Positions 1-64,000 of a stretch of DNA of 64,000 nucleotides are shown one piece after another. The position numbers and the translations under genes were made by a program. The notes under the pieces are model-generated. The model did not search any database. It was not told where the DNA came from and saw nothing but the letters and a program-made list of their open reading frames with translations. The DNA is from Sulfuricella sp. (GTDB lineage: Bacteria > Pseudomonadota > Gammaproteobacteria > Burkholderiales > Sulfuricellaceae): positions 1 to 64,000 of the forward strand of contig JAGXQV010000211.1 of NCBI GenBank assembly GCA_018336195.1, written 5' to 3'. Position 1 is the first letter of the stretch. Every line of letters starts with the position of its first letter.

Positions 1-877
1 GCGGCGGGATCGCGGTGCGCCGCCAGTGGCTTGCCGCCAGCCGCCACAGGGCGGCGAGGTCGGCGTCTTGCGCTTCCTTCGGCAACTCTTGGCCGAGAAA
101 GCGTAGCACGTTGCGCAATACTAGCACGGGCTTGTCCGCCGACACAGGTGGCGCCAGGGTCTGCTTGCTGAGCTTTTCGCCTTGCGCGTTGACCGCCACC
201 GGGAGGTGCGCGTAAGCCGGTACGGGTAGTTCCAGCAGGCGTTGCAGGGCGATCTGGCGGGGCGTCGAGTCGATCAGGTCTGAGCCGCGCACCACGCAGG
301 TGACGCCTTGCTCGGCGTCGTCCACCACGGTTGCCAGTTGGTAGGCGAACAGCCCGTCGGCGCGGCGGATCACGAAGTCGCCGACTTCGTTGGCCAGGTG
401 CTGGCCGATCCAGCCTTGCAATTCATCCTGGAAGCCGACCTCCCCCTCATCCACCCGCAGCCGGATGGCGCGGGCGCTCCGCCCCGGCGCGAGTCCGCCG
501 CGGCAGGTGCCCGGGTAAATCGCCGCGCCGTCCGGTCCCAGCGCCGAATCGGCGATTTCGCGGCGGGTGCAGGCGCACGGATAGACCGCGCCGAGATGTT
601 CCAGTTCGGCCAGGGCAGCGCGGTAATACTCGCTACGGTGGCTCTGGTAGACCACCGCGCCGTCCCATTCCAGGCCGAAGGCTTCGAGGATGCGCAGGAT
701 GTCGTCGGCCATGCCCGGCACGCAGCGCGGTAGGTCGAGGTCGTCGATACGCACCAGCCATTCGCCGCCGTGGGCGCGGGCGTCGAGAAAGCTGCCCACC
801 GCTGCGACCAGCGAGCCGAAGTGCAGCGGGCCGGTGGGGGAGGGGGCGAAGCGGCCGCGATAAAGGGGGGTATCCAT
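1..877 (-). CDS. gluQ: Glutamyl-Q tRNA(Asp) synthetase, 3' end cut by window edge
   Basis: GluQRS attaches glutamate to the queuosine at the wobble position of tRNA-Asp. Seen on the minus strand: the N-terminal [16 protein letters not shown] carries the class I HIGH-type signature (HFGSL, residues 19-23), and KLSKQ near residue 233 is the KMSKS equivalent. A CAC pair near residue 100 followed by Y and C (YPGTC) matches the zinc ligands known for this family. There is no anticodon-binding domain, as expected for GluQRS rather than GltX. About 292 codons are present, so only a few C-terminal residues are missing. An ATG at 886 in the same frame is an alternative start three codons upstream. It is divergent from tsaD, with about 40 bp between the two starts. 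Confidence 0.93.
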
Positions 878-917
878 CCGTCCCATTTTAACGGCGAATC
901 GTGTAAAGTGGCGCCCC

Positions 918-1937
918 ATGCTAGTGCTCGGCATCGAAACCTCCTGCGACGAAAGCGGTGTCGCGCTCTACCATACGGGGCGCGGCCTGTTGGCGCACGC
1001 CCTGCATTCGCAGGTGGCGATGCACGCCGAATACGGCGGGGTAGTGCCGGAACTGGCGTCGCGCGACCATATCCGCCGGGTCTTGCCGCTCACCCGCAAG
1101 GTTCTCGCCGAAGCCGGCTGCCAAATTTCCGATATTGATGCCATCGCCTACACCCAGGGGCCGGGGCTGGCTGGGGCGCTGCTGGTCGGCGCGAGTATCG
1201 CCGCCGCGCTGGGCTTCGCCCTGAACGTCCCGACGCTGGGCGTGCATCATCTCGAAGGCCATTTGCTCGCGCCCTTGCTGGAGGCGAATCCGCCTGAATT
1301 TCCGTTTGTCGCCCTGCTGGTTTCCGGCGGGCATAGCCAGTTGATGCGGGTGTCGGGGATCGGCGCCTACGAAACGCTGGGCGAAACCCTCGACGACGCC
1401 GCCGGGGAAGCTTTCGACAAGACCGCCAAGCTGCTCGGCCTGGGTTATCCGGGCGGCCCGGCGCTGTCGAAACTCGCCGAAACCGGCCAGCCCGGACGGT
1501 TCAAGCTGCCGCGCCCGATGCTGCACAGCGGCGACCTCAATTTCAGCTTCAGCGGCCTGAAAACCGCGGTGCTTACCCTGGTGAACAACCAGCCCAGCGA
1601 CCCGCAGACCATCGCCGACATCGCCCGCGCTTTCCAGGACGCCATTGTCGAAGTGCTGGCCGCCAAGGCCGTCGCAGCGCTCGCCGCCACCCGCATGACC
1701 CGCTTGGTGGTGGCCGGCGGGGTCGGCGCCAACCGCCAGTTGCGCGAAGGTTTGAGCGCGCGGGCGGCCAAACGCGGCTTCCGGGTGTATTACCCGAAGC
1801 TCGAATTCTGCACCGACAATGGCGCGATGATCGCCTTCGCCGGCGCGATGCGCCTGCAACACGGCGCCGGGGAGCGCGGCGGCGCATTCACCGTCACGCC
1901 GCGTTGGCCGCTGGAACAGATCGCACCCATGTTATAA
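918..1937 (+). CDS. tsaD: tRNA threonylcarbamoyladenosine transferase TsaD
   Basis: TsaD transfers the threonylcarbamoyl group to A37 of ANN-decoding tRNAs, working with TsaB and TsaE in the cytoplasm. The 339-aa protein has the usual length and ASKHA fold landmarks: [14 protein letters not shown] at the start, the metal-binding HHLEGH near residue 111, SGGHSQL, the [10 protein letters not shown] stretch, and [12 protein letters not shown] at the C-terminal side. The ATG follows a short spacer, and the gene diverges from gluQ, so both promoters must lie in the roughly 40-bp gap. Two tRNA-modification genes back to back is plausible but may be coincidental. Confidence 0.97.
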
Positions 1938-1968
1938 TCCTTACTATTCTGCAATAGTTTTAGGAAAT

Positions 1969-2577
1969 ATGAAGCTCATCCTCACGCTGACCAGCCCGTT
2001 CGCCCGCAAGGTGCGGATCGTCATGTCGGAAAAGAAAATCGAATACGATACCCAGGAAGAAAACCCCTGGATCCCCGATACCCGCGTCACTGAATTCAAC
2101 CCGCTCGGCAAAGTGCCGGTGCTGGTGCTGGACGACGGCGGCACCGTTTTCGACTCGCCAGTGATCGTGGAATACCTCGACATGGTTTCGCCGGTGCATC
2201 GCTTGATCCCGGAAAGCGTGCGCCAGCGCATCCAGGTGCGGCGCGGCGAAGCCCTCGCCGATGGCGTTTCGGAAGCCGCTGCGGCGATCTTCCTGGAAAA
2301 CCGCCGTCCCGAAGCGCAACGCAGTCCCGAGTGGATCGTTCTCCAGCGGCGCGCCATCGATCTGGGCATGAAAGCCATCGCCGACGACCTCGGCGAAAAG
2401 AAATGGTACATGGGCGACACCTACAGCCTGGCCGACATCGCCATCGGTTGCGCGCTCGGTTACATGGATCTGCGCTTTCCGGAAATCGACTGGCGCACCA
2501 CCTACCCCAACCTCGCCAAGTTCGAGGAGCGCATGGAGCAACGTCCGGCGTACAAGGAAACGATGCCGCCGCGCTAA
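1969..2577 (+). CDS. Glutathione S-transferase family protein (YibF-like)
   Basis: A 202-aa soluble protein with an N-terminal thioredoxin-fold GST domain (residues 1-80: TSPFARKVRIVM, NPLGKVPVL, FDSPVIVEYL) and an all-helical C-terminal domain ending PAYKETMPPR. The TSPF-RK start, the PLGKVPVLV loop and the EALADG segment resemble E. coli YibF more than SspA. The NPLGKVP cis-proline and the following DSP motif of the glutathione site are present; Ser in TSPF is the likely catalytic residue. Substrate unknown. It lies 31 bp after tsaD on the same strand. Its TAA stop coincides with the end of a palindromic repeat element (2575-2760). Confidence 0.85.
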   Translation: MKLILTLTSPFARKVRIVMSEKKIEYDTQEENPWIPDTRVTEFNPLGKVPVLVLDDGGTVFDSPVIVEYLDMVSPVHRLIPESVRQRIQVRRGEALADGVSEAAAAIFLENRRPEAQRSPEWIVLQRRAIDLGMKAIADDLGEKKWYMGDTYSLADIAIGCALGYMDLRFPEIDWRTTYPNLAKFEERMEQRPAYKETMPPR

Positions 2578-2760
2578 GCTGAAAACAGTTTTGAGTGTTT
2601 AGTTGCTGTCGCCGCGCAAGGTGCGTCGGGATTGATTCTTGGTTCATGCGCGAAGCGCATTCCAAAACTAAACACTAAACACTCAAAACTAAAAACTAAA
2701 AACTAAAAACTAAAAACTAAAAACTAAAAACTAAAAACTAAAAACTAAAAACTGCTTTTC
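2575..2760. repeat. Stop-codon-anchored palindromic element, copy A (inverted orientation)
   Basis: First of three copies of one element in the window (others at 5228-5374 and 16539-16678). Its outer arms are imperfect inverted repeats built from AAAACAGTTTTGAGTGTTTA-like and CTAAACACTCAAAACT-like blocks. The core contains GCGCGAAGCGCATTCC on this strand, the reverse complement of the core in copies B and C, so this copy is inverted. The left end begins exactly with the TAA stop of the GST gene. The right arm has been expanded by a 7-bp tandem repeat. Confidence 0.85.
2691..2753. repeat. Heptanucleotide tandem repeat (AAAAACT)9
   Basis: Nine perfect head-to-tail copies of AAAAACT, preceded by a six-base partial copy (2685-2690). 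They lie inside the right arm of palindromic copy A, where the other copies read CAAAACTAAGAACTGC in the same orientation. The array therefore probably arose by slippage within the element. It ends about 100 bp before the next gene. Confidence 0.95.
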
Positions 2761-2851
2761 CCCCTTGTGTAGCAATTGTTACAGTACGTCCAGGCCGGCA
2801 ACGGTAGATTTCCCTTCACTGCATTCCCGCAGTTTTTCCAAGGAGATCGTC

Positions 2852-3166
2852 ATGCCGGCCCTGCGCTTTTTTCTCGACACCCACGACCGTAGCCGCAACA
2901 CTTTTCCCGCCAGCCTGAGTGTGACCGAATTCGAAGGGTTTTTCGCCCTTTACCAGCAGGCTTGCCAGGCCGAAGGCGTGATCCCGGTGCGTCTCCATGT
3001 CGGTCTGGCGGAGGGCCGCGCCTTTTGCCTGAACCTCGCGCCCGATGGCGACGCGGTGCGGCGCGCCCATGAACGGGTCGGCCTGCCGTTCGATTCGATC
3101 ACCGAAGTAAGTATGGCGACGCCCGGTGACATCTTCCTGCGCGGCTCTGCCGGTACGCCGGCCTGA
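2852..3166 (+). CDS. DUF4242 domain protein (SCO4226-like)
   Basis: A 104-aa protein that matches the DUF4242 family in pattern: an N-terminal beta strand with FFLDTHDR, then LYQQACQAEGV, a strand RLHVGLAEGRAFCL, and the typical APDGDAVRRAHERVG segment followed by ITEV. The structurally known member from Streptomyces (SCO4226) binds nickel in a ferredoxin-like fold; whether this one does is inference. The ATG at 2852 is chosen because AAGGAGA lies 7 bases upstream; an upstream in-frame start lacks a site. The peroxidase gene starts 31 bases after its stop, so the two are probably one transcript. Confidence 0.8.
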   Translation: MPALRFFLDTHDRSRNTFPASLSVTEFEGFFALYQQACQAEGVIPVRLHVGLAEGRAFCLNLAPDGDAVRRAHERVGLPFDSITEVSMATPGDIFLRGSAGTPA

Positions 3167-3197
3167 TCGTCCCGCCACCCTGACGCTGGAGGTCATC

Positions 3198-4505
3198 ATG
3201 CAAAACGGAATCCAAGATTTGCTCGGTGTTGCCATTCCCGCCATCGCGCTGGGCGTGGCGGCGATCATCCTGATGGTGCAACGCGAACTGGGGCCTTTCA
3301 GCCGGCTGTCTACAGGCGGCAAATGGCTGCTGACGGGAGCTTTCGGCATGGGCATTCTGGCCTTTGCCGTGAAGATTTCGGTAGCAGTGGCCGTGACGCG
3401 GATGCCGGTGCCAGTCAGCGCCGCGTCCCCGCCGTTGGAAGCGCCTTCCGCCGTAGCGCAACAAGTCTGGGCTTATCAGCCGGATGCGCCGCAGAAATAC
3501 GTGTGGCAAGCCCTCCCGCAAATGGCGCCGGAACCGCCGGATAATCCCGCCACGCCGGAAAAAATCGCCCTGGGGAAACGCCTGTTCTTTGACAAGGCGT
3601 TATCCGCCGACGGGCAACTTTCCTGCGCCTCCTGTCACGACCTGTACGGCAAGGCCGGCGGCGACGGACGCCGCACCGCGCGCGGCATCGCCGGCCAAAT
3701 CGGCGGACGCAACGCCCCGACGGTGTGGAATGCAGCGTTCCAGTCCCAGTTGTTTTGGGACGGGCGGGCCGCCTCGCTGGAGGAACAGGCCCAAGGGCCG
3801 ATCCTCAATCCGCTGGAAATGGGGATGCCCTCCGCCGCCGCGGTCGAAGCGGTGATCAGAAAAAATCCGCTCTACCAACAAGCCTTCGCCCAGGTTTTCG
3901 GCGCTGAACAGCCCATCACCCTGGCGCGGATTGCCGCCGCCATCGCCGCTTACGAACGCACCCTGATTACCCCCGACGCGCCTTACGACCGCTTCGTGCG
4001 GGGCGACCGGCAAGCCCTCAATCCCCAGCAACTGCGCGGCATGGCGCGCTTCGAGTCGGTGGGCTGCGTCACTTGTCACAAGGGGCCGAATTTCAGCGAT
4101 GCCAGTTTGGTGGGCGGGCAGATTCCCCGGCGGATATTTCCGGCACTGCCGACGGCATTCGAGAAGCGCTTCGACCTGACGCCCGACGGACGAGGCGGCG
4201 GCGTCGAACGCGGCGCGTGGCGCATTCCGTCGCTACGCAACGTGGCGCTGACCGGGCCATATTTTCACAATGGCGCGGTGGAAAAACTCTCCGACGCGGT
4301 GCGCATCATGGCCGGGGCGCAACTGGGCACCCGGATAGGCGCCGCACCCCAGTCCGGCGAATTGTATTGGTCATCCAGAGCGCGGGTGCTCAATCGCGTG
4401 GAGAGTCGCACGCTTAACGAACAGGACGTGGACGACATCGTCGCGTTTCTTCAAGCGCTCAGCAGCGATACGCTGGCCTCGCACGCTGGAAAAAGCGGCG
4501 CCTGA
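3198..4505 (+). CDS. Di-heme cytochrome c peroxidase, membrane-anchored
   Basis: A 435-aa CcpA/MauG-superfamily protein that probably reduces hydrogen peroxide in the periplasm with electrons from a c-type cytochrome. Two heme sites are visible, CASCH near residue 142 and CVTCH near residue 293, with the family landmarks GKRLFFD, NAPTVWNAAF, LFWDGR, NPLEMGMP and FRIPSLRNVALTGPYFHNG-like text (here WRIPSLRNVALTGPYFHNGA). Unusually, the N-terminus has two hydrophobic segments (about residues 7-27 and 43-66) instead of one cleavable signal peptide, so the enzyme is likely tethered to the inner membrane. The ATG at 3198 has GGAGG 7 bases upstream. A Crp/Fnr-type regulator follows. Confidence 0.9.
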   Translation: MQNGIQDLLGVAIPAIALGVAAIILMVQRELGPFSRLSTGGKWLLTGAFGMGILAFAVKISVAVAVTRMPVPVSAASPPLEAPSAVAQQVWAYQPDAPQKYVWQALPQMAPEPPDNPATPEKIALGKRLFFDKALSADGQLSCASCHDLYGKAGGDGRRTARGIAGQIGGRNAPTVWNAAFQSQLFWDGRAASLEEQAQGPILNPLEMGMPSAAAVEAVIRKNPLYQQAFAQVFGAEQPITLARIAAAIAAYERTLITPDAPYDRFVRGDRQALNPQQLRGMARFESVGCVTCHKGPNFSDASLVGGQIPRRIFPALPTAFEKRFDLTPDGRGGGVERGAWRIPSLRNVALTGPYFHNGAVEKLSDAVRIMAGAQLGTRIGAAPQSGELYWSSRARVLNRVESRTLNEQDVDDIVAFLQALSSDTLASHAGKSGA

Positions 4506-4573
4506 ACGGCTTTCATGCCACCCCTCGAACGCATAGAATGCCTGGCAGGCTAGGCGGAAAGGGGAGACGCACG

Positions 4574-5230
4574 ATGCAGGAACTGGAAGCACTGAGCCCG
4601 TTTCGCGAGATGAGCGCAGCGGGCAAGGAATTACTGCGCAAGGGCGCGGTGGGCAGACATTGCGCCCCCGCCAGGCCGGTGCTGCACAAGGGGCAGCGGG
4701 TTTCCGGCGCGTATTTCGTGGTGAGCGGGCGGCTGCGCGTGTATTCGCTGGCACCCGACGGCAATGAAGCCACCCTGTATTTCATCGATCCCGGCGAAAC
4801 CTGCGTATTCGCCCTCAATAGCCTGTTCAACGACCTGCTTTATCCTGCCTGGGTCGAGGCCGAAAGCGAAACCCATGTGGCGCTGATACCCGGCGCGGTG
4901 TTTCGCGAACTGTTCTCCCGCGAAGCGGCGATCCAGGACGTCACGGTGCGCGCCTTGTCCACCCTGGTGTTCCGCCTGATGGCGGAACTGGAGGAAATCC
5001 ATTCCTACAAGCTGGAACAACGCCTCGCCAACCTCATCCTGGTCCACGCCTCGGCGGAAGGTACGTTGCGCATGACCCAGCAGCAAATCGCCTGCCATCT
5101 CGGCACCACCCGCGAGGTCGTGGCACGCCTGATCCGCGAACTGGTCGCCGCTGGCTACGTGCAAACCGGGCGCGGGGTGTTGCGGGTGCGGAATGGAGAA
5201 GGGCTGGCGCGGTTGATAGGGGGGATTTAA
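4574..5230 (+). CDS. Crp/Fnr family transcriptional regulator
   Basis: A 218-aa regulator with an N-terminal cyclic-nucleotide-binding-like beta-barrel (about residues 15-125: KGQRVSGAYFVVSGRLRVY, DPGETCVFAL), a dimerisation helix and a C-terminal winged HTH (about 165-215: MTQQQIACHLGTTREVVARL). The barrel lacks the N-terminal cysteine cluster of FNR, so an Fe-S oxygen sensor is unlikely; the ligand is unknown. The start at 4574 is preferred over 4538 because AAGGGGAGA sits just upstream. It follows the peroxidase gene by 68 bp and may control it. Its TAA stop forms the first three bases of palindromic element copy B. Confidence 0.88.
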   Translation: MQELEALSPFREMSAAGKELLRKGAVGRHCAPARPVLHKGQRVSGAYFVVSGRLRVYSLAPDGNEATLYFIDPGETCVFALNSLFNDLLYPAWVEAESETHVALIPGAVFRELFSREAAIQDVTVRALSTLVFRLMAELEEIHSYKLEQRLANLILVHASAEGTLRMTQQQIACHLGTTREVVARLIRELVAAGYVQTGRGVLRVRNGEGLARLIGGI

Positions 5231-5374
5231 GTAAAAGCAGTTCTTAGTTTTGAGGGTTTAGTGTTGAGTTGGGGAATGCGCTTCGCGCCTGATTCAAATC
5301 CGCTGCGCTTTGCGCGGCGACATCAACTAAACACTCAACACTAAACATTCAAAACTGTTTTTGCCTTTCACTTA
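5228..5374. repeat. Stop-codon-anchored palindromic element, copy B
   Basis: A 147-bp element starting TAAGTAAAAGCAG and ending CTTTCACTTA, so its tips are imperfect inverted repeats (TAAGTRAAAG). Inside these, AGTTTTGAGGGTTTAGTG faces CACTAAACATTCAAAACT, and the core holds GGAATGCGCTTCGCGC and GCGCTTTGCGCGGCGAC. The first TAA is the stop codon of the Crp/Fnr gene. Same sequence family as 2575-2760 and 16539-16678. Confidence 0.9.
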
Positions 5375-5445
5375 GCGTAGCCGGGGAGGGCACGCGCCCG
5401 TAACATATCTGCTTCTGAAACGCAATCCTGTTAAAAGTATCAGGG

Positions 5446-5473
5446 TTTCACGAGCGAATAATATTGGCATAAT
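5446..5473 (+). promoter_or_regulatory. Possible promoter of the secreted protein gene at 5501
   Basis: TTTCAC and CATAAT separated by 16 bases lie just upstream of the start region of the next gene in AT-rich DNA. The match to a sigma-70 promoter is modest, and the downstream leader would be only about 20 bases. Confidence 0.35.
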
Positions 5474-5500
5474 CGGATTTCGAATTTTCCTTGGGAGTCG

Positions 5501-6475
5501 ATGATGTCCAAAAAGCTATTACTCATGGTATTGGCCGGCCTGATGCTGACGATCCCGCCTGCACAGGGCGGTGACACCATTTCCGTGGCAACGACTGGAT
5601 ATCTGGCTGTCGGGGTAGCCGGCCAGGTTATTACCCTACCGGATATCGTGATAACCGAGAACTGGAGCGGCGCGCTTCGCACCAGCGGGTTCGTTGCCTT
5701 GGCTGCGCCTTACAGTCAAATTGACAAATTCAACGTGGCTGGCGCCACCTTGAAAGCCTACCGGGCAAGCGATGGTGCCGAGCTGACTTCGACCCTCATC
5801 GGCAACAACCAGTTGCTTGCCGATACGGCGCCGTCCGCCACCAACGTTCCCGATGTTGTTTTCAGCCTGGCAGCGGCATCGACTGCCGAAACCGGCCCAA
5901 TCAAGCTGGTGATCTCTAATCTGAAGGCGATTCTGGCGGTTACCTCCGTCGGCGATATTATTCTGACGATAGGCGGTGCGGAAACCAGCGGAAGCACTCT
6001 GGATACGCTGCAAATAATCGATGCCAGTCTGGGGGCCGGTGCGACCCGGCTGACTCTGAGAGTTGGAGCGATTGTATCTGCCTGTACGATCGAGCCGCAG
6101 CCTGTCGTGACCGGCCCGCTCAGTGCTCAAACCATCAGTGTTTCCATGGAGGCATCTGGAAGCGACCGAGGCAAACAAGGCAGCATTTATGTTGCTGCAA
6201 TACTCCATTTGGGATTCAATCCGTCGTCAGTATATTTCCTCAATGAAATCGGAGCCTGGGAGATGTTTTCTTCCTGCGCCACGGCCCCGGCCTATTTCAC
6301 GGGAGTGTTGCAGCAATCCGGGAATACGGTAATTCCAGTAGTGCCGACTCCCATCGATCTGACGGCTTTCAAAGGCACCGATATTTACGTGGGCTATGGC
6401 ATCCCCGGCAAAATGACGGCCTGCGAAAACATGTTGGACTACGGTACTTACGCCAAAATGTATACCATTAGGTGA
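5501..6475 (+). CDS. Secreted protein of unknown function
   Basis: A 324-aa protein that I do not recognise. It opens with a clear Sec signal peptide (MMSKKLLLMVLAGLMLTIPP, cleavage probably after AQG near residue 23). The rest is rich in small and beta-forming residues (VATTGYLAVGVAGQVITLPD), which suggests an exported beta-rich domain. A second region from about residue 190 has scattered cysteines and ends with IYVGYGIPGKMTACENMLDY and KMYTIR. The ATG has GGGAG just upstream; the ATG at 5504 is equally possible. It stands alone between palindromic copy B and the TetR gene on the opposite strand, and codon use is less GC-biased than in neighbours. Confidence 0.75.
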   Translation: MMSKKLLLMVLAGLMLTIPPAQGGDTISVATTGYLAVGVAGQVITLPDIVITENWSGALRTSGFVALAAPYSQIDKFNVAGATLKAYRASDGAELTSTLIGNNQLLADTAPSATNVPDVVFSLAAASTAETGPIKLVISNLKAILAVTSVGDIILTIGGAETSGSTLDTLQIIDASLGAGATRLTLRVGAIVSACTIEPQPVVTGPLSAQTISVSMEASGSDRGKQGSIYVAAILHLGFNPSSVYFLNEIGAWEMFSSCATAPAYFTGVLQQSGNTVIPVVPTPIDLTAFKGTDIYVGYGIPGKMTACENMLDYGTYAKMYTIR

Positions 6476-6488
6476 CGAGTTGACCCGG

Positions 6489-7058
6489 TCATAACGCAGT
6501 GATCCAGCTTTGCAGCAATTCAGTCTCCCGTTGCAGGAGTTGCGCATCCTGGTAGACGTGGGCGATCACCGCGATGCCCTGCGCCCGTCCCAGCAAATGC
6601 AGGGCCAGCGCTTCGGCTTCGGCGCCCCGGTTCAGGGCCGCGAAGCAGGCGGCGAGCCAGTCGCGAAACAGGTCGAAAAGCGCACGCGCGGCTTGTTGCA
6701 GGTCGCGCCGGTCTTTTCCCAGTTCGGTGTTCAGGGTGCCGATGGGGCAGCCGAATTGGGTCAACTCCAGGTGGCGACCGGTAATCATGGCGACAAAGGC
6801 GTGCAAGCGCGCCTTGGGGTCGGCATTTTCCTGCGCCCATAACGTCAGCAGGGTGCGGAATTCGTCGAGGTGCTGGTCGATCACCGCCTTGAGTATGTCG
6901 TCCTTGGTCTTGAAGTAATGGTAGATGTTGCCACGGAATAAACCCGATGCCGTGACGATGTCAGAGAACGAGGTGCCGTCGTAACCCTGCTCATAAAACA
7001 GCCGTTTTGCGCATTCGACGATATCGGCGCGGGTTTTCTCGCCTTTGCTGCCAGTCAT
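6489..7058 (-). CDS. TetR/AcrR family repressor
   Basis: A 189-aa regulator with a classic N-terminal TetR HTH (residues 8-55: TRADIVECAKRLFYEQGYDG, then TSFSDIVTASGLFRGNIYHYF), followed by a helical ligand-binding domain (ITGRHLELTQFGCPIGTLNT, DWLAACFAALNRG). The GCPIGTLNTEL segment is typical of the YxaF/LmrA-like subgroup. The inducer is unknown. It is transcribed 38 bp downstream of the reductase gene (7096-8106) on the same strand, and two near-identical palindromes upstream of that gene (8125-8162) are its likely operators. It therefore probably autoregulates a two-gene operon. Confidence 0.9.
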   Translation of the reverse strand: MTGSKGEKTRADIVECAKRLFYEQGYDGTSFSDIVTASGLFRGNIYHYFKTKDDILKAVIDQHLDEFRTLLTLWAQENADPKARLHAFVAMITGRHLELTQFGCPIGTLNTELGKDRRDLQQAARALFDLFRDWLAACFAALNRGAEAEALALHLLGRAQGIAVIAHVYQDAQLLQRETELLQSWITAL

Positions 7059-7095
7059 CGGGTATTCCCCATTTGTTTGCCCATGGCGCCCAATG

Positions 7096-8106
7096 TTACA
7101 CCACGGGCTTTGCCATCCGCATGGGCTGGGTTTGGCGTATTCCCATTTCCCGCATTTGCAGGCGCACCGCTTCCCGCCACGGATGAACGGGCCGGTAGCC
7201 CAGCAGTCGTTGCGCCTTTTGGTTATCGGCGCTGACCTCTTCCATCAAGTGAACGATGCTGCGTGTTACCAGCGGCTCCCACGGCACGAGCGGGTCGAGT
7301 TTTTCCATCAGCCATGCAAACGGGTAAGCCAGCGCGAAGGGGACGCCGAAATGCGGCAGCGGCAGGCCGAATTCGTCGTGCAGAAAAGTGATGACCTGGC
7401 GCACGCTGGGCACTTCCGGGCCGACAATGTTGAAACTCTCGTAGTCGGCCAGGCCGGAGGTCGTGGCCGCCAGGGCGAAGGCCTGACCGATGTCGCGCCC
7501 GTCGGTAATCGGCAGGCTGGTGCGCCCGCCCGCCACCCATGGGACGAGGTGGGTTTTCAGGCGCGGGGCGAGGATGGGCAGCACGCCCAAGGCATAGCGT
7601 TGTCCCGCAAAAATGCCCAGACGCAGATTGACGACCTGGAAGTTGGGGGCGGCTTGTTCGCGCAAGGCGTTTTCGATGGTGATGACATTGCCCAGGTGCG
7701 GCCAAAAGGGACGGTCGATGCCGCGACTCATGGGGTCGGCGGAATCCTGCGGCGCGGCGGCGCTGGCGGTGCTGGTGTTGACGATGCGCTTCACCCCGGC
7801 GCTACGGGCTGCCTCAATCAAGGCCAGAGATGGCTCCAGGAACAGGGAACGTGATTCTTCCGCGTGGCCCCATAGCGAACTCCAGGCAGCCGCATGGCAC
7901 ACAACGTCGACGTCCGCGACCAGCGATTTCCTATAAGCCGCATCGCGTAAATCACCTTCGCGAACCTCTCCAGTAAAGCCCGCCGGTAATTTCCCCTTGT
8001 CGCGGCAAGCCGCGATAACCCGCACATCGCCGCGTTGCTGCAAGGCTTCCAGGGCGTGGCTTCCCACGAAACCGTTCGCGCCCGTAACCAGCACTGTCTT
8101 GAACAT
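7096..8106 (-). CDS. NAD(P)-dependent epimerase/dehydratase-like (extended SDR) protein
   Basis: A 336-aa extended short-chain dehydrogenase with the N-terminal dinucleotide-binding motif TGANGFVGSHALEAL, the DVVCHAAAW segment and STASAAAPQ. The catalytic YxxxK expected near residue 145 is not obvious; the equivalent region reads NVITIENALREQ, so activity may be altered. The substrate is unknown; related proteins act on sugar nucleotides, sterols or aldehydes. The first gene of the operon with the TetR repressor, it sits directly behind a pair of operator-like palindromes, which suggests induction by a small molecule that its product may process. Confidence 0.82.
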   Translation of the reverse strand: MFKTVLVTGANGFVGSHALEALQQRGDVRVIAACRDKGKLPAGFTGEVREGDLRDAAYRKSLVADVDVVCHAAAWSSLWGHAEESRSLFLEPSLALIEAARSAGVKRIVNTSTASAAAPQDSADPMSRGIDRPFWPHLGNVITIENALREQAAPNFQVVNLRLGIFAGQRYALGVLPILAPRLKTHLVPWVAGGRTSLPITDGRDIGQAFALAATTSGLADYESFNIVGPEVPSVRQVITFLHDEFGLPLPHFGVPFALAYPFAWLMEKLDPLVPWEPLVTRSIVHLMEEVSADNQKAQRLLGYRPVHPWREAVRLQMREMGIRQTQPMRMAKPVV

Positions 8107-8124
8107 TGGTTATACCTCTCAATA

Positions 8125-8162
8125 TTGGATGATCGTCCAACAATAATAGGATGATTGTCCAA
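8125..8162. promoter_or_regulatory. Twin operator for the TetR regulator
   Basis: Two 16-bp near-palindromes, TTGGATGATCGTCCAA (8125-8140) and TAGGATGATTGTCCAA (8147-8162), lie with centres 22 bp apart (two helical turns), starting 19 bp upstream of the reductase start codon. Arm sequence, spacing and place fit cooperative binding by the TetR protein encoded at 6489-7058. Confidence 0.8.
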
Positions 8163-8542
8163 TTCGGTAAAGGGGAGATTTTACGGGGAGGGATTTCCGG
8201 GATGCAGTTCAGGTGAGTAGGGCGCAACCCCAAGAAATATGCAAAATTTCCTCTCGGTTCCGGCGTTCGGCGCAAGTAATCGTAAAAGGTTGGGCTGAGA
8301 GTGAGCGGCAATATCACGACACGTCGGCAGCGGCGCGCTGGGGTTTGCTACGCTCACCGCAGCGGCTTCCATCGAACAGGCACAGCAAGCTGAAGCGAAA
8401 GCGGAATCCGGGGCCGCCGACAGGCGAATAGCAGCGAAGTTACGCGAAGGATACACTTCGTTCCTCTGCGCATCCTTGCTGGCTTGGCGCGAGATTTCTT
8501 ACCAACACTTCAGAGGCTTGTCCATTTCGTGCAACAAGGAAC
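8163..8542. other. Intergenic stretch with no convincing gene
   Basis: About 380 bp between the TetR operators and the end of higA. Short reading frames on both strands have no recognisable domain, start signal or codon bias. There are minor palindromes (for example GAAGGATACACTTC), but I see no clear terminator or RNA. Confidence 0.6.
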
Positions 8543-8830
8543 TCAGGCCGCGATTTTCAGGCGTTCGATGGTAGGCCGTCGGGTGTTGTGTTCCGCTTGC
8601 CACAGATCATAGGCGGCTTGCATGCGCAGCCACATCAGGGCGTCGATCCCTAGCCAGTCTTGCAGGCGCAACGCCATATCCGCGCTGATTGCGGCATGCC
8701 CATTGAGGACGCGCGACAGGGCGGCGCGCGTAACGCCTAATTGCTTTGCGCCTTCGGTAATCGTCACGCCTTCCGGCCAACTGTCCTTGAGAACCGCGCC
8801 CGGATGGGCCGGGTTGTGCATTCGAGTCAT
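8543..8830 (-). CDS. higA: HigA family antitoxin (XRE-type HTH)
   Basis: A 95-aa antitoxin with the HigA signature: NPAHPGAVLKDSWPEG near the start, then the HTH VTITEGAKQLGVTRAALSRV and the LNGHAAISADMALRL helix, followed by WLRMQAAYDLWQA. It neutralises the HigB mRNA-cleaving toxin and represses the operon. It is encoded 9 bp downstream of higB on the same strand, the reversed toxin-first order typical of higBA. The C-terminal tail (ERLKIAA) is also usual for the family. Confidence 0.93.
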   Translation of the reverse strand: MTRMHNPAHPGAVLKDSWPEGVTITEGAKQLGVTRAALSRVLNGHAAISADMALRLQDWLGIDALMWLRMQAAYDLWQAEHNTRRPTIERLKIAA

Positions 8831-8839
8831 CGCAACCTC

Positions 8840-9118
8840 CTAATGGTAATCCAGATAATCGACCAGTTCGGCGTCTTCACCCGAGAAACGGAAGATCACT
8901 CGCCAGTTGCCGTTCACGGTGATTGACCAAAAGTCTTCTAATTCGCCGCTCAAGGGGTGGAGCCGCCATGCCGGGAAATTCATGTCCTGCGGGGAGAGCG
9001 CAACTTCCAGAGCGGTAAGTTGAGCCTGCAACCGAACGGCATGATGGGGCTGGATGCCCGCTTTACTACCGGTGCGGTAGAACGTTTCCAAACCTTTGTG
9101 GCGAAAGTTCTTGATCAC
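8840..9118 (-). CDS. higB: HigB family mRNA-interferase toxin
   Basis: A 92-aa RelE-superfamily toxin. It has the HigB pattern: MIKNFRHKGLETFYRTGSKA, PAWRLHPLSGELEDFWSI, NGNWRVIFRF and the ending LVDYLDYH. Family members cleave ribosome-bound mRNA. The start is a GTG at 9118; family alignments begin at this residue. No Shine-Dalgarno is visible, and a TATACT hexamer (complement of 9128-9133) ends only about 10 bases upstream, so the message may be nearly leaderless. A perfect 17-bp palindrome at 9129-9145 overlaps the promoter. Confidence 0.92.
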   Translation of the reverse strand: MIKNFRHKGLETFYRTGSKAGIQPHHAVRLQAQLTALEVALSPQDMNFPAWRLHPLSGELEDFWSITVNGNWRVIFRFSGEDAELVDYLDYH

Positions 9119-9128
9119 GGCGTTTATA

Positions 9129-9145
9129 GTATAGCAATGCTATAC
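9129..9145. promoter_or_regulatory. higBA operator palindrome
   Basis: GTATAGCAATGCTATAC is a perfect 17-bp odd-centred palindrome 10 bp upstream of the higB start codon and overlapping its likely -10 hexamer. Position and symmetry fit autorepression by HigA. Confidence 0.75.
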
Positions 9146-9227
9146 GTCCGGCAATCTTGAACTTTGACGATGTGGTGCGTGATAGTGCTGAAATTGGTAC
9201 GCATTCGCCGATGAGCGGCTTTCGGTC

Positions 9228-9254
9228 CCCGGATTCCGCTGCGCTGCATCCGGG
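9228..9254. repeat. REP-like hairpin at the mnmA stop codon
   Basis: CCCGGAT and ATCCGGG enclose TCCGCTGCGCTGC; the hairpin ends one base before the mnmA stop codon. A second copy with the same core lies behind vapC (20441-20467). It may act as a terminator or mRNA 3' stabiliser. Confidence 0.75.
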
Positions 9255-9255
9255 T

Positions 9256-10329
9256 TTACTGTATCACTCCGCCGCCCAAACACACTTCGCTGTCGTAGAG
9301 CACCACCGATTGCCCCGGCGTGACTGCCCATTGCGGCTGGGCGAAGGCGATGTCGCAACTCTCCGCATCCACCCGCACTACCGAGCAGGGAGCGTCGGCC
9401 TGGCGGTAGCGGGTTTTGGCGGCATACACCCATTCCGGGTGGGGGGCTGTGCCGCTCACCCAGGAGAGGTCGGCGGCGCGTAGGCTTTCTTTCAGCAACA
9501 GCGGGTGTCCGTGGCCTTGCACCACGATCAGGCGGTTGTTGGTCATGTCCTTGGCGGCGACGAACCACGGCTCGCCTTGGCCGCCGATGCCCAAACCTTG
9601 GCGCTGGCCGAGGGTGTGGTAGGCGAGTCCCTGGTGTTGGCCCATCACCTTGCCTTCCGGGGTGACCATCTCGCCCGGTGTGCGCGGCAGGTAGCGTTCG
9701 AGGAATTCGCGGAACGGGCGCTCGCCGATGAAGCAGATGCCGGTGCTGTCTTTCTTGGCGTGTACCGGCAGATTGGCAGCACGGGCGATTTCGCGGACTT
9801 CGCGCTTGTACAGTTCGCCGAGTGGGAACAGGGTCTTGGAAAGCTGCGCCTGGTTGAGGCGATGCAGGAAATAGCTTTGATCCTTGCCGCCGTCTTCGGC
9901 CTTGAGTAACTGGAACAGGCCGAATTGCTCGCGGACTCGGGCGTAGTGGCCGGTGGCGATTTTCTCGGCGCCCAGGCTGATGGCGTGGTCGAGGAAGGCC
10001 TTGAACTTGATTTCGGCATTGCACAGCACGTCCGGGTTGGGGGTGCGCCCGGCTTGGTATTCGCTCAAGAACAGGGCGAATACCCGTTCCTTGTATTCCT
10101 TGGCGAAATTCACCGCTTCGACTTCGATGCCGATCTTGTCGGCCACCGCCAGCACGTCCATGAAATCCTGCTTGGCGGGACAATCGCCGTCCGCCGTGTC
10201 GTCGTCTTCCCAGTTCTTCATGAACAGGCCGACCACTTCATAGCCCTGGCGTTTGAGCAACAGCGCCGCTACCGAGGAATCCACCCCGCCCGACATGCCC
10301 ACCACGATCCTGCCGTTGCTCATGTTCAT
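9256..10329 (-). CDS. mnmA: tRNA-specific 2-thiouridylase MnmA
   Basis: MnmA thiolates U34 of tRNA-Glu, -Gln and -Lys using ATP and sulfur relayed from IscS. The 357-aa protein has the PP-loop [13 protein letters not shown] (about residues 10-22), the first catalytic cysteine in NPDVLCN near residue 103 and the second in [10 protein letters not shown] near residue 201, plus the [13 protein letters not shown] and C-terminal beta-barrel segments. An ATG at 10323 is an alternative start. It follows nudJ with only a few bases between, the same neighbour order known from E. coli (ymfB/nudJ-mnmA). Confidence 0.97.
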
Positions 10330-10336
10330 TCCCGCC

Positions 10337-10783
10337 TTATTCGTAATGGGTGACCAGTTCCAGCGGATAACGCTTGCCCGCCAGATGGTCTTCGACGCAG
10401 CGTACGATCAGCGGGCTGCGGTGGCGCTCGGCGCTGGCGCGGATTTCCTCGGGAGTGAGCCACACCGCGCGGATGATGCCTTCATCCAATTGGCGCTCCG
10501 GCTCGTGACCGGTAATCACGCCGCCGTAGGCAAAGCGCAAATAAGTGATGTCCTTGCGCGGATGCTGCCAGCGGTACACCCCCTGCAGCCACTGCGGGGT
10601 GAAATGGTAGGCGGTTTCTTCGAGCGCCTCGCGGATCGTCCCTTGCACCAGGGTTTCGTTGTTCTCCCAATGACCGGCGGGCTGGTTGAAACGCACGCCT
10701 TCTTCGGTATTTTCCTCGACCAGCAGGAACTTGCCGTCCTGTTCGATGACCGCGGCCACGGTGACATGGGGTTTCCAGATCAT
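10337..10783 (-). CDS. nudJ: NUDIX hydrolase NudJ-like
   Basis: A 148-aa NUDIX hydrolase with the motif spread over [20 protein letters not shown] and the following T (residues about 37-57), giving the expected G-x5-E-x7-RE-x2-EE pattern. Family members remove phosphates from nucleoside di- and triphosphates and HMP-PP. The opening [20 protein letters not shown] is close to E. coli NudJ, and the position immediately upstream of mnmA supports the assignment. The true substrate cannot be told from sequence. Confidence 0.87.
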
Positions 10784-10896
10784 TTCGATTTTTCCGGGAA
10801 AAGGGTCGATTTTAGCGGTTTAGCTCCAGGGAAGGAAACCGGCGATGACGCTGAACCGATTCGGCGTTAGAATTTGGCCTCACGGAGGAACGCGCC

Positions 10897-11166
10897 ATGC
10901 CCGCCATCAGCATGTTTTACGGGATCATTATTTCCATGTATTTCATGGATAACCAGAGGCACCACTTTCCCCATATCCATGTCGAATATCAGGGAGTGGA
11001 AGCGATCATTGCCTTGCCTTCCGGAGAATTGTTGGAGGGACAGATTCCAACCAATAAATTGAAACTGGTTCAAGCCTGGATCGAAATCCACCAGGAAGAA
11101 CTGATGATGGATTGGACTCTGGCTTTGCGCGGCGCCCCTGTTTTCAAGATTGAACCATTACATTAA
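10897..11166 (+). CDS. DUF4160 domain protein
   Basis: An 89-aa protein of the DUF4160 family: it starts MPAISMFYGIIISMYFMDNQ and has the hallmark HHFPHIHVEYQG, followed by a strand-turn segment ALPSGELLEG and a helix with WIEIHQEEL. GGAGGAA lies 7 bases before the ATG. Genes of this family are very often followed directly by a DUF2442 gene, as here, and the pair has been listed as a possible toxin-antitoxin-like module; the biochemical role is unknown. AT content is slightly higher than in neighbours. Confidence 0.85.
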   Translation: MPAISMFYGIIISMYFMDNQRHHFPHIHVEYQGVEAIIALPSGELLEGQIPTNKLKLVQAWIEIHQEELMMDWTLALRGAPVFKIEPLH

Positions 11167-11180
11167 GGGAGGTGGGAACC

Positions 11181-11429
11181 ATGAACCCTCGCGTCGCTAC
11201 GGTCGTTGCCCTGGAGAATCATAAGCTGATGTTGACGTTCACCAACGGCGAAGTCCGCGTTTTCGATGTGGCACCCTATCTGGATGCACCGGTATTTCAG
11301 CCATTGCGCAATCCCGGCTACTTCTCGCTCGCCAAGGTAGTACGTGGGACGGTAACCTGGCCGAACGAAGCCGACTTCTGTCCCGATACCCTTTACGAAT
11401 TGTCCATCCCGCAACAACAAGCAGCGTGA
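11181..11429 (+). CDS. DUF2442 domain protein
   Basis: An 82-aa protein matching DUF2442: [20 protein letters not shown], then [19 protein letters not shown] and the closing [16 protein letters not shown]. It starts 15 bases after the DUF4160 stop with GGGAGG upstream of the ATG. An in-frame GTG at 11172 has no such site. The GEVRVFDV and W-P-N-E-AD-D motifs are diagnostic. It is probably the partner of the DUF4160 protein; no DNA-binding motif is seen. Confidence 0.87.
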
Positions 11430-11436
11430 TGCCCAA

Positions 11437-12108
11437 TTGAAAAACGCCGTCATCCTGCTGTCCGGCGGACTGGATTCCGCCACCACCCTCGCCGTCGCGC
11501 GTAGCGAAGGGTTCGCCTGCCACTGCCTGAGCCTCGATTACGGGCAGCGCCACCGCGCCGAACTATTGGCCGCCCAGCGCGTCGCCGCCGCGCTGGGCGC
11601 CGCCGAGCAGCGCACCGCCAAACTCGACCTGACGATGTTCGGCGGCTCGGCGCTGACCGACACCGCCATCGACGTTCCCACCACGGCCGGTGCGGGCATC
11701 CCCATCACCTACGTGCCGGCGCGCAACACCATCATGCTCTCCCTGGCGCTGGCCTGGGCCGAGGTGCTGGGCAGCGGCGACATTTTCATCGGCGCCAACG
11801 CGGTGGATTATTCAGGCTACCCGGACTGTCGTCCGGACTATCTGGCGGCTTTCGAGAAAATGGCCAATCTCGCCACCAAGGCCGCCGTGGAGGGGCAGCG
11901 CCTCACCATTCACGCGCCGCTGGTGGACTTGTCGAAAGCCGACATCATCCGTCGCGGAATGGCGCTGGGCGTGGATTACGGCCTGACGGTGTCGTGCTAC
12001 CAGGCCGACGATGACGGTCGTGCCTGCGGGGTATGCGACTCGTGCCGGCTGCGGCGGGCGGGTTTCGAACAGGCAGGCGTGGCGGATCCGACGCGCTATG
12101 CCGGGTAA
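11437..12108 (+). CDS. queC: 7-cyano-7-deazaguanine synthase QueC
   Basis: QueC converts CDG to preQ0 with ATP and ammonia, a step of queuosine synthesis; this fits with gluQ in the same window, whose product acts on queuosine. The 223-aa protein has the PP-loop [10 protein letters not shown] near residue 8 and the C-terminal zinc cluster [10 protein letters not shown] preceded by SCYQ. No in-frame ATG or GTG exists before the conserved start, so translation probably begins at TTG 11437, 7 bases after the DUF2442 stop and without a clear Shine-Dalgarno. That spacing suggests translational coupling to the upstream gene. Confidence 0.95.
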
Positions 12109-12123
12109 ACCGGCTGGCGTGCG

Positions 12124-12540
12124 TCAGTTAAGAACGTAAACGTAAATCGTCGATACCGTTGCGGTGGCCGCGGATGCCGAGCCGGCCCCGGTGCCGTATA
12201 CCACCGCCCAGATCAGGCTGGTGCCGCCGAATGTCTGTCCGTACTGGGTATCCATGGTGCATACGTAGATCAGGTTGCCGCGGTTGGAACAGCCGCCGTT
12301 GGTCATGATGCTGTCCGCGTTGGTCTGGGTCAGGCTGTCCCAACCGTTCAGGACTTGCAGCGGGCCGCAGGAAAAAGCCTGGCCCTGGCGCGAGCAGACC
12401 TGGAGGGACACCGGGGCGCTCGAATCCGAGAATCCATTGACGGCGGATATTTTCGCCCCCGAAGCGACGGCGCTATCCGCTGCCGCAAGGTGAGCCGCCG
12501 CCACTAAAATCATGCCTGCCAACAGTCTGAAAAATTTCAC
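12124..12540 (-). CDS. Small secreted protein of unknown function
   Basis: A 138-aa protein not recognised by family. Reading from GTG 12540 it has a typical signal peptide (VKFFRLLAGMILVAAAHLAA, cleavage likely after ADS-AVA). The mature part has four cysteines (VCSRQGQAFSCG, then GGCSNRGN and VCTMD), which could form two disulfides, and a C-terminal run of small residues (GAGSASAATATVSTIYVYVL). GAAGGAA precedes the GTG by 7 bases, which decides this start over a longer frame. It is the last gene of the accessory block running from 16359 down to here. Confidence 0.72.
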   Translation of the reverse strand: MKFFRLLAGMILVAAAHLAAADSAVASGAKISAVNGFSDSSAPVSLQVCSRQGQAFSCGPLQVLNGWDSLTQTNADSIMTNGGCSNRGNLIYVCTMDTQYGQTFGGTSLIWAVVYGTGAGSASAATATVSTIYVYVLN

Positions 12541-12631
12541 ATTATTTCCTTCGGGTGGGTAAAAACTTGTAGTAGGCCAATCCGAAACACCCCGGTGCAG
12601 GAGGGCAGCGCGCCCCCCCACATTCGCACGA

Positions 12632-13789
12632 TCACCCCGCGCAGAAGTCCGGGCACGGCACCTTGAAGGTGAACGTCAGGGCATCCGCGTTCGGGTAATA
12701 CAGCGACCCCTGATGCTCGATCAGCGCCTGCACCATCGTCGAGCGCGACGCATCCGCCCAGTATGCCGTGGCGGCGGCGAGGGCTGCCGCCGGATCCTGG
12801 CTGGGGTCGTCGGCCATCACCACTTGCCAGCGCACGGCGGCGAGATCGCTGACCATCAGGCTGGTGAGCTTGGCGCGATCCGCGTCGGGGGCGATTTCTC
12901 CCGAACCGACGTTGGCGCCGCCCTGGGCGACTGCGTAGAACATGTAGGGATGGTTGGTAGCGGCAACGGCGGTGGTCTTGCCTGCCACGATGGCGGCGCT
13001 TCCCGCGACGTTGGCCTTGAGCAAAGGCGTGGGCGAAAAGTCGAGGTTGAAAATGTCGCGCGGGTGGGAACCGTAGACCATGATGGGAATGGTGTAGCCG
13101 TCCTGCCCCGGTGCATCGTTGAGCAGCAGGTCCACTTGGGCCTTCTGGTAGGCGGTGAAGTCCTGAATCGGAATCAAGCCCCACTTCGGGTCGCCCTTGG
13201 GGCTTTTTTTCGAGCCTTGGTCGTCGGGTGCGGCAATCGGCGCGGCATCCATCACGCATTCGTAGAGCGCCTCGCTGCCACGGGGAACGCCGTTGGCGCG
13301 CAGCATTTCCTCGACGCGCACCGGCACCGGGTCGTTCAAGTAGTCGCGCATCGGGTTGAGCAGGCGTATCGGCGGGTAATGGAAGAACTGCACCGTGCGC
13401 TGGTTGGCCATGGGCAGGCCGAGCGGCAGGAAGAAGCGCCACACGTCGCCGGGATTGGTGGGGTCGGGGTTCCAGCGCCCGGACGCCTCGATTTCCGGAA
13501 CCACCTCGGAGAGCGCGGCCAAGCCGTTTTTCAGAAACACCGGCAGACGCGCCGCATAGATATCGCAGACGCTCTGCGCGTCCGCCGGACCGTCGAGTTC
13601 AAGCAGATAGTGCGACTGGAAAAGACGCACCGTCGCGGTAACGTCGTCCGCCCCGTCGCGCTGCAAGGTCTGGTTGAACCAATGGAGCACGGTGCTGCCC
13701 AGCGGCTCCGTGCTGTCGGGGATGTTCGGCCAGGAATACAAATCCGTTACTACCTCTTCGCTGCCAAGATCGATGGAACAAAGTGCCAT
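12632..13789 (-). CDS. Uncharacterised 385-aa protein in the DNase II cluster
   Basis: No family is recognised. The protein is acidic and soluble-looking, with no signal peptide or membrane segment. It opens MALCSIDLGSEEVVTDLYSW and includes FFLPLGLPMANQRTVQFFHY, a segment GSKKSPKGDPKWGLIPIQDF and a cysteine pair near the end (VPCPDFCAG). GGAGACTCCC lies before the ATG. It starts 45 bp downstream of the DNase II-like gene on the same strand, so the two are likely co-transcribed; both lack export signals. It could be a partner, inhibitor or second effector of the nuclease, but nothing in the sequence decides this. Confidence 0.7.
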   Translation of the reverse strand: MALCSIDLGSEEVVTDLYSWPNIPDSTEPLGSTVLHWFNQTLQRDGADDVTATVRLFQSHYLLELDGPADAQSVCDIYAARLPVFLKNGLAALSEVVPEIEASGRWNPDPTNPGDVWRFFLPLGLPMANQRTVQFFHYPPIRLLNPMRDYLNDPVPVRVEEMLRANGVPRGSEALYECVMDAAPIAAPDDQGSKKSPKGDPKWGLIPIQDFTAYQKAQVDLLLNDAPGQDGYTIPIMVYGSHPRDIFNLDFSPTPLLKANVAGSAAIVAGKTTAVAATNHPYMFYAVAQGGANVGSGEIAPDADRAKLTSLMVSDLAAVRWQVVMADDPSQDPAAALAAATAYWADASRSTMVQALIEHQGSLYYPNADALTFTFKVPCPDFCAG

Positions 13790-13834
13790 GGGAGTCTCCT
13801 TGTTGTTTTGGGGGGATGGGCAAAAAATCGGGTA

Positions 13835-15136
13835 TCAGGTGATCGCGCCGTCGATCCGCTCGATGTCGTTGAGCGAGCGCCACAACGCCGGCTCGTGGAA
13901 GCAGATCGCGCCGCCGCCGCGGATTTCCTGGGAGGTCATGCGGTTCATGTCGGCAACGCATATCCAATCGCCGTCCGTCCCCTGTTGGTCGTCCACCGCA
14001 TGGTCGCCGCGCTCGGCGACGGGTTCGGAAACCGCCCACTTGGCGTGGTCCTTGGTGTACGACCAGGCACAGCCGGTCAGCGCCTTGCCGGCGCTGTCGG
14101 CGAGCAGGCTCAAATCAATGGTGGTCACCTCGTCGATCACATGCTGCTCGTCGCCATCGAGAAATTCGTGATGGTATTCGGTGCCCTTGTAATCCGTCTC
14201 GAAATCGTCGGGACCGAACTCCGTCGCTGCGCCGCCGCTCGCGTTATCCTCCGGCAAGGTGGCGCTGGCCGTCAGGCGCCGCCAGGTCTCGACGCGCAGA
14301 TCGGTGCCGAGCGTCGGCTCCACCCAATCCAGCCACAGATCTTTCATCCACGAACCGCTCTTGGCGAGCAGGCGGAACGGCTTGCCGGCTTTCGACGAAA
14401 AGCTCAGGTCGGCAGGCGGGCGCGGCCCACCGGCGGGTGCGTAATGGGGGCCGTAATCCGGCGCCACGACACCCTGCGCCAGCGTCCACAGCGGCGCATA
14501 TTCGCCGGCGGCGCTCAGCGCCGCCGGAATACGGCAGGAAAACACCTGCGGCTCGTGCTGCTCGGCCAACACCTTGGCGATTGCCGCCGCCGTCCCGACC
14601 CCATCGAGCGAGATGCACAAAAAGGTCTGGGCGTATTCCCACTCGTCTTCCGGATAGAAAAAGGAACGCTCGCCCGGCGCATTGAGATCGGGGATTTTCG
14701 GCGTCGAATGCGACAGCCAGAACGCGCTGCCATCCGCCAGATCGAATGCCAGGATGCCCTTGCAATGGCCGTTGTGGGCGTGGTCCTCGGGTTTGCCGCC
14801 GCTCGACCCCGGCTTCACCGCCGGCGGCCAGTCGCTGTCCGACGGCCAGTTGCCGGGCCGCAAATCGGCGGGATATTCGTCGTTGTAACAAATCCAGCCG
14901 ACACTCTCGCCAGGCGCGCCGAACAACGCCTGCAAAGTATGGAACAGCGCCCCCTGCGGCCCGCTGCCCAGCGTATTCGGCGAAAGCCGCAAGGGCTGGG
15001 CCTGCCCGGCATCGTAGTAAAGATACTCGTTGCCGCAGGTTGCTCCCTGTCCCGGGGCAGCCACCCCCTTGGGCAGCTTGTACATGAACCACCAATCGAC
15101 AGCGGCCCCAGTCTCGTCATTCAATGCGCACAGCAT
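13835..15136 (-). CDS. Deoxyribonuclease II family protein
   Basis: A 433-aa protein whose conserved blocks run in the same order as in animal lysosomal DNase II: VDWWFMYKLP at the start, CYNDEYP, the first catalytic-type motif GHCKGILAFD (near residue 122), FWLSHSTPKIP, YAQTFLCISL, SGSWMKDLWLDW, LGTDLRVETWRR, the second motif KDHAKWAVS (near 362), then WICVADMNRM and RGGGAICF. In the animal enzyme the HxK histidines form the metal-independent active site; both are present. Bacterial members are known but scarce. There is no signal peptide, which is odd for a family that normally acts in acidic compartments or outside the cell. AAGGGGGAAACC precedes the ATG. Confidence 0.88.
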   Translation of the reverse strand: MLCALNDETGAAVDWWFMYKLPKGVAAPGQGATCGNEYLYYDAGQAQPLRLSPNTLGSGPQGALFHTLQALFGAPGESVGWICYNDEYPADLRPGNWPSDSDWPPAVKPGSSGGKPEDHAHNGHCKGILAFDLADGSAFWLSHSTPKIPDLNAPGERSFFYPEDEWEYAQTFLCISLDGVGTAAAIAKVLAEQHEPQVFSCRIPAALSAAGEYAPLWTLAQGVVAPDYGPHYAPAGGPRPPADLSFSSKAGKPFRLLAKSGSWMKDLWLDWVEPTLGTDLRVETWRRLTASATLPEDNASGGAATEFGPDDFETDYKGTEYHHEFLDGDEQHVIDEVTTIDLSLLADSAGKALTGCAWSYTKDHAKWAVSEPVAERGDHAVDDQQGTDGDWICVADMNRMTSQEIRGGGAICFHEPALWRSLNDIERIDGAIT

Positions 15137-15164
15137 GGTTTCCCCCTTTTTTGATACATACGTT

Positions 15165-15230
15165 AATCGACCTGCCCGGCGGGCTGTTCTCCTATCCCTG
15201 CATCAGGAAGCCGGAACCGGCGCGGTTTGC
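15165..15230 (-). promoter_or_regulatory. Leader motif upstream of the DNase II-like gene
   Basis: A 66-bp block ending 29 bp before the DNase II-like start codon is about three-quarters identical to 16400-16465, which lies upstream of the phospholipase-like gene. Shared parts include AATCGACC, GTTTTCCTA-like text, GGAAGCC and CCGGCGCGG. On the transcript, GCCGGUUCCGGC would form a hairpin. It may be a cis-regulatory RNA or a shared binding region. Confidence 0.55.
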
Positions 15231-15285
15231 GGTTGCCGTCGAAACCTTCGCAGGATTCCGTTTCGATGCCCTTACCGATGTCCAA

Positions 15286-16359
15286 CTATGGGCAATCCTT
15301 GAATCCGCCGTCGCCGGGATACCCTTTTCCGTCCGCCGTGGCAAAAATGTTGGATAACTTCTCTCCGACTTCCTGATCCCAGGGCTTCTTGTCGCGGACG
15401 CGACGTATGATCCATGCTCCATGATAAACGGGATTGTCCGTGGCGTTGATGCTGCCCAAAGATAGCCAATCGGATTCCAGATCGGCTTTGCCGTGACAGG
15501 CGCTTTTCTGCTTCGTATAGTCCAGGAATGCCTTGACGTTGCCGCTTTGCGGCGCATCGGCGGTTGATGGGGTTGTCCGCGTCGTGTGCGAATTCGAATA
15601 GGAATCCTGAATGGTATGCAGCAAGGCGCCCAATGCAATATCCGGCACCACCCCGTCGCGCAGTTCCTTCTTGCCGCCATGTTTGTAGTCCTGGATGTTC
15701 AGGAACAGGTGCCGTACCGTCCAGTCCTTCTTCGCGGTGCTGGAAAAATTCTTCGCGAAATCATAGTCCCGGGCCAAGACGCCGAGCGTGGCGGCAGGGT
15801 CGATTTTGCCCGTCGCGACATCGTAGGCAAACCTGCCCCAGGCGAGAATCTTGTTCCGCGTCGTGTCGTGATCGTCCTTGGCGGAAGCCATGGCGTGGAG
15901 GAACTGCAAATCGCCGAAATGCGAGCGGTATAGCAGCGCATAGGTATTGTCGAGTCGGTCAGCCTTTCGTTCCGCGTCCAGCATCCAAAGCAGCCAGATC
16001 CACCCTTTGTCGTGCATAAAGGAATTGTTCGGATCGTCATTCCACCGGGCACCGTGCGACAAGTCGTTGGCATATTGCTCTTCCGCCTGGTTATTGGTGC
16101 CGTTACAGGGTTCGTTGTCGGATTTCTCCACTGAGCATTGAAACGACAGCGCCGCCATGCGCTCGTGGATGGGCTGAATGAAATGATCCTTGAAGCGGTC
16201 GTAAGATTGTTTCAGTTTGTCCGACTCCCTGGAGCCGGAGTCTTGCAGGTAAGCAGGCTCGATCTTGTAGGCATAGGCCTCGCCCGCCGTCAAAGCCATC
16301 CCAATGACGGCGACGCCGCCCATGAAGGCGGTTCTGCCGCGATTCATCAGTGTGTTCAT
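15286..16359 (-). CDS. Secreted phospholipase C/P1-nuclease-like protein
   Basis: A 357-aa exported protein. Residues 1-30 form a signal peptide (TAFMGGVAVIGMALTAGEAYA). The histidine-and-aspartate pattern resembles the zinc-dependent phospholipase C / S1-P1 nuclease fold: DLSHGARWNDDPNN near residue 100, LFLNIQDYKHGG, and ALLHTIQDSYSNSHTTR near residue 245. These supply the H, D and HxxxD-type ligands expected for a trinuclear zinc site. Assignment is at superfamily level; it could hydrolyse phospholipids, nucleic acids or neither. ATG 16359 has AAAAGGGGA upstream. It is the first gene of the block that includes the DNase II homologue. Confidence 0.68.
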   Translation of the reverse strand: MNTLMNRGRTAFMGGVAVIGMALTAGEAYAYKIEPAYLQDSGSRESDKLKQSYDRFKDHFIQPIHERMAALSFQCSVEKSDNEPCNGTNNQAEEQYANDLSHGARWNDDPNNSFMHDKGWIWLLWMLDAERKADRLDNTYALLYRSHFGDLQFLHAMASAKDDHDTTRNKILAWGRFAYDVATGKIDPAATLGVLARDYDFAKNFSSTAKKDWTVRHLFLNIQDYKHGGKKELRDGVVPDIALGALLHTIQDSYSNSHTTRTTPSTADAPQSGNVKAFLDYTKQKSACHGKADLESDWLSLGSINATDNPVYHGAWIIRRVRDKKPWDQEVGEKLSNIFATADGKGYPGDGGFKDCP

Positions 16360-16399
16360 ATACGTATCCCCTTTTCGTGATGTTCTTTGAACAAATCCC

Positions 16400-16465
16400 A
16401 ATCGACCCGTCCCGTGGGCCGCTTTCCTACCCCTTCTCTGGAAGCCTTATCCGGCGCGGCTTTCA
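16400..16465 (-). promoter_or_regulatory. Leader motif upstream of the phospholipase-like gene
   Basis: Partner of the block at 15165-15230, same orientation, 41 bp before the start codon. On the transcript GCCGC/GCGGC could close a small junction containing GCCGGAUAAGGC and UUCC/GGAA stems. No known riboswitch class fits convincingly. Confidence 0.5.
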
Positions 16466-16538
16466 GAGGCAAAATCGGCGCTGGCGCAGAATACGCCGCG
16501 CGCCGCGCCGAAAACTCTCCCCGACGGGTTCCGGGCGT

Positions 16539-16678
16539 TAAGTAATAGCAATTCTTAGTTTTGAGTGTTTAGTGTCGAGTTGTGGAATGCGCTTCGCGCC
16601 TGATTCAAATCCGACGCGCTTTGCGCGGCGACATCAACTAAACACTCAACATTCAAAACTGTTTTTGCCTTTCACTTA
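16539..16678. repeat. Stop-codon-anchored palindromic element, copy C
   Basis: A 140-bp copy of the element at 5228-5374, in the same orientation, starting TAAGTAATAGC and ending CTTTCACTTA. Its last three bases, TTA, are the complement of the TAA stop of the minus-strand gene at 16676-17005. Between it and 16465 is about 70 bp of GC-rich DNA without a gene. Confidence 0.9.
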
Positions 16679-17005
16679 CCATTGATCCGTCATGCCGATG
16701 TAACGCATGATCCTTTTGCCCGTGATAATCATCCAGACACCGGCGGCGACCAGTAGACCTGCCGCCAGAAAGCCGAATACCGATTCGGGAATCAAGCCGG
16801 TCGGCAAGGTCGGATAAAGTTCGGCCAGGGTCTGGGGAGGCGGGGAATGATGGGCGCGGCCTAGGATGACCGCCGTTGCGCCTGTGGCCAGTTGGCCCCA
16901 TGCGCCGAGAAGCAGCAGCGCGCACCCTGCGATGGCGAGTGTTTTGCCCGTTTCCACGAAGTTGCGCGGCTTGCTGCAAGCCCAATCCATCAGGTGATCC
17001 AACAT
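16676..17005 (-). CDS. Small inner-membrane protein, unknown
   Basis: A 109-aa protein with two predicted membrane helices (about residues 20-42, LAIAGCALLLLGAWGQLA, and 79-99, FGFLAAGLLVAAGVWMII). The loop between them is proline-rich (HHSPPPQTLAELYPTLPTG), and the tail is short (GKRIMRYIGMTDQW). The start at 17005 is chosen because GGGGAA lies just before it and upstream codons are not hydrophobic. No family is recognised. Its stop codon lies inside the tip of palindromic copy C. Confidence 0.7.
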   Translation of the reverse strand: MLDHLMDWACSKPRNFVETGKTLAIAGCALLLLGAWGQLATGATAVILGRAHHSPPPQTLAELYPTLPTGLIPESVFGFLAAGLLVAAGVWMIITGKRIMRYIGMTDQW

Positions 17006-17312
17006 GAATAATTCCCCGTGTTCAGGTTCTGAAGCTTGGGAATCTAAACGGTTTGGCGGGGGAATGTAACTGTCATTTTTCACAGTTACGGATGGAGGTC
17101 GATCCGCGTACAATCAATCGGTTTTGCGTCTTGCCGGAAATTCATCCGGGGGCGGCTATGTGTTGTCGTTGCGGACGGGCCGCCGAGTAGGCAACCGCGA
17201 ATCGGCAAAAATCCTCAGCCGATATCCATTTACGTCTTCAAGATGTTCAGCGGTCGTGGTGGCGGCCGCAGGCGGCGTGTCCTAATCCACCCGTTATCGG
17301 CGGATAGGCCGG
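17006..17312. other. Gap upstream of the small membrane protein; contains an inverted repeat
   Basis: GTAACTGT (17066-17073) and ACAGTTAC (17082-17089) form an 8-bp inverted repeat with an 8-base spacer, 60 bp before the membrane-protein start, possibly an operator. On the plus strand TACAAT (17109-17114) and a ten-codon frame at 17158 beginning MCCRC are present. No other gene is supported. Confidence 0.5.
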
Positions 17313-18971
17313 CTAAAGATTCCCCAACATTTCCGCCGCGTGCTTTTTGGTGGTCTCGGTGACTGCCATGCCGCCCAGCATCCGGGCGATTTCCTCGATG
17401 CGGTCCACCCGATCCAGCAGCGAAATGCGGCTGGTGGCGCCGCGCTGGTCGGCGCTCTTGGAGACTTGCCAGTGCTGGTTGCCTTGCGCGGCGACCTGGG
17501 GGAGGTGGGTGACGCACAGCACTTGGCGCTGGGTGCCGAGTTGTTTGAGCAGCTTGCCGACTACTTCGGCGACGCCGCCGCCGATGCCGACGTCCACTTC
17601 GTCGAAAATCAGGGTGGGGGTCAGCGATACCTTGGCGGTGGCGACCTGGATCGCCAGGCTGATGCGCGACAGTTCGCCGCCCGAGGCGACTTTGGCAAGC
17701 GGCTTGGGCGGCACGCCGGCGTGGGCATTGACCAGGAAATCGACGTCTTCGAGGCCGTGCGCCGCGCCGTCGGGGAGTGAATTCAAGGCGATGGAGAAGC
17801 TTCCACCGGCCATCGCTAGCTCTTGCATTGAAGTGCTTACTTCCGCGCCAAGGCGCGCCGCTGCTTGTTCTCGCGATTTGCTCAAGGATTTTGCCAGATC
17901 CAGATAACGGGCGTGGGCGGCTTCTTCCTGCGCCTTGGTATCGCCGCCGCTCTCGAAGCCGCGCAGCTTGTCGAGGCGTGCGCTCTTTTCGGCGAGCAGG
18001 TCGGGGAGGAAGTCCGGGGTGGTGCGGTACTTGCGCGCCATGTCGTGGACGTCGCGCAGGCGCTGCTCGCACTGCGCGAGGCGCTCGGGGTCGAGGTCCA
18101 GGCGTTGCAGATAGTGGCGCAGGCTGTACACCGCTTCGCGCAACTGCACTTCGGCGGGTTCCAGGGTGTCGAGGATTTCTTTCAACGCCGGGTCGTAATC
18201 GAGCAGATTATTGAACTTGGCGAGTACCGCATTGAGCTGCGGCAGGCACGCGCCGTCGCCCTCCGAAAGGGCTTCCATGCCGTATTGCGCGCCTTCCATC
18301 AGGCTCGCCGCGTGGGTCAGGCGGCCATGTTCGGCCTGGAGTTCCTGCCAGCCCTCTAGGGTGAATTCGAGGGCCGCCAGTTCGCGGGTCTGGTGTTCCA
18401 GTTGGGCCTGTTCTTCGGCGTGAGCGGCGGTGTTTTTCTCGTGCTCCAGACGTTCGCGGCGTAGCGCTTGCCACTCACGCCAGAGCGTCGCGCATTCCCG
18501 CGCCTGCTGGGTCAAGCCGCCGTAAGCATCGAGCAGGTCGCGCTGGGCGCTGGATTTCAGCAGCGATTGGTGGGCGTGCTGGCCGTGGATATCCACCAGG
18601 AATTCGCCGGCCTCGCGTAGTTGCTGCAAGGTCGCGGAACGCCCGTTAACGAAGGCACGTGAGCGCCCGCCGGCGTCGATCACCCGGCGCAGCAAGCACA
18701 CGCCGGGATCGCCGGCCAAGTCGTTTTCCGCCAGCCAGCGCTCCAGGTGCGGCGCGGCGGAAATGTCGAATTCGGCGGCCAGCTCGGCGCGCTCGCAGCC
18801 CTGGCGCACCACTCCGGCGTCGCCGCGCTCGCCCAGCGCCAGCGACAGCGCATCGATGAGGATGGATTTGCCCGCGCCGGTCTCGCCGGTGAGCACGGTG
18901 AAGCCGGGGGAAAATTCCAGGTCGAGGCGGTCGACCAGGATGAAGTCGCGGATGGAGAGGCTTAGCAGCAT
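17313..18971 (-). CDS. recN: DNA repair protein RecN
   Basis: RecN is an SMC-like ATPase that helps double-strand break repair. The 552-aa protein has the usual length. Seen: RDFILVDRLDLEFSPGFTVL, Walker A GETGAGKSIL near residue 30, a long central coiled-coil region (about 150-370, rich in E, R and L), the signature SGGELSRISLA near 430 and Walker B LIFDEVDVGIGG near 465, ending with HAAEMLGNL. It lies 67 bp downstream of nadK on the same strand, the usual betaproteobacterial order. The spacer contains a GATGGGT-type repeat. Confidence 0.97.
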   Translation of the reverse strand: MLLSLSIRDFILVDRLDLEFSPGFTVLTGETGAGKSILIDALSLALGERGDAGVVRQGCERAELAAEFDISAAPHLERWLAENDLAGDPGVCLLRRVIDAGGRSRAFVNGRSATLQQLREAGEFLVDIHGQHAHQSLLKSSAQRDLLDAYGGLTQQARECATLWREWQALRRERLEHEKNTAAHAEEQAQLEHQTRELAALEFTLEGWQELQAEHGRLTHAASLMEGAQYGMEALSEGDGACLPQLNAVLAKFNNLLDYDPALKEILDTLEPAEVQLREAVYSLRHYLQRLDLDPERLAQCEQRLRDVHDMARKYRTTPDFLPDLLAEKSARLDKLRGFESGGDTKAQEEAAHARYLDLAKSLSKSREQAAARLGAEVSTSMQELAMAGGSFSIALNSLPDGAAHGLEDVDFLVNAHAGVPPKPLAKVASGGELSRISLAIQVATAKVSLTPTLIFDEVDVGIGGGVAEVVGKLLKQLGTQRQVLCVTHLPQVAAQGNQHWQVSKSADQRGATSRISLLDRVDRIEEIARMLGGMAVTETTKKHAAEMLGNL

Positions 18972-19038
18972 GATTGTTTGGCGATGGGTAATGAGGGATG
19001 GGCGATGGGGTGGCGCGGGGTACTCATCACCGGGTTTA
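18972..19038. repeat. GATGGGT-type repeat between nadK and recN
   Basis: On the plus strand the spacer reads GGCGATGGGTAATGAGGG, GATGGGCGATGGGG and TACTCATCACC. The same units, with the same TACTCATCAC end, form the hairpin between dnaK and dnaJ (37467-37535). It is probably a second dispersed palindromic repeat family. Confidence 0.6.
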
Positions 19039-19911
19039 TCACAACTTCTCCCCCCAATGCAGCTTCTGCCGCAGCATATCGTAATAGCTGTGGCCTTCGG
19101 GATGGAGCAGGCGCACGGTTTGCGGGGCGCGGCGCAGGATCACCCAGTCGTTGGCCTGGAGGTCGAAATGGCGCTGACCGTCGAGGTGGACGCGTGCATC
19201 GTTGGCGTGGATCAGGAGGATTTCCACGGTGCTTTCGCTGTTCACCGCAATCGGGCGGTTGCTCAGGGTATGCGGGCAAATCGGCACCAGCACCAGCGCT
19301 TCCAAGGTGGGATGGAGAATCGGCCCGCCCGACGACAGGGCATACGCGGTGGAACCGGTGGGGGTGGAAATAATCAGCCCGTCGGAACGCTGGCTGTAGA
19401 CGAACTGCCCGTCCACGAACACTTCCAGCTCGATCAAACGGGCCGTCGCGCCCTTGCTCACCACCGCGTCGTTGAAGGCGTTGGCCTCGAAAATGTTCTC
19501 GCCCTGGCGGCGCACCGTGACGGTAACAAGAAAGCGCTCCTCCGACTCGAATTCGCCCTTGAGCATTTCCTCCATGGTTTCCAGCATGGTATCGAGCGAC
19601 ACGTCGGCAAGAAACCCCAGGCGCCCGAGGTTGATACCCACCAACGGCACCTCGTAACTGAACAGCGAACAGGCGATATTCAGCATCGTTCCGTCGCCGC
19701 CCATGACCACCGCCAAATCCGCCTGCGCGCCGATTTCTTCGAGGGTCGCGACTGGATAGCCGGAAATGGCGGCGCTCTCGGCGGTGCGGGTTTCGATCAG
19801 CACCTTGTGGTTGCGGTTCAGCAGGAAGGAAGCCAGGCGTAGCAGCGAATCGCCAACCTCCTGGCTGTTGTATTTGCCGATCAGGGCAATGGTTTCGAAT
19901 GGCATGCTCAT
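19039..19911 (-). CDS. nadK: NAD kinase
   Basis: Phosphorylates NAD to NADP. The 290-aa protein carries the diagnostic GGDGTMLNI near residue 70, the NDAVVSKG segment near 155 and the glycine-rich STPTGSTAYALSSGGP near 185. The start is taken at ATG 19911 (MSMPFETIALIGK); ATG 19905 is equally likely, and no strong Shine-Dalgarno separates them. It leads the nadK-recN transcript and points away from hrcA, which starts about 3.2 kb further on; in related genomes the two are usually adjacent, so vapBC, the hydrolase and a membrane gene have come between. Confidence 0.96.
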   Translation of the reverse strand: MSMPFETIALIGKYNSQEVGDSLLRLASFLLNRNHKVLIETRTAESAAISGYPVATLEEIGAQADLAVVMGGDGTMLNIACSLFSYEVPLVGINLGRLGFLADVSLDTMLETMEEMLKGEFESEERFLVTVTVRRQGENIFEANAFNDAVVSKGATARLIELEVFVDGQFVYSQRSDGLIISTPTGSTAYALSSGGPILHPTLEALVLVPICPHTLSNRPIAVNSESTVEILLIHANDARVHLDGQRHFDLQANDWVILRRAPQTVRLLHPEGHSYYDMLRQKLHWGEKL

Positions 19912-20474
19912 CCGGCGAATTTTAAAGCATAAGCGGGGAAATGGGTAAGAACCGCGCAACTGCCGGTTGCATCAGGCGCATTACAGTAGGAGTGCCGCTG
20001 GCCGGCAACCTGCATCTCGATCAGGGCAAAATGCCGGATGCCGAAGCGCGCATCTGCGAAACCGGGCAATGGTTCTTCTGGCGCGAACTACGCGCCGTGG
20101 CAAGAGAAATCGGGGCGGACGATCCGGGAATGCTCGAAACCGCGAACGGGATTCAGGCTGGTACTTCGGGGCGCGGCTTGGGGCGGGATTGCGCTACGCC
20201 ACTCCGTGGTGCCACTGGTCGCGGCCAAGGCTCGCTCTCGGAGGGTGATATTACTGTTGTCGGAGGGGTCTTGGCCCCGATGCGGTGCATCGGTGTAGCG
20301 GTGGTGCTTGTCGCGGCAAGCCCGGATGAAATGGAATCCAGGAACGCACGTGAGGGCAACCACCGCCGCGATGACCGCCAACGGTCATTTTCATGTACCT
20401 ACTGGCGGATTTTCCGCCCGTCGCTTCCGCCTCACGGTGGCCTGGATTGCGCTGTGCTGCATCCGGGCAGTTTT
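19912..20474. other. Intergenic region of 560 bp, no convincing gene
   Basis: Open frames exist on both strands (for example plus 19941-20486), but they lack recognisable domains and a clear start, and they run through a REP-like hairpin. Small palindromes such as GGCGGATTTTCCGCC (20405-20419) suggest repeat debris. Confidence 0.6.
20441..20467. repeat. REP-like hairpin behind vapC
   Basis: CCTGGAT and ATCCGGG enclose TGCGCTGTGCTGC, close to the hairpin at 9228-9254. It lies 8 bp beyond the vapC stop and may be a terminator or a mobile REP. Confidence 0.7.
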
Positions 20475-20909
20475 TTAAGGCTTTAGCACCGTAACCGTAC
20501 TCGCCTTCATCAGGCGGCGGAATCCCTTGTCGAACGTGACCAGATGCAGGTGGTGCGACTGGGCTGCGGCGGCAATCCAGGCATCCGGGATGGCGTTGCC
20601 GGTCAGGCTGTGTCGCTCGCAAAGCTGTTCGAAAAGCGGCCATTCTTCCCGCAAAGGAAGCGAAGTCACGCCGGGAGCCTCCAGGACTGCGCGTAAAAAG
20701 GCCAGGGCGGCATCGGTGGGGGTGGGATCGACAAACACTTTTGGATGTGTCACCAGGCGTAGAAAACCGGAGGCAACCATGGGCAGGATCGCCACAGGCC
20801 GCCCCGTGGCGGCGCCATCCAATGCCGCTTCCAACCACGTCAGCGCAGGGGCATGGTGCGGATGATCCTGGCGCGAGGCGGCCACCAGTACGTTCACATC
20901 AGGCGTCAC
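20475..20909 (-). CDS. VapC-like PIN-domain toxin
   Basis: A 144-aa PIN-domain protein, probably a site-specific RNase toxin. The N-terminal acidic residue (PDVNVLVAA), the mid-protein aspartate in NAIPDAWIAAAA near residue 107 and FDKGFRRL near 128 supply the expected acidic cluster. Translation starts at GTG 20909, whose GTGA overlaps the antitoxin stop by four bases, indicating coupled translation. It resembles the subgroup with THPKVF and a leading NVLVAA. The gene order antitoxin-toxin is normal for vapBC. Confidence 0.87.
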   Translation of the reverse strand: MTPDVNVLVAASRQDHPHHAPALTWLEAALDGAATGRPVAILPMVASGFLRLVTHPKVFVDPTPTDAALAFLRAVLEAPGVTSLPLREEWPLFEQLCERHSLTGNAIPDAWIAAAAQSHHLHLVTFDKGFRRLMKASTVTVLKP

Positions 20910-21154
20910 GGCGTGTCATCCGCGGCATCGAGCAAGGCCCGATTGCTCAGTGTGTCCGCAACCGTTGTTTGTAGTCCTTGCTTTCCGGCGTAGACCGGAA
21001 GCGTGGGACGTTGCCGGTTGGCTGGCGTTGTCGGCGTGCGCAGCCGTAACGCCAGCCCTTGTTCGATAAGCCGGGTCAGACTGGTATGCTCTTTGGCCGC
21101 CAACAGCTTGGCCTGGGTCAGCAAGCCATCGTCAATATCCAGCGTGGTTCTCAT
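20906..21154 (-). CDS. VapB-like antitoxin (ribbon-helix-helix)
   Basis: An 82-aa antitoxin. MRTTLDIDDGLLTQAKLLAA is a typical ribbon-helix-helix DNA-binding start, followed by HTSLTRLIEQGLALRL and a flexible toxin-binding tail rich in T and P. ATG 21154 has AAGGGTA 4 bases upstream; an in-frame ATG at 21193 would add residues unlike the family. It overlaps the toxin gene by four bases. It likely represses its own promoter, which lies in the 98-bp gap to the hydrolase gene. Confidence 0.87.
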   Translation of the reverse strand: MRTTLDIDDGLLTQAKLLAAKEHTSLTRLIEQGLALRLRTPTTPANRQRPTLPVYAGKQGLQTTVADTLSNRALLDAADDTP

Positions 21155-21252
21155 GATTACCCTTGGATGGAAAAACGGTGCAGATTTATGCATACTTTAC
21201 CTCTGGGGGGTAAGGAGATCAACCTTGTGTTTCCTTGAACTGCCAAGTCCCG

Positions 21253-22128
21253 CTACATCCCGTTCTTCTTCAACCATTCCTTCATCCTGCGCCAGCCGTC
21301 TTCGGCGGGTTCCTTGCGGTAGCTGGGGCGGTAATCGGCGTGGAACGCGTGAGGGGCGTCGGGGTAGACGTGGATTTCCGACTTGCCGCCGGCTTTCTTG
21401 ATGACGGTGCGCATGTCCTCCACGTCGCTCAGGGGGATGCCCTGGTCCTGTCCGCCGTACAGCCCGAGCACCGGGGCTTTGAGTTGCGCGGCGATATCCA
21501 GCGGGTATTTGGGGGTGAAGTCGTTGGTGATTCCGTCGAGCCGGCCATACCAGGCGACGCCGGCCTTGAGGCGCGGGTTGTGGGCGGCGTACAGCCAGGT
21601 GATGCGCCCGCCCCAGCAGAAACCGGTGATCGCCAGGCGCGCGGTGTCGCCGCCCTGGGACTTGGCCCAGCTTTCGCAGGCGTCGAGGTCGGCCATCACT
21701 TGGGCGTCGGGGGTCTTGGCGACGATGCTGTCGAGAATCTGCTGGATGCTGGCGAGTTGGCGCGGGTCGCCCTGGCGGGCGAAGAGTTCCGGGGCGATGG
21801 CGAGGTAGCCGAGCTTGGCGAGGCGCCGGCAGATGTCGGCGATATGTTCGTGGACTCCGAAGATTTCCGAGACCACCAGGATCACCGGAAAGTCCCCACC
21901 GGTGGCGGGTTGAGCGCGATAGGCGACCATTTCGCCGTCCTTGACGGGCACTTTCACTTCGCCGGCCAGCAGGCCGTCGCTGTCGGTCTTGATGACGGTC
22001 TGGGCGGCGACCGGTTGGGTGGCGAGGGCAAAGCCGGCGCCCAGCATGGTGATGACGAAATTGCGCCGGCTGAGGGGCTGGGCGGGCGGAACCAAGCTGT
22101 CGAAATCGGGGTTGGTGGATTTGCTCAT
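21253..22128 (-). CDS. Dienelactone hydrolase family protein, Tat-exported
   Basis: A 291-aa alpha/beta hydrolase. The catalytic triad of the family is visible: cysteine in GFCWGGR near residue 170, aspartate in YGGQDQGIP near 223 and histidine in PHAFHADY near 257. A twin-arginine signal, [17 protein letters not shown], lies at residues 20-40, so it folds before export to the periplasm. AGGAG precedes ATG 22128. Substrates of such exported members are uncertain; they need not be dienelactones. It lies 41 bp downstream of a membrane-protein gene on the same strand. Confidence 0.9.
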
Positions 22129-22169
22129 TGGGTGGTTCTCCTGTGAGGAAGGGGGATAGGTGGCTCGGG

Positions 22170-22982
22170 CTAGCCGCCGGACGCCATCGCCACGGCCTGG
22201 CCGAAGGTCTTCGCTCCAGGATAGTGCTGGGTGGCGAAGATCGCAAAGGCCAGAGCCAGCGCCAGGATGATGGCGAAGGGCCACCAGGTTTTCTTAACCA
22301 CGCCGGCCACCCAGTCGTCTTGATCGTGGCGTTTGGCGGTCTTCGACAGGCTGCCGGCGAGCAGGGCGCCGAACGCCGCTTCGCCGAGGATGTCGGGGGC
22401 GAACCAGATCACGTAGCCGCTCAGCAGGAACACCGAGGCGATCAGCAGCAGGGCGAGGAGGAGCAGGACGATGGCGTCGCCGTCGAGGTCGCCGAAATCG
22501 CCGAGTGCGCCGCCGATGCCCGACGAGGAAGCGCCTGACGAATTGGCGCGTAGCGGGATGGCGGGGGAATCTTCGATCCATCCGGCGTTTGCGCCGCCCC
22601 CGCCGAATTGCCCGCCGCCGCTACGGGGGAGGACTTCCGGCAATTCCAGTTTGGTGCCGCCCTTGCCGAGGGAAATGTCGGGTACGTCGAGATTGTCGAC
22701 CAGCGCCGAGCCGGCGCCGGAATCGTCGCGCACCAGCCCGACGTAGCGCAGCCACAGCCATACCCCCGTCAGGAAGGTCAGGTAGGAAACGCCGATGGCG
22801 ACGGGATAGCGCAGCCACATGGCGCCCACCCCGCCGTGGAGCAATCCCCAGTTGACCAGCATCGCCGCCAGCGCGCTGCTCGACAGGATCAGCGACATGT
22901 GAAAGCGCGTGTAGAAGCGCTGCACGAGATAGCGCTTGACCTTCTCGCGCGTCCATTGGGGGGCGTTTTTGGCGGTTTTCAT
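22170..22982 (-). CDS. Polytopic membrane protein of unknown function
   Basis: A 270-aa protein with about four membrane segments: residues 32-50 ([18 protein letters not shown]), 60-80 ([18 protein letters not shown]), 172-193 ([20 protein letters not shown]) and 232-250 ([17 protein letters not shown]). Between the second and third lies a glycine- and serine-rich soluble stretch ([25 protein letters not shown]). The N-terminus is basic ([18 protein letters not shown]). I do not recognise a family. It is probably co-transcribed with the dienelactone hydrolase. Confidence 0.78.
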
Positions 22983-23057
22983 GGGAAAGTCTCCGGCGCA
23001 GGGGTGTCTGGGGAATTTTACAGTAGCGGACGGTGTCCATACGAAAAGGTGTAATGG

Positions 23058-23101
23058 TCGGCAATGGCGGGGATTTCCTCATGCCTGCCCCCCATTGCCG
23101 A
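23058..23101. promoter_or_regulatory. Hairpin in the hrcA leader
   Basis: TCGGCAATGG (23058-23067) and CCATTGCCGA (23092-23101) are perfect complements, with inner G and C runs that extend the stem. The element lies 31 bp upstream of the hrcA start, in the gap between divergent genes. It resembles the CAATGGGC-type units between dnaK and dnaJ. No CIRCE operator is seen here. Confidence 0.6.
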
Positions 23102-23132
23102 TTCCCGGTTTTATGCTACCCTTCACCCCACC

Positions 23133-24152
23133 ATGGTTGACCAACGCGCCCGCATCCTTCTCAAAACCCTGGTCGAACGCTACATCAGCGACGGCCAGCC
23201 GGTCGGCTCGCGCACGCTTTCCAAGTATTCCGGCCTGGACCTGTCGCCCGCCACCATCCGCAACGTGATGTCCGATCTCGAAGAGCTGGGGTTCATCACC
23301 AGTCCGCATACTTCCGCGGGGCGCATTCCGACGCCGCGCGGCTACCGCTTCTTCGTCGATTCGCTGCTCACCGTGCAGTCGCTCGGCGCGCTGGAAGTCC
23401 ATCAACTGGAAAACCAGCTTCATCCCAGCGATCCGCAGAAGCTGATTACCTCGGCGTCGCGCCTGCTCTCCGACCTGACCACCTTCGCCGGCATCGTGAT
23501 GACGCCCAGGCGGCGTAGCGACGCCTTTCGTCACATCGAATTCCTGCGCCTCTCCGACAAGCGCATTCTGCTGATCCTGGTGACCGCCGACGAAGTCGTG
23601 CAAAACCGCATCCTTTTCACCGAGCGCGATTACAGCGCCGGCGAACTTGTCGAAGCGGGGAATTTCTTCAACCAGCACTACGTCGGCTGCACCCTCGAAG
23701 ACGTGCGCGGCAAGATGCGGGACGAACTGAAACGCCTGCATCGCGACATGAGCGCGCTGATGAGCGCCGCCGTCGAAGCCGGCAGCGACGTGATGAGCGC
23801 GGCCAGCGAGGATTACGTGATTTCCGGCGAAAGTAAACTGCTCCACGTTCAGGATCTCTCAACCAACATGGTGAGCCTGCGCAAGCTGTTCGACGCCTTC
23901 GAGCAGAAAACCGAACTCCTGCAACTGCTCGACGTGACCCAGCAGGCGCAAGGCGTGCAAATCTTCATCGGCGGCGATTCGGAACACGTTCCGCTCGACG
24001 AATGCAGCATCGTCACCGCCCCCTACGAAGTCGATGGACGCATCGTCGGCACCGTCGGGGTGATCGGCCCGACCCGCATGGCCTACGAACGGGTAATCCC
24101 GATCGTGGACATCACCGCCAAGCTGCTGTCGAGCGCGTTGTCGTATCACTGA
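23133..24152 (+). CDS. hrcA: Heat-inducible transcription repressor HrcA
   Basis: HrcA represses class I heat-shock genes by binding CIRCE sites. The 339-aa protein has the family start ([17 protein letters not shown]), the winged helix with [20 protein letters not shown] and [20 protein letters not shown], and the C-terminal [18 protein letters not shown] 23133 is chosen by alignment; no strong Shine-Dalgarno is visible, and an upstream in-frame ATG at 23064 would add a non-family tail that includes the leader hairpin. In relatives hemH follows directly; here the ptuA-ptuB pair is inserted. Confidence 0.96.
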
Positions 24153-24189
24153 ATCCGGCGCCGTCTGGTCGGATATTTTCGGAAAAATC

Positions 24190-25545
24190 ATGAGACATAG
24201 TTATCGCCTGGAATCCGTTGCCCTGCATGAAGTGGGCGTGTTTGACGACGTGCGCCTGGATTTTCCCCCGCTGCCGCAAAAGGACAGCGAGGAGGACAAG
24301 GCGGAAATTCATTTGTTCACCGGACCGAACGGGTGTGGGAAGAGCACGTTGCTTTATGCGTTGGCGGAAGTGTTTGATGAATTTGGGCGTTTTGGTGACT
24401 TTGATGTAGAAAGGCAGATATATCGAAGGTTTCGTGGCTTGAATAGCAGCATTGAATTTTCATTTCTTGGTGAACGTGGGTGTTACGGGGCAAACAAAAA
24501 TGCCAATAAATTAATTGTTTCTGGATTAATTCAATTATTTAAGTCTACTGGAGATTGTTTTTTTGGCACAAAATCGGACTTGTTGAGGAAGTACAAGGAT
24601 GCGACTTTAGGAGCCAGTAAACGATACATGGGGCACACATTTTCTTTTGCGGTCTTCGCCTATTCGGGGCAGCGCAGTCTGCGCGATACGCCAGTCACCG
24701 CCATCCAGCAAGTCACCAATCCTCTTTTTGAAGCAGCGCTATCCTTCGACGGAGGTAATCGTCCCCAAGTATTACAGCAATGGATCGCCAACAACCGTGC
24801 GCAATCCGCGCTGGCTAAAGCCGATGGAGAAAACGGGGCTGCGGCAATCTACGACCAGGCTCTCGCACGTATTACTAGCCTGATCCGCGATGTCTGCGAC
24901 TTGGAATTGGAATTCCGCCTGGAACGCTCGCCGCTGGCGGTGGTCGCCCGATTGAATGGGGAAACCGTGCATTTCGATAGCCTGCCCGACGGCCTGAAAT
25001 CCATCATCAGTTGGGTTGGTGACTTGGCCTTGCGTCTCGAAGCCATCCCCTGGAAAGAACCGGGGGATGTGTTCGCCCAGCCGGTTATCCTGTTTCTCGA
25101 CGAGGTGGACATCCACCTGCATCCCAAGTGGCAGCGGCGCATTCTGCCGGCCATTCAGAAGCTGCTGCCCAACGGTCAGGTCTTTGTTTCCACGCATTCG
25201 CCTTTTGTTGTTGGTTCGGTCGAGGACGCTTGGGTTTATAAGCTGCCGGAAGGCGGACACACTGCCGGTACCATAGCGGCCATTCCTTCCGGGGCGGGTA
25301 AGAGTTATCGGCTGATACTCGAAGAGGTGTTTGGTATCGAAGGCGAATTCGATGTCGAGACCGAAGGACTGTTCGAGGAATTTTACAGGCTGCGCGAAGT
25401 GTTTTTGAAAGACCCGTCCAACCCCCAAGCCTTGTTGGAAGCAGCCGCCAAATTGGCGGAGCGCGGCGAGGAGGCGAAGTTGATCGTTGCCCGCGAGTTG
25501 CGTCAAATCGCGCGGATTTCCGGGAAGGAACTGGGTCTTGCGTAA
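24190..25545 (+). CDS. ptuA: Septu-type defence ATPase PtuA-like
   Basis: A 451-aa ABC/SMC-like AAA ATPase. Walker A GPNGCGKST is near residue 46, Walker B VILFLDEVD near 299, with HLHPKWQRR following and the H-loop STHSPF near 333; the C-terminus is helical. It lacks a TOPRIM nuclease domain, so it is not an OLD protein. The downstream gene, overlapping by 8 bases, encodes a PtuB-type HNH nuclease, the defining partner of Septu anti-phage systems. Residues about 66-155 (24385-24655) are strikingly AT-rich compared with both flanks. No retron reverse transcriptase is nearby. Confidence 0.82.
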   Translation: MRHSYRLESVALHEVGVFDDVRLDFPPLPQKDSEEDKAEIHLFTGPNGCGKSTLLYALAEVFDEFGRFGDFDVERQIYRRFRGLNSSIEFSFLGERGCYGANKNANKLIVSGLIQLFKSTGDCFFGTKSDLLRKYKDATLGASKRYMGHTFSFAVFAYSGQRSLRDTPVTAIQQVTNPLFEAALSFDGGNRPQVLQQWIANNRAQSALAKADGENGAAAIYDQALARITSLIRDVCDLELEFRLERSPLAVVARLNGETVHFDSLPDGLKSIISWVGDLALRLEAIPWKEPGDVFAQPVILFLDEVDIHLHPKWQRRILPAIQKLLPNGQVFVSTHSPFVVGSVEDAWVYKLPEGGHTAGTIAAIPSGAGKSYRLILEEVFGIEGEFDVETEGLFEEFYRLREVFLKDPSNPQALLEAAAKLAERGEEAKLIVARELRQIARISGKELGLA

Positions 25546-26116
25546 GCTCGTCCGGCCAGCCTCGCCGGATTGTCTCGCCGCGAATGCCCAGGCTTGGACA
25601 GGCGATTTTGTCACGGCGCGCGCGCGTGAACCCGACTTTCGCTTTAGCTGGCGCAGCGATCCTTGTTATCGGGAAATTCGCTCCCGACTGTCGGCAATGA
25701 CCCAGGCGCATTGCGCATTTTGCGACGGGCCGGTAGGCGTCGAGAGCCGCGAGACGGTCGAGCATTTCCGCCCCAAGTCGCGCTTCCCTGAATTGGCTTA
25801 CCAATGGGAAAACCTGTTTCCCTGTTGCGATATGTGCCAGTCGAAAAAACTTGAGCGTTTCGACCCGGCGCTATTGAAGCCGGACGAAGCCGACTATGCG
25901 TTCGAGCGTTACTTCGTGGCGAATTACCTAACCGGCAAGGTCGAGCCGCTGCCCGGTTTGGATGACACCACAAAGAAACGGGCGGAAGTCACCATTGCGA
26001 TGTACGGCTTGAATATTGAAGCGCGCAAGATAGCCAGAATTCGCGAGTGGGAAAGCTATTGTCGGGACGCAGCGCCTTGCCTAGACGACTACAGTTACCG
26101 CTTTTTCTTGGCTTGA
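25538..26116 (+). CDS. ptuB: Septu-type HNH endonuclease PtuB-like
   Basis: A 192-aa HNH nuclease of the TIGR02646/PtuB type. The metal- and catalysis-linked motif reads CAFCDG, then [10 protein letters not shown], then [15 protein letters not shown] (residues about 63-110): two CxxC pairs surround the EHFRPKS core. Translation most likely starts at TTG 25538 ([14 protein letters not shown] when initiated), eight bases inside ptuA, because GGAAGGAA lies upstream and the family starts this way. The overlap implies coupled synthesis of the ATPase and nuclease. hemH follows 16 bases after the stop, so the pair may ride on the hrcA-hemH transcript. Confidence 0.85.
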
Positions 26117-26132
26117 AACAGCGAAGGTTGCG

Positions 26133-27302
26133 ATGTCCAGCATGTTTCTCCCCGAACCCCCCTACCGCCACGGCCAACCCGCGCGCACCGCCGTGCTGCT
26201 GGTCAATCTCGGCACCCCGCAAGCGCCCACTGCTGCGGCGGTGCGGCCCTATCTGAAAGAATTCCTCTCCGACCCGCGCGTGGTGGAGATGCCGCGCGTC
26301 CTGTGGTGGCTGATCCTCAACGGCGTCATCCTCAACACCCGCCCCAGGAAATCCGCCGAGAAATACGCACAAGTCTGGATGGCGGAGGGTTCGCCGCTGC
26401 TGGTGCATACGCAACGGCAGGCGGCGTTGCTGGGAGAGTTGCTGGAATTGCCTTTTCCGGCGGACTCCGGGGATGCCCTCACCCCAACCCTCTCCCAGAG
26501 GGAGAGGGGGCAAACGGCTGTCCCCCTGAAAAGCGGGGGGGCAGGTTCTGTTTTGACCGCCTACGCCATGCGCTACGGTCAGCCCTCCATCGCGTCGGTG
26601 CTGGCGAAACTCAAGGAACAAGGTTGCACCCGCATCCTGACCTTGCCGCTCTACCCGCAATATTCGGCGAGCACCACGGCGACGGTGTTCGATGCCTTGT
26701 TTGCGGCGCTGGCGCAGACCCGCAACCAGCCGGAGATCCGCACGGTGCGCGGCTTTCACGACCATCCTGCGTATATCGCGGCACTGGCGGCGAACGTGTG
26801 CGATTTCTGGGCCGCTCACGGCAAGTCGGACAAGCTGTTGATGAGCTTTCACGGGGTGCCGCGCGCGACTCTCGATCTGGGCGACCCTTACCATTGTGAA
26901 TGCCTCAAGACCGGGCGTTTACTGGCGGAGGCGCTGGCGCTCCAGCCCGAGGAATATCGGGTGACCTTTCAGTCGCGCTTCGGGCGTGCCGAGTGGCTGC
27001 AACCCTATACCGCCGCGACTCTGGAGGAACTGGGCAAGCAGGGGGTGAAACGCCTCGATGTGGTATGTCCCGGTTTCGTTGCCGATTGCCTGGAAACCCT
27101 GGAAGAAATTGCGCTGGAGGGTAAGGCCTCTTTCCTCAATGCGGGGGGCGGCGAGTACCGCTACATCCCCGCGCTCAACGAGCATCCGCAATGGATTGCC
27201 GCGCTTGTCGCGATTGCCGGCGAGCATCTGGGCGGCTGGCCGGGCGAGTGCGCCGACCCGCACAGCCGGGAGCGCGCCTTGGCGGCGGGCGCCCCAAACT
27301 GA
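26133..27302 (+). CDS. hemH: Ferrochelatase HemH, with in-frame repeat insertion
   Basis: HemH inserts iron into protoporphyrin IX in the last step of heme synthesis. Family landmarks: [33 protein letters not shown], the active-site histidine in LMSFHGVP near residue 240, [18 protein letters not shown] and [15 protein letters not shown]. The protein (389 aa) is longer than usual because about 30 residues between ELLELPF and YAMRYGQPS are encoded by palindromic repeat DNA ([12 protein letters not shown]). The reading frame stays open and both conserved sides are intact. GAAGG precedes the ATG. Confidence 0.95.
26476..26550. repeat. Palindromic repeat inserted in frame in hemH
   Basis: CCCTCACCCCAACCCTCTCC begins the element. 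Its core has perfect 9-bp arms CCCTCTCCC and GGGAGAGGG around AGA (26488-26508), and a second hairpin CCCCC-tgaaaagc-GGGGG follows (26522-26539). This is a widespread bacterial genomic repeat, often read as PTLSQRERG when it falls inside genes. Confidence 0.85.
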
Positions 27303-27343
27303 CCTGTATTTCCCCCCGCTTTTGCCGATAAGTCTTACAAGTC

Positions 27344-27370
27344 CCTGACGGTGCGGTTCCGTCCGTCAGG
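27344..27370. terminator. Hairpin after hemH
   Basis: CCTGACGG (27344-27351) and CCGTCAGG (27363-27370) form an 8-bp stem 42 bp after the hemH stop, followed by CGGTTTGCCTTT. It is plausible as a terminator of the hrcA-hemH unit, or as a leader structure of the next gene. Confidence 0.5.
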
Positions 27371-27399
27371 CGGTTTGCCTTTCTCGCGGGGAGTCCATC

Positions 27400-28491
27400 A
27401 TGAAAATCCAAAGTTCCGAAATGTCGCTATCCGGCCAGCACTTGGCCGTAAAAACCCACACCATTTCCGAATCGCTGAAAAGCTGGGTGGGCGACCGGCG
27501 TCCCGATTTCGAGGGGCGCGGGCAACGGGCACAGGCGGTGCTGCGCGACAGCGTGGCGATCTCCCAGCGCGCCCAAGCTGCGGCGGCCCAGGCCTCCGCC
27601 AAGAACAGCGTGGGCAAGACGGCGGCTACCTCCGGGGATAAGGAACTGGAGAGCGATCCGCGCGTGACCTTGATCCGCTTGATGGTGGAGGCACTGACCG
27701 GCAGGAAGATCAGGATACTTTCCGTCGGGGAGTTGCAGGGCAATTCCCCAAATGCCGCGCCACCGCCCGACCCCAACCAGGCACAGCCTACCCAGGCTGC
27801 ACCGGCGAAGCCCGCCGGCTATGGGGTGGAGTACGATTACCACGAATCCTATTCCGAGATGGAACGTAGCGATTTTGCCGCCCAGGGCGTTATCAAGACC
27901 GCCGACGGCCAGGAAATCCAGTTCAACCTGCAGCTCAGTATGGCGCGTTCGTACAGCCAGGAAACCAATGTCAGCGTGCGTTTGGGCGATGCCTTGCCGA
28001 AACAGAAAGACCCGCTGGTCATCAATTTTGGCGGCCCCGCGGCGCAACTTGGCGATACCAAGTTCGCTTTCGACCTCGACAGCGACGGCAAAAACGACCA
28101 GGTTTCCTTCGTTGGCCCGACCAGCGGCTTCATCGCGCTCGACAAGAACGGCGACGGCAAGGTCAACGACGGCAAGGAACTGTTCGGCGCGCAGAGCGGC
28201 GACGGCTTCAAGGAGTTGGCCGCCTACGACGAAGACGGCAACGGCTGGATCGACGACAACGATTCGGTTTTCGCCAAGCTCCAGGTATGGAGCAAGGATG
28301 CCCAAGGCAATGACGTGCTGGGCGGCCTCAAGGAGTACGGGGTGGGCGCGCTGTTCCTGGGCAGTGTCGCCACGCCTTTCGAGGTGAAGAACACCGCCAA
28401 CCAGTCGCTGGGCACAGTGCGCGCCAGCGGGGTGTACGTGAACGAGAACGGTAGCGTGGGCACCTTGCAGCACGTCGATCTGACGGTTTGA
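27400..28491 (+). CDS. EF-hand-like calcium-binding protein, unknown
   Basis: A 363-aa soluble-looking protein without a signal peptide. The first 150 residues are low-complexity and rich in A, Q, S and P (AAAAQASAKNSVGKT, PPPDPNQAQPTQAAPAKP). From about residue 220 it has a run of Ca-binding loop motifs: FDLDSDGKND, ALDKNGDGKVNDGKELFG and YDEDGNGWIDDND. This block occurs in proteins of type I secretion and VCBS/RTX-associated types, so non-classical export is possible. GGGGAG lies before the ATG. The function is unknown; it is monocistronic as far as can be seen. Confidence 0.75.
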   Translation: MKIQSSEMSLSGQHLAVKTHTISESLKSWVGDRRPDFEGRGQRAQAVLRDSVAISQRAQAAAAQASAKNSVGKTAATSGDKELESDPRVTLIRLMVEALTGRKIRILSVGELQGNSPNAAPPPDPNQAQPTQAAPAKPAGYGVEYDYHESYSEMERSDFAAQGVIKTADGQEIQFNLQLSMARSYSQETNVSVRLGDALPKQKDPLVINFGGPAAQLGDTKFAFDLDSDGKNDQVSFVGPTSGFIALDKNGDGKVNDGKELFGAQSGDGFKELAAYDEDGNGWIDDNDSVFAKLQVWSKDAQGNDVLGGLKEYGVGALFLGSVATPFEVKNTANQSLGTVRASGVYVNENGSVGTLQHVDLTV

Positions 28492-28605
28492 AACGGTATT
28501 GGCGGGCGGGGCAGCGCTCGCCGGGTTTTTCCATGCGCAAGCTTTTCTTGGCAATTCCGGTAGATGTCGGTGTAATATCCCTTTTCCTCCCAGCCAACGG
28601 ATATT

Positions 28606-31140
28606 ATGCCAGCCAGCGCTTCGCCAGCCGACCGCGAGATGTTGCAAGACATCTCGCTGCTTTACGTCGAGGATGATCGGCTAACCCGCGAAATCCTGGT
28701 TGATCTGCTGTCGAAGCGCGTCGCGCAAGTTTATGTCGCGAGCAACGGCGCGGAGGGGCTGGAGGCTTTCCGCCAGCATCGTCCCGACATCGTCCTCAGC
28801 GATATCCGTATGCCGGTGATGGATGGATTGGCGATGGCGGTGTCTATCAAGCAGCTTTCGCCCGACACGCCCATCATCATTACCACGGCTCACCAGGAAG
28901 CGCCTTTGCTGATGCGCGCCATCGAAGTCGGCATCGACAAGTTTCTCGTCAAACCCATCGCGCCTGCCTCCCTTTACGAGGCACTGCTGGTGTGCGCCAA
29001 GCCGCTGAAAATGGCCAGGCAGTTGCGCGACAGCGAGGGAAAATACCGGCTGATGATGCAGCAGGCGACGGATGGAATTTTCCTTGCCGATCGCGATGGC
29101 AGGCTGCTTGAGGTGAATCCCCGCGGCTGCCGGATGCTGGGTTTCGAGCGTGAGGAGTTGTTGGCTTTCAATATGCGCGACCTGGTTCATCCCGAACATC
29201 TCGAACAGGTCGATGACGTGATCCGCCAGGTTTTCGCGGGCCGGCCGATTCTGGCCGAATCGCGGCTGCGTCGCAAATCCGGTGCTTACCTGGAAGTTGA
29301 AGTCGGTGCCGGGCCATTGGATGGCCGGCAGTTCATGACCACCGTGCGCGACATTACCCGGCGCAAGTTGGCCCAGCAGATGCAACGCGAAAGCGAGGAA
29401 AAATTCCGCCTGATCACCGAAGGTATCGGCGATCTGATCGCCTTGGTCAATACTCAGGGTAAGCGTTTGTATAACAGCCCGTCTTACCGGCAGATTCTCG
29501 GCAAGGTGCCGCTGCTGGGCAGCGATTCCTTTCAGGAAATCCACCCGGAAGATCGTGAGCGGATGCGTGAGTTGTTTGCCGAAACGATACGCAGCGGGGT
29601 CGGCAAACAGGCTTGCTACCGTTTTCTCCTGGATGACGGCAGCATCCGCCACATCGAGTCCAATGCCAGCGTTATCAAGGACGAGAAAGGGGCGCCGCTC
29701 AAGGTGGTCATCGTGTCGCGCGACGTTACCGAGCGCAAGCTTGCCGCGGACGCCCTGGCGGCTTCCCACGCGATGTTCGCCACAGTACTCGACGGACTCG
29801 ACGCGCTGGTTTACGTGGCGGATATGGACACCTATGAAATCATCTTCGCCAATCGTTATGCGCACGAACTTTTTGGCGGCGATCTGGCCGGAAGAGTTTG
29901 CTGGCAGTTGTTACAAAAAGGCCAGAGCGGTCCCTGTGCCTTCTGTTCCAACGCCCGACTGCTCGACGCGCAAGGCCAGCCGACGGGCGTTTACGTTTGG
30001 GAATTTTGCAATACCCTTACCCAGCGTTGGTACCAGATTCACGACCAGGCTATCCACTGGGTCGACGGGCGCATTGTGCGCATGGAGATCGCCACCGACA
30101 TTACCCATCTCAAGGTTGTCGAGGAAGCCTTGCGCTACAGCGAGCATAACCTTGCCGAAGCCCAGCGCATCGCCCATCTGGGGAGCTGGGAATGGCAGGT
30201 TCGGGACGGCATGGTTTCTTATTCCGAGGAAACTGCGCGGATCCTGGAGCTTCCCCAAGCTGCGCGGGTGTGCAGTATCGACGAATTTCACCGGAATACC
30301 GTGCCGGCAGACCGGCTCACCATGCTTTTCGCCCTTGAGGACACCCTTCGCGAGGCGCGACCTTTCGAAGTCGAGTACCGTACCCGCGATGCCGCGGGAA
30401 ACATCCGTTACCTGCACAGCGTGGCGGAAGTGGGGCGCGATGCGGGGGGGAAACCGATTCGGCTGATTGGATCCATCCAGGACATCACCGAACACCGCGA
30501 ACTCGAAGAAACCATCCTCGACATCGGAGAAAGCGTGCGCCGCACGGTCGGTCAGGAACTTCACGACGGCCTGGGGCAACATCTCACCGGCCTGGGTTTC
30601 GTTGCCAAGACCCTGGAGTTCAAACTCTCCGAACAGGGGCTGGGGGAAGCCGCCGATGCCGCCCGCATCGTTCAGGCAGTCACGTCGGCCATCGACCAGA
30701 CACGCACTCTGGCGAAAGGCCTGTTTCCAGTGGAACTGGAAGAAAATGGCCTGATTCCCGCCCTGGAAATGCTCGCCGCCAATACCCACATCATTTTTGG
30801 TATCAAATGTTCTTTTCAATATGATAATGACGTGTTAATTTTCGCCAAGGACGATGCGATCCATCTCTACCGTATCGCCCAGGAAGCCATCAGCAATGCC
30901 ATTCGCCATGGTCAGGCCGAGAATGTCGCCATCAGGCTGATGTCGACCAACAACGGTATTGATTTGAGCATTGCCGACGACGGTATCGGTATTGCGCCGG
31001 GAATGCTTGCCAAGGTTCATGGAATGGGGCTACGCATCATGGAATATCGAGCCAAATTGATCGGCGCCACTTTGAAAATCATGCGGGCGCCTAACGGCGG
31101 AACCATCGTATCCATTAAAAATGGGAAATCGCGTCAATGA
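28606..31140 (+). CDS. Hybrid sensor kinase: receiver, multiple PAS, NarX-type kinase
   Basis: An 844-aa cytoplasmic signalling protein with no membrane segment. Domains in order: receiver (about 15-130, phospho-aspartate in DIVLSDIRMP near 65), a first PAS (about 145-265, ending TTVRDITRRK), a second (270-385, VSRDVTERK), a third with a cysteine pair CAFCS (about 390-510), a fourth (520-645, GSIQDITEH), then HisKA_3 with the phospho-histidine in ELHDGLGQHLTGL near 651, and a HATPase (RIAQEAISNAIRHGQ, ADDGIGIAPGM). The CAFCS-containing domain may bind a metal or sense redox state; this is inference. Its last codons overlap the start of the NarL-type regulator by ATGA. Confidence 0.9.
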   Translation: MPASASPADREMLQDISLLYVEDDRLTREILVDLLSKRVAQVYVASNGAEGLEAFRQHRPDIVLSDIRMPVMDGLAMAVSIKQLSPDTPIIITTAHQEAPLLMRAIEVGIDKFLVKPIAPASLYEALLVCAKPLKMARQLRDSEGKYRLMMQQATDGIFLADRDGRLLEVNPRGCRMLGFEREELLAFNMRDLVHPEHLEQVDDVIRQVFAGRPILAESRLRRKSGAYLEVEVGAGPLDGRQFMTTVRDITRRKLAQQMQRESEEKFRLITEGIGDLIALVNTQGKRLYNSPSYRQILGKVPLLGSDSFQEIHPEDRERMRELFAETIRSGVGKQACYRFLLDDGSIRHIESNASVIKDEKGAPLKVVIVSRDVTERKLAADALAASHAMFATVLDGLDALVYVADMDTYEIIFANRYAHELFGGDLAGRVCWQLLQKGQSGPCAFCSNARLLDAQGQPTGVYVWEFCNTLTQRWYQIHDQAIHWVDGRIVRMEIATDITHLKVVEEALRYSEHNLAEAQRIAHLGSWEWQVRDGMVSYSEETARILELPQAARVCSIDEFHRNTVPADRLTMLFALEDTLREARPFEVEYRTRDAAGNIRYLHSVAEVGRDAGGKPIRLIGSIQDITEHRELEETILDIGESVRRTVGQELHDGLGQHLTGLGFVAKTLEFKLSEQGLGEAADAARIVQAVTSAIDQTRTLAKGLFPVELEENGLIPALEMLAANTHIIFGIKCSFQYDNDVLIFAKDDAIHLYRIAQEAISNAIRHGQAENVAIRLMSTNNGIDLSIADDGIGIAPGMLAKVHGMGLRIMEYRAKLIGATLKIMRAPNGGTIVSIKNGKSRQ

Positions 31141-31850
31141 AACCCAACCGTAGTTTACGGAAGTCCAGCATCATGATCGTCGACGATCACGCGATGGTGC
31201 GCGAAGGCATCGCGGAGCTTATTAACCGCGAGCCAGACATGCAGGTTTGTTGCGGTGTGGCGAGTGTCGCCGAAGCATTGCGGGTGCTTCACGAGCCTGC
31301 CGCCGAGACGCCGGCCCACAGCGGTTTGCCCGACTTGATGATCGTGGATATTTCGCTGGACGGCGTATCCGGACTGGAGCTGGTGCATACCGTCAAAACC
31401 CGCTACCCGCAGATACCCATGCTGATGATGTCGATGCACGACGAAAATCTCCACGCCGAACGCTCGCTGCGAGCCGGGGCAAAAGGCTACATTATGAAGC
31501 AGGAGGCCTTCGACAAGGTGCTGGTCGCCATCCGTAAGGTGTTGGCTGGCGAAATCTACCTGAGCGACAGCATGCACAGCAAGATGCTGCAGCGCATGTT
31601 GAATCCTCAGGCGCAATCCGATACGTCCCCGATTTCGGCACTGAGCGACCGCGAACTGGAAGTCCTGCGCTTGACCGGGCTGGGCTTCAGCACCGCGCAA
31701 ATCGCCGAACAACTGCATCGCAGCATCAAGACCGTGGAGGCGAACCGCGCCCGCATCAAGGAAAAGCTCAACCTCAAAGGCAATGCCGATTACGTGCGTT
31801 TCGCCGTCCAGTGGTTGGGTAACGAATCCTCCGCTTTCTCCGCGAACTGA
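31137..31850 (+). CDS. NarL/FixJ family response regulator
   Basis: A 237-aa regulator: receiver domain (about 10-140, SIMIVDDHAMVREGI, phospho-aspartate in DLMIVDISLDG near 66, lysine in GAKGYIMKQ near 121) and a C-terminal LuxR-type HTH (about 170-230, LSDRELEVLRLTGLGFSTAQ, then HRSIKTVEANRARIKEKL). It overlaps the hybrid kinase gene by four bases (ATGA) and is surely its partner. Targets are unknown; the cysteine-rich mini-protein and HD-GYP genes downstream are candidates. Confidence 0.93.
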   Translation: MKPNRSLRKSSIMIVDDHAMVREGIAELINREPDMQVCCGVASVAEALRVLHEPAAETPAHSGLPDLMIVDISLDGVSGLELVHTVKTRYPQIPMLMMSMHDENLHAERSLRAGAKGYIMKQEAFDKVLVAIRKVLAGEIYLSDSMHSKMLQRMLNPQAQSDTSPISALSDRELEVLRLTGLGFSTAQIAEQLHRSIKTVEANRARIKEKLNLKGNADYVRFAVQWLGNESSAFSAN

Positions 31851-31862
31851 TGGTGGCGCCGC

Positions 31863-31910
31863 GAATTCCATGAGCGATTAGGACATTCCCCTAATCGTTT
31901 CCTGGAATTC
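31863..31910. terminator. Nested inverted repeats after the response regulator
   Basis: GAATTCCA (31863-31870) pairs with TGGAATTC (31903-31910), and inside them CGATTAGG (31875-31882) pairs with CCTAATCG (31890-31897), followed by TTT. Location right after the regulator stop suggests a terminator or a cruciform binding site. Confidence 0.55.
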
Positions 31911-32058
31911 GGTCCCTGTCGATTATTCCGGAATCCTTAACGAAATACAGTCGTTTCACGATATCGGTATCGCTTTCGATCGCTTAAAGTTACCCCATCC
32001 TGTGGCACGTTCCGATGTTCCACATTCTTGGGCCAACATAGCGAAAGAAAGGTTAGCC

Positions 32059-32298
32059 ATGTATATCGCCAACGAAAGTGAAAAAAGCTGTTGCACTTGC
32101 AACAACTGGAGTGGCACCCGCGTTCTCGAAGGGGCCGGTTTCGTCTATTCACTCGAAGAATTGCAGGGGATTTGCAAAGGGTTGCGGCAGCGGTTCGCCG
32201 TAAACGAATTCGATCATGCATTGACTCAACCGAACTCCACCTGCGCCTCCTGGGAAAAATGGCAAAGTCTCGCCATTCCCCACGTGAATGCACATTGA
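32059..32298 (+). CDS. Cysteine-rich mini-protein, paralogue 1
   Basis: A 79-aa protein I cannot name. It shares a clear pattern with the protein at 34158-34493: CCTCNNWSGTRVLEGAGFVY, then SLEELQGIC and, near the end, STCASWEKW. The spacing CC-x-C ... C ... C-x-SW suggests a small zinc- or Fe-S-binding fold; ligands are inferred. AAAGG precedes ATG 32059 by 7 bases, which decides this start. It lies between the NarL-type regulator and the HD-GYP gene. No signal peptide or membrane segment is present. Confidence 0.75.
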   Translation: MYIANESEKSCCTCNNWSGTRVLEGAGFVYSLEELQGICKGLRQRFAVNEFDHALTQPNSTCASWEKWQSLAIPHVNAH

Positions 32299-32580
32299 TG
32301 GAATGTCAAGCAACTCCAGCGTGCAGTAATCCTTCCCAATACTTACGGCAACGGCGCGTCCCGAACCGTACGATATCCCGCCAATACGGACGGATTTCCG
32401 TCATCAAAATCAAATTGTTAGGCCGTTGGCGTTTCTTGCCGTTGTGAGAAGCGGTGAGGAATCGTGAGTGGTGCGGAATTGGATTTGATCTAAGATCCCG
32501 TTAGTTCGTTAGAAACTCCCGCTGTTCGCGGGGGCGGCTATTCCTGTCTGCACCACAGGCAATCCATTGGGTATTCGGTA

Positions 32581-33795
32581 ATGATCAAGAACGTCAGTGT
32601 CGCAAAGCTCACTCCGGGCATGTACATCCACGACCTCAACTGCGCTTGGATGGAACACCCTTTTACCCTCAATCAATTCAAGATTTCTTCGTCGGATCAG
32701 ATCAAGGTTATTGCCGATGCCGGCCTCCACGAAGTTTATATCGACACCGAAAAAGGCTCGGATGTAGCCGATGCTCAGACCGTCCAGGAAGTGAAGGCGG
32801 AACTGGATGCCAAGATGGTGGAAATCGCCACTGAAATTCCCGAACCCGAGCAACATCGCGCGATTGCCGAAGAAATGGTCAAGGCCAAGAGGGCGTACAG
32901 CGAAGCCAACCGCATCATCACCAACATGATGCAGGATATCCGCCTGGGTAAGCAGGTCGAGACCGAGCAGGCGGCAGCGGTGGTCGAGCAGATGACCAAC
33001 TCGATTTTTCGCAACAAGGATGCCCTGTTGAGCCTGACCCGTCTGCGCGGCAAGGATGACTATACCTTCCAGCATTCGGTAAGCGTCTGCACCCTCCTGG
33101 TTTCCTTCGCCCGCGCCCTCGGATTGGGGCGTGAGACCATCCAGGCCATCGGGGTCGGTGCGCTGCTCCATGACGTGGGCAAGATGAAGGTGCCGGATGC
33201 GGTGCTCAACAAGCCCGGCAAGCTCACCGACGACGAATTCAAGATCATGAAAAGCCATGTGGTGCATAGCCGCATCTTGCTGGAAGACACGCCGGGCATG
33301 ACCCAGATCGGCATCGACGTGGCGGCGCAGCATCATGAACGCTACGACGGCAGCGGCTATCCGCTGGGCCTGAAAGGCGATGGGATTTCCCTGTACGGGC
33401 AGATGGCCGCCATCGTCGATGTCTACGACGCGATCACCGCCGATCGTTGCTACCACAAGGGCATGGAAACTCCGCTGGCGCTACGCAAGCTGGTGGAATG
33501 GAGCAAATTCCACTTCAACGAAAAGCTGGTGCATGGTTTCGTGCGTTCGGTGGGTATCTACCCGGTGGGCACCCTGGTCAAGCTGGAAAGCGAGTTGTTG
33601 GGAATCGTCTTCGAGCAGCACGAGAAAAACCTGCTCACTCCGAAAATCCGCCTGATTTACGACAGCAAACGCAAGAACTACATCACGCCCCGCGACGTCG
33701 ACCTCGCCAAGCCCTTAGGCAAGGGCGGGGCGGACCGCATCCTGGGCTACGAAGATCCCAAGAACTGGAATATCGATCCCATGAAATACCTGTAA
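32581..33795 (+). CDS. HD-GYP domain c-di-GMP phosphodiesterase
   Basis: A 404-aa protein with an N-terminal DUF3391 region (KLTPGMYIHDLNCAWMEHPF) and a complete HD-GYP domain (about residues 155-335): HSVSVCTLL, LLHDVGKMKVPD near 197, HHERYDGSGYPLGL near 256. All metal-binding residues and the GYP-type motif are kept, so it should hydrolyse c-di-GMP. The tail (TPRDVDLAKPLG, GADRILGYEDP) is usual in this subgroup. It sits between two paralogous cysteine-rich mini-proteins. The leader (32299-32580) has hairpins CCCGC/GCGGG and CCTGT/ACAGG but no clear Shine-Dalgarno. Confidence 0.93.
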   Translation: MIKNVSVAKLTPGMYIHDLNCAWMEHPFTLNQFKISSSDQIKVIADAGLHEVYIDTEKGSDVADAQTVQEVKAELDAKMVEIATEIPEPEQHRAIAEEMVKAKRAYSEANRIITNMMQDIRLGKQVETEQAAAVVEQMTNSIFRNKDALLSLTRLRGKDDYTFQHSVSVCTLLVSFARALGLGRETIQAIGVGALLHDVGKMKVPDAVLNKPGKLTDDEFKIMKSHVVHSRILLEDTPGMTQIGIDVAAQHHERYDGSGYPLGLKGDGISLYGQMAAIVDVYDAITADRCYHKGMETPLALRKLVEWSKFHFNEKLVHGFVRSVGIYPVGTLVKLESELLGIVFEQHEKNLLTPKIRLIYDSKRKNYITPRDVDLAKPLGKGGADRILGYEDPKNWNIDPMKYL

Positions 33796-34157
33796 TGGGG
33801 GAGAGTATCCCGTAGCAAGTTCCGCAGTGCCACCAACCGTGACTCCCAGGGAGCCACCTAATCCCGCCCAAGTATTCGCCCCCCGCAGATTTCCCGGAAA
33901 CCTCGCGGAAATACCACCGTTTCTCGATTCCTGTCGGAGCATTAAGCCCTTAGAGTCACGCTATTCCAGCTTTCCGGGCGTGTGCCAAGGGGAGGGCGGC
34001 TCACTAAAAAACTCCGCCAGCCATGCGCTAAATGCCCGACTGTTATGGTGAGAATTTGTGAGTGGAAAATTTGCCGGGTTCATACAAAATGGCGGTATGA
34101 GGTGGCATGTCCACCGCTAAATATGGTGGTTTTGTCGATACGGGAAAGGACCGCAAA
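33796..34157. other. Gap of 360 bp before the second mini-protein
   Basis: No gene is seen. Small palindromes include GGCGG/CCGCC around 34003-34016 and GGTGG-catgt-CCACC (34101-34115), the latter 43 bp before the next start codon. A long leader with regulatory structure is possible. Confidence 0.5.
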
Positions 34158-34493
34158 ATGTTAATCGTCAAATTGTCGGAGCGTAACTGCTGCACGTGCG
34201 ACCACTGGAGCGGGACGCGCATCGTGGAAGAAGACGGTTTCGTCTATTCCCTGGAAAACCTCGAAGGCGTTTGTACCCTGTCGTGTCGAAGTTCCAACGA
34301 AATGGTGGTGCTTTCCACGCCTTCCGGAACTTGCGGTTCCTGGAAATTCTGGGAGGTTAGGACCGAGCCGCTACGAATCGATTACACCGAATATCTCGAT
34401 AATCCGGCTTATGCGTTTTCTTTCGAGCGAGTGGCGGACAGCGATGCGCGGCCCGGCGCCTTCCGCCATAGCGGTGAATTTGCCGGTGTTTGA
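34158..34493 (+). CDS. Cysteine-rich mini-protein, paralogue 2
   Basis: A 111-aa protein, paralogous to that at 32059-32298: NCCTCDHWSGTRIVEEDGFV, then SLENLEGVC, and SGTCGSWKFWE. The C-terminal 35 residues (YTEYLDNPAYAFSFERVADS and beyond) are an extension lacking in the first copy. AAAGGA lies 7 bases before ATG 34158. Four to five cysteines in the same order suggest a conserved metal site. Function unknown; location next to the HD-GYP gene and downstream of a CAFCS-bearing kinase hints at redox or metal signalling. Confidence 0.75.
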   Translation: MLIVKLSERNCCTCDHWSGTRIVEEDGFVYSLENLEGVCTLSCRSSNEMVVLSTPSGTCGSWKFWEVRTEPLRIDYTEYLDNPAYAFSFERVADSDARPGAFRHSGEFAGV

Positions 34494-34535
34494 TATCCGA
34501 TAATTTCGGGCTGCTGCGCACCCCTTTCCTGATGT

Positions 34536-34580
34536 GGCGGAACAATTATTTCCGCCGTCGGCAAAAAAGTTTTTGCCGAC
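34536..34580. terminator. Tandem hairpins between the mini-protein and grpE
   Basis: GGCGGAA/TTCCGCC (34536-34542 and 34550-34556) is followed at once by a perfect 11-bp stem GTCGGCAAAAA/TTTTTGCCGAC (34557-34567 and 34570-34580). The A/T-rich second stem fits a bidirectional terminator before the heat-shock operon. Confidence 0.65.
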
Positions 34581-34593
34581 TTCACATTTCTCT

Positions 34594-34622
34594 CTTGAAA
34601 TCCCGCTTAACGTCTCCAGATA
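34594..34622 (+). promoter_or_regulatory. Candidate heat-shock sigma (RpoH) promoter for grpE
   Basis: CTTGAAA is a perfect -35 for sigma-32 and is followed after 14 bases by TCCAGATA, a partial match to the CCCCATNTA-type -10. A transcript from here would run through the 34648-34888 repeat into grpE. Confidence 0.5.
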
Positions 34623-34647
34623 GCGTCTGTTCGTTTATGGAGGCGTT

Positions 34648-34888
34648 ATCCTAAGTTCCTCAGTTGATCGTTTTCATGAGGTTTAGGATTCCGGTTCCAA
34701 ATAACTTTAATAGAGATATTGGCGCTCACCCGCCTGGTTGAGAGCACTACGGGCCGGATTGCACGGTTTTTAGGGCACATGGCGTTGTTGCAACTCCTCG
34801 GAATGGAATAGCCATTCCTCGTCGTTGCGCCTAGCCCTGTACCCGAAAAACCGCACACTCCGACCCGTTCAACTGAGGAATTTAGGAT
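34648..34888. mobile_element. MITE-like element upstream of grpE
   Basis: ATCCTAAGTTCCTCAGTTGA (34648-34667) and TCAACTGAGGAATTTAGGAT (34869-34888) are inverted repeats matching at 19 of 20 positions and enclose about 200 bp without a gene. A related terminal pair occurs at 38709-38806. The right end stops one base before the grpE ATG, and its GAGGA serves as the ribosome binding site. No transposase is present. Confidence 0.75.
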
Positions 34889-34889
34889 T

Positions 34890-35447
34890 ATGCAAGAAGA
34901 ACATCCCAATCTGCTGGATATCGCGGTAGGCGATTCCAACCCCGCCGAGGCTACCCCGGAAATCACGGATCAGCCCGACACCATGCCCAGCATGGAAGAA
35001 CTGCTCAAGCAAGCCGAACTGACTGCCCAGGAACATCACGATGCCTGGCTGCGTGCCAAGGCCGATGCGGAAAACATCCGCAAGCGTGCCCAGGGCGATA
35101 TCGAGAATGCCCGCAAGTTCGCGGTGGAGGGCTTCGCCAGCGAACTGCTGGCGGTCAAGGACAGCCTGGAAGCCGCGCTCAAGGTTGAAAACACCACCAC
35201 CGAAAGCCTGCGCAGCGGCGTGGAATTGACCCTGCGCCAGTTGAACAATGCTTTCCAGAAGTTCAACCTCGCCGAAATCGATCCGACCGGCGAAAAATTC
35301 GATCCCCACAAACACCAGGCGATGAGCATGGTGCCCAGCGATGCTGCACCCAACACCGTGGTGGCGGTGCTGCAAAAGGGCTACACCATCAACGAACGCA
35401 TCCTGCGCCCGGCGATGGTAATGGTTTCCAAACCCGCCGAGGGTTGA
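34890..35447 (+). CDS. grpE: Nucleotide exchange factor GrpE
   Basis: GrpE releases ADP from DnaK. The 185-aa protein has an acidic N-terminus, the long dimer helix ([40 protein letters not shown]) and the C-terminal beta domain with [14 protein letters not shown] and [20 protein letters not shown]. The start codon abuts the terminal repeat of a MITE-like element, which provides GAGGA 9 bases upstream. dnaK follows after 81 bp. Confidence 0.97.
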
Positions 35448-35528
35448 AAAGGACAAAGCCATCCCCACTTCGTGGACATGGCAGGTTTTGATTAACGAAT
35501 TCAGTTTAGAGCGAAGGGAAAATTCACT

Positions 35529-37466
35529 ATGGGAAAAATCATCGGTATCGACTTGGGCACCACCAACTCCTGCGTGGCAGTGATGGAAAACGGCACCCCC
35601 AAGGTCATCGAAAATGCTGAAGGGACGCGTACCACGCCGTCCATCGTCGCTTACGCCGAAGACGGCGAAGTGTTGTGCGGCGCACCGGCCAAGCGCCAGG
35701 CCGTCACCAACCCGAAGAACACCTTGTACGCGGTGAAGCGCCTGATCGGCCGCCGCTTCGACGAGAAGGAAGTGCAGAAGGACATCGACCTGATGCCCTA
35801 CACCATCGTCAAGGCCGACAACAACGACGCCTGGGTGGAAGTGCGCGGCAAGAAGATGGCCCCGCCGGAAGTTTCCGCCGCCGTGCTGCGCAAGATGAAG
35901 AAAACCGCCGAGGATTACCTGGGCGAAGAAGTCACCGAGGCCGTGATCACCGTGCCGGCCTACTTCAACGACAGCCAGCGCCAAGCCACCAAGGACGCCG
36001 GGCGCATCGCCGGCCTGGAAGTGAAGCGCATCATCAACGAACCGACCGCCGCCGCGCTGGCGTTCGGCATGGACAAGCAGGAAGGCGACCGCAAGATCGC
36101 GGTATATGACCTGGGGGGCGGCACGTTCGACATCTCCATCATCGAAATCGCCGAAATCGAAGGCGAGCACCAGTTCGAAGTGCTGTCCACCAACGGCGAC
36201 ACCTTCCTCGGCGGCGAAGACTTCGACAACCGCGTTATCGACTACCTGGCCGACGAATTCAAAAAGGAACAGGGTCTGGACCTGCGCAACGACCTGCTCG
36301 CCAAGCAGCGCCTCAAGGAAGCCGCGGAAAAGGCCAAGATCGAGCTGTCCTCGGCGCAGCAGACCGAAGTCAACCTGCCCTACATCACCGCAGACGCCAC
36401 CGGCCCGAAACACTTGGTGGTCAAGATCACCCGCGCCAAGTTCGAATCCCTGGTGGAAGACCTGGTCGAACGCACCATTGCGCCATGCAAGCAGGCGATC
36501 AAGGATTCCGGCGTCAAGCTGGAAGACATCCAGGACATCATCCTGGTCGGCGGTATGACCCGTATGCCGATGGTCCAGGAGAAGGTCAAAGCCTTTTTCG
36601 GCAAAGATCCGCGCAAGGATGTGAACCCCGACGAAGCGGTAGCCGTGGGCGCCTCCATCCAGGGCGGCGTGTTGAAGGGCGATGTGAAGGACGTGTTGCT
36701 GCTCGACGTGACTCCGCTCAGCTTGGGTATCGAAACCCTGGGCGGCGTGATGACCAAGCTGATCCAGAAGAACACCACCATCCCCACCAAGGCCAGCCAG
36801 GTATTCTCCACCGCCGACGACAACCAGAACGCCGTGACCATCCACGTCCTGCAAGGCGAGCGTGAAATCGCCGGCGGCAACAAGAGCCTCGGCCAGTTCA
36901 ACCTTTCCGACATCCCGCCGGCGCCGCGCGGTATGCCGCAGATCGAGGTCACCTTCGACATCGACGCCAACGGCATCCTCCACGTGTCCGCCAAGGACAA
37001 GGCCACCGGCAAGGAAAACAAGATCAAGATCCAGGCCAGTTCCGGCTTGAACGAGGAAGAAATCCGCCGCATGGAACAGGATGCCGCCGCCCACGCCGAC
37101 GAGGACCGCAAGGTGCGCGAAACCGTGGAAGCCCGCAACCAGTGCGACGGCATGGTGCACTCGGTGAAGAAGCTGTTGGCCGACAATGCCGACAAGATCG
37201 ACGCCGACGAAAAGACCAAGATCGAAGCAGCCCTCAAGGACGCTGAAGAAGCCATGAAGGGTAACGATAAGGAAACCATCGAAGCCAAGACCAAGGCGCT
37301 TGCGGAAGCCTCGCACAAGGTTGCGGAAAAGATGTATGCCGGTGCCCAGCCTGACCAGGCTCATCCTGGTGCGGGTGGTGAAGGCGGCGCAAGTGGTGGC
37401 GCTAAGCCCGATGACGGCAACGTGGTAGATGCCGAGTTCGAAGAAGTGAAATCCGATAAAAAGTGA
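35529..37466 (+). CDS. dnaK: Chaperone DnaK (Hsp70)
   Basis: The 645-aa Hsp70 has the full pattern: [20 protein letters not shown] at the start, the second phosphate loop [13 protein letters not shown] near residue 195, [11 protein letters not shown] near 340, the substrate domain ([17 protein letters not shown]) and a lid ending [24 protein letters not shown] precedes the ATG. It works with GrpE and DnaJ encoded on either side. The TGA stop is part of a GGTGATG-type repeat that fills the spacer to dnaJ. Confidence 0.99.
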
Positions 37467-37535
37467 TGGGGAATGGGTGATGGGTGATGGGTGATGGGAA
37501 TGTTTTTCCCATTGCCCATTGCCCATTACTCATCA
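37467..37535. repeat. GGTGATG-type hairpin between dnaK and dnaJ
   Basis: Repeated GGGTGAT units on the left and TTCCCATTGCCCATTGCCC plus ATTACTCATCAC on the right make a long G-U-rich hairpin directly after the dnaK stop and before the dnaJ ribosome binding site. It may tune dnaJ expression relative to dnaK. Related units lie at 18972-19038. Confidence 0.7.
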
Positions 37536-37542
37536 CAGGAAT

Positions 37543-38664
37543 ATGAGCAAACGCGATTTTTATGAAATCCTCGGCGTCAACAAGGACGCCTCCGAGGAAG
37601 ACCTCAAAAAGGCTTACCGCAAGCTGGCGATGAAGCACCACCCCGACCGCAATCCGGATAATCCGAAAGCGGAGGAGCATTTCAAGGAAGCCAAGGAAGC
37701 CTACGAAGTCCTTTCCGACGCGCAAAAACGCGCGGCCTACGACCAATACGGCCATGCCGGGGTCGATCCGAGTGCCGCCGGAGCTGCCGGGGCGCGCGGC
37801 TTCGAGGGTTTCGCCGATGCCTTTGGCGACATTTTCGGCGACATTTTCGGCGGCGGGGCGCGCGGGCGCTCCAACGTCTATCGCGGCGCCGACCTGCGCT
37901 ACAACCTGGAAGTATCCCTGGAAGAAGCGGCGCGCGGTACCGAAACCAAGATTCGCATTCCCGCCATGACGCCTTGCGAGACCTGTCACGGCAGCGGCGC
38001 CAAGCCCGGCACCCAACCCACCACCTGCGCGACTTGCGCCGGACACGGCCAGGTACGGATGCAACAAGGCTTTTTCTCGATCCAACAGACTTGCCCGAAT
38101 TGCCACGGCAGCGGCAAGGTCGTGCAAAGCCCCTGCCCGGATTGCCACGGCGCGGGGCGCGTCAAGCAGCACAAGACCCTGTCGGTGAAAATCCCCGCCG
38201 GAGTCGATGAAGGCGACCGCATTCGGCTGTCCGGCGAAGGCGAGGCCGGCGTCAACGGCGGCCCGCCCGGCGACCTCTACGTGGTCATCCAGATCAAGCC
38301 GCACGGCGTCTTCCAGCGCGACCACAACGACCTGCATTGCGAAATGCCGATCAGCTTCACCATCGCGGCGCTGGGCGGCGAGATCGACATCCCCACCCTG
38401 GACGGTCACGCCAAGATCAAGATTCCCGCCGAAACCCAGACCGGCAAGGTGTTCCGCCTGCGCGGCAAGGGCATCAAGGGGGTGCGCAGCAGCACCCACG
38501 GCGATTTGCTCTGCCACCTGGTGGTGGAAACCCCGGTGAGCCTGACCGACCGCCAGAAGGAACTGCTCCGCGAACTCGACGAAATCAGCCTCGCCGACGG
38601 CGCGCGGCACAATCCCAAATCCAAGTCGTGGATGGACAAGGTACGGGAGTTTTTTGCGCAATAA
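37543..38664 (+). CDS. dnaJ: Chaperone DnaJ (Hsp40)
   Basis: The 373-aa type A Hsp40 stimulates DnaK ATPase. J domain residues 1-70 with the HPD motif in KHHPDRNP, a G/F-rich linker ([15 protein letters not shown]), then four zinc-binding CxxCxGxG repeats: [24 protein letters not shown] and CPDCHGAG. The start at 37543 has AGGAA 3 bases upstream; an earlier in-frame ATG lies inside the hairpin. The C-terminal substrate domains are complete. Confidence 0.98.
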
Positions 38665-38708
38665 ACGAGCCGCCCTTATCCGAAGGTGAGTAGTTCGAAA
38701 TGGCGGTT

Positions 38709-38806
38709 ATCCTAGATTCCGCAGTTGACCATGAAAACCCCCGTTCGCCCTGTCGAAGGGTGAACGGGGGTTTTTCATGCTCATCGAATTGAGGAATATA
38801 GGGTTA
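38709..38806. repeat. TIR-bounded hairpin after dnaJ
   Basis: ATCCTAGATTCCGCAGTTGA at the left and TTGAGGAATATAGGG at the right resemble the ends of the grpE element. The centre is a strong hairpin, with CATGAAAA and CCCCCGTTC facing GAACGGGGG and TTTTTCATG around TGTCGAAGGG-type REP sequence. It is followed by T residues in either reading, so it can terminate dnaJ transcription and perhaps cysC. Confidence 0.75.
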
Positions 38807-38808
38807 TT

Positions 38809-38894
38809 GTAGGAGCCTGCCATGCAGGCGAACGGGGTTGCCGGTCGAGACCACTTCGCTATGACACTGCATCGCGGGCGCGGCCCACTCCTAC
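38809..38894. repeat. REP-like palindrome downstream of cysC
   Basis: GTAGGAG (38809-38815) and CTCCTAC (38888-38894) bound a segment that also holds CCTGC-cat-GCAGG (38816-38828) and CGCGGGCGCGG. This resembles the TAGGAGC..GCCCGCG class of repeats common in gamma- and betaproteobacteria. Confidence 0.6.
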
Positions 38895-38919
38895 GCTGTG
38901 AGGCTTACGAAAAACCGGG

Positions 38920-39549
38920 TCAGGCCGCAGCGTGCAGATACGGGGCCAGCCGGTTCATGATGTGGGCAACGCTCTCTGCAATGCTCAGGTTTCCCGAGTC
39001 GATGTGCAGCTCGGGATTCTCGGGCACTTCGTAAGGGGCGGAAACCCCCGTGAAGTCGTTGATTAGTCCCTCCCTTGCCTTCTTGTACAGTCCTTTCGGG
39101 TCGCGGCTCTCGCATACCGCGATGTTCGCGTTCAGGTGCACTTCCAGAAAACGTTCGGTGCCGACGATCTCCCGCGCCATGGCACGATCCCGATGATAAG
39201 GGGAAATGAATGCGGCGATCACCAGCACCCCCGCGTCGTTGAACAGCTTTGCCACCTCGGCGATGCGACGGATGTTCTCGTGGCGGTATTCCGGGGAGAA
39301 ACCGATATCCTTGCTCAAGCCGTGGCGGATATTGTCGCCGTCGAGCACATAAGCCAGGTGCCCGTCGTTGACCAGTTGTTTTTCCAGGGCGTAAGCCAGC
39401 GTCGATTTGCCGGACCCGGACAGTCCGGTCAGCCACACCGTGGCGGGCCGGTGGCCGAGCAGGCGGGCGCGGTCGCCGGATGTTACGTGGCTATTGTGGG
39501 AACCGAGGTTGCGGGCGTCGGTGGGAGCCTTCACGGAAGAAGTCGTCAT
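38920..39549 (-). CDS. cysC: Adenylylsulfate kinase CysC
   Basis: CysC phosphorylates APS to the sulfate donor PAPS. The 209-aa protein has Walker A GLSGSGKST near residue 48, then YVLDGDNIRHGLSKDIGFSP, the ENIRRIAEVAKLF helix, ISPYHRDR and LEVHLNANIAVCESRDPKG. The N-terminal 30 residues are a family-typical preface (RNLGSHNSHVTSGDRARLLG). Its ATG overlaps the sulfotransferase stop by four bases (ATGA), so it is the last gene of a sulfation operon; CysD and CysN are not in the window. Confidence 0.97.
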   Translation of the reverse strand: MTTSSVKAPTDARNLGSHNSHVTSGDRARLLGHRPATVWLTGLSGSGKSTLAYALEKQLVNDGHLAYVLDGDNIRHGLSKDIGFSPEYRHENIRRIAEVAKLFNDAGVLVIAAFISPYHRDRAMAREIVGTERFLEVHLNANIAVCESRDPKGLYKKAREGLINDFTGVSAPYEVPENPELHIDSGNLSIAESVAHIMNRLAPYLHAAA

Positions 39550-40796
39550 TTTTTGCCTTCGTAGGGGATGGCGTAGCGCTCGCGGTAGAACATCATGCGG
39601 GCATCGACTTCCTCGCGGGTAATGCCGAAGTCTTCCAGCGCGTAGCGGTGTCCGGTATGGTGGCCTTGCTGTTCGCTTTCGGCGAGCCAGTCCGCCATGG
39701 CCTGTTGGGCGGCGGGCGTGAATTCCATGCCGGCGAATTGGTAAATCCGCTGCATCACCGCGCGCCAGTCGCGATTCATCTCTTCGTAATAAACGTCCAT
39801 TTGCTGCGCGGCGGGCAGGGTTTCCCGGATTGCCATGCTGCGCCGCGCCATCTGTTCGCACATCTCCAGCCATACCTCCTGGACCGCTTGGCGCACCGGC
39901 AAGTCGGTGCTCTGGTAGACGAAGTGCCACATCAGCGACATCGTCGACGGCACGGTCTTGAGGGGGTCGCGATGGATGAACACTACCTGGGCGTCGGGAA
40001 AGACTTTCATGAGCACGTCCAGATCCAGCATGTGTTGGGGAGTTTTCAAGACCCAGCGCTTAGTGGTTTCGTTGCGCGACCAGGACACCAGTTTCATCAG
40101 GTCGGCCATGTAGCGGTAGGCCGCGGTCTTGTCGTAGCGGAGATACCACTGGTGATAATCATGCAGACCCAACGACGACAGGCCGCAAAAGGAATGATTG
40201 ATGAGCAGGATTTCCTCTTCGGCCCAGTCCACTTGCTGGGGGTGGGCAGCCGCCGCTCCGGGATTGAGGCGTCGCCCGGTTTCCAGGAGTTTTCGGATTT
40301 CCTCGCGGCGTTCGGTCTTGCCGAAATCCGCCAAATCGAGGCGCGGCGCCGGATTGAATCCCTCCCAAGTCTTCAGGTGCTGGAGCCGCGTATCGGCGGC
40401 CAGCAGGCGCTGCAAGCGGGTGGTGCCGGAGCGTCCGAGGCCGACTACCACGATAGGCGCGACGATTTCCTGTTCAAGTATCTCCGGGTGTTTCTCGAAA
40501 CACGCTTGCGCCCACAGACGATTCTTGAGCGAGCGAAGTACGCGTGCCTTAACGGCGAGGCGGCCAAAAGGGTTGAGGCGGGTCTCGTTTTCCAGGCATC
40601 CCAGGAACACCCGCATGGCAGGCAGGAAACTCTCGTCGCCGAAGCGCTGCAGACCGGTTTCGCGGCGGGCCTGCGCGAGCAGCGCGGCTTCGGAGAGGTC
40701 GATTTTCGCCAGGCCGACGGCATTCAAGCCCCGCGTAACCAGATTGAACAACTTGACCGGTAAGGGGTGGTAGTGTGAGCTGGGCTTTGTATCCAT
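39546..40796 (-). CDS. PAPS-dependent sulfotransferase, paralogue 1
   Basis: A 416-aa sulfotransferase. The PAPS 5'-phosphosulfate loop reads VVGLGRSGTTRLQRLL near residue 118, and the 3'-phosphate site is VVFIHRDPLKTVPSTMSL near 280. It shares most of its length with the protein at 41590-42843 (for example QAARRETGL-type start, LNPFGR, RSLKNRLW, HRYALEDFG, EVDARM), so the two are paralogues. The acceptor is unknown; similar proteins sulfate lipids, sterols or glycans. Coupling to cysC ensures a PAPS supply. Confidence 0.9.
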   Translation of the reverse strand: MDTKPSSHYHPLPVKLFNLVTRGLNAVGLAKIDLSEAALLAQARRETGLQRFGDESFLPAMRVFLGCLENETRLNPFGRLAVKARVLRSLKNRLWAQACFEKHPEILEQEIVAPIVVVGLGRSGTTRLQRLLAADTRLQHLKTWEGFNPAPRLDLADFGKTERREEIRKLLETGRRLNPGAAAAHPQQVDWAEEEILLINHSFCGLSSLGLHDYHQWYLRYDKTAAYRYMADLMKLVSWSRNETTKRWVLKTPQHMLDLDVLMKVFPDAQVVFIHRDPLKTVPSTMSLMWHFVYQSTDLPVRQAVQEVWLEMCEQMARRSMAIRETLPAAQQMDVYYEEMNRDWRAVMQRIYQFAGMEFTPAAQQAMADWLAESEQQGHHTGHRYALEDFGITREEVDARMMFYRERYAIPYEGKK

Positions 40797-40828
40797 TTGA
40801 GCGGGGCGGAAAGACAGGAAAGTTGGGG

Positions 40829-41587
40829 TCAGATGAGGGGAAGGCTGGTGCCGCCGTCGACCACGATCTCGCTGCCGACGACGTAGGAAGAATCGTCGGA
40901 GGCGAGGAACAATGCCACTTTGGCGACTTCTTCGGGGGTGCCGAAACGCTTCAGGGGCGCTTTCTCGACAAAATCCTCGCGCACCGCCCGGATGGTTTCT
41001 TCGGAGATTCCCCAGCGCCGTCCGAAGTTGGGCGTGTCGATGGGGCCGGGACTGACCGCGTTGACGCGAATGCCGCGATCGATCAACTCCAGGGCCAGGG
41101 TCCGCACCAGGGAGCGCTGGGCGGCCTTGCAGGCGGCGTAGACGCTGAAGTTCGGCGAACCCTTCTGGTTGGAAATCGAGGTGGTGATGATGACCGAGGA
41201 ATTCCGGGAAAGCAGCGGCACGGCTTTCTGGATGGTGAAGAACGCCCCCTTGAAGTTGGTGGCGGCGATGTCGTCGAACTGCTCTTCCGTGATTTTCTCA
41301 AATGGGGCCGGCCGTGACAGGCCGGCATTGACCATCAGGATATCGAGGGTACCGAAGCGTGCCTTAACTTGCTGCATGGCCACTTCGATTTCCTCAAGCT
41401 TGCCGGTATCGCTGCGCATGACCAGGGTTTCGTCGCCCAATTCCTGCTGGGCCTGGGCCAAGGCGGTTTCGGTTCGCCCGGTCACCGCCAGGCGCGCACC
41501 GTGCTCGCGAAACAATTTCGCGGTAACCAGGCCGATGCCGGCGCTGGCGCCGGTTATCAAGGCGGTTTTTCCCGAAAGTCTAGACAT
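40829..41587 (-). CDS. Short-chain dehydrogenase/reductase
   Basis: A 252-aa classical SDR: cofactor motif TGASAGIG near residue 13, NAG near 88, catalytic serine in ITTSIS near 138, YAACK (the YxxxK pair) near 152 and SPGPIDTPNFG. Arginine in GRTETALAQ suggests NADP. ATG 41587 lies two bases after the stop of sulfotransferase 2, and sulfotransferase 1 begins 32 bases further on, so it belongs to the sulfation operon and may oxidise or reduce the same substrate. Confidence 0.92.
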   Translation of the reverse strand: MSRLSGKTALITGASAGIGLVTAKLFREHGARLAVTGRTETALAQAQQELGDETLVMRSDTGKLEEIEVAMQQVKARFGTLDILMVNAGLSRPAPFEKITEEQFDDIAATNFKGAFFTIQKAVPLLSRNSSVIITTSISNQKGSPNFSVYAACKAAQRSLVRTLALELIDRGIRVNAVSPGPIDTPNFGRRWGISEETIRAVREDFVEKAPLKRFGTPEEVAKVALFLASDDSSYVVGSEIVVDGGTSLPLI

Positions 41588-41589
41588 GT

Positions 41590-42843
41590 TCAGCTTTTCT
41601 TGTTTTCGTAGGGGATATTGAAACGCTCGCGGTAGAACCTCATGCGCGCATCGACCTCCTCGCGGTTGGTGCCGAAGTCTTCCAGCGCATAGCGGTGCCC
41701 GGTGTGGCGGCCTTCCCGCTCGCTCTCGGCAAGCCAGGCTTCCATGCCGTGTTCCGCTGCGGGGGTGAGTTCCAGCCCGGCGAATTGGTAAATCTTCCCC
41801 ACCACTGCCCGCCAATCGCGGTTCATGTCCTCGTAATACACGTCGATCTGCTGCCCGGCCGGGATGGTTTCGCGAACTTCCATGCAGCGCCGCACCATCC
41901 GTTCGCAGAGATCCAGCCACACTTCGCGGATATGGGCGCGGCATGGCAGATCGGTATTCTGCACGCCGTACAGCCACATCAGCGACATCACCGAACCCAC
42001 GGTCTTGAGCGGATCGCGGTGGGTGAATACCAGTTTCGCGTCGGGAAATGTCTGCATCAGCACGTCGAGGTTGAGCATGTGCTGGGGGTTTTTCAACATC
42101 CACGGCTGGTCTTCCGGGTTGCCCCGCGCCCACGAGATCAGCTTCATCTGCTCCGCCAGGTAGCGGTAGCCGGGGCCTTTGTCGGCGGCGAGAAACCACG
42201 GGTAATAGTCGGTGACGTTGTAGAGGGAGAGGTTGGCCATGCCGCAAAACGAATGGTTGAGCAGTTGCGCATCCTCCTCCGGCCAGTCGGCATCCATGGG
42301 ATGGGCGATGCGTGCCTCGGGGTTGATGCGTAGCCCGTCGTCGAGCATTTTCCGGGCTTCCGCCTGGCGGGCTTCGCGGCCCAGATCCGGCCAGCCGGGG
42401 CGGGGGGCGGGGTTGATGCCCTCCCAGGCTTTCAGATGCTGGAGGCGCGCGTCGCTAGCCAGCATCCGCTGGATGCGGGTGGTCCCGGAACGGTGCGGGC
42501 CGATGATGATGAGCGGTGCGACGATCTTGCGGCGCTGGATTTCCGGGTGCGCCTCGAAACAGGCATTGGCCCACAGCCGGTTCTTCAGCGAGCGAAGGGT
42601 GCGATTCCTGGCGGTAGCTCGGCCGAAGGGATTGAGTTGGGCTTCCGTCTCCACCGCGTTGAGCATGGCCCGCATGGCGGGCAGAAAGCTTTCATCGCCG
42701 AAGCGTTCCAACCCGGTTTCCTGACGCGCCGCCGCAATCAGCGCGGCTTCCGAGAGATCGATCTGCAGGTGGCTGGCGCGGGCATCCTGGTTGAATTTTA
42801 AGACTTGCGGGGAGTGGTAGGCCGTGCTGGGGGAGTTGTCCAT
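41590..42843 (-). CDS. PAPS-dependent sulfotransferase, paralogue 2
   Basis: A 417-aa sulfotransferase, first gene of the operon. PAPS loops: IIIGPHRSGTTRIQRML near residue 115 and LVFTHRDPLKTVGSVMSL near 280. Close along its whole length to the protein at 39546-40796; both share MLNLDVLM/MLDLDVLM, WLYG or WHFV variation and the C-terminal HTGHRYALEDFG. Differences in the central region (NVTDYYPWFLAADKGPGYRY) suggest a different acceptor or two sites on one acceptor. Downstream genes follow with little or no gap. Confidence 0.9.
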   Translation of the reverse strand: MDNSPSTAYHSPQVLKFNQDARASHLQIDLSEAALIAAARQETGLERFGDESFLPAMRAMLNAVETEAQLNPFGRATARNRTLRSLKNRLWANACFEAHPEIQRRKIVAPLIIIGPHRSGTTRIQRMLASDARLQHLKAWEGINPAPRPGWPDLGREARQAEARKMLDDGLRINPEARIAHPMDADWPEEDAQLLNHSFCGMANLSLYNVTDYYPWFLAADKGPGYRYLAEQMKLISWARGNPEDQPWMLKNPQHMLNLDVLMQTFPDAKLVFTHRDPLKTVGSVMSLMWLYGVQNTDLPCRAHIREVWLDLCERMVRRCMEVRETIPAGQQIDVYYEDMNRDWRAVVGKIYQFAGLELTPAAEHGMEAWLAESEREGRHTGHRYALEDFGTNREEVDARMRFYRERFNIPYENKKS

Positions 42844-42885
42844 GAGGCGAGGAAATAAGAAGGGGTTGAGCGGGACGTCCCGATA

Positions 42886-42911
42886 CCCCCCGACCGTATG
42901 ACGGTCGGGGG
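42886..42911. terminator. Hairpin after the TonB receptor
   Basis: CCCCCCGACCGT and ACGGTCGGGGG form an 11-bp stem with a three-base loop 11 bp beyond the receptor stop, and CGGGACGTCCCG (42871-42882) lies next to it. No T-run follows, so termination may be Rho-assisted, or read-through into the sulfotransferase operon may occur. Confidence 0.6.
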
Positions 42912-42921
42912 CGGGTACAGA

Positions 42922-45102
42922 CTAGAGCTTGTAGGTTGCCTGCAGCCAGAAGGAGCGCGGCGCCATTGGGTAATCGTTGGGGATGTTGGCGTTGGCGCTG
43001 GGTTCGGTTACATCGGCGTTGAACAGGTTGCGTAGCGAAGCGGCGAAGCCCCACTGGTTCTGTTTCTGGACGGTGCGCACGGTCAAGTCCACCGTGGTGT
43101 AATCCGGCACTTGCGGGCGGGTGTCACCGACGGCCCGCCGACGGTCGGCAACCCGGTTGACCTGGGTGCTGGCGAGCCAGCCGCCGGTGAAACGCCAATC
43201 GCCGCGCAGGTAGAGATGATGATGCGGGACGAAGCCGGCATCCTTGCCGCTGGCATCGTCGATCGAGTCCTGGTAGGAGTAGTTTCCAGTCAGGCGCAGG
43301 CTACGGTTGGCATCCCAGATCGCTTCAATTTCCACGCCGCTGCCGTGCTGCTTGCCGGTGTTTTGGAAGGTTGCTCCCGCTACCGTTGCCCCCGTTAGCG
43401 GGTCGATGTTGGTCTTGGTGCGGATGAGATCTTCCGCTTCATAGCGGAACACGCTCAGGTTTACCTGGGTGTCCTGGCGCGCCTGCCAGGAGAAGGCCGC
43501 TTCCAGGGTATGGATGGATTCCGGCTTCAGCTTGGGGTTGCCGTTGGAAACCGGGTTGACCCCGTATTGCTCGCTGAAGGTTGGGGCGCGGAAGGCTTGG
43601 CCATAAAGCAGTTTGGCGGTGAGGTCGAGCGCGGCGTCCCATACCAGGGCCAAGCGGGGATTGGTGGTGCCGCCGAAATCGGAGTAGCGATCATGGCGCA
43701 CGCCCCAGGTGAGCGTCCAGTCTTGGGCCAGGTTCCACTCGTCCTGAAGGTACAGGTAGTCGACCTTGCGGCGCTGCGGCAAGGTGTGGGGCTGAATGGC
43801 GGAATAATCGATGAATGCCGTGGGGGTCGGTGGGCCGGACGCATTCAGCAGGTAATTCTTGTGAGTGTTGACCTCATACATGTTCAGGTCTTCGTGCCCC
43901 AGGCCGAGGCGCAGGTTGTGCCCGGCAAACCCGGTATAACTGGCATTCCCCGAGATTCTCAACTGCCGTTCGGAACGTTCCGGATTGCCGATCATGCCGA
44001 GCGGGAAGCAACTGATTAGTCCCGTCGAAGTCCGCCCACACAAACTTGGGTTGGCGATGATCTTGCCGCTGATGGAGGAAACGAGGTTCTTGCCGTCAAA
44101 TGAACTGCCGGGCGGGGACAACTGCAGGTATTCGTCTTCGGTGAACTGGAGAACGCTGGCGTTAAAACCCAGCCCCCAATTCTCGGAAAATTGCGTATCG
44201 TTCCAGGATAAATCGGCATTGACGCGCTCGCCCCGGTTCTGACCCACGGGGTCCAGCGCCGAGGACACGCCGACGCCGGTGCCCAGATTGTCGCGCAACT
44301 TGTAGCCGGCGCGCAGGCGCCACTTGTCGTAGCCGAAATCGACGTTGGCATCGACGGCGTCGTAGCCGGTATTGACGGCCCCCGGTGCGAGGGAAACTTG
44401 GGTTCCGAAGGACTTGTCGCGCGCGGATTGGGCGTCTACCGGAACGATTTCGCGGAAACCGTCGGTGCTGCCGACGTGGACGTAAGCCGCCACGTCCACC
44501 GGTCCCAGCTTGCCACCGTGCTGTACCCAGCCGTCGCGGCTATTGAATGAACCGGCGCGCACGCCGAATTCGGTCCCCGGGGCATCCGCCGCCGTCTTGG
44601 TGATGATGTTGATGACCCCGGAGAAAGCGTCGGCGCCATACAGGGCGGAGCCGGGGCCGCGAATGATCTCGATGCGGGCGATGTTCTCCAGCGGCTGGCT
44701 GCCCCAGGTCTCGCCTTTGTCGCCGCGATACAGGGTGTTCACGGATATTCCGTTTTGCAGGATCAAAACCTGGGGATTGATCGTGCTGCCGGCGATGCCG
44801 CGTATTTGATAGTTCGCCATGTTGCGGCTGCCGAAGTTGGAAACGTGCATGCCCGGCACGGTTTCCAAGACTTCGTTGAGTTCCGTTGCGCCCATCGCGG
44901 CGATGTCCTCGGCGGTGATGACCGTGGCGACGGAGGGGGCGCGCCGCAAGGACTGCTTGGTGCCGGTGGCGATGCTGACGGTGTGCTTGTCGCCATACAC
45001 GAGGGCCAGATCCTCTTCCTCCAAATCCTGGGCGAATGCGCCGGTAACCTGAGTAAGCAGCAGGGCAGCGATTAACGGTTTGATTTTGTATGGCGTGTTC
45101 AT
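42922..45102 (-). CDS. TonB-dependent outer-membrane receptor
   Basis: A 726-aa receptor. It has a signal peptide (residues 1-24, LIAALLLTQVTGAFA), a plug domain (about 45-165: APSVATVITAEDIAAMG, NEVLETVPGMHVS, IEIIRGPGSALYGADAFSGV) and a beta-barrel to the C-terminal WLQATYKL with a terminal aromatic-X pattern. The barrel landmark RAPTFSEQYG is of the siderophore/vitamin B12/colicin class; the ligand is unknown. A cysteine pair (SLCGRTSTGLISC) lies in one extracellular loop. It lies upstream of the sulfation operon and downstream of the citrate-synthase-like operon, both on the same strand. Confidence 0.94.
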   Translation of the reverse strand: MNTPYKIKPLIAALLLTQVTGAFAQDLEEEDLALVYGDKHTVSIATGTKQSLRRAPSVATVITAEDIAAMGATELNEVLETVPGMHVSNFGSRNMANYQIRGIAGSTINPQVLILQNGISVNTLYRGDKGETWGSQPLENIARIEIIRGPGSALYGADAFSGVINIITKTAADAPGTEFGVRAGSFNSRDGWVQHGGKLGPVDVAAYVHVGSTDGFREIVPVDAQSARDKSFGTQVSLAPGAVNTGYDAVDANVDFGYDKWRLRAGYKLRDNLGTGVGVSSALDPVGQNRGERVNADLSWNDTQFSENWGLGFNASVLQFTEDEYLQLSPPGSSFDGKNLVSSISGKIIANPSLCGRTSTGLISCFPLGMIGNPERSERQLRISGNASYTGFAGHNLRLGLGHEDLNMYEVNTHKNYLLNASGPPTPTAFIDYSAIQPHTLPQRRKVDYLYLQDEWNLAQDWTLTWGVRHDRYSDFGGTTNPRLALVWDAALDLTAKLLYGQAFRAPTFSEQYGVNPVSNGNPKLKPESIHTLEAAFSWQARQDTQVNLSVFRYEAEDLIRTKTNIDPLTGATVAGATFQNTGKQHGSGVEIEAIWDANRSLRLTGNYSYQDSIDDASGKDAGFVPHHHLYLRGDWRFTGGWLASTQVNRVADRRRAVGDTRPQVPDYTTVDLTVRTVQKQNQWGFAASLRNLFNADVTEPSANANIPNDYPMAPRSFWLQATYKL

Positions 45103-45209
45103 TTCAATTCCCCAAAACGAAGGTTAGTCGGGAAGTAGTCGAAGATGGGTCGGTGGAAGCATTGGCGCGTCTATTTGTCGCAACTTTTCCAATTGTATCT
45201 CTATTTTGT

Positions 45210-45237
45210 CCGAGGTTGTTCATCCTATAAACCTCGG
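45210..45237. terminator. Hairpin after the citrate-synthase-like operon
   Basis: CCGAGGTT and AACCTCGG form a perfect 8-bp stem with a 12-base loop, 7 bp beyond the stop of the operon's last gene. It could terminate that operon or form part of the receptor promoter region. Confidence 0.6.
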
Positions 45238-45244
45238 TTGCGGT

Positions 45245-46078
45245 TCATGAACTGCTCTTTTTAGGTTCATCGGTTATTCTTTCCCAGCGCCGCTTCGCCA
45301 CGCCTTCGTAGGCAATATCGGCGCAGGGCGTGGGAAACAACGTGCCTTCCGGTTTTTCCGCCGCTTCCCGCCAGCACGGCGGCATACCGGCCAGGAACAG
45401 GGGAAAGCGGAACAGGTGGAATTCGCGGGGGGTGAAGCCGAGGTCCGCCCCCAGTGCCGCGGTCATTCCGGCGAAATTCATCAGCAGGTTGGGCTTGCCC
45501 ATGTCGAGGAGCATTTTCTCTACCGCGAAGGCCAGCTTGAAATGCAGGCCGTTTCCCATCCCTAGCGATTCGGCAAGTTCGCCTAGCCACGGCAAGCGTT
45601 CGTCGCGGGAATCGATGGGGCGGCCAAAACCATAGATATAGCCGCTTGCCAGTTCGGTGCCGATGAATTCGCGGAGATTTCCTCCAGAGCCGACGGCTGT
45701 TCCCGCCCGCAGGAAAAAATCGATGGCGCGCAGGCCGGGGCCGCCGCCGTAAATGCGCGCTTCGGAAACGGCAAGCGCGGCGGAAAGGCCCAGTACCGGG
45801 GTGCTGCGTGCGTTGCCGGCCAGCCCCGCGACGCGGTTGTTCCAGATGCGGGTGTCGGGGTAGCTGGTGGTGACCCAGATGCCATGCAACAGCTTGATTT
45901 GCTCGGGCGAGAAGCGCCGTCCGGTGATCCCGAAAATATACAGGTCCATCCAGTCGCTATTGCGCAAGTCCTGGTGCAGGTCGTGGCCGCGAAACACCGC
46001 CCGGCTGCCCGGCCAGCAGGCGCCGACCTTGGTGCGCAAGGTTCCGGCGTGGGCGGTCAATAAATCCGGACCGTTCAT
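45245..46078 (-). CDS. Citrate synthase-like protein, copy B
   Basis: A 277-aa protein of the citrate synthase fold, about two-thirds of normal length. The segment ITGRRFSPEQIKLLHGIWVT, then NRVAGLAGNARSTPVLGLSA and RIYGGGPGLRAIDFF, aligns with the part of citrate synthase holding the catalytic histidine in GPLHGGA; here that position reads IYGGGPG, so the usual histidine is missing. It overlaps its neighbour by ATGA. Similar short members are called citryl-CoA lyase-like; the reaction is unknown. It may form a heteromer with copy A. Confidence 0.75.
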   Translation of the reverse strand: MNGPDLLTAHAGTLRTKVGACWPGSRAVFRGHDLHQDLRNSDWMDLYIFGITGRRFSPEQIKLLHGIWVTTSYPDTRIWNNRVAGLAGNARSTPVLGLSAALAVSEARIYGGGPGLRAIDFFLRAGTAVGSGGNLREFIGTELASGYIYGFGRPIDSRDERLPWLGELAESLGMGNGLHFKLAFAVEKMLLDMGKPNLLMNFAGMTAALGADLGFTPREFHLFRFPLFLAGMPPCWREAAEKPEGTLFPTPCADIAYEGVAKRRWERITDEPKKSSS

Positions 46079-46875
46079 GACGCCGCCCTCGCGGCAGGGT
46101 CGTCTTCCAGTTCCACCGGGTAAAAGGGAAAACGCTTGTAGCCGTAGCCCTCCTGTTCCAGAGCGTGGGCAGCCGCGCCGGGCAGGCGCAGCAGCAGATA
46201 AAGCATTTCCCCCTCGGAGGGGGCGAATCCCAGGTCATGGAGCGCGGTTGCGGCAACGCCGCTGATTTCCAGGGGCAAGCCGACGGCTTGCTCGACTTCC
46301 TCGCGTTGCGCAGCGAGCCAGGCCAGGCGCGGGGTGGCGCCGATGCGGGCGAGCGTTTCCAGCAACTGGCGGACGGTGGTGGCGGTGGCAACGCCATGCG
46401 GGTCGAATCCCGGCGGATGTTCGCGGGCCGGCCAGATATCCACTTCGCCGGACGGCAGCTTGGCGAGTTGATCCGGCCAGTTTGCCGGGGTATCTCCACA
46501 GGCTTGCCAGGCGCGCATTGCATCGAACACGTCGCGGGCGCCGCGCTGGCGTCCCGCCCCGACGGAGAGGGCGGCGATCAGGCTGGCCGCTGCCGTGGAT
46601 CCCCCCACTCCGCCGCACATGGCGGCATGTACCGAAGGGTCGCGCGGGCCGGGGTTGGCGAGGGCGACCGCCAGGGCTTCCAGCATGTCCAGCGCGGCGG
46701 GAGCGGGCAGTTCGTCGCGGAACAGCAGCATCAGCATGTCCACCCAGCGGGCTTTGCCCAGCATCTCGCCGAACACGTCGTAGCCCCGGCACCAGGCAGT
46801 GCGGGTGGCGAAGGGGTTGTCGGGTTCGGCCTCTTCGCGCCAGATGCGGGTGGCGATGGTCGGGTTGCCGCTCAT
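46075..46875 (-). CDS. Citrate synthase-like protein, copy A
   Basis: A 266-aa citrate-synthase-superfamily protein: RIWREEAEPDNPFATRTAWC, RGYDVFGEMLGKARWVDMLM, then LALANPGPRDPSVHAAMCGG and SLIAALSVGAGRQRGARDVF. In normal enzymes the last segment carries GPLHGGA; here it is GRQRGARD, again without the histidine. It overlaps the acetolactate-synthase-like gene by ATGA and copy B by ATGA, so the three products are made together. The short length and altered active site suggest either a lyase or a structural partner rather than a TCA-cycle enzyme. Confidence 0.75.
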   Translation of the reverse strand: MSGNPTIATRIWREEAEPDNPFATRTAWCRGYDVFGEMLGKARWVDMLMLLFRDELPAPAALDMLEALAVALANPGPRDPSVHAAMCGGVGGSTAAASLIAALSVGAGRQRGARDVFDAMRAWQACGDTPANWPDQLAKLPSGEVDIWPAREHPPGFDPHGVATATTVRQLLETLARIGATPRLAWLAAQREEVEQAVGLPLEISGVAATALHDLGFAPSEGEMLYLLLRLPGAAAHALEQEGYGYKRFPFYPVELEDDPAARAAS

Positions 46876-48698
46876 TTGAGGGTGCCCAAGGCTTTCATGC
46901 GTACCCCGATGGGGGGCACCTCTTCGCCATCGATGCGCACGTCGATCAGGGTCGGTCCTTTGCGGTGCAGGATCGCGTCGAAATCGAGGGCTTCCAGTTC
47001 CTGCGGCGACTCGATGACGTGACCGGGAACCCCCATGGCGTCGGCGATTTTGCAATAATCGATGGGCGGTAATTCGCAGCCGATGCGTTCCGCTTTAGCC
47101 ATGCGTTGTCCATGTTTGACCATGCCCAGCGCGCTGTCGTTGAGGATGACGAAGACGACGGTAAGTTTTTCCAAAATGGCTACGGTAATTTCCTGGCCGC
47201 TCATCAAATAAGCACCGTCACCTGTGATGCATACCACCGGGTACTTTGGATTGCCGCAGGCGACCCCTACGGATGCACCGATCGACCAGCCCATCGGGCA
47301 AAAATCCATTATCACGCGGAACCAGCTAGCGTTTCCCGAACGGCGTTCGCTAAATCCCCCTTCCGGCGCTACGCCGCCCAGCCGCCGGTCGCGGGGCTGG
47401 AGGTAATGCGCCGCCCACACCATGCTGTTGCCAATGTCGGCGAGGAAACGGGTGTGGGGCGGACAGCGTTCCGACAGGATTTTCATGAGACGCTGCGGTT
47501 TGATCGGGGTCGCGTCGGAGTCGTAGCTTTCCTGGTCCTGCAAAATGACTTGCGGGTGATGGACGTCGCCGAGCAGGTCCCTGGCGCCTTGGATAGCGGA
47601 CGGCGAATCGGCGGTCAGCCATTGGATCAGACGCTCGCACACCGTGTGGATATCCCCGCGCACATGCATCTGGGCCATCGGCGAACGCATCAGGTTTTCC
47701 TGGTTGTCGTCGATGTGTACCAGCAGGTTGTTGAGCAGGGAACCACACCAGCCGCCGCTGATCAATTCGCTAAAGCCGGTGCCGAATGCCAGGACGATAT
47801 CCGGCGCGCTGCCGAGCAGGGCATTGGCGCTGAGGTGACCGCCGAAGCCGAATACCCCGCAATAGGCGGGATGACGGGGGTTGATGAAACCCTTGGCGTC
47901 GGGGGTGGTAACGAACAACGCCTTGGTCATCTTGGTCAATTCCATGATCGCCTCGATGGCTTCGCCGCATCCCGCGCCGACCAGGAACACCACGCGCGGT
48001 GCGCATTGAAGTTTGTTCTTGAGTTCCCACACCGCCCGTTCGTCGATCAGCAGGGTCTTGTTACCGAGCAACGTCGTCAACTCATAGGCGGGCGTCACAT
48101 GTGGTATGGGACTGCGCTGGATGTCGAGGGGGATCGCCAGATGCACTGGGCCATTGGGCATTTGGTGCGCTGCCAACAGGGCATTGGCCACCTTGCGTTC
48201 GAACTGGCTGGCGTGGGATACCATGGCGTTGTAGCGCGTGCAGTGGCGGAACATCGAAAAAGCGTCGACGCCGGTACTGGTCGATTCCTGCAATGCGCCT
48301 CTGCCGAAGGACGGCAGCGCGGGTAGGCCACTGATCGCCAGCAGCGGAATGTTGTTGTCGTGGGCGCAGGCGACCCCGGTGATGAGATTGGTCGCGCCGG
48401 GGCCGGAGGTAGCGCAGCACACCCCGAGTTTGCCGGTTTCGCGGGCGTAGCCGTCCGCCATGAAGGCCGCGCCGGCCTCGTGGCGCGCCACCACGGGGCG
48501 TAGGCCGCCGCGTCGTTGGCTGCGTGCCATGGCATTGAAGAGGGGTTCGATGGCGCCGCCGGGAACCCCGAAAACGTATTCGACGCCGATTTGTTCCAGG
48601 TAGGCAATCAGCAGATCGGCCAGTTCTGGGCTGGCTGGCTGGACGGTTCCGGCGTGTTGCTCGTCGGGATGGATGGCCTGTGCCGTCAATCCGTTCAT
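46872..48698 (-). CDS. Acetolactate synthase-like TPP enzyme
   Basis: A 608-aa thiamine diphosphate enzyme of the acetohydroxyacid synthase/POX type. N-terminal Pyr domain with YVFGVPGGAIEPLFNAMA, the catalytic glutamate in ARHEAGAAFMADGYAR near residue 70, and SGPGATNLITGVACA. A central FAD/CoA-like domain follows, then the PP domain with GDGAYLMSGQEITVA and LNDSALGMVKHGQ (the GDG-x-N type motif). GGAGGAG precedes ATG 48698, deciding the start. No small regulatory subunit gene is nearby, and linkage to two citrate-synthase-like genes argues against ordinary valine synthesis. The substrate is unknown. Confidence 0.85.
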   Translation of the reverse strand: MNGLTAQAIHPDEQHAGTVQPASPELADLLIAYLEQIGVEYVFGVPGGAIEPLFNAMARSQRRGGLRPVVARHEAGAAFMADGYARETGKLGVCCATSGPGATNLITGVACAHDNNIPLLAISGLPALPSFGRGALQESTSTGVDAFSMFRHCTRYNAMVSHASQFERKVANALLAAHQMPNGPVHLAIPLDIQRSPIPHVTPAYELTTLLGNKTLLIDERAVWELKNKLQCAPRVVFLVGAGCGEAIEAIMELTKMTKALFVTTPDAKGFINPRHPAYCGVFGFGGHLSANALLGSAPDIVLAFGTGFSELISGGWCGSLLNNLLVHIDDNQENLMRSPMAQMHVRGDIHTVCERLIQWLTADSPSAIQGARDLLGDVHHPQVILQDQESYDSDATPIKPQRLMKILSERCPPHTRFLADIGNSMVWAAHYLQPRDRRLGGVAPEGGFSERRSGNASWFRVIMDFCPMGWSIGASVGVACGNPKYPVVCITGDGAYLMSGQEITVAILEKLTVVFVILNDSALGMVKHGQRMAKAERIGCELPPIDYCKIADAMGVPGHVIESPQELEALDFDAILHRKGPTLIDVRIDGEEVPPIGVRMKALGTLK

Positions 48699-48808
48699 AA
48701 TCTCCTCCAATTTTTCCAACTTGATTGCGCGACGCAACGATTCGTGCCGTTCTTTTATTGCCATAATCGGGAGAGTTTCCCGATGGCTCTTAGCGTCGAA
48801 TGCTTACC

Positions 48809-48897
48809 TACGTGTAGCTACTCAGACCAACGAAAATTGCCGCCAATAGCCCCACGCGAGTGGGAGAGGGGGGAACCCCGCTGAGCAGTTACACCTA
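48809..48897. repeat. Inverted-repeat element beside a kinase gene
   Basis: TACGTGTAGCTACTCAG (48809-48825) and CTGAGCAGTTACACCTA (48881-48897) are complementary at 14 of 17 positions and enclose CCCAC-gcga-GTGGG and GAGAGGGGGG. It ends 5 bp before the kinase stop codon and may be a MITE or terminator. Confidence 0.6.
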
Positions 48898-48902
48898 CTT
48901 TT

Positions 48903-51197
48903 TTATTGTTCTTCCGACACTATCGGCACGCTGACGGTGATTTCCGCTCCGCCGCCGATGTTGCGGGCGCTGATGTTGCCTTTCATGTGGCTCATGATCA
49001 TCCGCGACATGTACAGGCCGATACCCGAGCCGCTTTCCTTGGTGGTGAAATAAGGGTCGAAAACCTTGGGTAGCACCTGTTCGGGAATGCCGCCGCCGTT
49101 GTCGGTGACGCGCACGACACCCTGACCGTCGTGATTTTCCAGGTGGATGACCAGTTTGCCGGGACGGTTCTGGGCTCTGATGGCGTCCTTGGCATTGACC
49201 AGGACGTTGAGCAGCACCTGCGAATATTCTCCGTGGAAACCTTGGACGAATATGTCTTCCGGAGTTTCCAGGACGACTTCGATATGGTTGTTCTGGAAAC
49301 CGGCTTCCACCAGGTTCAGCGCTTCGCGGATCGAGTCGCGCAGGTTGAAGCGGGTCTTGCGCTGATCCGGCTTGAAGAAGTTGCGGAAGTCGTCGATGGT
49401 GGTGGACATTTTCTGCGCCACCCGGTTGCCGTCATTGACTAGCGTGTCCAGGTTTTCCTGGGTCAGGTCGTTGTATTCGTAGGCGTCCTTGATGTTTTGC
49501 AGGATCAGGTTGAGGGCGTTGAGAGGCTGCCGCCACTGGTGGGCGACGTTGTGCATCATTTCGCCCATGGTGGCGTTGCGCGACTGCTGGATCAGCAGGG
49601 AATCCTTGTCGTGGTTCTTGGCGACTTCTTCCAGAACCCGGTGCTCCAGGGATTCGTTGAGCAGGCGCAGTTCGTTCTCGATCTTGCGGGTGTTGGTGAG
49701 ATCATGGATGCCGGTCAGGATGGATTGCGGCTGTCCAGCTTGGTCGCGAATGATCTTCACCGTGACTTCGACCGGGCGACGGGTGCTATTGGCCGGGTGG
49801 TCGGCTTCCATGGTAATCAGGGCGTCGCGCTTTTCTTCCTGAGCCCGGCATACCGGACAGTTCTCCGCTTCGCCGATGCTGTGGATCAGTCCGACGATGG
49901 ATTGTCCGATGACCTGGTCCGGGTTGCAGCCGGTGCTGGCGAAGAACATCTTGTTGGCGCGCAGCAGATTCCGCTTGGTGTCGAGCAGGTAGATGATGTC
50001 GGAGAAGGCATCCATGGCCTGCGTCCATTCCTGGGCGTCGCGTTCCAGGGCCAACTCATATTGCTTGCGTTCGGTGATGTCGACCAGGCATACGATGATC
50101 TGTTCGAGATTGCCGCGCCGGTCGGTTTCCGGGAACGCGCTGACCGAGGCCCAGCGTGGTTCCGCGCCCGCCGTCTGGATGCCGACGGTGTAGTCGTGGA
50201 GCGGCAGCCGGTCGGCGGCGACCCGGTTGACCGGGTGTTCTTCGGGGGGCATGACGGAGCCGTCGGCGCGGATGAAATGCCAGTTGGGGTCGGATTCCGT
50301 TCGACCGATGAGTTGTTCGTCTTCGAGTCCGAAGAAGGTTTTGGCAACCGGGTTGGCGTACAGGATGGCGGTATCCGCGTCGTGCACGATCAGCGCTGCG
50401 GGAAGATTGTCCAGCAAGGTCTGCAAATCGCGCTTGCTGGCTTCCAGCGATACCATCATCTTGTTGAAGGCGTGCGCCATGTCGACGATGTCCTTGGGGC
50501 CGGAAGGCTCGGCGCGGACTTCGCTGGCCCCCGCTTCCGCCCGCGCCATGGCGGCGGAAAGTCTTTCCAGTGGGCGGCTCAGGCGGGTGGTCAGGTTCCG
50601 CACGATAAGCAGGAAGACGAATGCGAAAAAGAACGACACCGCGAAATTGACGGCGAAGACATCGGCGCGCATTCGCGTCAGGGTCTTTTTGCTTTGCGTG
50701 ACGCGCACGTAGCCGAGTGCTTCCTGAGTCGGTTCGCTGACTTCGAAGGGAGAGGCGTCCTTGCTGCTTCCCGCTAGAACCGGTGCGATAAAGTGCCAGG
50801 AGTCGCCGTTTTCCGCTTCGAGCACGGCGCCTTGCTGCGGCAGCGCGGGTTGCGCGGGTGGGCCGCGCGGCACTTCCTTGTCGCCCCGCCATAGCAGCAG
50901 CCGACCATCGGCATGGCGGATTTCCAGGGCGATGACGTCGGGGAAATTGAGGGTGACCGAAACGGCTTCGTTGGCGTTGTCCTCGGAATCGTAAAGCAGC
51001 GCCAGCTTGCTTTGTCGTGCCAGATTCTCGGCGATGCGCTGCCCTTGTTCGAGCAGGTTGGCACGGATCAGGTTGCTGCTTTGCCAGGAGGTGGCTAGCG
51101 AGGAGGCGAAAGCCAGGCTCAATACCGCCATCGCCACCACGATGCTGAGTTGGCGGCTGAAAGAAGTCTCGCGCAGGAATTGCGAAAAGCGGATCAT
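48903..51197 (-). CDS. Membrane-bound PAS histidine kinase (HQWRQPLN type)
   Basis: A 764-aa sensor kinase: a membrane helix at about 17-37, a periplasmic domain (about 40-185, ENLARQSKLALLYDSEDNAN), a second helix at about 187-208, a HAMP linker, two PAS domains (about 265-385 and 395-515; the second has NCPVCR), a coiled coil, the phospho-histidine in NVAHQWRQPLNALNLIL near 560 and a HATPase (NAKDAIRAQ, DNGGGIPEQ, GSGIGLYMS). No receiver or partner regulator is adjacent. The start overlaps the upstream periplasmic binding protein gene by four bases, so the binding protein probably presents its ligand to this kinase. Confidence 0.93.
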   Translation of the reverse strand: MIRFSQFLRETSFSRQLSIVVAMAVLSLAFASSLATSWQSSNLIRANLLEQGQRIAENLARQSKLALLYDSEDNANEAVSVTLNFPDVIALEIRHADGRLLLWRGDKEVPRGPPAQPALPQQGAVLEAENGDSWHFIAPVLAGSSKDASPFEVSEPTQEALGYVRVTQSKKTLTRMRADVFAVNFAVSFFFAFVFLLIVRNLTTRLSRPLERLSAAMARAEAGASEVRAEPSGPKDIVDMAHAFNKMMVSLEASKRDLQTLLDNLPAALIVHDADTAILYANPVAKTFFGLEDEQLIGRTESDPNWHFIRADGSVMPPEEHPVNRVAADRLPLHDYTVGIQTAGAEPRWASVSAFPETDRRGNLEQIIVCLVDITERKQYELALERDAQEWTQAMDAFSDIIYLLDTKRNLLRANKMFFASTGCNPDQVIGQSIVGLIHSIGEAENCPVCRAQEEKRDALITMEADHPANSTRRPVEVTVKIIRDQAGQPQSILTGIHDLTNTRKIENELRLLNESLEHRVLEEVAKNHDKDSLLIQQSRNATMGEMMHNVAHQWRQPLNALNLILQNIKDAYEYNDLTQENLDTLVNDGNRVAQKMSTTIDDFRNFFKPDQRKTRFNLRDSIREALNLVEAGFQNNHIEVVLETPEDIFVQGFHGEYSQVLLNVLVNAKDAIRAQNRPGKLVIHLENHDGQGVVRVTDNGGGIPEQVLPKVFDPYFTTKESGSGIGLYMSRMIMSHMKGNISARNIGGGAEITVSVPIVSEEQ

Positions 51198-52333
51198 GGC
51201 TCCGGATACACCATGTCGTAGGCCTGTAGCTGCCGCTGGCCGATGCTCACGCCAAGATGCGCGGCGGTACGCACGTTTATCGCCATCAGAACGTCCTTGA
51301 GCGGCGTGATGGCGGGGCTTTGGCGGCCCGAGGAAATCTGGCCGAGCGCGGAACTGGCCAGGTTCCGCCCCAGTTCGACGTTATTCGGGTACAGGGAAAA
51401 CAGGACGCCGCGCTTGACGTGCGAGACGTTGCTGGAAAACACCACCAGCGCATGGGTCCAGGCTTCCTGCAAGACAAAAGGCAGAACCGACGACTCTTCC
51501 ACCGTGACCGAATCCTGGGGCAGCCACAGGGCGTCTTTCTTCGGGTCGGCGCTAGCCATGCTTTCCTGGTAGATGCGCATGGCCGTCTTCAAGTCGCCGG
51601 CTTCCTGGGCAACCAGTTCGATGCCCTGATTGCGCGCGGCTTCGCGGGCCAGGCGTATCAGCCAGGCGTTCTGGCGCGGGTCGTAAGCGACGAAAACCCG
51701 CTTGATCGAGGGCATCAGCGCCCTGAGGCGCTCGAAAAGCATGGCGGGGTCGGGCGCCAGACTGAACACCGACATGCCGCGCACGTCTGCTTCCGGAACG
51801 GAGAGCACGCCGCCGGCCACGATCCCGATGTCGCGATCCAGTCCGGCGGCGGCCTTGAGGCCGTTGCGCCCCAGGGCGATGACTACCTGGACGTTTTGCC
51901 GGCGCAACTCCCCGGCCAAGTCCTGAGTGTTCTGGTTGGCGCCGATGGGGAAGCTGGCGACCCGGGTTTTGGCCTTGTCCTCGATACCTTCGATGATCTT
52001 GGTGAAAATACTGCGGTAGGGCTCGCCGATGTCCGGGTAAATTACCGCGATACTGCCCTGGGTGTTGGCGGCCAGTTGTACGGAGCGGGAGGTCGGGGTG
52101 ACGGCGGCGAGGTCCATGAGGCCCGATTTCAGGGCAACCCGATAGACCACGACATCGGGGGTGTCTTCGATGCCGGCGACGATACGGGAAAAGACACCGC
52201 TGTCTGGCTCGTCGCCGACGTCGTAGATGACCGCCAGGGTTTTGGGCGCCGGATACGCTACAGACGCCGCCAGCGCCGGGCCGGCAAGGATTGCCAGCAG
52301 CAGGGCGAGCTTCGCCAGGTTCGATATTTTCAC
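51194..52333 (-). CDS. Periplasmic ABC substrate-binding family protein, kinase-linked
   Basis: A 379-aa exported protein of the ABC_sub_bind (PF04392) type. Signal peptide at residues 1-22 (LALLLAILAGPALA). Two-lobed binding protein pattern: LAVIYDVGDEPDSGVFSRIV, NTQDLAGELRRQNVQVVIAL, RVFVAYDPRQNAWLIRLARE and SVTVEESSVLPFVLQEAWTH. No permease or ATPase gene is nearby; instead its stop overlaps the start of a membrane histidine kinase, so it likely serves as a sensor subunit. The ligand is not predictable. Confidence 0.85.
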   Translation of the reverse strand: MKISNLAKLALLLAILAGPALAASVAYPAPKTLAVIYDVGDEPDSGVFSRIVAGIEDTPDVVVYRVALKSGLMDLAAVTPTSRSVQLAANTQGSIAVIYPDIGEPYRSIFTKIIEGIEDKAKTRVASFPIGANQNTQDLAGELRRQNVQVVIALGRNGLKAAAGLDRDIGIVAGGVLSVPEADVRGMSVFSLAPDPAMLFERLRALMPSIKRVFVAYDPRQNAWLIRLAREAARNQGIELVAQEAGDLKTAMRIYQESMASADPKKDALWLPQDSVTVEESSVLPFVLQEAWTHALVVFSSNVSHVKRGVLFSLYPNNVELGRNLASSALGQISSGRQSPAITPLKDVLMAINVRTAAHLGVSIGQRQLQAYDMVYPEP

Positions 52334-52433
52334 TTCTGTAGCCTTGAGGATAAGGGATTATATTTTTCCGTCGAATTATGCATCAAATTAACGGCCTCCG
52401 CATGATCCTTGCAGAAATACTCAAGCTGAAATT

Positions 52434-52946
52434 TCAATTGCCGGGATTCTCCGCGGTCATTGCTTCGATGGCCTGCATCAGTTCGGGGGTGTCCCATTCC
52501 GCACCGCCTTGCAGGGTGTAGCGGATTTTTCCCTGGACGTCGACGATAAATGTCGACGGCGCCACGAAAACTTTCCAGTCGCCGATGGCCTGGGCATCGG
52601 TGTCCATGAGGATGGTGAAGTCGACCTTGAGCTTTTTCAGGAAGGCGCGGACTTCCTTTTCGTCTTCCCCCATGTTCACGGCGAGGATCGCAAACGGCTT
52701 GCCGGCCAGCTTGATTTTGAGGCGCTCGACCGAAGGCATTTCCTTGATGCAGGGGGCGCAGTAAGTCGCCCAGAATTGCACCATTACCACTTTGCCGGCG
52801 TAGTTCCTGAGGTCGTGACTGGTTCCCGACAAATCCTTGAGCGCCAGGGGCGGGGTGGGGCCGCCCTTGTAGGGTTTGAGGTCGAGTGCCCAGGCCGGGG
52901 CGGCGAGTACGACAAAAGTCAGAAAGGCAAGGCAGAGACGTTTCAT
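52434..52946 (-). CDS. TlpA/ResA-like thiol-disulfide protein
   Basis: A 170-aa periplasmic thioredoxin-fold protein with a signal peptide (residues 1-20, LAFLTFVVLAAPAWA). The active site WATYCAPCIKE lies near residue 65, the cis-proline region VAPSTFIVD near 130. Members keep cysteines reduced, for example in cytochrome c maturation. The ATG overlaps the upstream hydrolase-like gene by four bases. dsbB, with the opposite redox role, is encoded divergently about 1 kb away. Confidence 0.9.
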   Translation of the reverse strand: MKRLCLAFLTFVVLAAPAWALDLKPYKGGPTPPLALKDLSGTSHDLRNYAGKVVMVQFWATYCAPCIKEMPSVERLKIKLAGKPFAILAVNMGEDEKEVRAFLKKLKVDFTILMDTDAQAIGDWKVFVAPSTFIVDVQGKIRYTLQGGAEWDTPELMQAIEAMTAENPGN

Positions 52947-53713
52947 TTTTTGGCTCCGGGAAGGGATTCGATACTGGTCATGGCTTTGCGGATCAATTCG
53001 GGGAGTCGCTGGGCGAGCGCTTCTTCCGGGGGGGAGGGATCCTGGCGCACGTAGAAATAGCCGCGCACCTTGGGCAGGATTTCGCTCTCGACGGGGCTGC
53101 CGCCGGCGCTCAGGGCGTCGCGCAAATGACCGAGCCACCAGCGGCCCGGCGAGCGTTCGCCCTGGTAAACGAAAATCGGGACGTGGGTTTTTCCGACCAC
53201 CTCATGGTACTGCACTTCGGCACCGGCTTCCGGGGTGTCGGCGTAGAGTTCCGGGTAGAACAGAATCACCCCGAGCGGGGCGGGGCGGTCGGGGTGGCGT
53301 TCCTGCCAGGTATGGACGCCGAGCAAGGTGGGGAGCGCGCCGCGCCCCGCCGATATCATGAAGAAGCGTTTGCCGGTGTTTTCTTGGGCCAGGTCGATCA
53401 AGGCCGCGACTTCGTCGCCGCTGATTTGCGCCATGCTGCTCGGCGCGACCGGCAGGAAATGTCCGCCCAGGTAATCGGGTAGCCATACCTCGATGCCTTT
53501 TTCCGCCAATTTCGCTGCGGTGCGTGCTTCGCGGGTGCCGTGCCCTTCGTCGCAGGCCAGCCACAGGAGCAGGGCGTCGCCGTGCGCCGGGTAAACGCGC
53601 AAGGGAATTTCCGTGCCGTCTTCGAGTCTCAGTTCAGTCGGCGCCGTTCCCGCCTGGGCGAACCCCAGGGTCAGGTAGGTCAGTAGGACGAGTAAGGTGA
53701 GTCTCATGAACAT
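52943..53713 (-). CDS. Exported alpha/beta-hydrolase-like protein
   Basis: A protein of about 256 aa with a signal peptide (MRLTLLVLLTYLTLGFAQAG) and an alpha/beta hydrolase-like core: LLLWLACDEGHGTREARTAA, EVWLPDYLGGHFL, KRFFMISAGRGALPTLLGV and VILFYPELYA. The nucleophile elbow reads SAGRG, close to G-x-S-x-G but displaced, so catalysis is uncertain. The start may be ATG 53713 or 53707; neither has a clear Shine-Dalgarno. It is translationally coupled to the TlpA-like gene, suggesting a joint periplasmic role. Confidence 0.68.
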   Translation of the reverse strand: MFMRLTLLVLLTYLTLGFAQAGTAPTELRLEDGTEIPLRVYPAHGDALLLWLACDEGHGTREARTAAKLAEKGIEVWLPDYLGGHFLPVAPSSMAQISGDEVAALIDLAQENTGKRFFMISAGRGALPTLLGVHTWQERHPDRPAPLGVILFYPELYADTPEAGAEVQYHEVVGKTHVPIFVYQGERSPGRWWLGHLRDALSAGGSPVESEILPKVRGYFYVRQDPSPPEEALAQRLPELIRKAMTSIESLPGAKK

Positions 53714-53847
53714 TGGACAAGCAAATTGTGCCGTTATTCTAGACTGAAACATCCGAAAACCTGAACCTTCGCCGGGCCGGCCCGTAAAAACTGTTAAAAT
53801 TTGCCCCTAATTTGCGCCAGGATGGTGCTTGATACGGAAATTTCGTC

Positions 53848-54354
53848 ATGCCTTTTGCTTTTCTTCGCGCTCCACGTTTTCCCTTTGTCCTCGCCGTAGC
53901 GGCGGGGTTTGGTCCGATTGTCTTTGGGGTGGTACTGACCCAGCTCTTGAGTCTGTCGCCGTGTCCGCTGTGCATCATCCAGCGGATGTTGTATCTGCTG
54001 ATCGGTTTTTTCGGGCTGGTTGGTCTGTTCGTCGGTTCCGCCCGGCTTGGCCGGGCGCTGCTGCTGGTGTTGATGATCGCCGCCGCTGCCGGCGGGGTTT
54101 TCGTGGCCGGTTACCAGACCTGGTTGCAGCGTTTCGTGCGTTTTGCGTCCTGCGGCGCCGATTATCCGTGGTGGGAAGAGTTGGTCGACTGGGCTGGCGA
54201 CAAGATGCCGTTGTTGTTCCGCGCCACCGGTTCGTGCAGCGACAAATCCTGGACCTTGCTGGGGTTTTCCATCGCCGAATGGTCGCTGGTGATGTTTTGC
54301 GTTCTGCTCGGGTATTTTGTCTATTCGCTGTTCAGAACCTTGCGCAAGGTCTGA
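53848..54354 (+). CDS. dsbB: Disulfide bond formation protein DsbB
   Basis: DsbB reoxidises DsbA and passes electrons to quinones. The 168-aa inner-membrane protein has four helices, the first periplasmic cysteine pair as CPLCIIQR near residue 39, and the second pair in ASCGADYPWW and GSCSDKSW (near 100 and 128). The quinone-linked arginine in CPLCIIQRMLYL is present. It starts in the gap divergent from the hydrolase-TlpA pair and ends four bases before the convergent kinase gene stop. Confidence 0.95.
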   Translation: MPFAFLRAPRFPFVLAVAAGFGPIVFGVVLTQLLSLSPCPLCIIQRMLYLLIGFFGLVGLFVGSARLGRALLLVLMIAAAAGGVFVAGYQTWLQRFVRFASCGADYPWWEELVDWAGDKMPLLFRATGSCSDKSWTLLGFSIAEWSLVMFCVLLGYFVYSLFRTLRKV

Positions 54355-54358
54355 ACAG

Positions 54359-56401
54359 TCAACCCGGCAGCGGCAGGCCGACCGACACTTCCAGTCCCTC
54401 GGCGGTGTTGCGTGCTTCGATGTGCCCACCCATCTGCTCGACGATCATTTTGCTCATGTACAGGCCGATTCCGGTGCCTTTGGGCTTGGTGGTGAAATAG
54501 GGATCGAAGATCTTCGGCAGAACATCCGCGGGCGCTCCGCCGCCGTTGTCGGAAACCGTGATGACGGCGTATTTTCCGGCGGTGCGGATGGCGACCTGGA
54601 TGGCGCCGCTGCCGATCCCCTTGTCGGTGATGGCATCCTTGGCGTTGGAAAACAAGTTGAGGACGACCTGGGCGAGTTCGCTGGGAAATACGTCTGCTTC
54701 GACATCCGTGCTGCGATCCAGGCGGACCGTGATGGCGTGGCTGGTGAGGCTGGCTTCCATCATCGCATGGGCGTTTTCGACGACCTGGAGAAGGCTGGTT
54801 CGGGCGATTTGCTTGTTGGGATTGAAGAAGTTGCGGAAATCGTCGATGGTCGAGGACATCTGTTTGATGACCTGGTTGCCCATGGTCATGACCTCGGCGA
54901 GGTAGCTTTCGGTCAGTTCGTTGAAAGCGTAGGCATCCTTGATGTTGCCCAGGATCAGTGCCAGGGTGTTGAGCGGTTGCCGCCACTGGTGGGCGATGTT
55001 GCCGAGCATTTCGCCCAAGGCCGCGAGGCGCGACTGGCGGATCAGCAGATGATCCTTTTCGCGGTTCTTGGCGACTTCCTCGGCGATCTTGCTTTCCAGC
55101 GTTTCGTTGATTTTTCGTAAATCCTGTTCGGCTTGCTTGCGATAGGTGATGTCCAGCCAGGAGCCGATGATTTCGCTGAGGTTGCCCTGTTCGTCGCGGT
55201 TGGCCACCAGGCGGTCTTCGATCCAGATCCACTGACCATCCTTGTGGCGGAAGCGGTATTGATGCTCCAGCCGGCCTTCGTGGACTAAGGTGGCCTGGTT
55301 GGCGAGCGCGGCGGCGCGGTCGTCGGGATGCAGGCCGTTTTCCCAGAACCCCGGCTGGATCATGTCGGCCAGGGTATATCCGGAGATTCGGGTGATCTGC
55401 TCGGTGGTGAAGGCGATCTTCATGGTGCCGGGGGCGGCAGGGTCGGCGCGCATCACGTAAGTGGCGGCGGGACTGACGTTGAGGACGTGGGCCAGATGGG
55501 CCTGGGTTTTTTGCAGTTCCGTCTCGACGCGGCGACGCTCCCGGATGAATTCATCGACGTACTCGCCTTCCAGGCGCTTGACGATGTCGTGCTGGGTAAG
55601 CAGGCCGCTGAGTTGGCCTTGCCCATCCACCACCACGATGCGGCGGATACCGCCTTCTTGCATGATCTGTACCGCTTCCTGCAAGCCGGATTCGGCATCG
55701 ACGCAACGTACCGGGGAACTCATGACGCCGCGCAATTCGGCTGCCGTGATTTCCCGGCCGCGCTGGTAAAGCCTGACCATGTCGCGCTCGGTGATGATCC
55801 CCACCGGGCGGTGTTCGCGTTCGACGATAATGCAGCCGATATGATGCTTTTCCATCAAGGCGGCGGCTTCGCCCACCGTGGCGCCCTCCGCGAGGGTGAT
55901 GAGACGGGTGGTCATCGCGCCGCGCACTTCGCGCATCCGCACAAAAAATTCGATGCCGATGTGCGACTTGAGATCGCTTTCGCTGACGATGCCGGCACGC
56001 CTGCCCTGGCTGTCGACCACCAGCAGGTGGCGGACCTTGTGGCGCACCAGGTAGCGATAGACTTCGCGATAATCCATGTCCTGCGGCGCGGTAACCACCG
56101 GGCTGCTCATGATGGCGCGGATTTCCGTGGCTTGCGGCTCCAGTCCCAGGGTTAGGGCGCGCAGGATGTCGCGTTCGGTGACAATCCCGACGGGCGCGTC
56201 GTTTTCCGTCACCACCAGCGAGCTGATCCGTGAACGGGCCATGATTTCCGCGGCTTCCGCGATACGCTGGGCGGGCAGGATCTCAACCAGTGCCTGGTTC
56301 ATGATCTCGGCCAGGGATTTGGTGTTTTGCCAGGATAGGTCCGCGCCGCCAGGGGTGAAGCTTGGCGGGGATTGGGGGACGCTTATGGGATTGGGGGTCA
56401 T
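54359..56401 (-). CDS. Cytoplasmic kinase with four CBS motifs and a PAS domain
   Basis: A 680-aa histidine kinase without membrane helices. Residues about 25-290 form two CBS pairs (SSLVVTENDAPVGIVTERDI, HLLVVDSQGRRAGIVSESDL, GCIIVEREHRPVGIITERDM, RIVVVDGQGQLSGLLTQHDI). Then a PAS domain (about 310-430), a coiled coil, the phospho-histidine in NIAHQWRQPLNTLALIL near 480 and a HATPase (NAKDAITDK, DNGGGAPAD, GTGIGLYMS). CBS pairs commonly bind adenosine nucleotides, so energy or nucleotide sensing is a reasonable inference. The start overlaps the EAL-HDOD gene stop by ATGA. No response regulator is adjacent. Confidence 0.92.
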   Translation of the reverse strand: MTPNPISVPQSPPSFTPGGADLSWQNTKSLAEIMNQALVEILPAQRIAEAAEIMARSRISSLVVTENDAPVGIVTERDILRALTLGLEPQATEIRAIMSSPVVTAPQDMDYREVYRYLVRHKVRHLLVVDSQGRRAGIVSESDLKSHIGIEFFVRMREVRGAMTTRLITLAEGATVGEAAALMEKHHIGCIIVEREHRPVGIITERDMVRLYQRGREITAAELRGVMSSPVRCVDAESGLQEAVQIMQEGGIRRIVVVDGQGQLSGLLTQHDIVKRLEGEYVDEFIRERRRVETELQKTQAHLAHVLNVSPAATYVMRADPAAPGTMKIAFTTEQITRISGYTLADMIQPGFWENGLHPDDRAAALANQATLVHEGRLEHQYRFRHKDGQWIWIEDRLVANRDEQGNLSEIIGSWLDITYRKQAEQDLRKINETLESKIAEEVAKNREKDHLLIRQSRLAALGEMLGNIAHQWRQPLNTLALILGNIKDAYAFNELTESYLAEVMTMGNQVIKQMSSTIDDFRNFFNPNKQIARTSLLQVVENAHAMMEASLTSHAITVRLDRSTDVEADVFPSELAQVVLNLFSNAKDAITDKGIGSGAIQVAIRTAGKYAVITVSDNGGGAPADVLPKIFDPYFTTKPKGTGIGLYMSKMIVEQMGGHIEARNTAEGLEVSVGLPLPG

Positions 56402-57630
56402 GTCTGTTCGGCCAGGTTGTTCGCCCAGCGCATGGCTTCCACCTGTGCCGGAAGCAGTTGATCGACGCTAAGGCCGGAAGACTGGAGCAGTTCCCCGGCC
56501 GTGGCGAAGTCGTTGGCTTCGAGTTTTTTAGCGAGATCGAGCAATTCGCCGAGCATTCCTTGACGCTCAAGGAGGGCGAGTTTGACGTCCGGGGCGAGGT
56601 TGATCTGTTCGGTGATTTCCGTGAGCGGCATCCCCAGCAAGGTGTCGAGCAGCGACAAGATGCCGGTGATGAAGGCGCGATCCTGGTAATCCCGGTCGTG
56701 CGGGGCTTGAAGCTGTGCCAGCAGTTCCATCAGCTTGCCGCGGATCGCGGCGAGCTGCAGGAGCGGGTTTTCGGTTTCGCCGCTGTTGGGGACGAACATC
56801 AGCAACTGGATCCAGCGCTGCAACTGGCGCCGTCCCAGCACCGCGATGGCGTGGCTCAGCGAATTGATCTTCTGGGCCAGGCCCATTCCCACCGAATTGA
56901 CCAGCTTGAGCATCTTGAAGGTCAGCGACGGGTCGTGTTTGAAAACCTGTTCGATTTCGCCGGTTTCGGCGTCTCCCAGCACCAGGCCGAGCAGGCGCAG
57001 CAGGTTGAGCTTGGAGGGGTCGGTGCGCTTGCCGGTGAGGATCACCGGCTTGGCGTAGAAATAGCCCTGGAACAGGTGGAAACCCAGATTCATGCACAAC
57101 TCGGCTTGGGCGCGGTCGTCGATTTTTTCGGCGAGCAGTTTTACCGGCCACTTCTGCAGATGTTTGACGATGCCCGGCAGCGCTTGCTTGTCGATCAGCG
57201 GGTAATCCAGCTTGATGACGTCGACCAGGTCGAACAGCACCTCGAATTGCGGGTCTTTGGAAGTGTAGTCGTCGAGCGCCAGACTGAACCCCATTTTCTT
57301 GAGTTCCTTGCAGCGCGCGATGATTTGCGGGGTGACGGTGATGGTTTCGAGCAACTCGATGACCACCTGGTCCTTGGGCAGCAACTCGATAATGTCGGAG
57401 AGCAGCAGGTCGCTGCTGAAATTGATGAAGCCCTTGTGCTTGCCCAGTACCGAGGAAACGCTCAGTTCGGTGAAGGCGTGGCTGATGACGTTGGCCGTGG
57501 CCGCCACGTCGTCGCTGACGTTGGCGCTGGTGGTCTGTCCCGAGCGGAACAGCAACTCGTAGGCGACGATGCTCTGCGAGCGGTCGAGTATCGGCTGGCG
57601 ACCCAGGAAGATTTGCGGGGCTTCGGACAT
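56398..57630 (-). CDS. EAL-HDOD signalling protein (YuxH-like)
   Basis: A 410-aa protein with an EAL domain (about 1-200) and an HDOD domain (about 205-395). The EAL motif reads YELLFR instead of EALxR, but N in INFSS, E in VIELLET, DD in LALDDY, K in VIKLD, E in AEKID and Q in FQGYF are kept, so c-di-GMP binding or hydrolysis is possible though not certain. The HDOD part has HDPSLTFKMLKLVNS and LGRRQLQRWIQLL. It is translationally coupled to the CBS-PAS kinase downstream. Confidence 0.9.
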   Translation of the reverse strand: MSEAPQIFLGRQPILDRSQSIVAYELLFRSGQTTSANVSDDVAATANVISHAFTELSVSSVLGKHKGFINFSSDLLLSDIIELLPKDQVVIELLETITVTPQIIARCKELKKMGFSLALDDYTSKDPQFEVLFDLVDVIKLDYPLIDKQALPGIVKHLQKWPVKLLAEKIDDRAQAELCMNLGFHLFQGYFYAKPVILTGKRTDPSKLNLLRLLGLVLGDAETGEIEQVFKHDPSLTFKMLKLVNSVGMGLAQKINSLSHAIAVLGRRQLQRWIQLLMFVPNSGETENPLLQLAAIRGKLMELLAQLQAPHDRDYQDRAFITGILSLLDTLLGMPLTEITEQINLAPDVKLALLERQGMLGELLDLAKKLEANDFATAGELLQSSGLSVDQLLPAQVEAMRWANNLAEQT

Positions 57631-57687
57631 CCGTCAATCATGACGGCAAGCGATTCGCCCGTCAACGCTCCCGCGCAGGACTGCCGG

Positions 57688-58083
57688 TCAGGCTTGAGTC
57701 TGGAGGCGCAAATGCGCTTCCAGGCTTTGTTCCAGGGCGATCATGGTATCCAGCATGTGCCGGAACATCTGGGCGAAATGCTTCCATTGTTCCTTGGCGT
57801 GCTCGATCTCGTCGCAGTGCAGATGATTTTGAATGCGCTGGTGCAGTTCGTGCAGATGGGAATGGCTGTCGCAGATCGCATGGAAATGCGGGTGATGGCC
57901 GAGCAATTCGGCACCCTTGTCGTGGAACCATAGTCTAAACCGGCATTGCTCAGGATCGAGCGGCGGTTTCTTGTCGCCGACCTTCGCGCCGGACAAACTG
58001 TGATAGGCGTATTGGTTCCAGCGTACCAGGGCAAAACGGGTGTTGCGCAACTCAGACAAAATGCTTTGCGTATCCATTTTCAT
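57688..58083 (-). CDS. Stand-alone CZB-like zinc-binding protein
   Basis: A 131-aa helical protein resembling the chemoreceptor zinc-binding domain: RFALVRWNQYAYHSLSG, DPEQCRFRLWFHDKG and HHPHFHAICDSHSHLHEL. The Cys of the C-x-(F/L)-x-x-W motif and several downstream histidines are present; the first family histidine (normally before W) appears replaced in ALVRW, so the metal site may be altered. Free-standing CZB proteins often regulate diguanylate cyclases or receptors. It lies 57 bp upstream of the EAL-HDOD gene on the same strand, which supports a joint c-di-GMP role. Confidence 0.7.
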   Translation of the reverse strand: MKMDTQSILSELRNTRFALVRWNQYAYHSLSGAKVGDKKPPLDPEQCRFRLWFHDKGAELLGHHPHFHAICDSHSHLHELHQRIQNHLHCDEIEHAKEQWKHFAQMFRHMLDTMIALEQSLEAHLRLQTQA

Positions 58084-58172
58084 CCTTCCCCATGTAGAAA
58101 AACAACATGGGGACTATCATATCCATTACCCCAGGCAAAGCAACTTCCCCAAAGGGAGTATAGGGGTATCCC
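58084..58172. terminator. Weak hairpins after lpdA
   Basis: On the minus strand GGGGATACCCC follows directly on the lpdA stop codon and TCCCTTTGGGGA comes next, a likely though weak end signal for the pyruvate dehydrogenase operon. Confidence 0.4.
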
Positions 58173-59885
58173 CTATTTTCGTTTGACGAAGAGGTCGGTG
58201 ATCGTGCCTTCCGCCATTTCGGCGGCGAAGCACAGGGTTTCCGAAAGCGTCGGATGGGGGTGGATGGTCAGTCCCAAGTCGGCGGCGTCGGCGCCCATTT
58301 CCAGGGCCAGCACCGCTTCGGCAATCAATTCGCCGGCATTCGTACCGACGATGCCGGCACCGAGGATGCGCCGGGTTTCCGGTTCGATCAGCAGCTTGGT
58401 CGCGCCGCTGTCGGCATCCATCGACAAGGCACGTCCGCTGGCGGCCCAGGGGAAAGAGGCCTTCTCGTAGGCGATGCCTTGCGCCTTGGCTTCGGTTTCG
58501 GTGAGACCCATCCAGGCGATTTCCGGATCGGTGTAGGCGACCGAGGGAATCGCCCGGGCGTCGAACGCCGCCTTGTGGCCGGCGATCACTTCCGCCGCGA
58601 CCTTGCCTTCGTGCACCGCCTTGTGGGCGAGCATGGGTTGGCCGACGATGTCGCCGATGGCGAAGATGTGCGGGATGTTGGTGCGTTGCTGCTTGTCGAC
58701 GGGGATGAAGCCCTGCCCGTCGACCGTCACCCCGGCGTGTTCCGCGCCGATCAGCTTGCCGCTGGGGCGGCGACCCACTGCCACCAAAACCCGGTCGTAG
58801 AGCTGCGGTTCGGGCGCCTGGTCACCCTCGAAAGTGGCGAGAATCCCGTTTTTCTTGGCTTCCAGTCCGGCGACTTTGGTCTTCAGGTAAATCGCCTCGT
58901 AGCGCGCGGCGATGCGCTTGTGCAGCGGTCTTACCATATCCGGGTCGGCACCGGGAATTAGTTGGTCGCCCAGTTCCACCACGGTGATTTTCGAGCCGAG
59001 GGCGTCGTAGACGGTGGCCATTTCCAGGCCGATGATGCCGCCGCCGATCACCAGCAGGCGCTTGGGCACGTCGGAAAGTTGAAGCGCCCCGGTCGAATCC
59101 ATGACCCGTGGGTCGTCGGGGAAAGTGGGTATCTTCACTGCTTGCGAGCCGGCGGCGATGATGGCGTGGTCGAAGGAAATGTCGCGTTCGCCCTCCTCCG
59201 TCGTCACACGGATGTGGTGGGGGGCGATGAAGCGGCCATTGCCCTGCACCACCGTGACGTTGCGTTGTTTGGCGAGTTGTTTGAGGCCGCCGGTGAGCTT
59301 GCTCACCACGCTGTCTTTCCAGGAGCGAATCTTGTCGATGTCGATTTTGGGCGCGGCGAAAGTCACGCCGTGCTTGCTCACGTCCTTTGCTTCGGTAATC
59401 ACCTTGGCGACGTGCAGCAAGGCCTTGGAGGGAATGCAGCCGACGTTCAGGCATACCCCGCCGAGCGAGGCGTAGCGCTCGATCAGTACCACCTTCTTGC
59501 CGAGGTCGGCGGCGCGGAAAGCGGCGGTGTAGCCACCGGGGCCGGCACCGAGCACCACCACGTCGGCATGAAGTTCGCTGCCCTGCGCGCTTGCGGGAGT
59601 CGGGCTGGGGGCCGCGACAGACGGCGCTGCCGGGGCGGCGGCCTGGTCGGGGTCCAGGGTGAGGATCAGCGATCCTTCCGAAACCTGGTCGCCCACCTTG
59701 ACCTTCAGCGCCTTCACCACGCCGCTCTGCGGAGCGGGGATGTCCATGGTCGCCTTGTCGCTTTCCAGGGTGATCAGCGAAGCGTCCTTTTCGATGCGCT
59801 GGCCCGGCTTGACCAGGATTTCGATTACACCGACTTTTTCAAAGCCGCCGATGTCGGGGACGGCGATTTCGACGATTTTTGTCAT
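58173..59885 (-). CDS. lpdA: Dihydrolipoyl dehydrogenase with N-terminal lipoyl domain
   Basis: E3 of pyruvate dehydrogenase, reoxidising dihydrolipoyl groups with NAD. The 570-aa protein has a lipoyl domain (residues 1-80, lipoylated lysine in LESDKATMD near 46), an A/P-rich linker (about 82-103), FAD-binding GAGPGGYTAAFRA, redox disulfide GGVCLNVGCIPSK near residue 145, the NAD site VIGGGIIGLEMA and the C-terminal histidine in HPHPTLSE. The lipoyl-E3 fusion is common in betaproteobacteria and Neisseria. Upstream, two TA-like genes separate it from aceF. Confidence 0.96.
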   Translation of the reverse strand: MTKIVEIAVPDIGGFEKVGVIEILVKPGQRIEKDASLITLESDKATMDIPAPQSGVVKALKVKVGDQVSEGSLILTLDPDQAAAPAAPSVAAPSPTPASAQGSELHADVVVLGAGPGGYTAAFRAADLGKKVVLIERYASLGGVCLNVGCIPSKALLHVAKVITEAKDVSKHGVTFAAPKIDIDKIRSWKDSVVSKLTGGLKQLAKQRNVTVVQGNGRFIAPHHIRVTTEEGERDISFDHAIIAAGSQAVKIPTFPDDPRVMDSTGALQLSDVPKRLLVIGGGIIGLEMATVYDALGSKITVVELGDQLIPGADPDMVRPLHKRIAARYEAIYLKTKVAGLEAKKNGILATFEGDQAPEPQLYDRVLVAVGRRPSGKLIGAEHAGVTVDGQGFIPVDKQQRTNIPHIFAIGDIVGQPMLAHKAVHEGKVAAEVIAGHKAAFDARAIPSVAYTDPEIAWMGLTETEAKAQGIAYEKASFPWAASGRALSMDADSGATKLLIEPETRRILGAGIVGTNAGELIAEAVLALEMGADAADLGLTIHPHPTLSETLCFAAEMAEGTITDLFVKRK

Positions 59886-59895
59886 GAGCTTTTCC

Positions 59896-60120
59896 TTATG
59901 CGGCATAGCGCAAGATTTCGACTTCCGCACCCTTACGGGTGGAGTCCTCGGCGCGTTCCAGCAGGTTGCCGGTGGTGGCTTCACTCAAATAATATTCGCC
60001 GCAATTCTGGCAAACATCCGCCGGCACGCCTTTGAAAATAATGGTTGATTCTTCCCGTTGCAAGGTCACGGTAACGATGCCGGGCAGGGTCTCACCCTGT
60101 TTGCAAATCACGCATTTCAT
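59896..60120 (-). CDS. YgiT-type zinc-finger protein (MqsA N-domain-like)
   Basis: A 74-aa protein with CVICKQG near the N-terminus and CQNCGEYY near residue 36, the two CxxC pairs of the YgiT-type zinc finger, followed by YLSEATTGNLLERAEDS. It lacks the HTH half of full-length MqsA. Such short proteins are usually antitoxin-like partners of DUF4258 proteins, as here, where the two genes overlap by ATGA. It ends 10 bp before lpdA. Confidence 0.85.
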   Translation of the reverse strand: MKCVICKQGETLPGIVTVTLQREESTIIFKGVPADVCQNCGEYYLSEATTGNLLERAEDSTRKGAEVEILRYAA

Positions 60121-60401
60121 GTTGTTCTCCGTTTCTTGAAATCGTCTTGCCACAACGCTGAATCCGGTCGATAACAAGTGACGACATAACAGATATTTTG
60201 CTCATCCTGTGCAGCCGGAACATGCAATGGACCGCTCTCTCCGAAGCCGATTATCAAGTTGCTCGGATATGGCTGGTCATTTGGATATTCCTGAATGATT
60301 TCGCCGTTAGTCAATACGCTCACAATTTCATTTTTTCCGATAGTTCTTTCGAACATGCGTTTTAAAGCATGTCCACTGAAAACAACCCGGCTGCAGTTCA
60401 T
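60117..60401 (-). CDS. DUF4258 protein, likely toxin of a TA pair
   Basis: A 94-aa protein with the DUF4258 pattern: VFSGHALKRMFERTIGKNEI near the start, then GEIIQEYPNDQPYPSNLIIG and the end VVTCYRPDSALWQDDFKKR. The histidine of SGHALKRM and the Y-P-D-x-x-W-x-x-D-F-K-K-R tail resemble RelE-like fold RNase toxins, though activity is inferred. ATG 60401 is preferred over TTG 60404. It overlaps the zinc-finger gene and lies 9 bp downstream of aceF. Confidence 0.82.
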   Translation of the reverse strand: MNCSRVVFSGHALKRMFERTIGKNEIVSVLTNGEIIQEYPNDQPYPSNLIIGFGESGPLHVPAAQDEQNICYVVTCYRPDSALWQDDFKKRRTT

Positions 60402-60410
60402 CAAGGCTCC

Positions 60411-61718
60411 CTACAACAGCAAGCGCCGCACGTCCGCCAGCATCTGGCCGAGGTAGGTGACGAAGCGTGCACCCTGCGCGCCGTCGATCACCCGGTGGTC
60501 GTAGGACAGCGACAGCGGCAGCATCAGGCGCGGCACGAATTCCTTGCCGTTCCACAGCGGTTTCATGACGGCGCGCGAGACGCCCAGCACCGCCACTTCC
60601 GGAGAATTGATGATGGGCGTGAAGAAGCTCCCGCCGATCCCGCCCAGGCTGGAGATCGAGATACAGCCGCCTTGCATTTCCGCCGGGGAGATTTTCTTGT
60701 CGCGGGCGCGGGCCGAGAGGTCGCCCAGTTCGCGGGCGATATCCAGCACCCCTTTCTGGTCGGCGTTGCGGATCACCGGTACCACCAGGCCATCCGGGGT
60801 ATCGACGGCGACGCCGATGTGGAAGTATTTCTTCATCACCAGTGCTTCGCCGTCGTTGGACAGCGAGGCGTTGAAATCCGGGTAGGCTTTCAACGTCGCC
60901 ACCACCGCCTTGGCGAGGAAAGCCGGCAGGGTCAGACGCACTCCCTGTTTCTGGGCTTCTTCACCCATCGCCTTGCGGAAGGCTTCGAGGTCGGTGATGT
61001 CGGCTTCGTCGTGCTGGGTGACGTGCGGCGCGGTGACCCAGTTGCGGTGCAGGTTGGCCCCGGAAAGCTTCTTGATCTTGGTGAGCGGCTTGACCTCGAC
61101 GGCGCCGAACTTGGCGAAATCGAACTGCGGCATTTCCAGTACCGCCAGCCCCACGCCGCCTGCCGCGCCGCGCGGACGGGTCAGCTCCGACTTGATGAAG
61201 GCCTGCACGTCTTCCTTGAGTATCCGCCGTTTGGGGCCGGAACCCTTGACCAGGGCGAGGCTAGCTCCCAGTTCGCGGGCGAAGGCGCGCACCGACGGGC
61301 TGGCGTGAATTTTTACGGCGCTGGGTGTTTCGTCGAGTTCCAGCGGGGCAGGGCGGGGCGGGGCGTAGGCTGGGGTGAGTTCGCGAACCCCAGCAGGCGG
61401 TTGCGAACTCACGGGAGGAGTCTTGTTGGCGGGGGGGGCTGGGGTTCGTTCCTCACCCCTGCCTGCGGCAGGCGCGTCTTCCACTTCCATGGTGAGGATC
61501 ATCGAGCCTTCGGAGACTTTTTCGCCGATCTTCGCCCGCACCGTTTTCACCTTGCCGCCGAAGGGGGCGGGGATGTCCATGGTGGCCTTGTCGCTTTCCA
61601 GGGTCAGCAGGGCATCCTCGGCCTTGATGACGTCGCCGTCCTTGACCAGGATTTCAATGACTTCGACCTCGTTGAAACCGCCGATGTCGGGGACGCGCAC
61701 TTCTTTGATGGTAGCCAT
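60411..61718 (-). CDS. aceF: Dihydrolipoyllysine acetyltransferase (E2) AceF
   Basis: E2 core of pyruvate dehydrogenase. The 435-aa protein has one lipoyl domain (residues 1-80, LESDKATMD near 46), a long linker, a peripheral-subunit binding domain (about 135-170, ASPSVRAFARELGASLALV) and the catalytic domain with active-site SYDHRVIDG near 407. The linker (residues about 85-130) is partly encoded by palindromic repeat DNA. It lies 10 bp downstream of aceE. There is a single lipoyl domain where E. coli has three. Confidence 0.97.
   Translation of the reverse strand: MATIKEVRVPDIGGFNEVEVIEILVKDGDVIKAEDALLTLESDKATMDIPAPFGGKVKTVRAKIGEKVSEGSMILTMEVEDAPAAGRGEERTPAPPANKTPPVSSQPPAGVRELTPAYAPPRPAPLELDETPSAVKIHASPSVRAFARELGASLALVKGSGPKRRILKEDVQAFIKSELTRPRGAAGGVGLAVLEMPQFDFAKFGAVEVKPLTKIKKLSGANLHRNWVTAPHVTQHDEADITDLEAFRKAMGEEAQKQGVRLTLPAFLAKAVVATLKAYPDFNASLSNDGEALVMKKYFHIGVAVDTPDGLVVPVIRNADQKGVLDIARELGDLSARARDKKISPAEMQGGCISISSLGGIGGSFFTPIINSPEVAVLGVSRAVMKPLWNGKEFVPRLMLPLSLSYDHRVIDGAQGARFVTYLGQMLADVRRLLL
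61369..61459. repeat. Palindromic repeats inside the aceF linker
   Basis: GCTGGGGT/ACCCCAGC (61369-61376 and 61387-61394) contains GTTCGCGAAC, and a second related unit GGGGTTCGTTCCTCACCCC lies at 61441-61459. GTGAGTTCGC/GCGAACTCAC (61375-61384 and 61403-61412) is a further inverted pair. All are in frame within the disordered linker. Confidence 0.65.
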
Positions 61719-61728
61719 GCGTTTCTCC

Positions 61729-64000
61729 TTACACCGTCAACGGGTTGGGCTTGTCGGCGTCGATGCCGTACTTGGCGATGGCTTCCGCGACCTTGGCGGC
61801 GGGTAGGCCGCCCTCGTCGGCGAGTGCCTTGAGCGCGGCGACAGCCACGTAGTAGCGATCCACCTCGAAGAAGTGGCGCAGGTTTTCGCGGGAATCCGAG
61901 CGTCCGAAGCCGTCGGTGCCCAGCGTCACGTAATGGCGCGGCACGAAGGCGCGGATCTGGTCGGCGTAGGCCTTGATGTAGTCGGTCGAGGCGATGGCCG
62001 GGCCGGAGCCGTCCTTCAGGCATTTCTCGACGTAACTCATGCGCCGGGTGTGCTCGGGGTGGAGCATGTTCCAGCGCTGGGTTTCCAGCCCTTCGCGACG
62101 CAGTTCGTTGAAACTGGTGACGCTCCAGATGTCGGCGGAAACCCCGAAATCGGCTTCCAACAGGTCGGCGGCGGCGATGACTTCGCGGAGAATCGCCCCG
62201 CTGCCCAGCAGTTGCACCTTGAGTTTCTTCTTAGGCGCGCCGCGCTTCAAGAGATACATGCCGTGCAGGATGCCTTCCTCGGCGCCTTTCGGCATCGGCG
62301 GATGGGCGTAGTTTTCGTTCATGATGGTGATGTAGTAGAAAACGTCTTCCTGTTCCTTGTACATGCGGCGCATCCCGTCCTGGACGATCACCGCCAGCTC
62401 GTAGGCGTAGGCCGGATCGTAGGTCACGCAGTTGGGGATGGTCGAAGCCAGTACGTGGCTATGCCCGTCCTCATGCTGCAGCCCTTCGCCGTTGAGCGTG
62501 GTGCGCCCCGCCGTGCCGCCCATCAGGAAGCCGCGGGCACGGATGTCGCCGGCCGCCCAGGCGAGGTCGCCGGTGCGTTGCAGGCCGAACATCGAGTAGA
62601 AAGTATAGAAGGGGATCATCGCCACGCCGTGGTTGGCGTAGCTGGTGGCGGCGGCGATCCACGAGGCGAAAGCGCCGGCCTCGTTGATGCCTTCCTCCAG
62701 AATCTGCCCGGTCTTGGCCTCGCGGTAATAGCTCACCTGGTCGGCGTCCTGCGGCTCGTAGAGCTGGCCGACCGAGGAGTAGATGCCCAATTGGCGGAAC
62801 ATCCCTTCCATGCCGAAGGTGCGCGCCTCATCGGGGACGATGGGAACGATGTGCTTGCCGACGACTTTGTCCTTGACCAGGGTGGCGAGGATGCGCACGA
62901 AAGCCATGGTGGTCGAAATCTCGCGCTCGCCGGTGCCGGTGAGTTGCGCTTCGAAGTCGGAAAGCGGCGGCACGTCGAGGGCCGGCGCGAAATGGCGGCG
63001 CGCCGGCAGATAACCGCCGAGCTGTTCGCGGCGTTCCTTGAGGTAACGAATCTCCGGGCTGTCCTCGGCGGGCTTGTAGAACGGCACGTCGTGAATCTTG
63101 TCGTCGGCAACCGGGATGTTGAAGCGGTCGCGGAACTGCTTCAGCGAGGTGTCCGACATCTTCTTGGCCTGGTGGGTGATGTTCTGCCCTTCGCCGGATT
63201 CGCCCATGCCGTAGCCCTTGACGGTCTTGGCTAGGATCACCGTCGGTTGGCCGTCGGCTTTCATGGCTTCGGAATAGGCGGCATACACCTTGCCGGGATC
63301 GTGGCCGCCGCGATTGAGGCGCCACACGTCCTCATCCGACATGTTGGCGACCAGTTCCAGCAACTCCGGGTATTTGCCGAAGAAATGCTTGCGCACGTAG
63401 GCGCCGTCCTTGGATTTGTAATTCTGGTAATCGCCGTCCACGCATTCTTCCATGCGCTTGCGGAGCAGCCCGGTCTTGTCCATCGCCAGCAGCGGATCCC
63501 AGTAGCGGCCCCAGATGACTTTCAAGACGTTCCAGCCGGCGCCGCGGAAATCCGATTCGAGTTCCTGGATGATCTTGCCGTTGCCGCGCACCGGTCCGTC
63601 CAGACGCTGCAAATTGCAGTTGATGACGAATACCAGGTTGTCGAGCTTTTCGCGCCCGGCCAGGGAAATCGCCCCCAGCGTTTCCGCTTCGTCGGTCTCG
63701 CCGTCGCCGAGGAAGGCCCATACCTTGCGCCCGCTGCAATCGACGATGCCCCGGTCGGTGAGGTATTTCATGAAGCGCGCCTGGTAGATCGCCTGCAGCG
63801 GTCCGAGACCCATCGACACGGTGGGGAACTGCCAGAAATCCGGCATCAGCCAGGGATGCGGGTAAGAGGGAATGCCCTCGCCGCCGACTTCCTGGCGGAA
63901 GTTTTCCATGTGCGCCTCGCTGATCCGTCCTTCGAGGAAGGCGCGGGCGTAAATGCCGGGCGCGGAATGTCCCTGGATGTACAGGAGGTCGCCGCCAAAA
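61729..64000 (-). CDS. aceE: Pyruvate dehydrogenase E1 component AceE, 5' end cut by window edge
   Basis: Homodimeric-type E1, decarboxylating pyruvate with thiamine diphosphate. The visible 756 residues enter at FGGDLLYIQGHSAPGIYARA and include the TPP motif GDGETDEAE with following NLVFVINCNLQRLDGPVRGN, GYGMGESGEGQNITHQ and the C-terminal VTSFNELRREG and GRSDSRENLRHFFEV. About 130 N-terminal residues lie beyond the window. It is the first of the aceE-aceF-lpdA genes, all on the minus strand; its promoter is not in view. Confidence 0.97.
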   Translation of the reverse strand, partial: FGGDLLYIQGHSAPGIYARAFLEGRISEAHMENFRQEVGGEGIPSYPHPWLMPDFWQFPTVSMGLGPLQAIYQARFMKYLTDRGIVDCSGRKVWAFLGDGETDEAETLGAISLAGREKLDNLVFVINCNLQRLDGPVRGNGKIIQELESDFRGAGWNVLKVIWGRYWDPLLAMDKTGLLRKRMEECVDGDYQNYKSKDGAYVRKHFFGKYPELLELVANMSDEDVWRLNRGGHDPGKVYAAYSEAMKADGQPTVILAKTVKGYGMGESGEGQNITHQAKKMSDTSLKQFRDRFNIPVADDKIHDVPFYKPAEDSPEIRYLKERREQLGGYLPARRHFAPALDVPPLSDFEAQLTGTGEREISTTMAFVRILATLVKDKVVGKHIVPIVPDEARTFGMEGMFRQLGIYSSVGQLYEPQDADQVSYYREAKTGQILEEGINEAGAFASWIAAATSYANHGVAMIPFYTFYSMFGLQRTGDLAWAAGDIRARGFLMGGTAGRTTLNGEGLQHEDGHSHVLASTIPNCVTYDPAYAYELAVIVQDGMRRMYKEQEDVFYYITIMNENYAHPPMPKGAEEGILHGMYLLKRGAPKKKLKVQLLGSGAILREVIAAADLLEADFGVSADIWSVTSFNELRREGLETQRWNMLHPEHTRRMSYVEKCLKDGSGPAIASTDYIKAYADQIRAFVPRHYVTLGTDGFGRSDSRENLRHFFEVDRYYVAVAALKALADEGGLPAAKVAEAIAKYGIDADKPNPLTV

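Follow-up and report, generated by a model that had tools for sequence, protein, structure and literature searches.

A stand-alone Septu gene pair, probably acquired horizontally, between hrcA and hemH of a Sulfuricella species

A ptuA-ptuB gene pair occupies the position between hrcA, which encodes a heat-shock regulator, and the ferrochelatase gene hemH in the 64,000-nucleotide stretch of Sulfuricella sp. DNA that was analysed (the window). The pair very probably represents a stand-alone Septu system of type I that was acquired horizontally by the species, became fixed between the two genes and most likely owes its expression to read-through from hrcA. This explanation builds on the identity of the genes, their intact catalytic residues, their linked and overlapping arrangement, the absence of the pair in relatives and its foreign composition.

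Organization of the locus

All four genes lie on the + strand. The heat-inducible transcription repressor gene hrcA (23133..24152) forms the 5' flank and scored 328.7 bits against TIGR00331 (cut-off 197.2). A longer open reading frame opens at 23064; the HrcA model and the relatives place the start at 23133, and the stop codon is 24150-24152. A spacer of 37 bp (24153..24189, + strand) leads to ptuA (24190..25545), which has its ATG at 24190 and its stop at 25543-25545 and encodes an ABC-type ATPase of 451 aa. The gene for the HNH nuclease, ptuB (25538..26116, 192 aa), starts with a TTG at 25538, within the last codons of ptuA, and stops at 26114-26116, resulting in an overlap of 8 bp, TTGCGTAA. 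Behind ptuB, a spacer of 16 bp (26117..26132, + strand) contains an AAGG ribosome-binding-like stretch for hemH (26133..27302). This 3' flank scored 297.7 bits against TIGR00109 (cut-off 124.6) and starts at the ATG at 26133 or possibly three codons later. The overlap, the two spacers and the identities of both flanks had been proposed in the initial annotation; the open reading frame coordinates matched exactly and both flanking proteins were above the cut-offs of their models.

Within hemH, a palindromic CCCTCTCCC repeat at 26488-26508 is read in frame; similar peptides are present at the same place in the hemH of several relatives and absent from others. Small toxin-antitoxin-like genes were also observed in the window at 8543-9118, 20475-21193, 10897-11166 and 60117-60404, comprising HigB with an HTH partner, a PIN toxin with a VapB-like partner, DUF4160 and DUF4258.

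Identity and conserved residues of PtuA and PtuB

The translated pair, suspected from the start to be of Septu type, was compared with PADLOC models, and both proteins matched specific Septu models far beyond chance. PtuA aligned with PDLC00281 over residues 3-447 (E 2.4e-162, 539 bits) and PtuB with PDLC00351 over residues 1-191 (E 3.3e-77); PtuB was additionally above the TIGR02646 cut-off (59.6 vs 52.15 bits). The gene calls were further backed by alignment. Pfam assigned AAA_21 and a weak HNH domain to the pair, and a PDB sequence search gave distant matches to Septu and retron PtuA and PtuB chains (8ee4, 9kjx, 9vh1). PtuA contains a Walker A motif (GPNGCGK51ST), a Q-loop region (AYSGQ161) and a Walker B motif (LFLD304E305), and PtuB carries the expected CAFC, EHFRPKS and CDMC motifs at C59-A-F-C62, E75HFRPKS81 and C97DMC100. 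Among the collected homologues, K51 and D304/E305 of PtuA as well as H76, N92 and the four zinc-type cysteines of PtuB were invariant. Immunity by the E. coli Septu EcB88 requires PtuA K43 or D316 and PtuB H75 or N91 (PMC13096335), and K51, D304/E305 and H76/N92 of the window pair are the same kinds of residue. A structure prediction for PtuB from two sequences reached a pLDDT of only 39. As the features of Septu type I, a PtuA model match, a PtuB model match, adjacent genes on the same strand and the catalytic residues were all found, and judged from its sequence the pair is a genuine and complete Septu pair of known kind, at a new location.

Between Walker A and the Q-loop, PtuA has a hypervariable segment (residues 63-150; 24376..24639, + strand) with 18-24% identity to homologues, compared with 45-81% in other segments. 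The segment is AT-rich, with a GC content of 0.39 vs 0.55-0.57 elsewhere in ptuA, and the dip was also visible in the GC scan. Its AT-richness compared with the remaining gene was seen in the window and in the homologues of genomes G752 and G463, but not in that of G137. To ascribe sensing or specificity to the segment would be a guess; it provides a testable lead on what the ATPase senses.

Insertion between hrcA and hemH

In 15 of the 20 family relatives that have hrcA, hrcA and hemH are directly adjacent without Septu, and this adjacency extended to most of the further genomes checked across the order. The empty site agrees with the initial proposal of an insertion between otherwise neighbouring genes, and the pair is not ancestral at the locus. 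Using the PtuA subtype model at a threshold of E 1e-40, the subtype was detected in 2 of 399 genomes of the order, namely this genome and G137, where it stands at a different locus, and in 5 of 398 genomes of the phylum, its own included. A PtuA search of 80 relatives returned no close match (best 30% identity over ~150 residues). Genome contigs yielded a single near relative, in a groundwater betaproteobacterial MAG (L043), which is 77% identical over residues 308-451; viral contigs contained no close relative, and plasmids only distant ones, all with <60% identity. The GC3 values of ptuA (0.59) and ptuB (0.66) are below those of hrcA (0.81) and hemH (0.78), and the GC content of the pair is also low for the region. 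Because hrcA and hemH adjoin each other without Septu in relatives and the subtype is rare in the order, the pair is, on this comparative evidence, a recent acquisition.

Regarding the insertion itself, no flanking direct repeat of at least 8 bp and no integrase were found, and the window has no tRNA. A faint likeness exists between the bases that follow ptuB (TGAAACAGC) and the bases that follow hrcA in some relatives (TGAAAACAGC); it could mark the insertion point and is too short to weigh. Although the assembly has 7% contamination, misassembly is unlikely because both flanks are native, sharing 84% (hrcA) and about 74% (hemH) identity with the same-genus relative.

The gap between hrcA and hemH is also occupied in other genomes. 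The same-genus relative (G001) has hicB-hicA in this position, of which the HicA toxin was recognized by Pfam PF07927 (E 9e-10), and HicB, which had no Pfam match, was named from its position and form. The gap holds an intact hicBA in G021, a remnant in G019, and rhodanese and chemoreceptor genes in G005; in G016 hemH was not found within 4 kb. In the three relatives with this pair or its remnant, it was located on L047 (about 3916-4300), L057 (about 3360-4000) and L018 (about 784-1129, a hicB remnant), and it begins immediately after the stop codon of hrcA. These hicBA copies resemble one another and may go back to a single old event, which would leave only two independent immune-type arrivals in the slot. 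The pattern of use is suggestive of a hotspot, not proof of one.

The ptuA-ptuB pairing is kept in the homologues of other genomes, and the overlap TTGCGTAA is the same in G137 and G463. As read from translations, the G137 pair is flanked by rlmB-like methyltransferase and amidase genes and the G752 pair by fdhD and superoxide dismutase genes; these neighbours suggest that the Septu branch usually inserts bare between core genes. Two broken relatives were observed: the ptuA of L043 (7531-7962) has no residues 1-307, and the ptuB of G463 (L052, about 8875-9280) has no HNH core.

Expression and alternative explanations

Read-through from hrcA is the likely route of ptuAB expression because the spacers are short and neither an intrinsic terminator nor a sigma-70-type promoter was found on the + strand from hrcA to hemH, the 37-bp spacer included. 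The initial annotation had gone further and envisaged a heat-shock-linked transcript, such that the heat-shock circuit would control ptuAB through its place behind hrcA and tie defence to stress. Besides the close, terminator-free spacing of hrcA and ptuA, the presence of grpE, dnaK and dnaJ about 8-11 kb downstream speaks for such an operon. However, the window contained no CIRCE at up to 3 mismatches, with none at hrcA, and the three CIRCEs of the genome (L094, L095, L096) precede groES-groEL and two rpoH genes, an arrangement in which HrcA would stand above sigma-32. The sigma-32-like sites ahead of hrcA and ptuA were not above shuffled sequence, the best one upstream of hrcA scoring 9 compared with a shuffle mean of 8.7, and homologous pairs in other genomes adjoin unrelated genes. 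The likely co-transcription with hrcA by itself gives no evidence of stress control, and a stress-tied defence operon is very unlikely.

It is even harder to maintain that ptuAB is the effector part of a retron I-A that had its reverse transcriptase lost or displaced, a reading to which we give almost no weight. The best-named NCBIfam matches are indeed the retron Ec78 PtuA and PtuB equivalogs, and retron effectors are among the solved relatives, but the equivalog scores were far under the cut-offs (103 of 500 and 71 of 150 bits), whereas the stand-alone Septu model fits PtuA at the 539 bits given above. No RVT_1 match was obtained in the whole genome, with the control search positive in three reference genomes, and no Rfam family, a retron RNA included, was matched in the region around the locus (18-34 kb). 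As the genome has no reverse transcriptase, the pair is read as a stand-alone Septu and not as a retron. Among ten neighbouring proteins tested with PADLOC there was no other defence system, matches being confined to shared ATPase or regulator domains, e.g., of recN; the pair had been described as having neither a retron nor another defence gene beside it, and on both points this was correct. A decaying or silent insert, tolerated since hemH is undisturbed, is very unlikely: two of the five related Septu loci are broken, but both genes in the window are intact and all catalytic residues are present.

The same assembly contains a second, divergent Septu pair on L002 (contig C23 of G000), at 649-2148 and about 2148-2885. 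It likewise consists of an ATPase and an HNH protein (PtuA, PDLC00278, E 6e-129; PtuB, PDLC00315, E 4e-75). The contig could be foreign because of the 7% contamination of the assembly.

Discussion

For the stand-alone Septu pair between hrcA and hemH, we infer assembly, trigger and target from characterized systems, and co-transcription from the layout of the locus. By homology, the ABC-type ATPase PtuA would oligomerize with the HNH nuclease PtuB; E. coli PtuAB reportedly assembles into a large oligomer, according to Li et al. in 2024. The complex would be kept inactive until infection, upon which PtuB would cut nucleic acid and halt phage growth, which would be costly for the cell. The target may be nicked or phage DNA, or tRNA-Tyr: nicked or phage DNA has been reported for PtuAB of ATCC25922, and tRNA-Tyr for retron Eco7 and Septu EcB88 (PMC11555353, PMC13096335).

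The link between stress and defence, which was the attraction of the find, is not supported. The system is ordinary in kind and its place is new, and since nothing ties the pair to the heat-shock response, the find is a fairly ordinary one. What it contributes is a complete pair from a divergent Septu branch, along with a clear comparison with relatives that are without it, and this can help to address the question of how small defence systems become part of core gene rows in the absence of mobile elements. A more speculative idea, to which we assign a low probability, is that the family has, just after the stop codon of hrcA, a small exchange slot without an integrase that takes up immune and toxin-antitoxin cassettes: the sister species and two others have hicBA there, and the window has Septu. 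In broader terms, the branch to which this Septu belongs would spread as a bare two-gene cassette between core genes, with the hypervariable AT-rich part of PtuA possibly carrying sensing or target specificity.

Among known systems, the effectors of retron I-A (Ec78/Eco7, Ec83/Eco4) include PtuA and PtuB homologous to the window pair, which differs in having no reverse transcriptase or msr-msd and in scoring below the retron equivalog cut-offs. The L002 pair belongs to another Septu subtype, its PtuA being ~29% identical to the window PtuA over 120 residues. Septu type I of E. coli (ATCC25922, EcB88) likewise consists of two adjacent genes, an ABC-type ATPase followed by an HNH nuclease, with the same catalytic motifs and no further gene. 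Compared with the E. coli systems, the window pair is a divergent branch, the nearest full-length PtuA found being 57% identical, and its surroundings are a row of housekeeping genes instead of a defence island or mobile element.

Follow-up and report, generated by a model that had tools for sequence, protein, structure and literature searches.

Organisation of the locus

The window analysed in this work (64,000 nt of a Sulfuricella sp. contig) carries two genes for small cysteine-rich proteins, designated here P1 and P2, which lie on either side of an HD-GYP gene. The genes and sequence elements of the locus are the following.

28606..31140, + strand: sensor kinase with REC, PAS repeats, HisKA_3 and HATPase_c (Pfam)
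31137..31850, + strand: NarL-type response regulator with Response_reg and GerE (Pfam)
31876..31896, no strand assigned: inverted repeat GATTAGG-N7-CCTAATC with 7-bp arms, between the regulator and P1, read from the sequence
32059..32298, + strand: P1, four-cysteine small protein, 79 aa
32444..32471, + strand: direct repeat GTGAG-N5-GTGAG-N5-GTGAG-TGG, upstream of the HD-GYP gene
32581..33795, + strand: HD-GYP protein, DUF3391 and HD_5 (Pfam)
34048..34065, + strand: direct repeat GTGAG-N5-GTGAG-TGG, upstream of P2
34158..34493, + strand: P2, four-cysteine small protein, 111 aa, with a 44-residue tail

This arrangement agrees with the original prediction, which had placed the two small reading frames around the HD-GYP gene and downstream of a two-component system, here the REC-PAS-HisKA_3 kinase and the NarL-type regulator. 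Both proteins are, as it held, shorter than 112 residues and provided with good ribosome sites: the Shine-Dalgarno-like sequences GAAAGG (32047–32052, P1) and AAAGGA (34145–34150, P2) lie 6–7 nt 5' of the ATG codons. An in-frame ATG is present further upstream of P2, at 34107, but the homology starts only at 34158. In the HD-GYP protein the DUF3391 and HD_5 domains are matched with E values of 2.6e-35 and 8.1e-29, and the HDVGK, HH and GYP residues are intact by reading. The inverted repeat upstream of P1 is possibly a regulator site.

The motifs CCTCxxWSGTR, GFVYSLExLxGxC and C-x-SW, which had been named as common to P1 and P2, can indeed be read in both, as CCTCNNWSGTR, GFVYSLEELQGIC and CASW in P1 and as CCTCDHWSGTR, GFVYSLENLEGVC and CGSW in P2. 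The local alignment of the two proteins scores 177, while none of 2000 shuffles exceeded 57, so their relatedness is far above chance. By reading, neither of them has an export signal.

A family of small four-cysteine proteins

Further family copies had already been found by a whole-genome search with P2 as the query, and the profile search for relatives that had been proposed along with the prediction, performed with a profile built from 24 members, yields nine copies in this genome (E ≤ 7.8e-13); a tenth match with an E value of 0.145 and three stops was left out. Across these paralogs the core has the form C-x2-C-x2-W-x-G-x-R, some 23–24 residues, G-x-C and then C-x2-W. In the 24-row alignment C11, C14, W17, R21, G37, C39 and W62 are invariant, while G19 and C59 are at least 90% conserved; the first cysteine is lost in member L093. 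The gap between the third and fourth cysteines ranges from 12 to 24 in the rows that the regular expression read correctly; in certain others it settled on a G-x-C nearer the N-terminus or located no closing C-x2-W. The expected conservation of the aromatic and SGTR residues was thus confirmed in part: the W, G and R of CxxCxxWxGxR are conserved, whereas the S and T vary, which narrows the SGTR motif to G-x-R. The domain comprises 65–75 residues and is soluble. Two AlphaFold2 runs with six sequences gave pLDDT values of 38.2 and 39.8.

Six of the seven pairs compared have dN/dS ratios between about 0.13 and 0.44 (with dS near saturation in three), and in the seventh the ratio is undefined; for P1 and its ortholog L087 in a second species, G001, dN is 0.47 and dS, again near saturation, is 2.2. 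With dN well below dS, selection evidently acts on the protein sequence of the family.

The claim that the family is new held in all the libraries searched. Neither P1 nor P2 is matched by a Pfam or NCBIfam model at E ≤ 10, or by PADLOC, and in PHROGs P1 alone has a single match, at chance level (E 0.039). Among PDB sequences there is no match to P1, and the profile gives only a chance match to a NUDIX protein (E 0.69). Searches of viral contigs with P2 and with A2, an alignment of the close subfamily, gave no relatives, and plasmids and phages yielded none of P1. Literature searches at the level of abstracts gave nothing on the family or its motif. Judged by sequence comparison, P1 and P2 belong to an undescribed small lineage-specific domain family, and its absence from the searched libraries makes it a candidate for a domain model of its own. 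A remote relative (L105:7398-7766) has a Tat-like N-terminus and three of the four cysteines, the last one being lost.

Distribution, fusions and phylogeny

The family occurs in 11 of 22 genomes of its own bacterial family and in 3 of 4 genomes of a second one. Among 399 genomes drawn from the order it was found in 18, the own genome counted; in the class sample of 369 genomes only the own genome had it, and in the phylum sample two of 398 did, the own genome and a doubtful one, with a G1008 match left out because of two stops. The order, class and phylum searches scored 14–15 first-look candidates per genome, so that absence is weaker there than in the two family-level searches. By these searches, the proteins are confined to a few Burkholderiales families and rare elsewhere.

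Most members are free-standing. Five (L068, L074, L081, L094 and L098) carry an in-frame N-terminal MarR-like winged helix, and L148, with a 216-aa frame, is probably a further fusion of this kind; L068, which was scored with the MarR model, falls below the cutoff (E 1.9e-4). In L072 and L073 a C-terminal two-CW domain (NF045718) follows, with 38 bits against the NCBIfam cutoff of 35 in L072 and a score of 28.4, below it, in L073. This domain is likewise small and rich in cysteine and tryptophan, but it is separate from and C-terminal to the four-cysteine domain, and P1 and P2, which match nothing in NCBIfam, are not members of it.

In a tree of 33 rows P1 joins the copy of another species, weakly (94/83), and not P2; 20 of the 30 inner branches are open, and we use this tree only against a P1–P2 sister pair. 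In G001 the order NarL regulator, P1 ortholog, HD-GYP, grpE, dnaK, dnaJ is kept, and P2 is absent between HD-GYP and grpE. In view of the tree placement and of this absence, the idea that the two genes arose by local duplication around the HD-GYP gene is unsupported.

Genomic neighbourhood

Three types of regulator precede the CCTC-type genes: NarL, OmpR (in G000 and G001) and FixJ accompanied by a large kinase (in G055 and G099). Such genes stand directly 3' of a same-strand response regulator in three of five groups, compared with 2 of 328 genes. The remaining copies adjoin CheY-CheZ-EAL/HDOD-MCP, GGDEF, HDOD-REC-GGDEF or kinase genes.

For 27 family loci of G000, G001, G055 and G099 (L148 and L149 of G001 set aside), signalling genes make up 19 of the 53 nearest neighbours as against 31 of 545 random genes; part of the signalling query set came from family neighbours, which biases this comparison. 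For the control, gene calling covered 40 unselected stretches from the genomes G000, G055 and G099, and the genes were screened for the same signalling domains. After removal of orthologous loci by hand, 12 of 39 nearest neighbours are signalling genes (Fisher p 5e-6), and counted by group the nearest neighbour is a signalling gene in 10 of 20, compared with 36 of 441 random or 15 of 207 size-matched genes (p 4e-6). A GGDEF regular expression falsely marked DnaK, a second neighbour and hence outside these counts. The suggested linkage to HD-GYP or kinase genes is therefore borne out against a same-genome control. It is real but not universal: the other ten groups, among them L069, L072 and L073 of this genome, have no signalling gene as nearest neighbour.

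Some further features recur at these loci. A conserved gene of about 80 aa (MNTLKKLEKRL...) is located directly 3' of CGNC-type members in L075:7208-7456, L099, L100, L101 and L152, and its L075 copy has no Pfam match. In L097, L149 and L150, from three genomes of the family, CGNC-type members adjoin an oppositely oriented REC gene followed by a GGDEF gene. A CGGTAAA-N2-CCTAAT-like sequence lies between the FixJ-type regulator and the CCTC gene in both L091:6182-6460 and L080:7636-7748, and in L091 it belongs to the perfect palindrome TTTACCGATCGGTAAA.

A direct repeat shared by signalling genes

Comparison of the upstream DNA revealed GTGAG units repeated with a 10-bp period, three upstream of the HD-GYP gene, two upstream of P2, three upstream of the family copy on contig C110 and two upstream of the G001 HD-GYP gene; the repeat also precedes the G001 ortholog of the C110 copy. 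It is absent from the DNA upstream of P1. The double repeat is found 3 times in the window, where 0.09 occurrences would be expected. The whole genome (4.77 Mb) has 5 exact triple repeats, or 7 sites with at most one mismatch, compared with none for the reversed pattern, while the 20 remaining genomes of the family, from outside the genus, have 5 sites versus 4 control matches.

Seven of 12 sites (C48, C110, C144, C211 twice, C49 and C145) precede same-strand signalling, motility or family genes, including those for a REC protein, an EAL-HDOD protein, a CheY-kinase and FliL. The other five are placed differently: the C6 site points towards the end of an oppositely oriented gene, with the start of an MCP gene of the other orientation about 170 bp away, those of C10 and C138 are at secreted-type proteins, that of C91 is inside a coding gene, and the fifth is on C1. 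Three more matches (L093, L122, L132), in 1.2 Mb of fetched sequence, stand at genes with no signalling link seen. TATAAT-like hexamers, as possible -10 boxes, lie mostly 25–29 bp away from where the last repeat starts (9 sites; shuffle p 0.04 in a wide window and 0.006 in a window chosen after seeing the data).

A tandem repeat of 10–11 bp period found before several genes and above chance is what we expect of an OmpR/PhoB-type box, and the GTGAG repeat agrees with this. As described in PMC4832192, the PhoP box of this regulator family consists of 7-bp direct repeats with a 4-bp spacer; what the two share is direct repeats in tandem, spaced by about one helical turn, in front of the target genes, and the difference lies in the GTGAG-N5 unit with its 10-bp period and in a binder that is here a candidate. 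The C110 family copy is adjoined by an OmpR-type regulator gene whose ortholog (66% identity) is present only in G001, other matches being at most 48% identical, and apart from the own genome G001 alone among the 22 has an exact triple repeat. This co-occurrence in two of 22 genomes, within one lineage, makes the C110 regulator a plausible binder of the repeat. The element, shared by several signalling genes, was not part of the original prediction, and it predicts a regulon.

Discussion

The presence of four near-invariant cysteines together with conserved Trp, Gly and Arg residues in so small a domain suggests a single metal site, with zinc as the default guess, and the winged-helix fusions and the placement beside different kinds of regulators point to an accessory function in signalling. 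We therefore favour, with a probability of roughly 0.38, a reading in which P1 and P2 are metal-binding accessory factors acting in trans on the local two-component and c-di-GMP circuits. The four cysteines would hold one metal ion, more likely zinc than an Fe-S cluster, and the small protein would bind a putative partner encoded beside each copy (the local kinase, regulator or cyclic-di-GMP enzyme) and tune it, in one direction or the other, to the metal or thiol-redox state; in the MarR-like fusions the same tuning would take place in cis. P1 would serve the conserved NarL regulator–HD-GYP locus. P2, as a second copy, would be expressed together with the HD-GYP gene from a GTGAG-repeat promoter, for which the OmpR-type regulator adjoining the C110 copy is a plausible driver. 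It counts against this reading that the repeat is missing before P1, the copy with the closest tie to the HD-GYP gene, that ten of the 20 groups lack a signalling gene as nearest neighbour, that L093 and L105 have each lost a cysteine and that the repeat and the regulator co-occur in a single lineage. A metal-binding module tied to c-di-GMP signalling would have a parallel in the CZB zinc-binding domain, which, according to PMC8262984 and PMC8846402, controls diguanylate cyclases; P1 and P2 differ from it in matching no Pfam model, in belonging to a mostly free-standing family and in their four cysteines.

It may instead be that the small genes are mere targets of the nearby regulators and have a function of their own, for example in buffering metals or thiols, an explanation that we consider improbable but worth keeping in view. 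The CCTC genes do lie 107–273 bp behind the regulators, which leaves room for promoters of their own, and a regulator-like direct repeat precedes both P2 and the C110 copy. The same repeat, however, is also found 5' of the genes for HD-GYP, the REC protein, the EAL-HDOD protein, the CheY-kinase and FliL, so it appears to mark a signalling regulon, and the winged-helix fusion and the GGDEF, HDOD and MCP neighbours fit regulation better. Those fusions, together with the DNA-binding regulators that adjoin three CCTC groups, could also be reconciled with a zinc knuckle that acts as a nucleic-acid-binding or transcription co-factor of the winged-helix regulators; we regard this as unlikely, given that nucleic-acid-binding zinc domains are unmatched in Pfam and NCBIfam and that enzyme and chemotaxis neighbours devoid of DNA-binding parts occur too.

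Less probable again is a HiPIP-like protein (PF01355) or another Fe-S electron carrier. HiPIPs are similarly small, with four cysteines in the order CxxC...C...CxxW, and the second species, G001, is labelled Gallionellaceae, a family of iron oxidisers. One of the 24 members does match the Pfam HIPIP model (E 0.019), but with 15.7 bits against a gathering cutoff of 22 and over 27 residues only. The HiPIP C-terminal pattern, C-x(6,9)-[LIVM]-x3-G-[YW]-C-x2-[FYW] with its GWCxxW end, is missing in all 24 rows, the spacing between the second and third cysteines differs (about 23–24), no HiPIP chain appears among the PDB sequences matched by the profile at E ≤ 10, and by reading an export signal is lacking in P1 and P2. 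The very narrow distribution and fast divergence might finally be those of lineage-specific orphan reading frames with no cellular role; we strongly disfavour this, in view of the residues invariant over 24 rows, the low dN relative to dS and the synteny kept between species.

The accessory-factor reading can be extended to a broader and rather doubtful proposal, in which the CxxCxxWxGxR domain would be an undescribed metal/redox input module of a Gallionellaceae-like lineage, a swappable free-standing partner copied to many two-component and c-di-GMP circuits and partly wired through the GTGAG box. The regulon would then co-express this partner with HD-GYP, the EAL-HDOD protein, the CheY-kinase and FliL. 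If this is right, one tiny domain could be deployed in trans beside different regulator types, and the family would offer a small testable handle on the metal/redox input to motility and biofilm decisions, with the genes behind the repeat as the predicted regulon.

Other features of the window

At 24190-26116 a full-length PtuA-like AAA ATPase gene (Walker A intact by reading) overlaps a PtuB-like HNH gene; PADLOC assigns them as a Septu-type defence pair, with best E values of 2.1e-128 and 2.4e-76. Pfam matches to the ferrochelatase gene (26133-27302) fall into two stretches, and the palindromic repeat CCCTCACCCCAACCCTCTCCC-AGAGGGAGAGGGG stands in frame within this gene at 26477-26510. An open frame of 885 aa on the minus strand (34869-37526), antisense to grpE-dnaK, is presumably a shadow of the dnaK codon bias.
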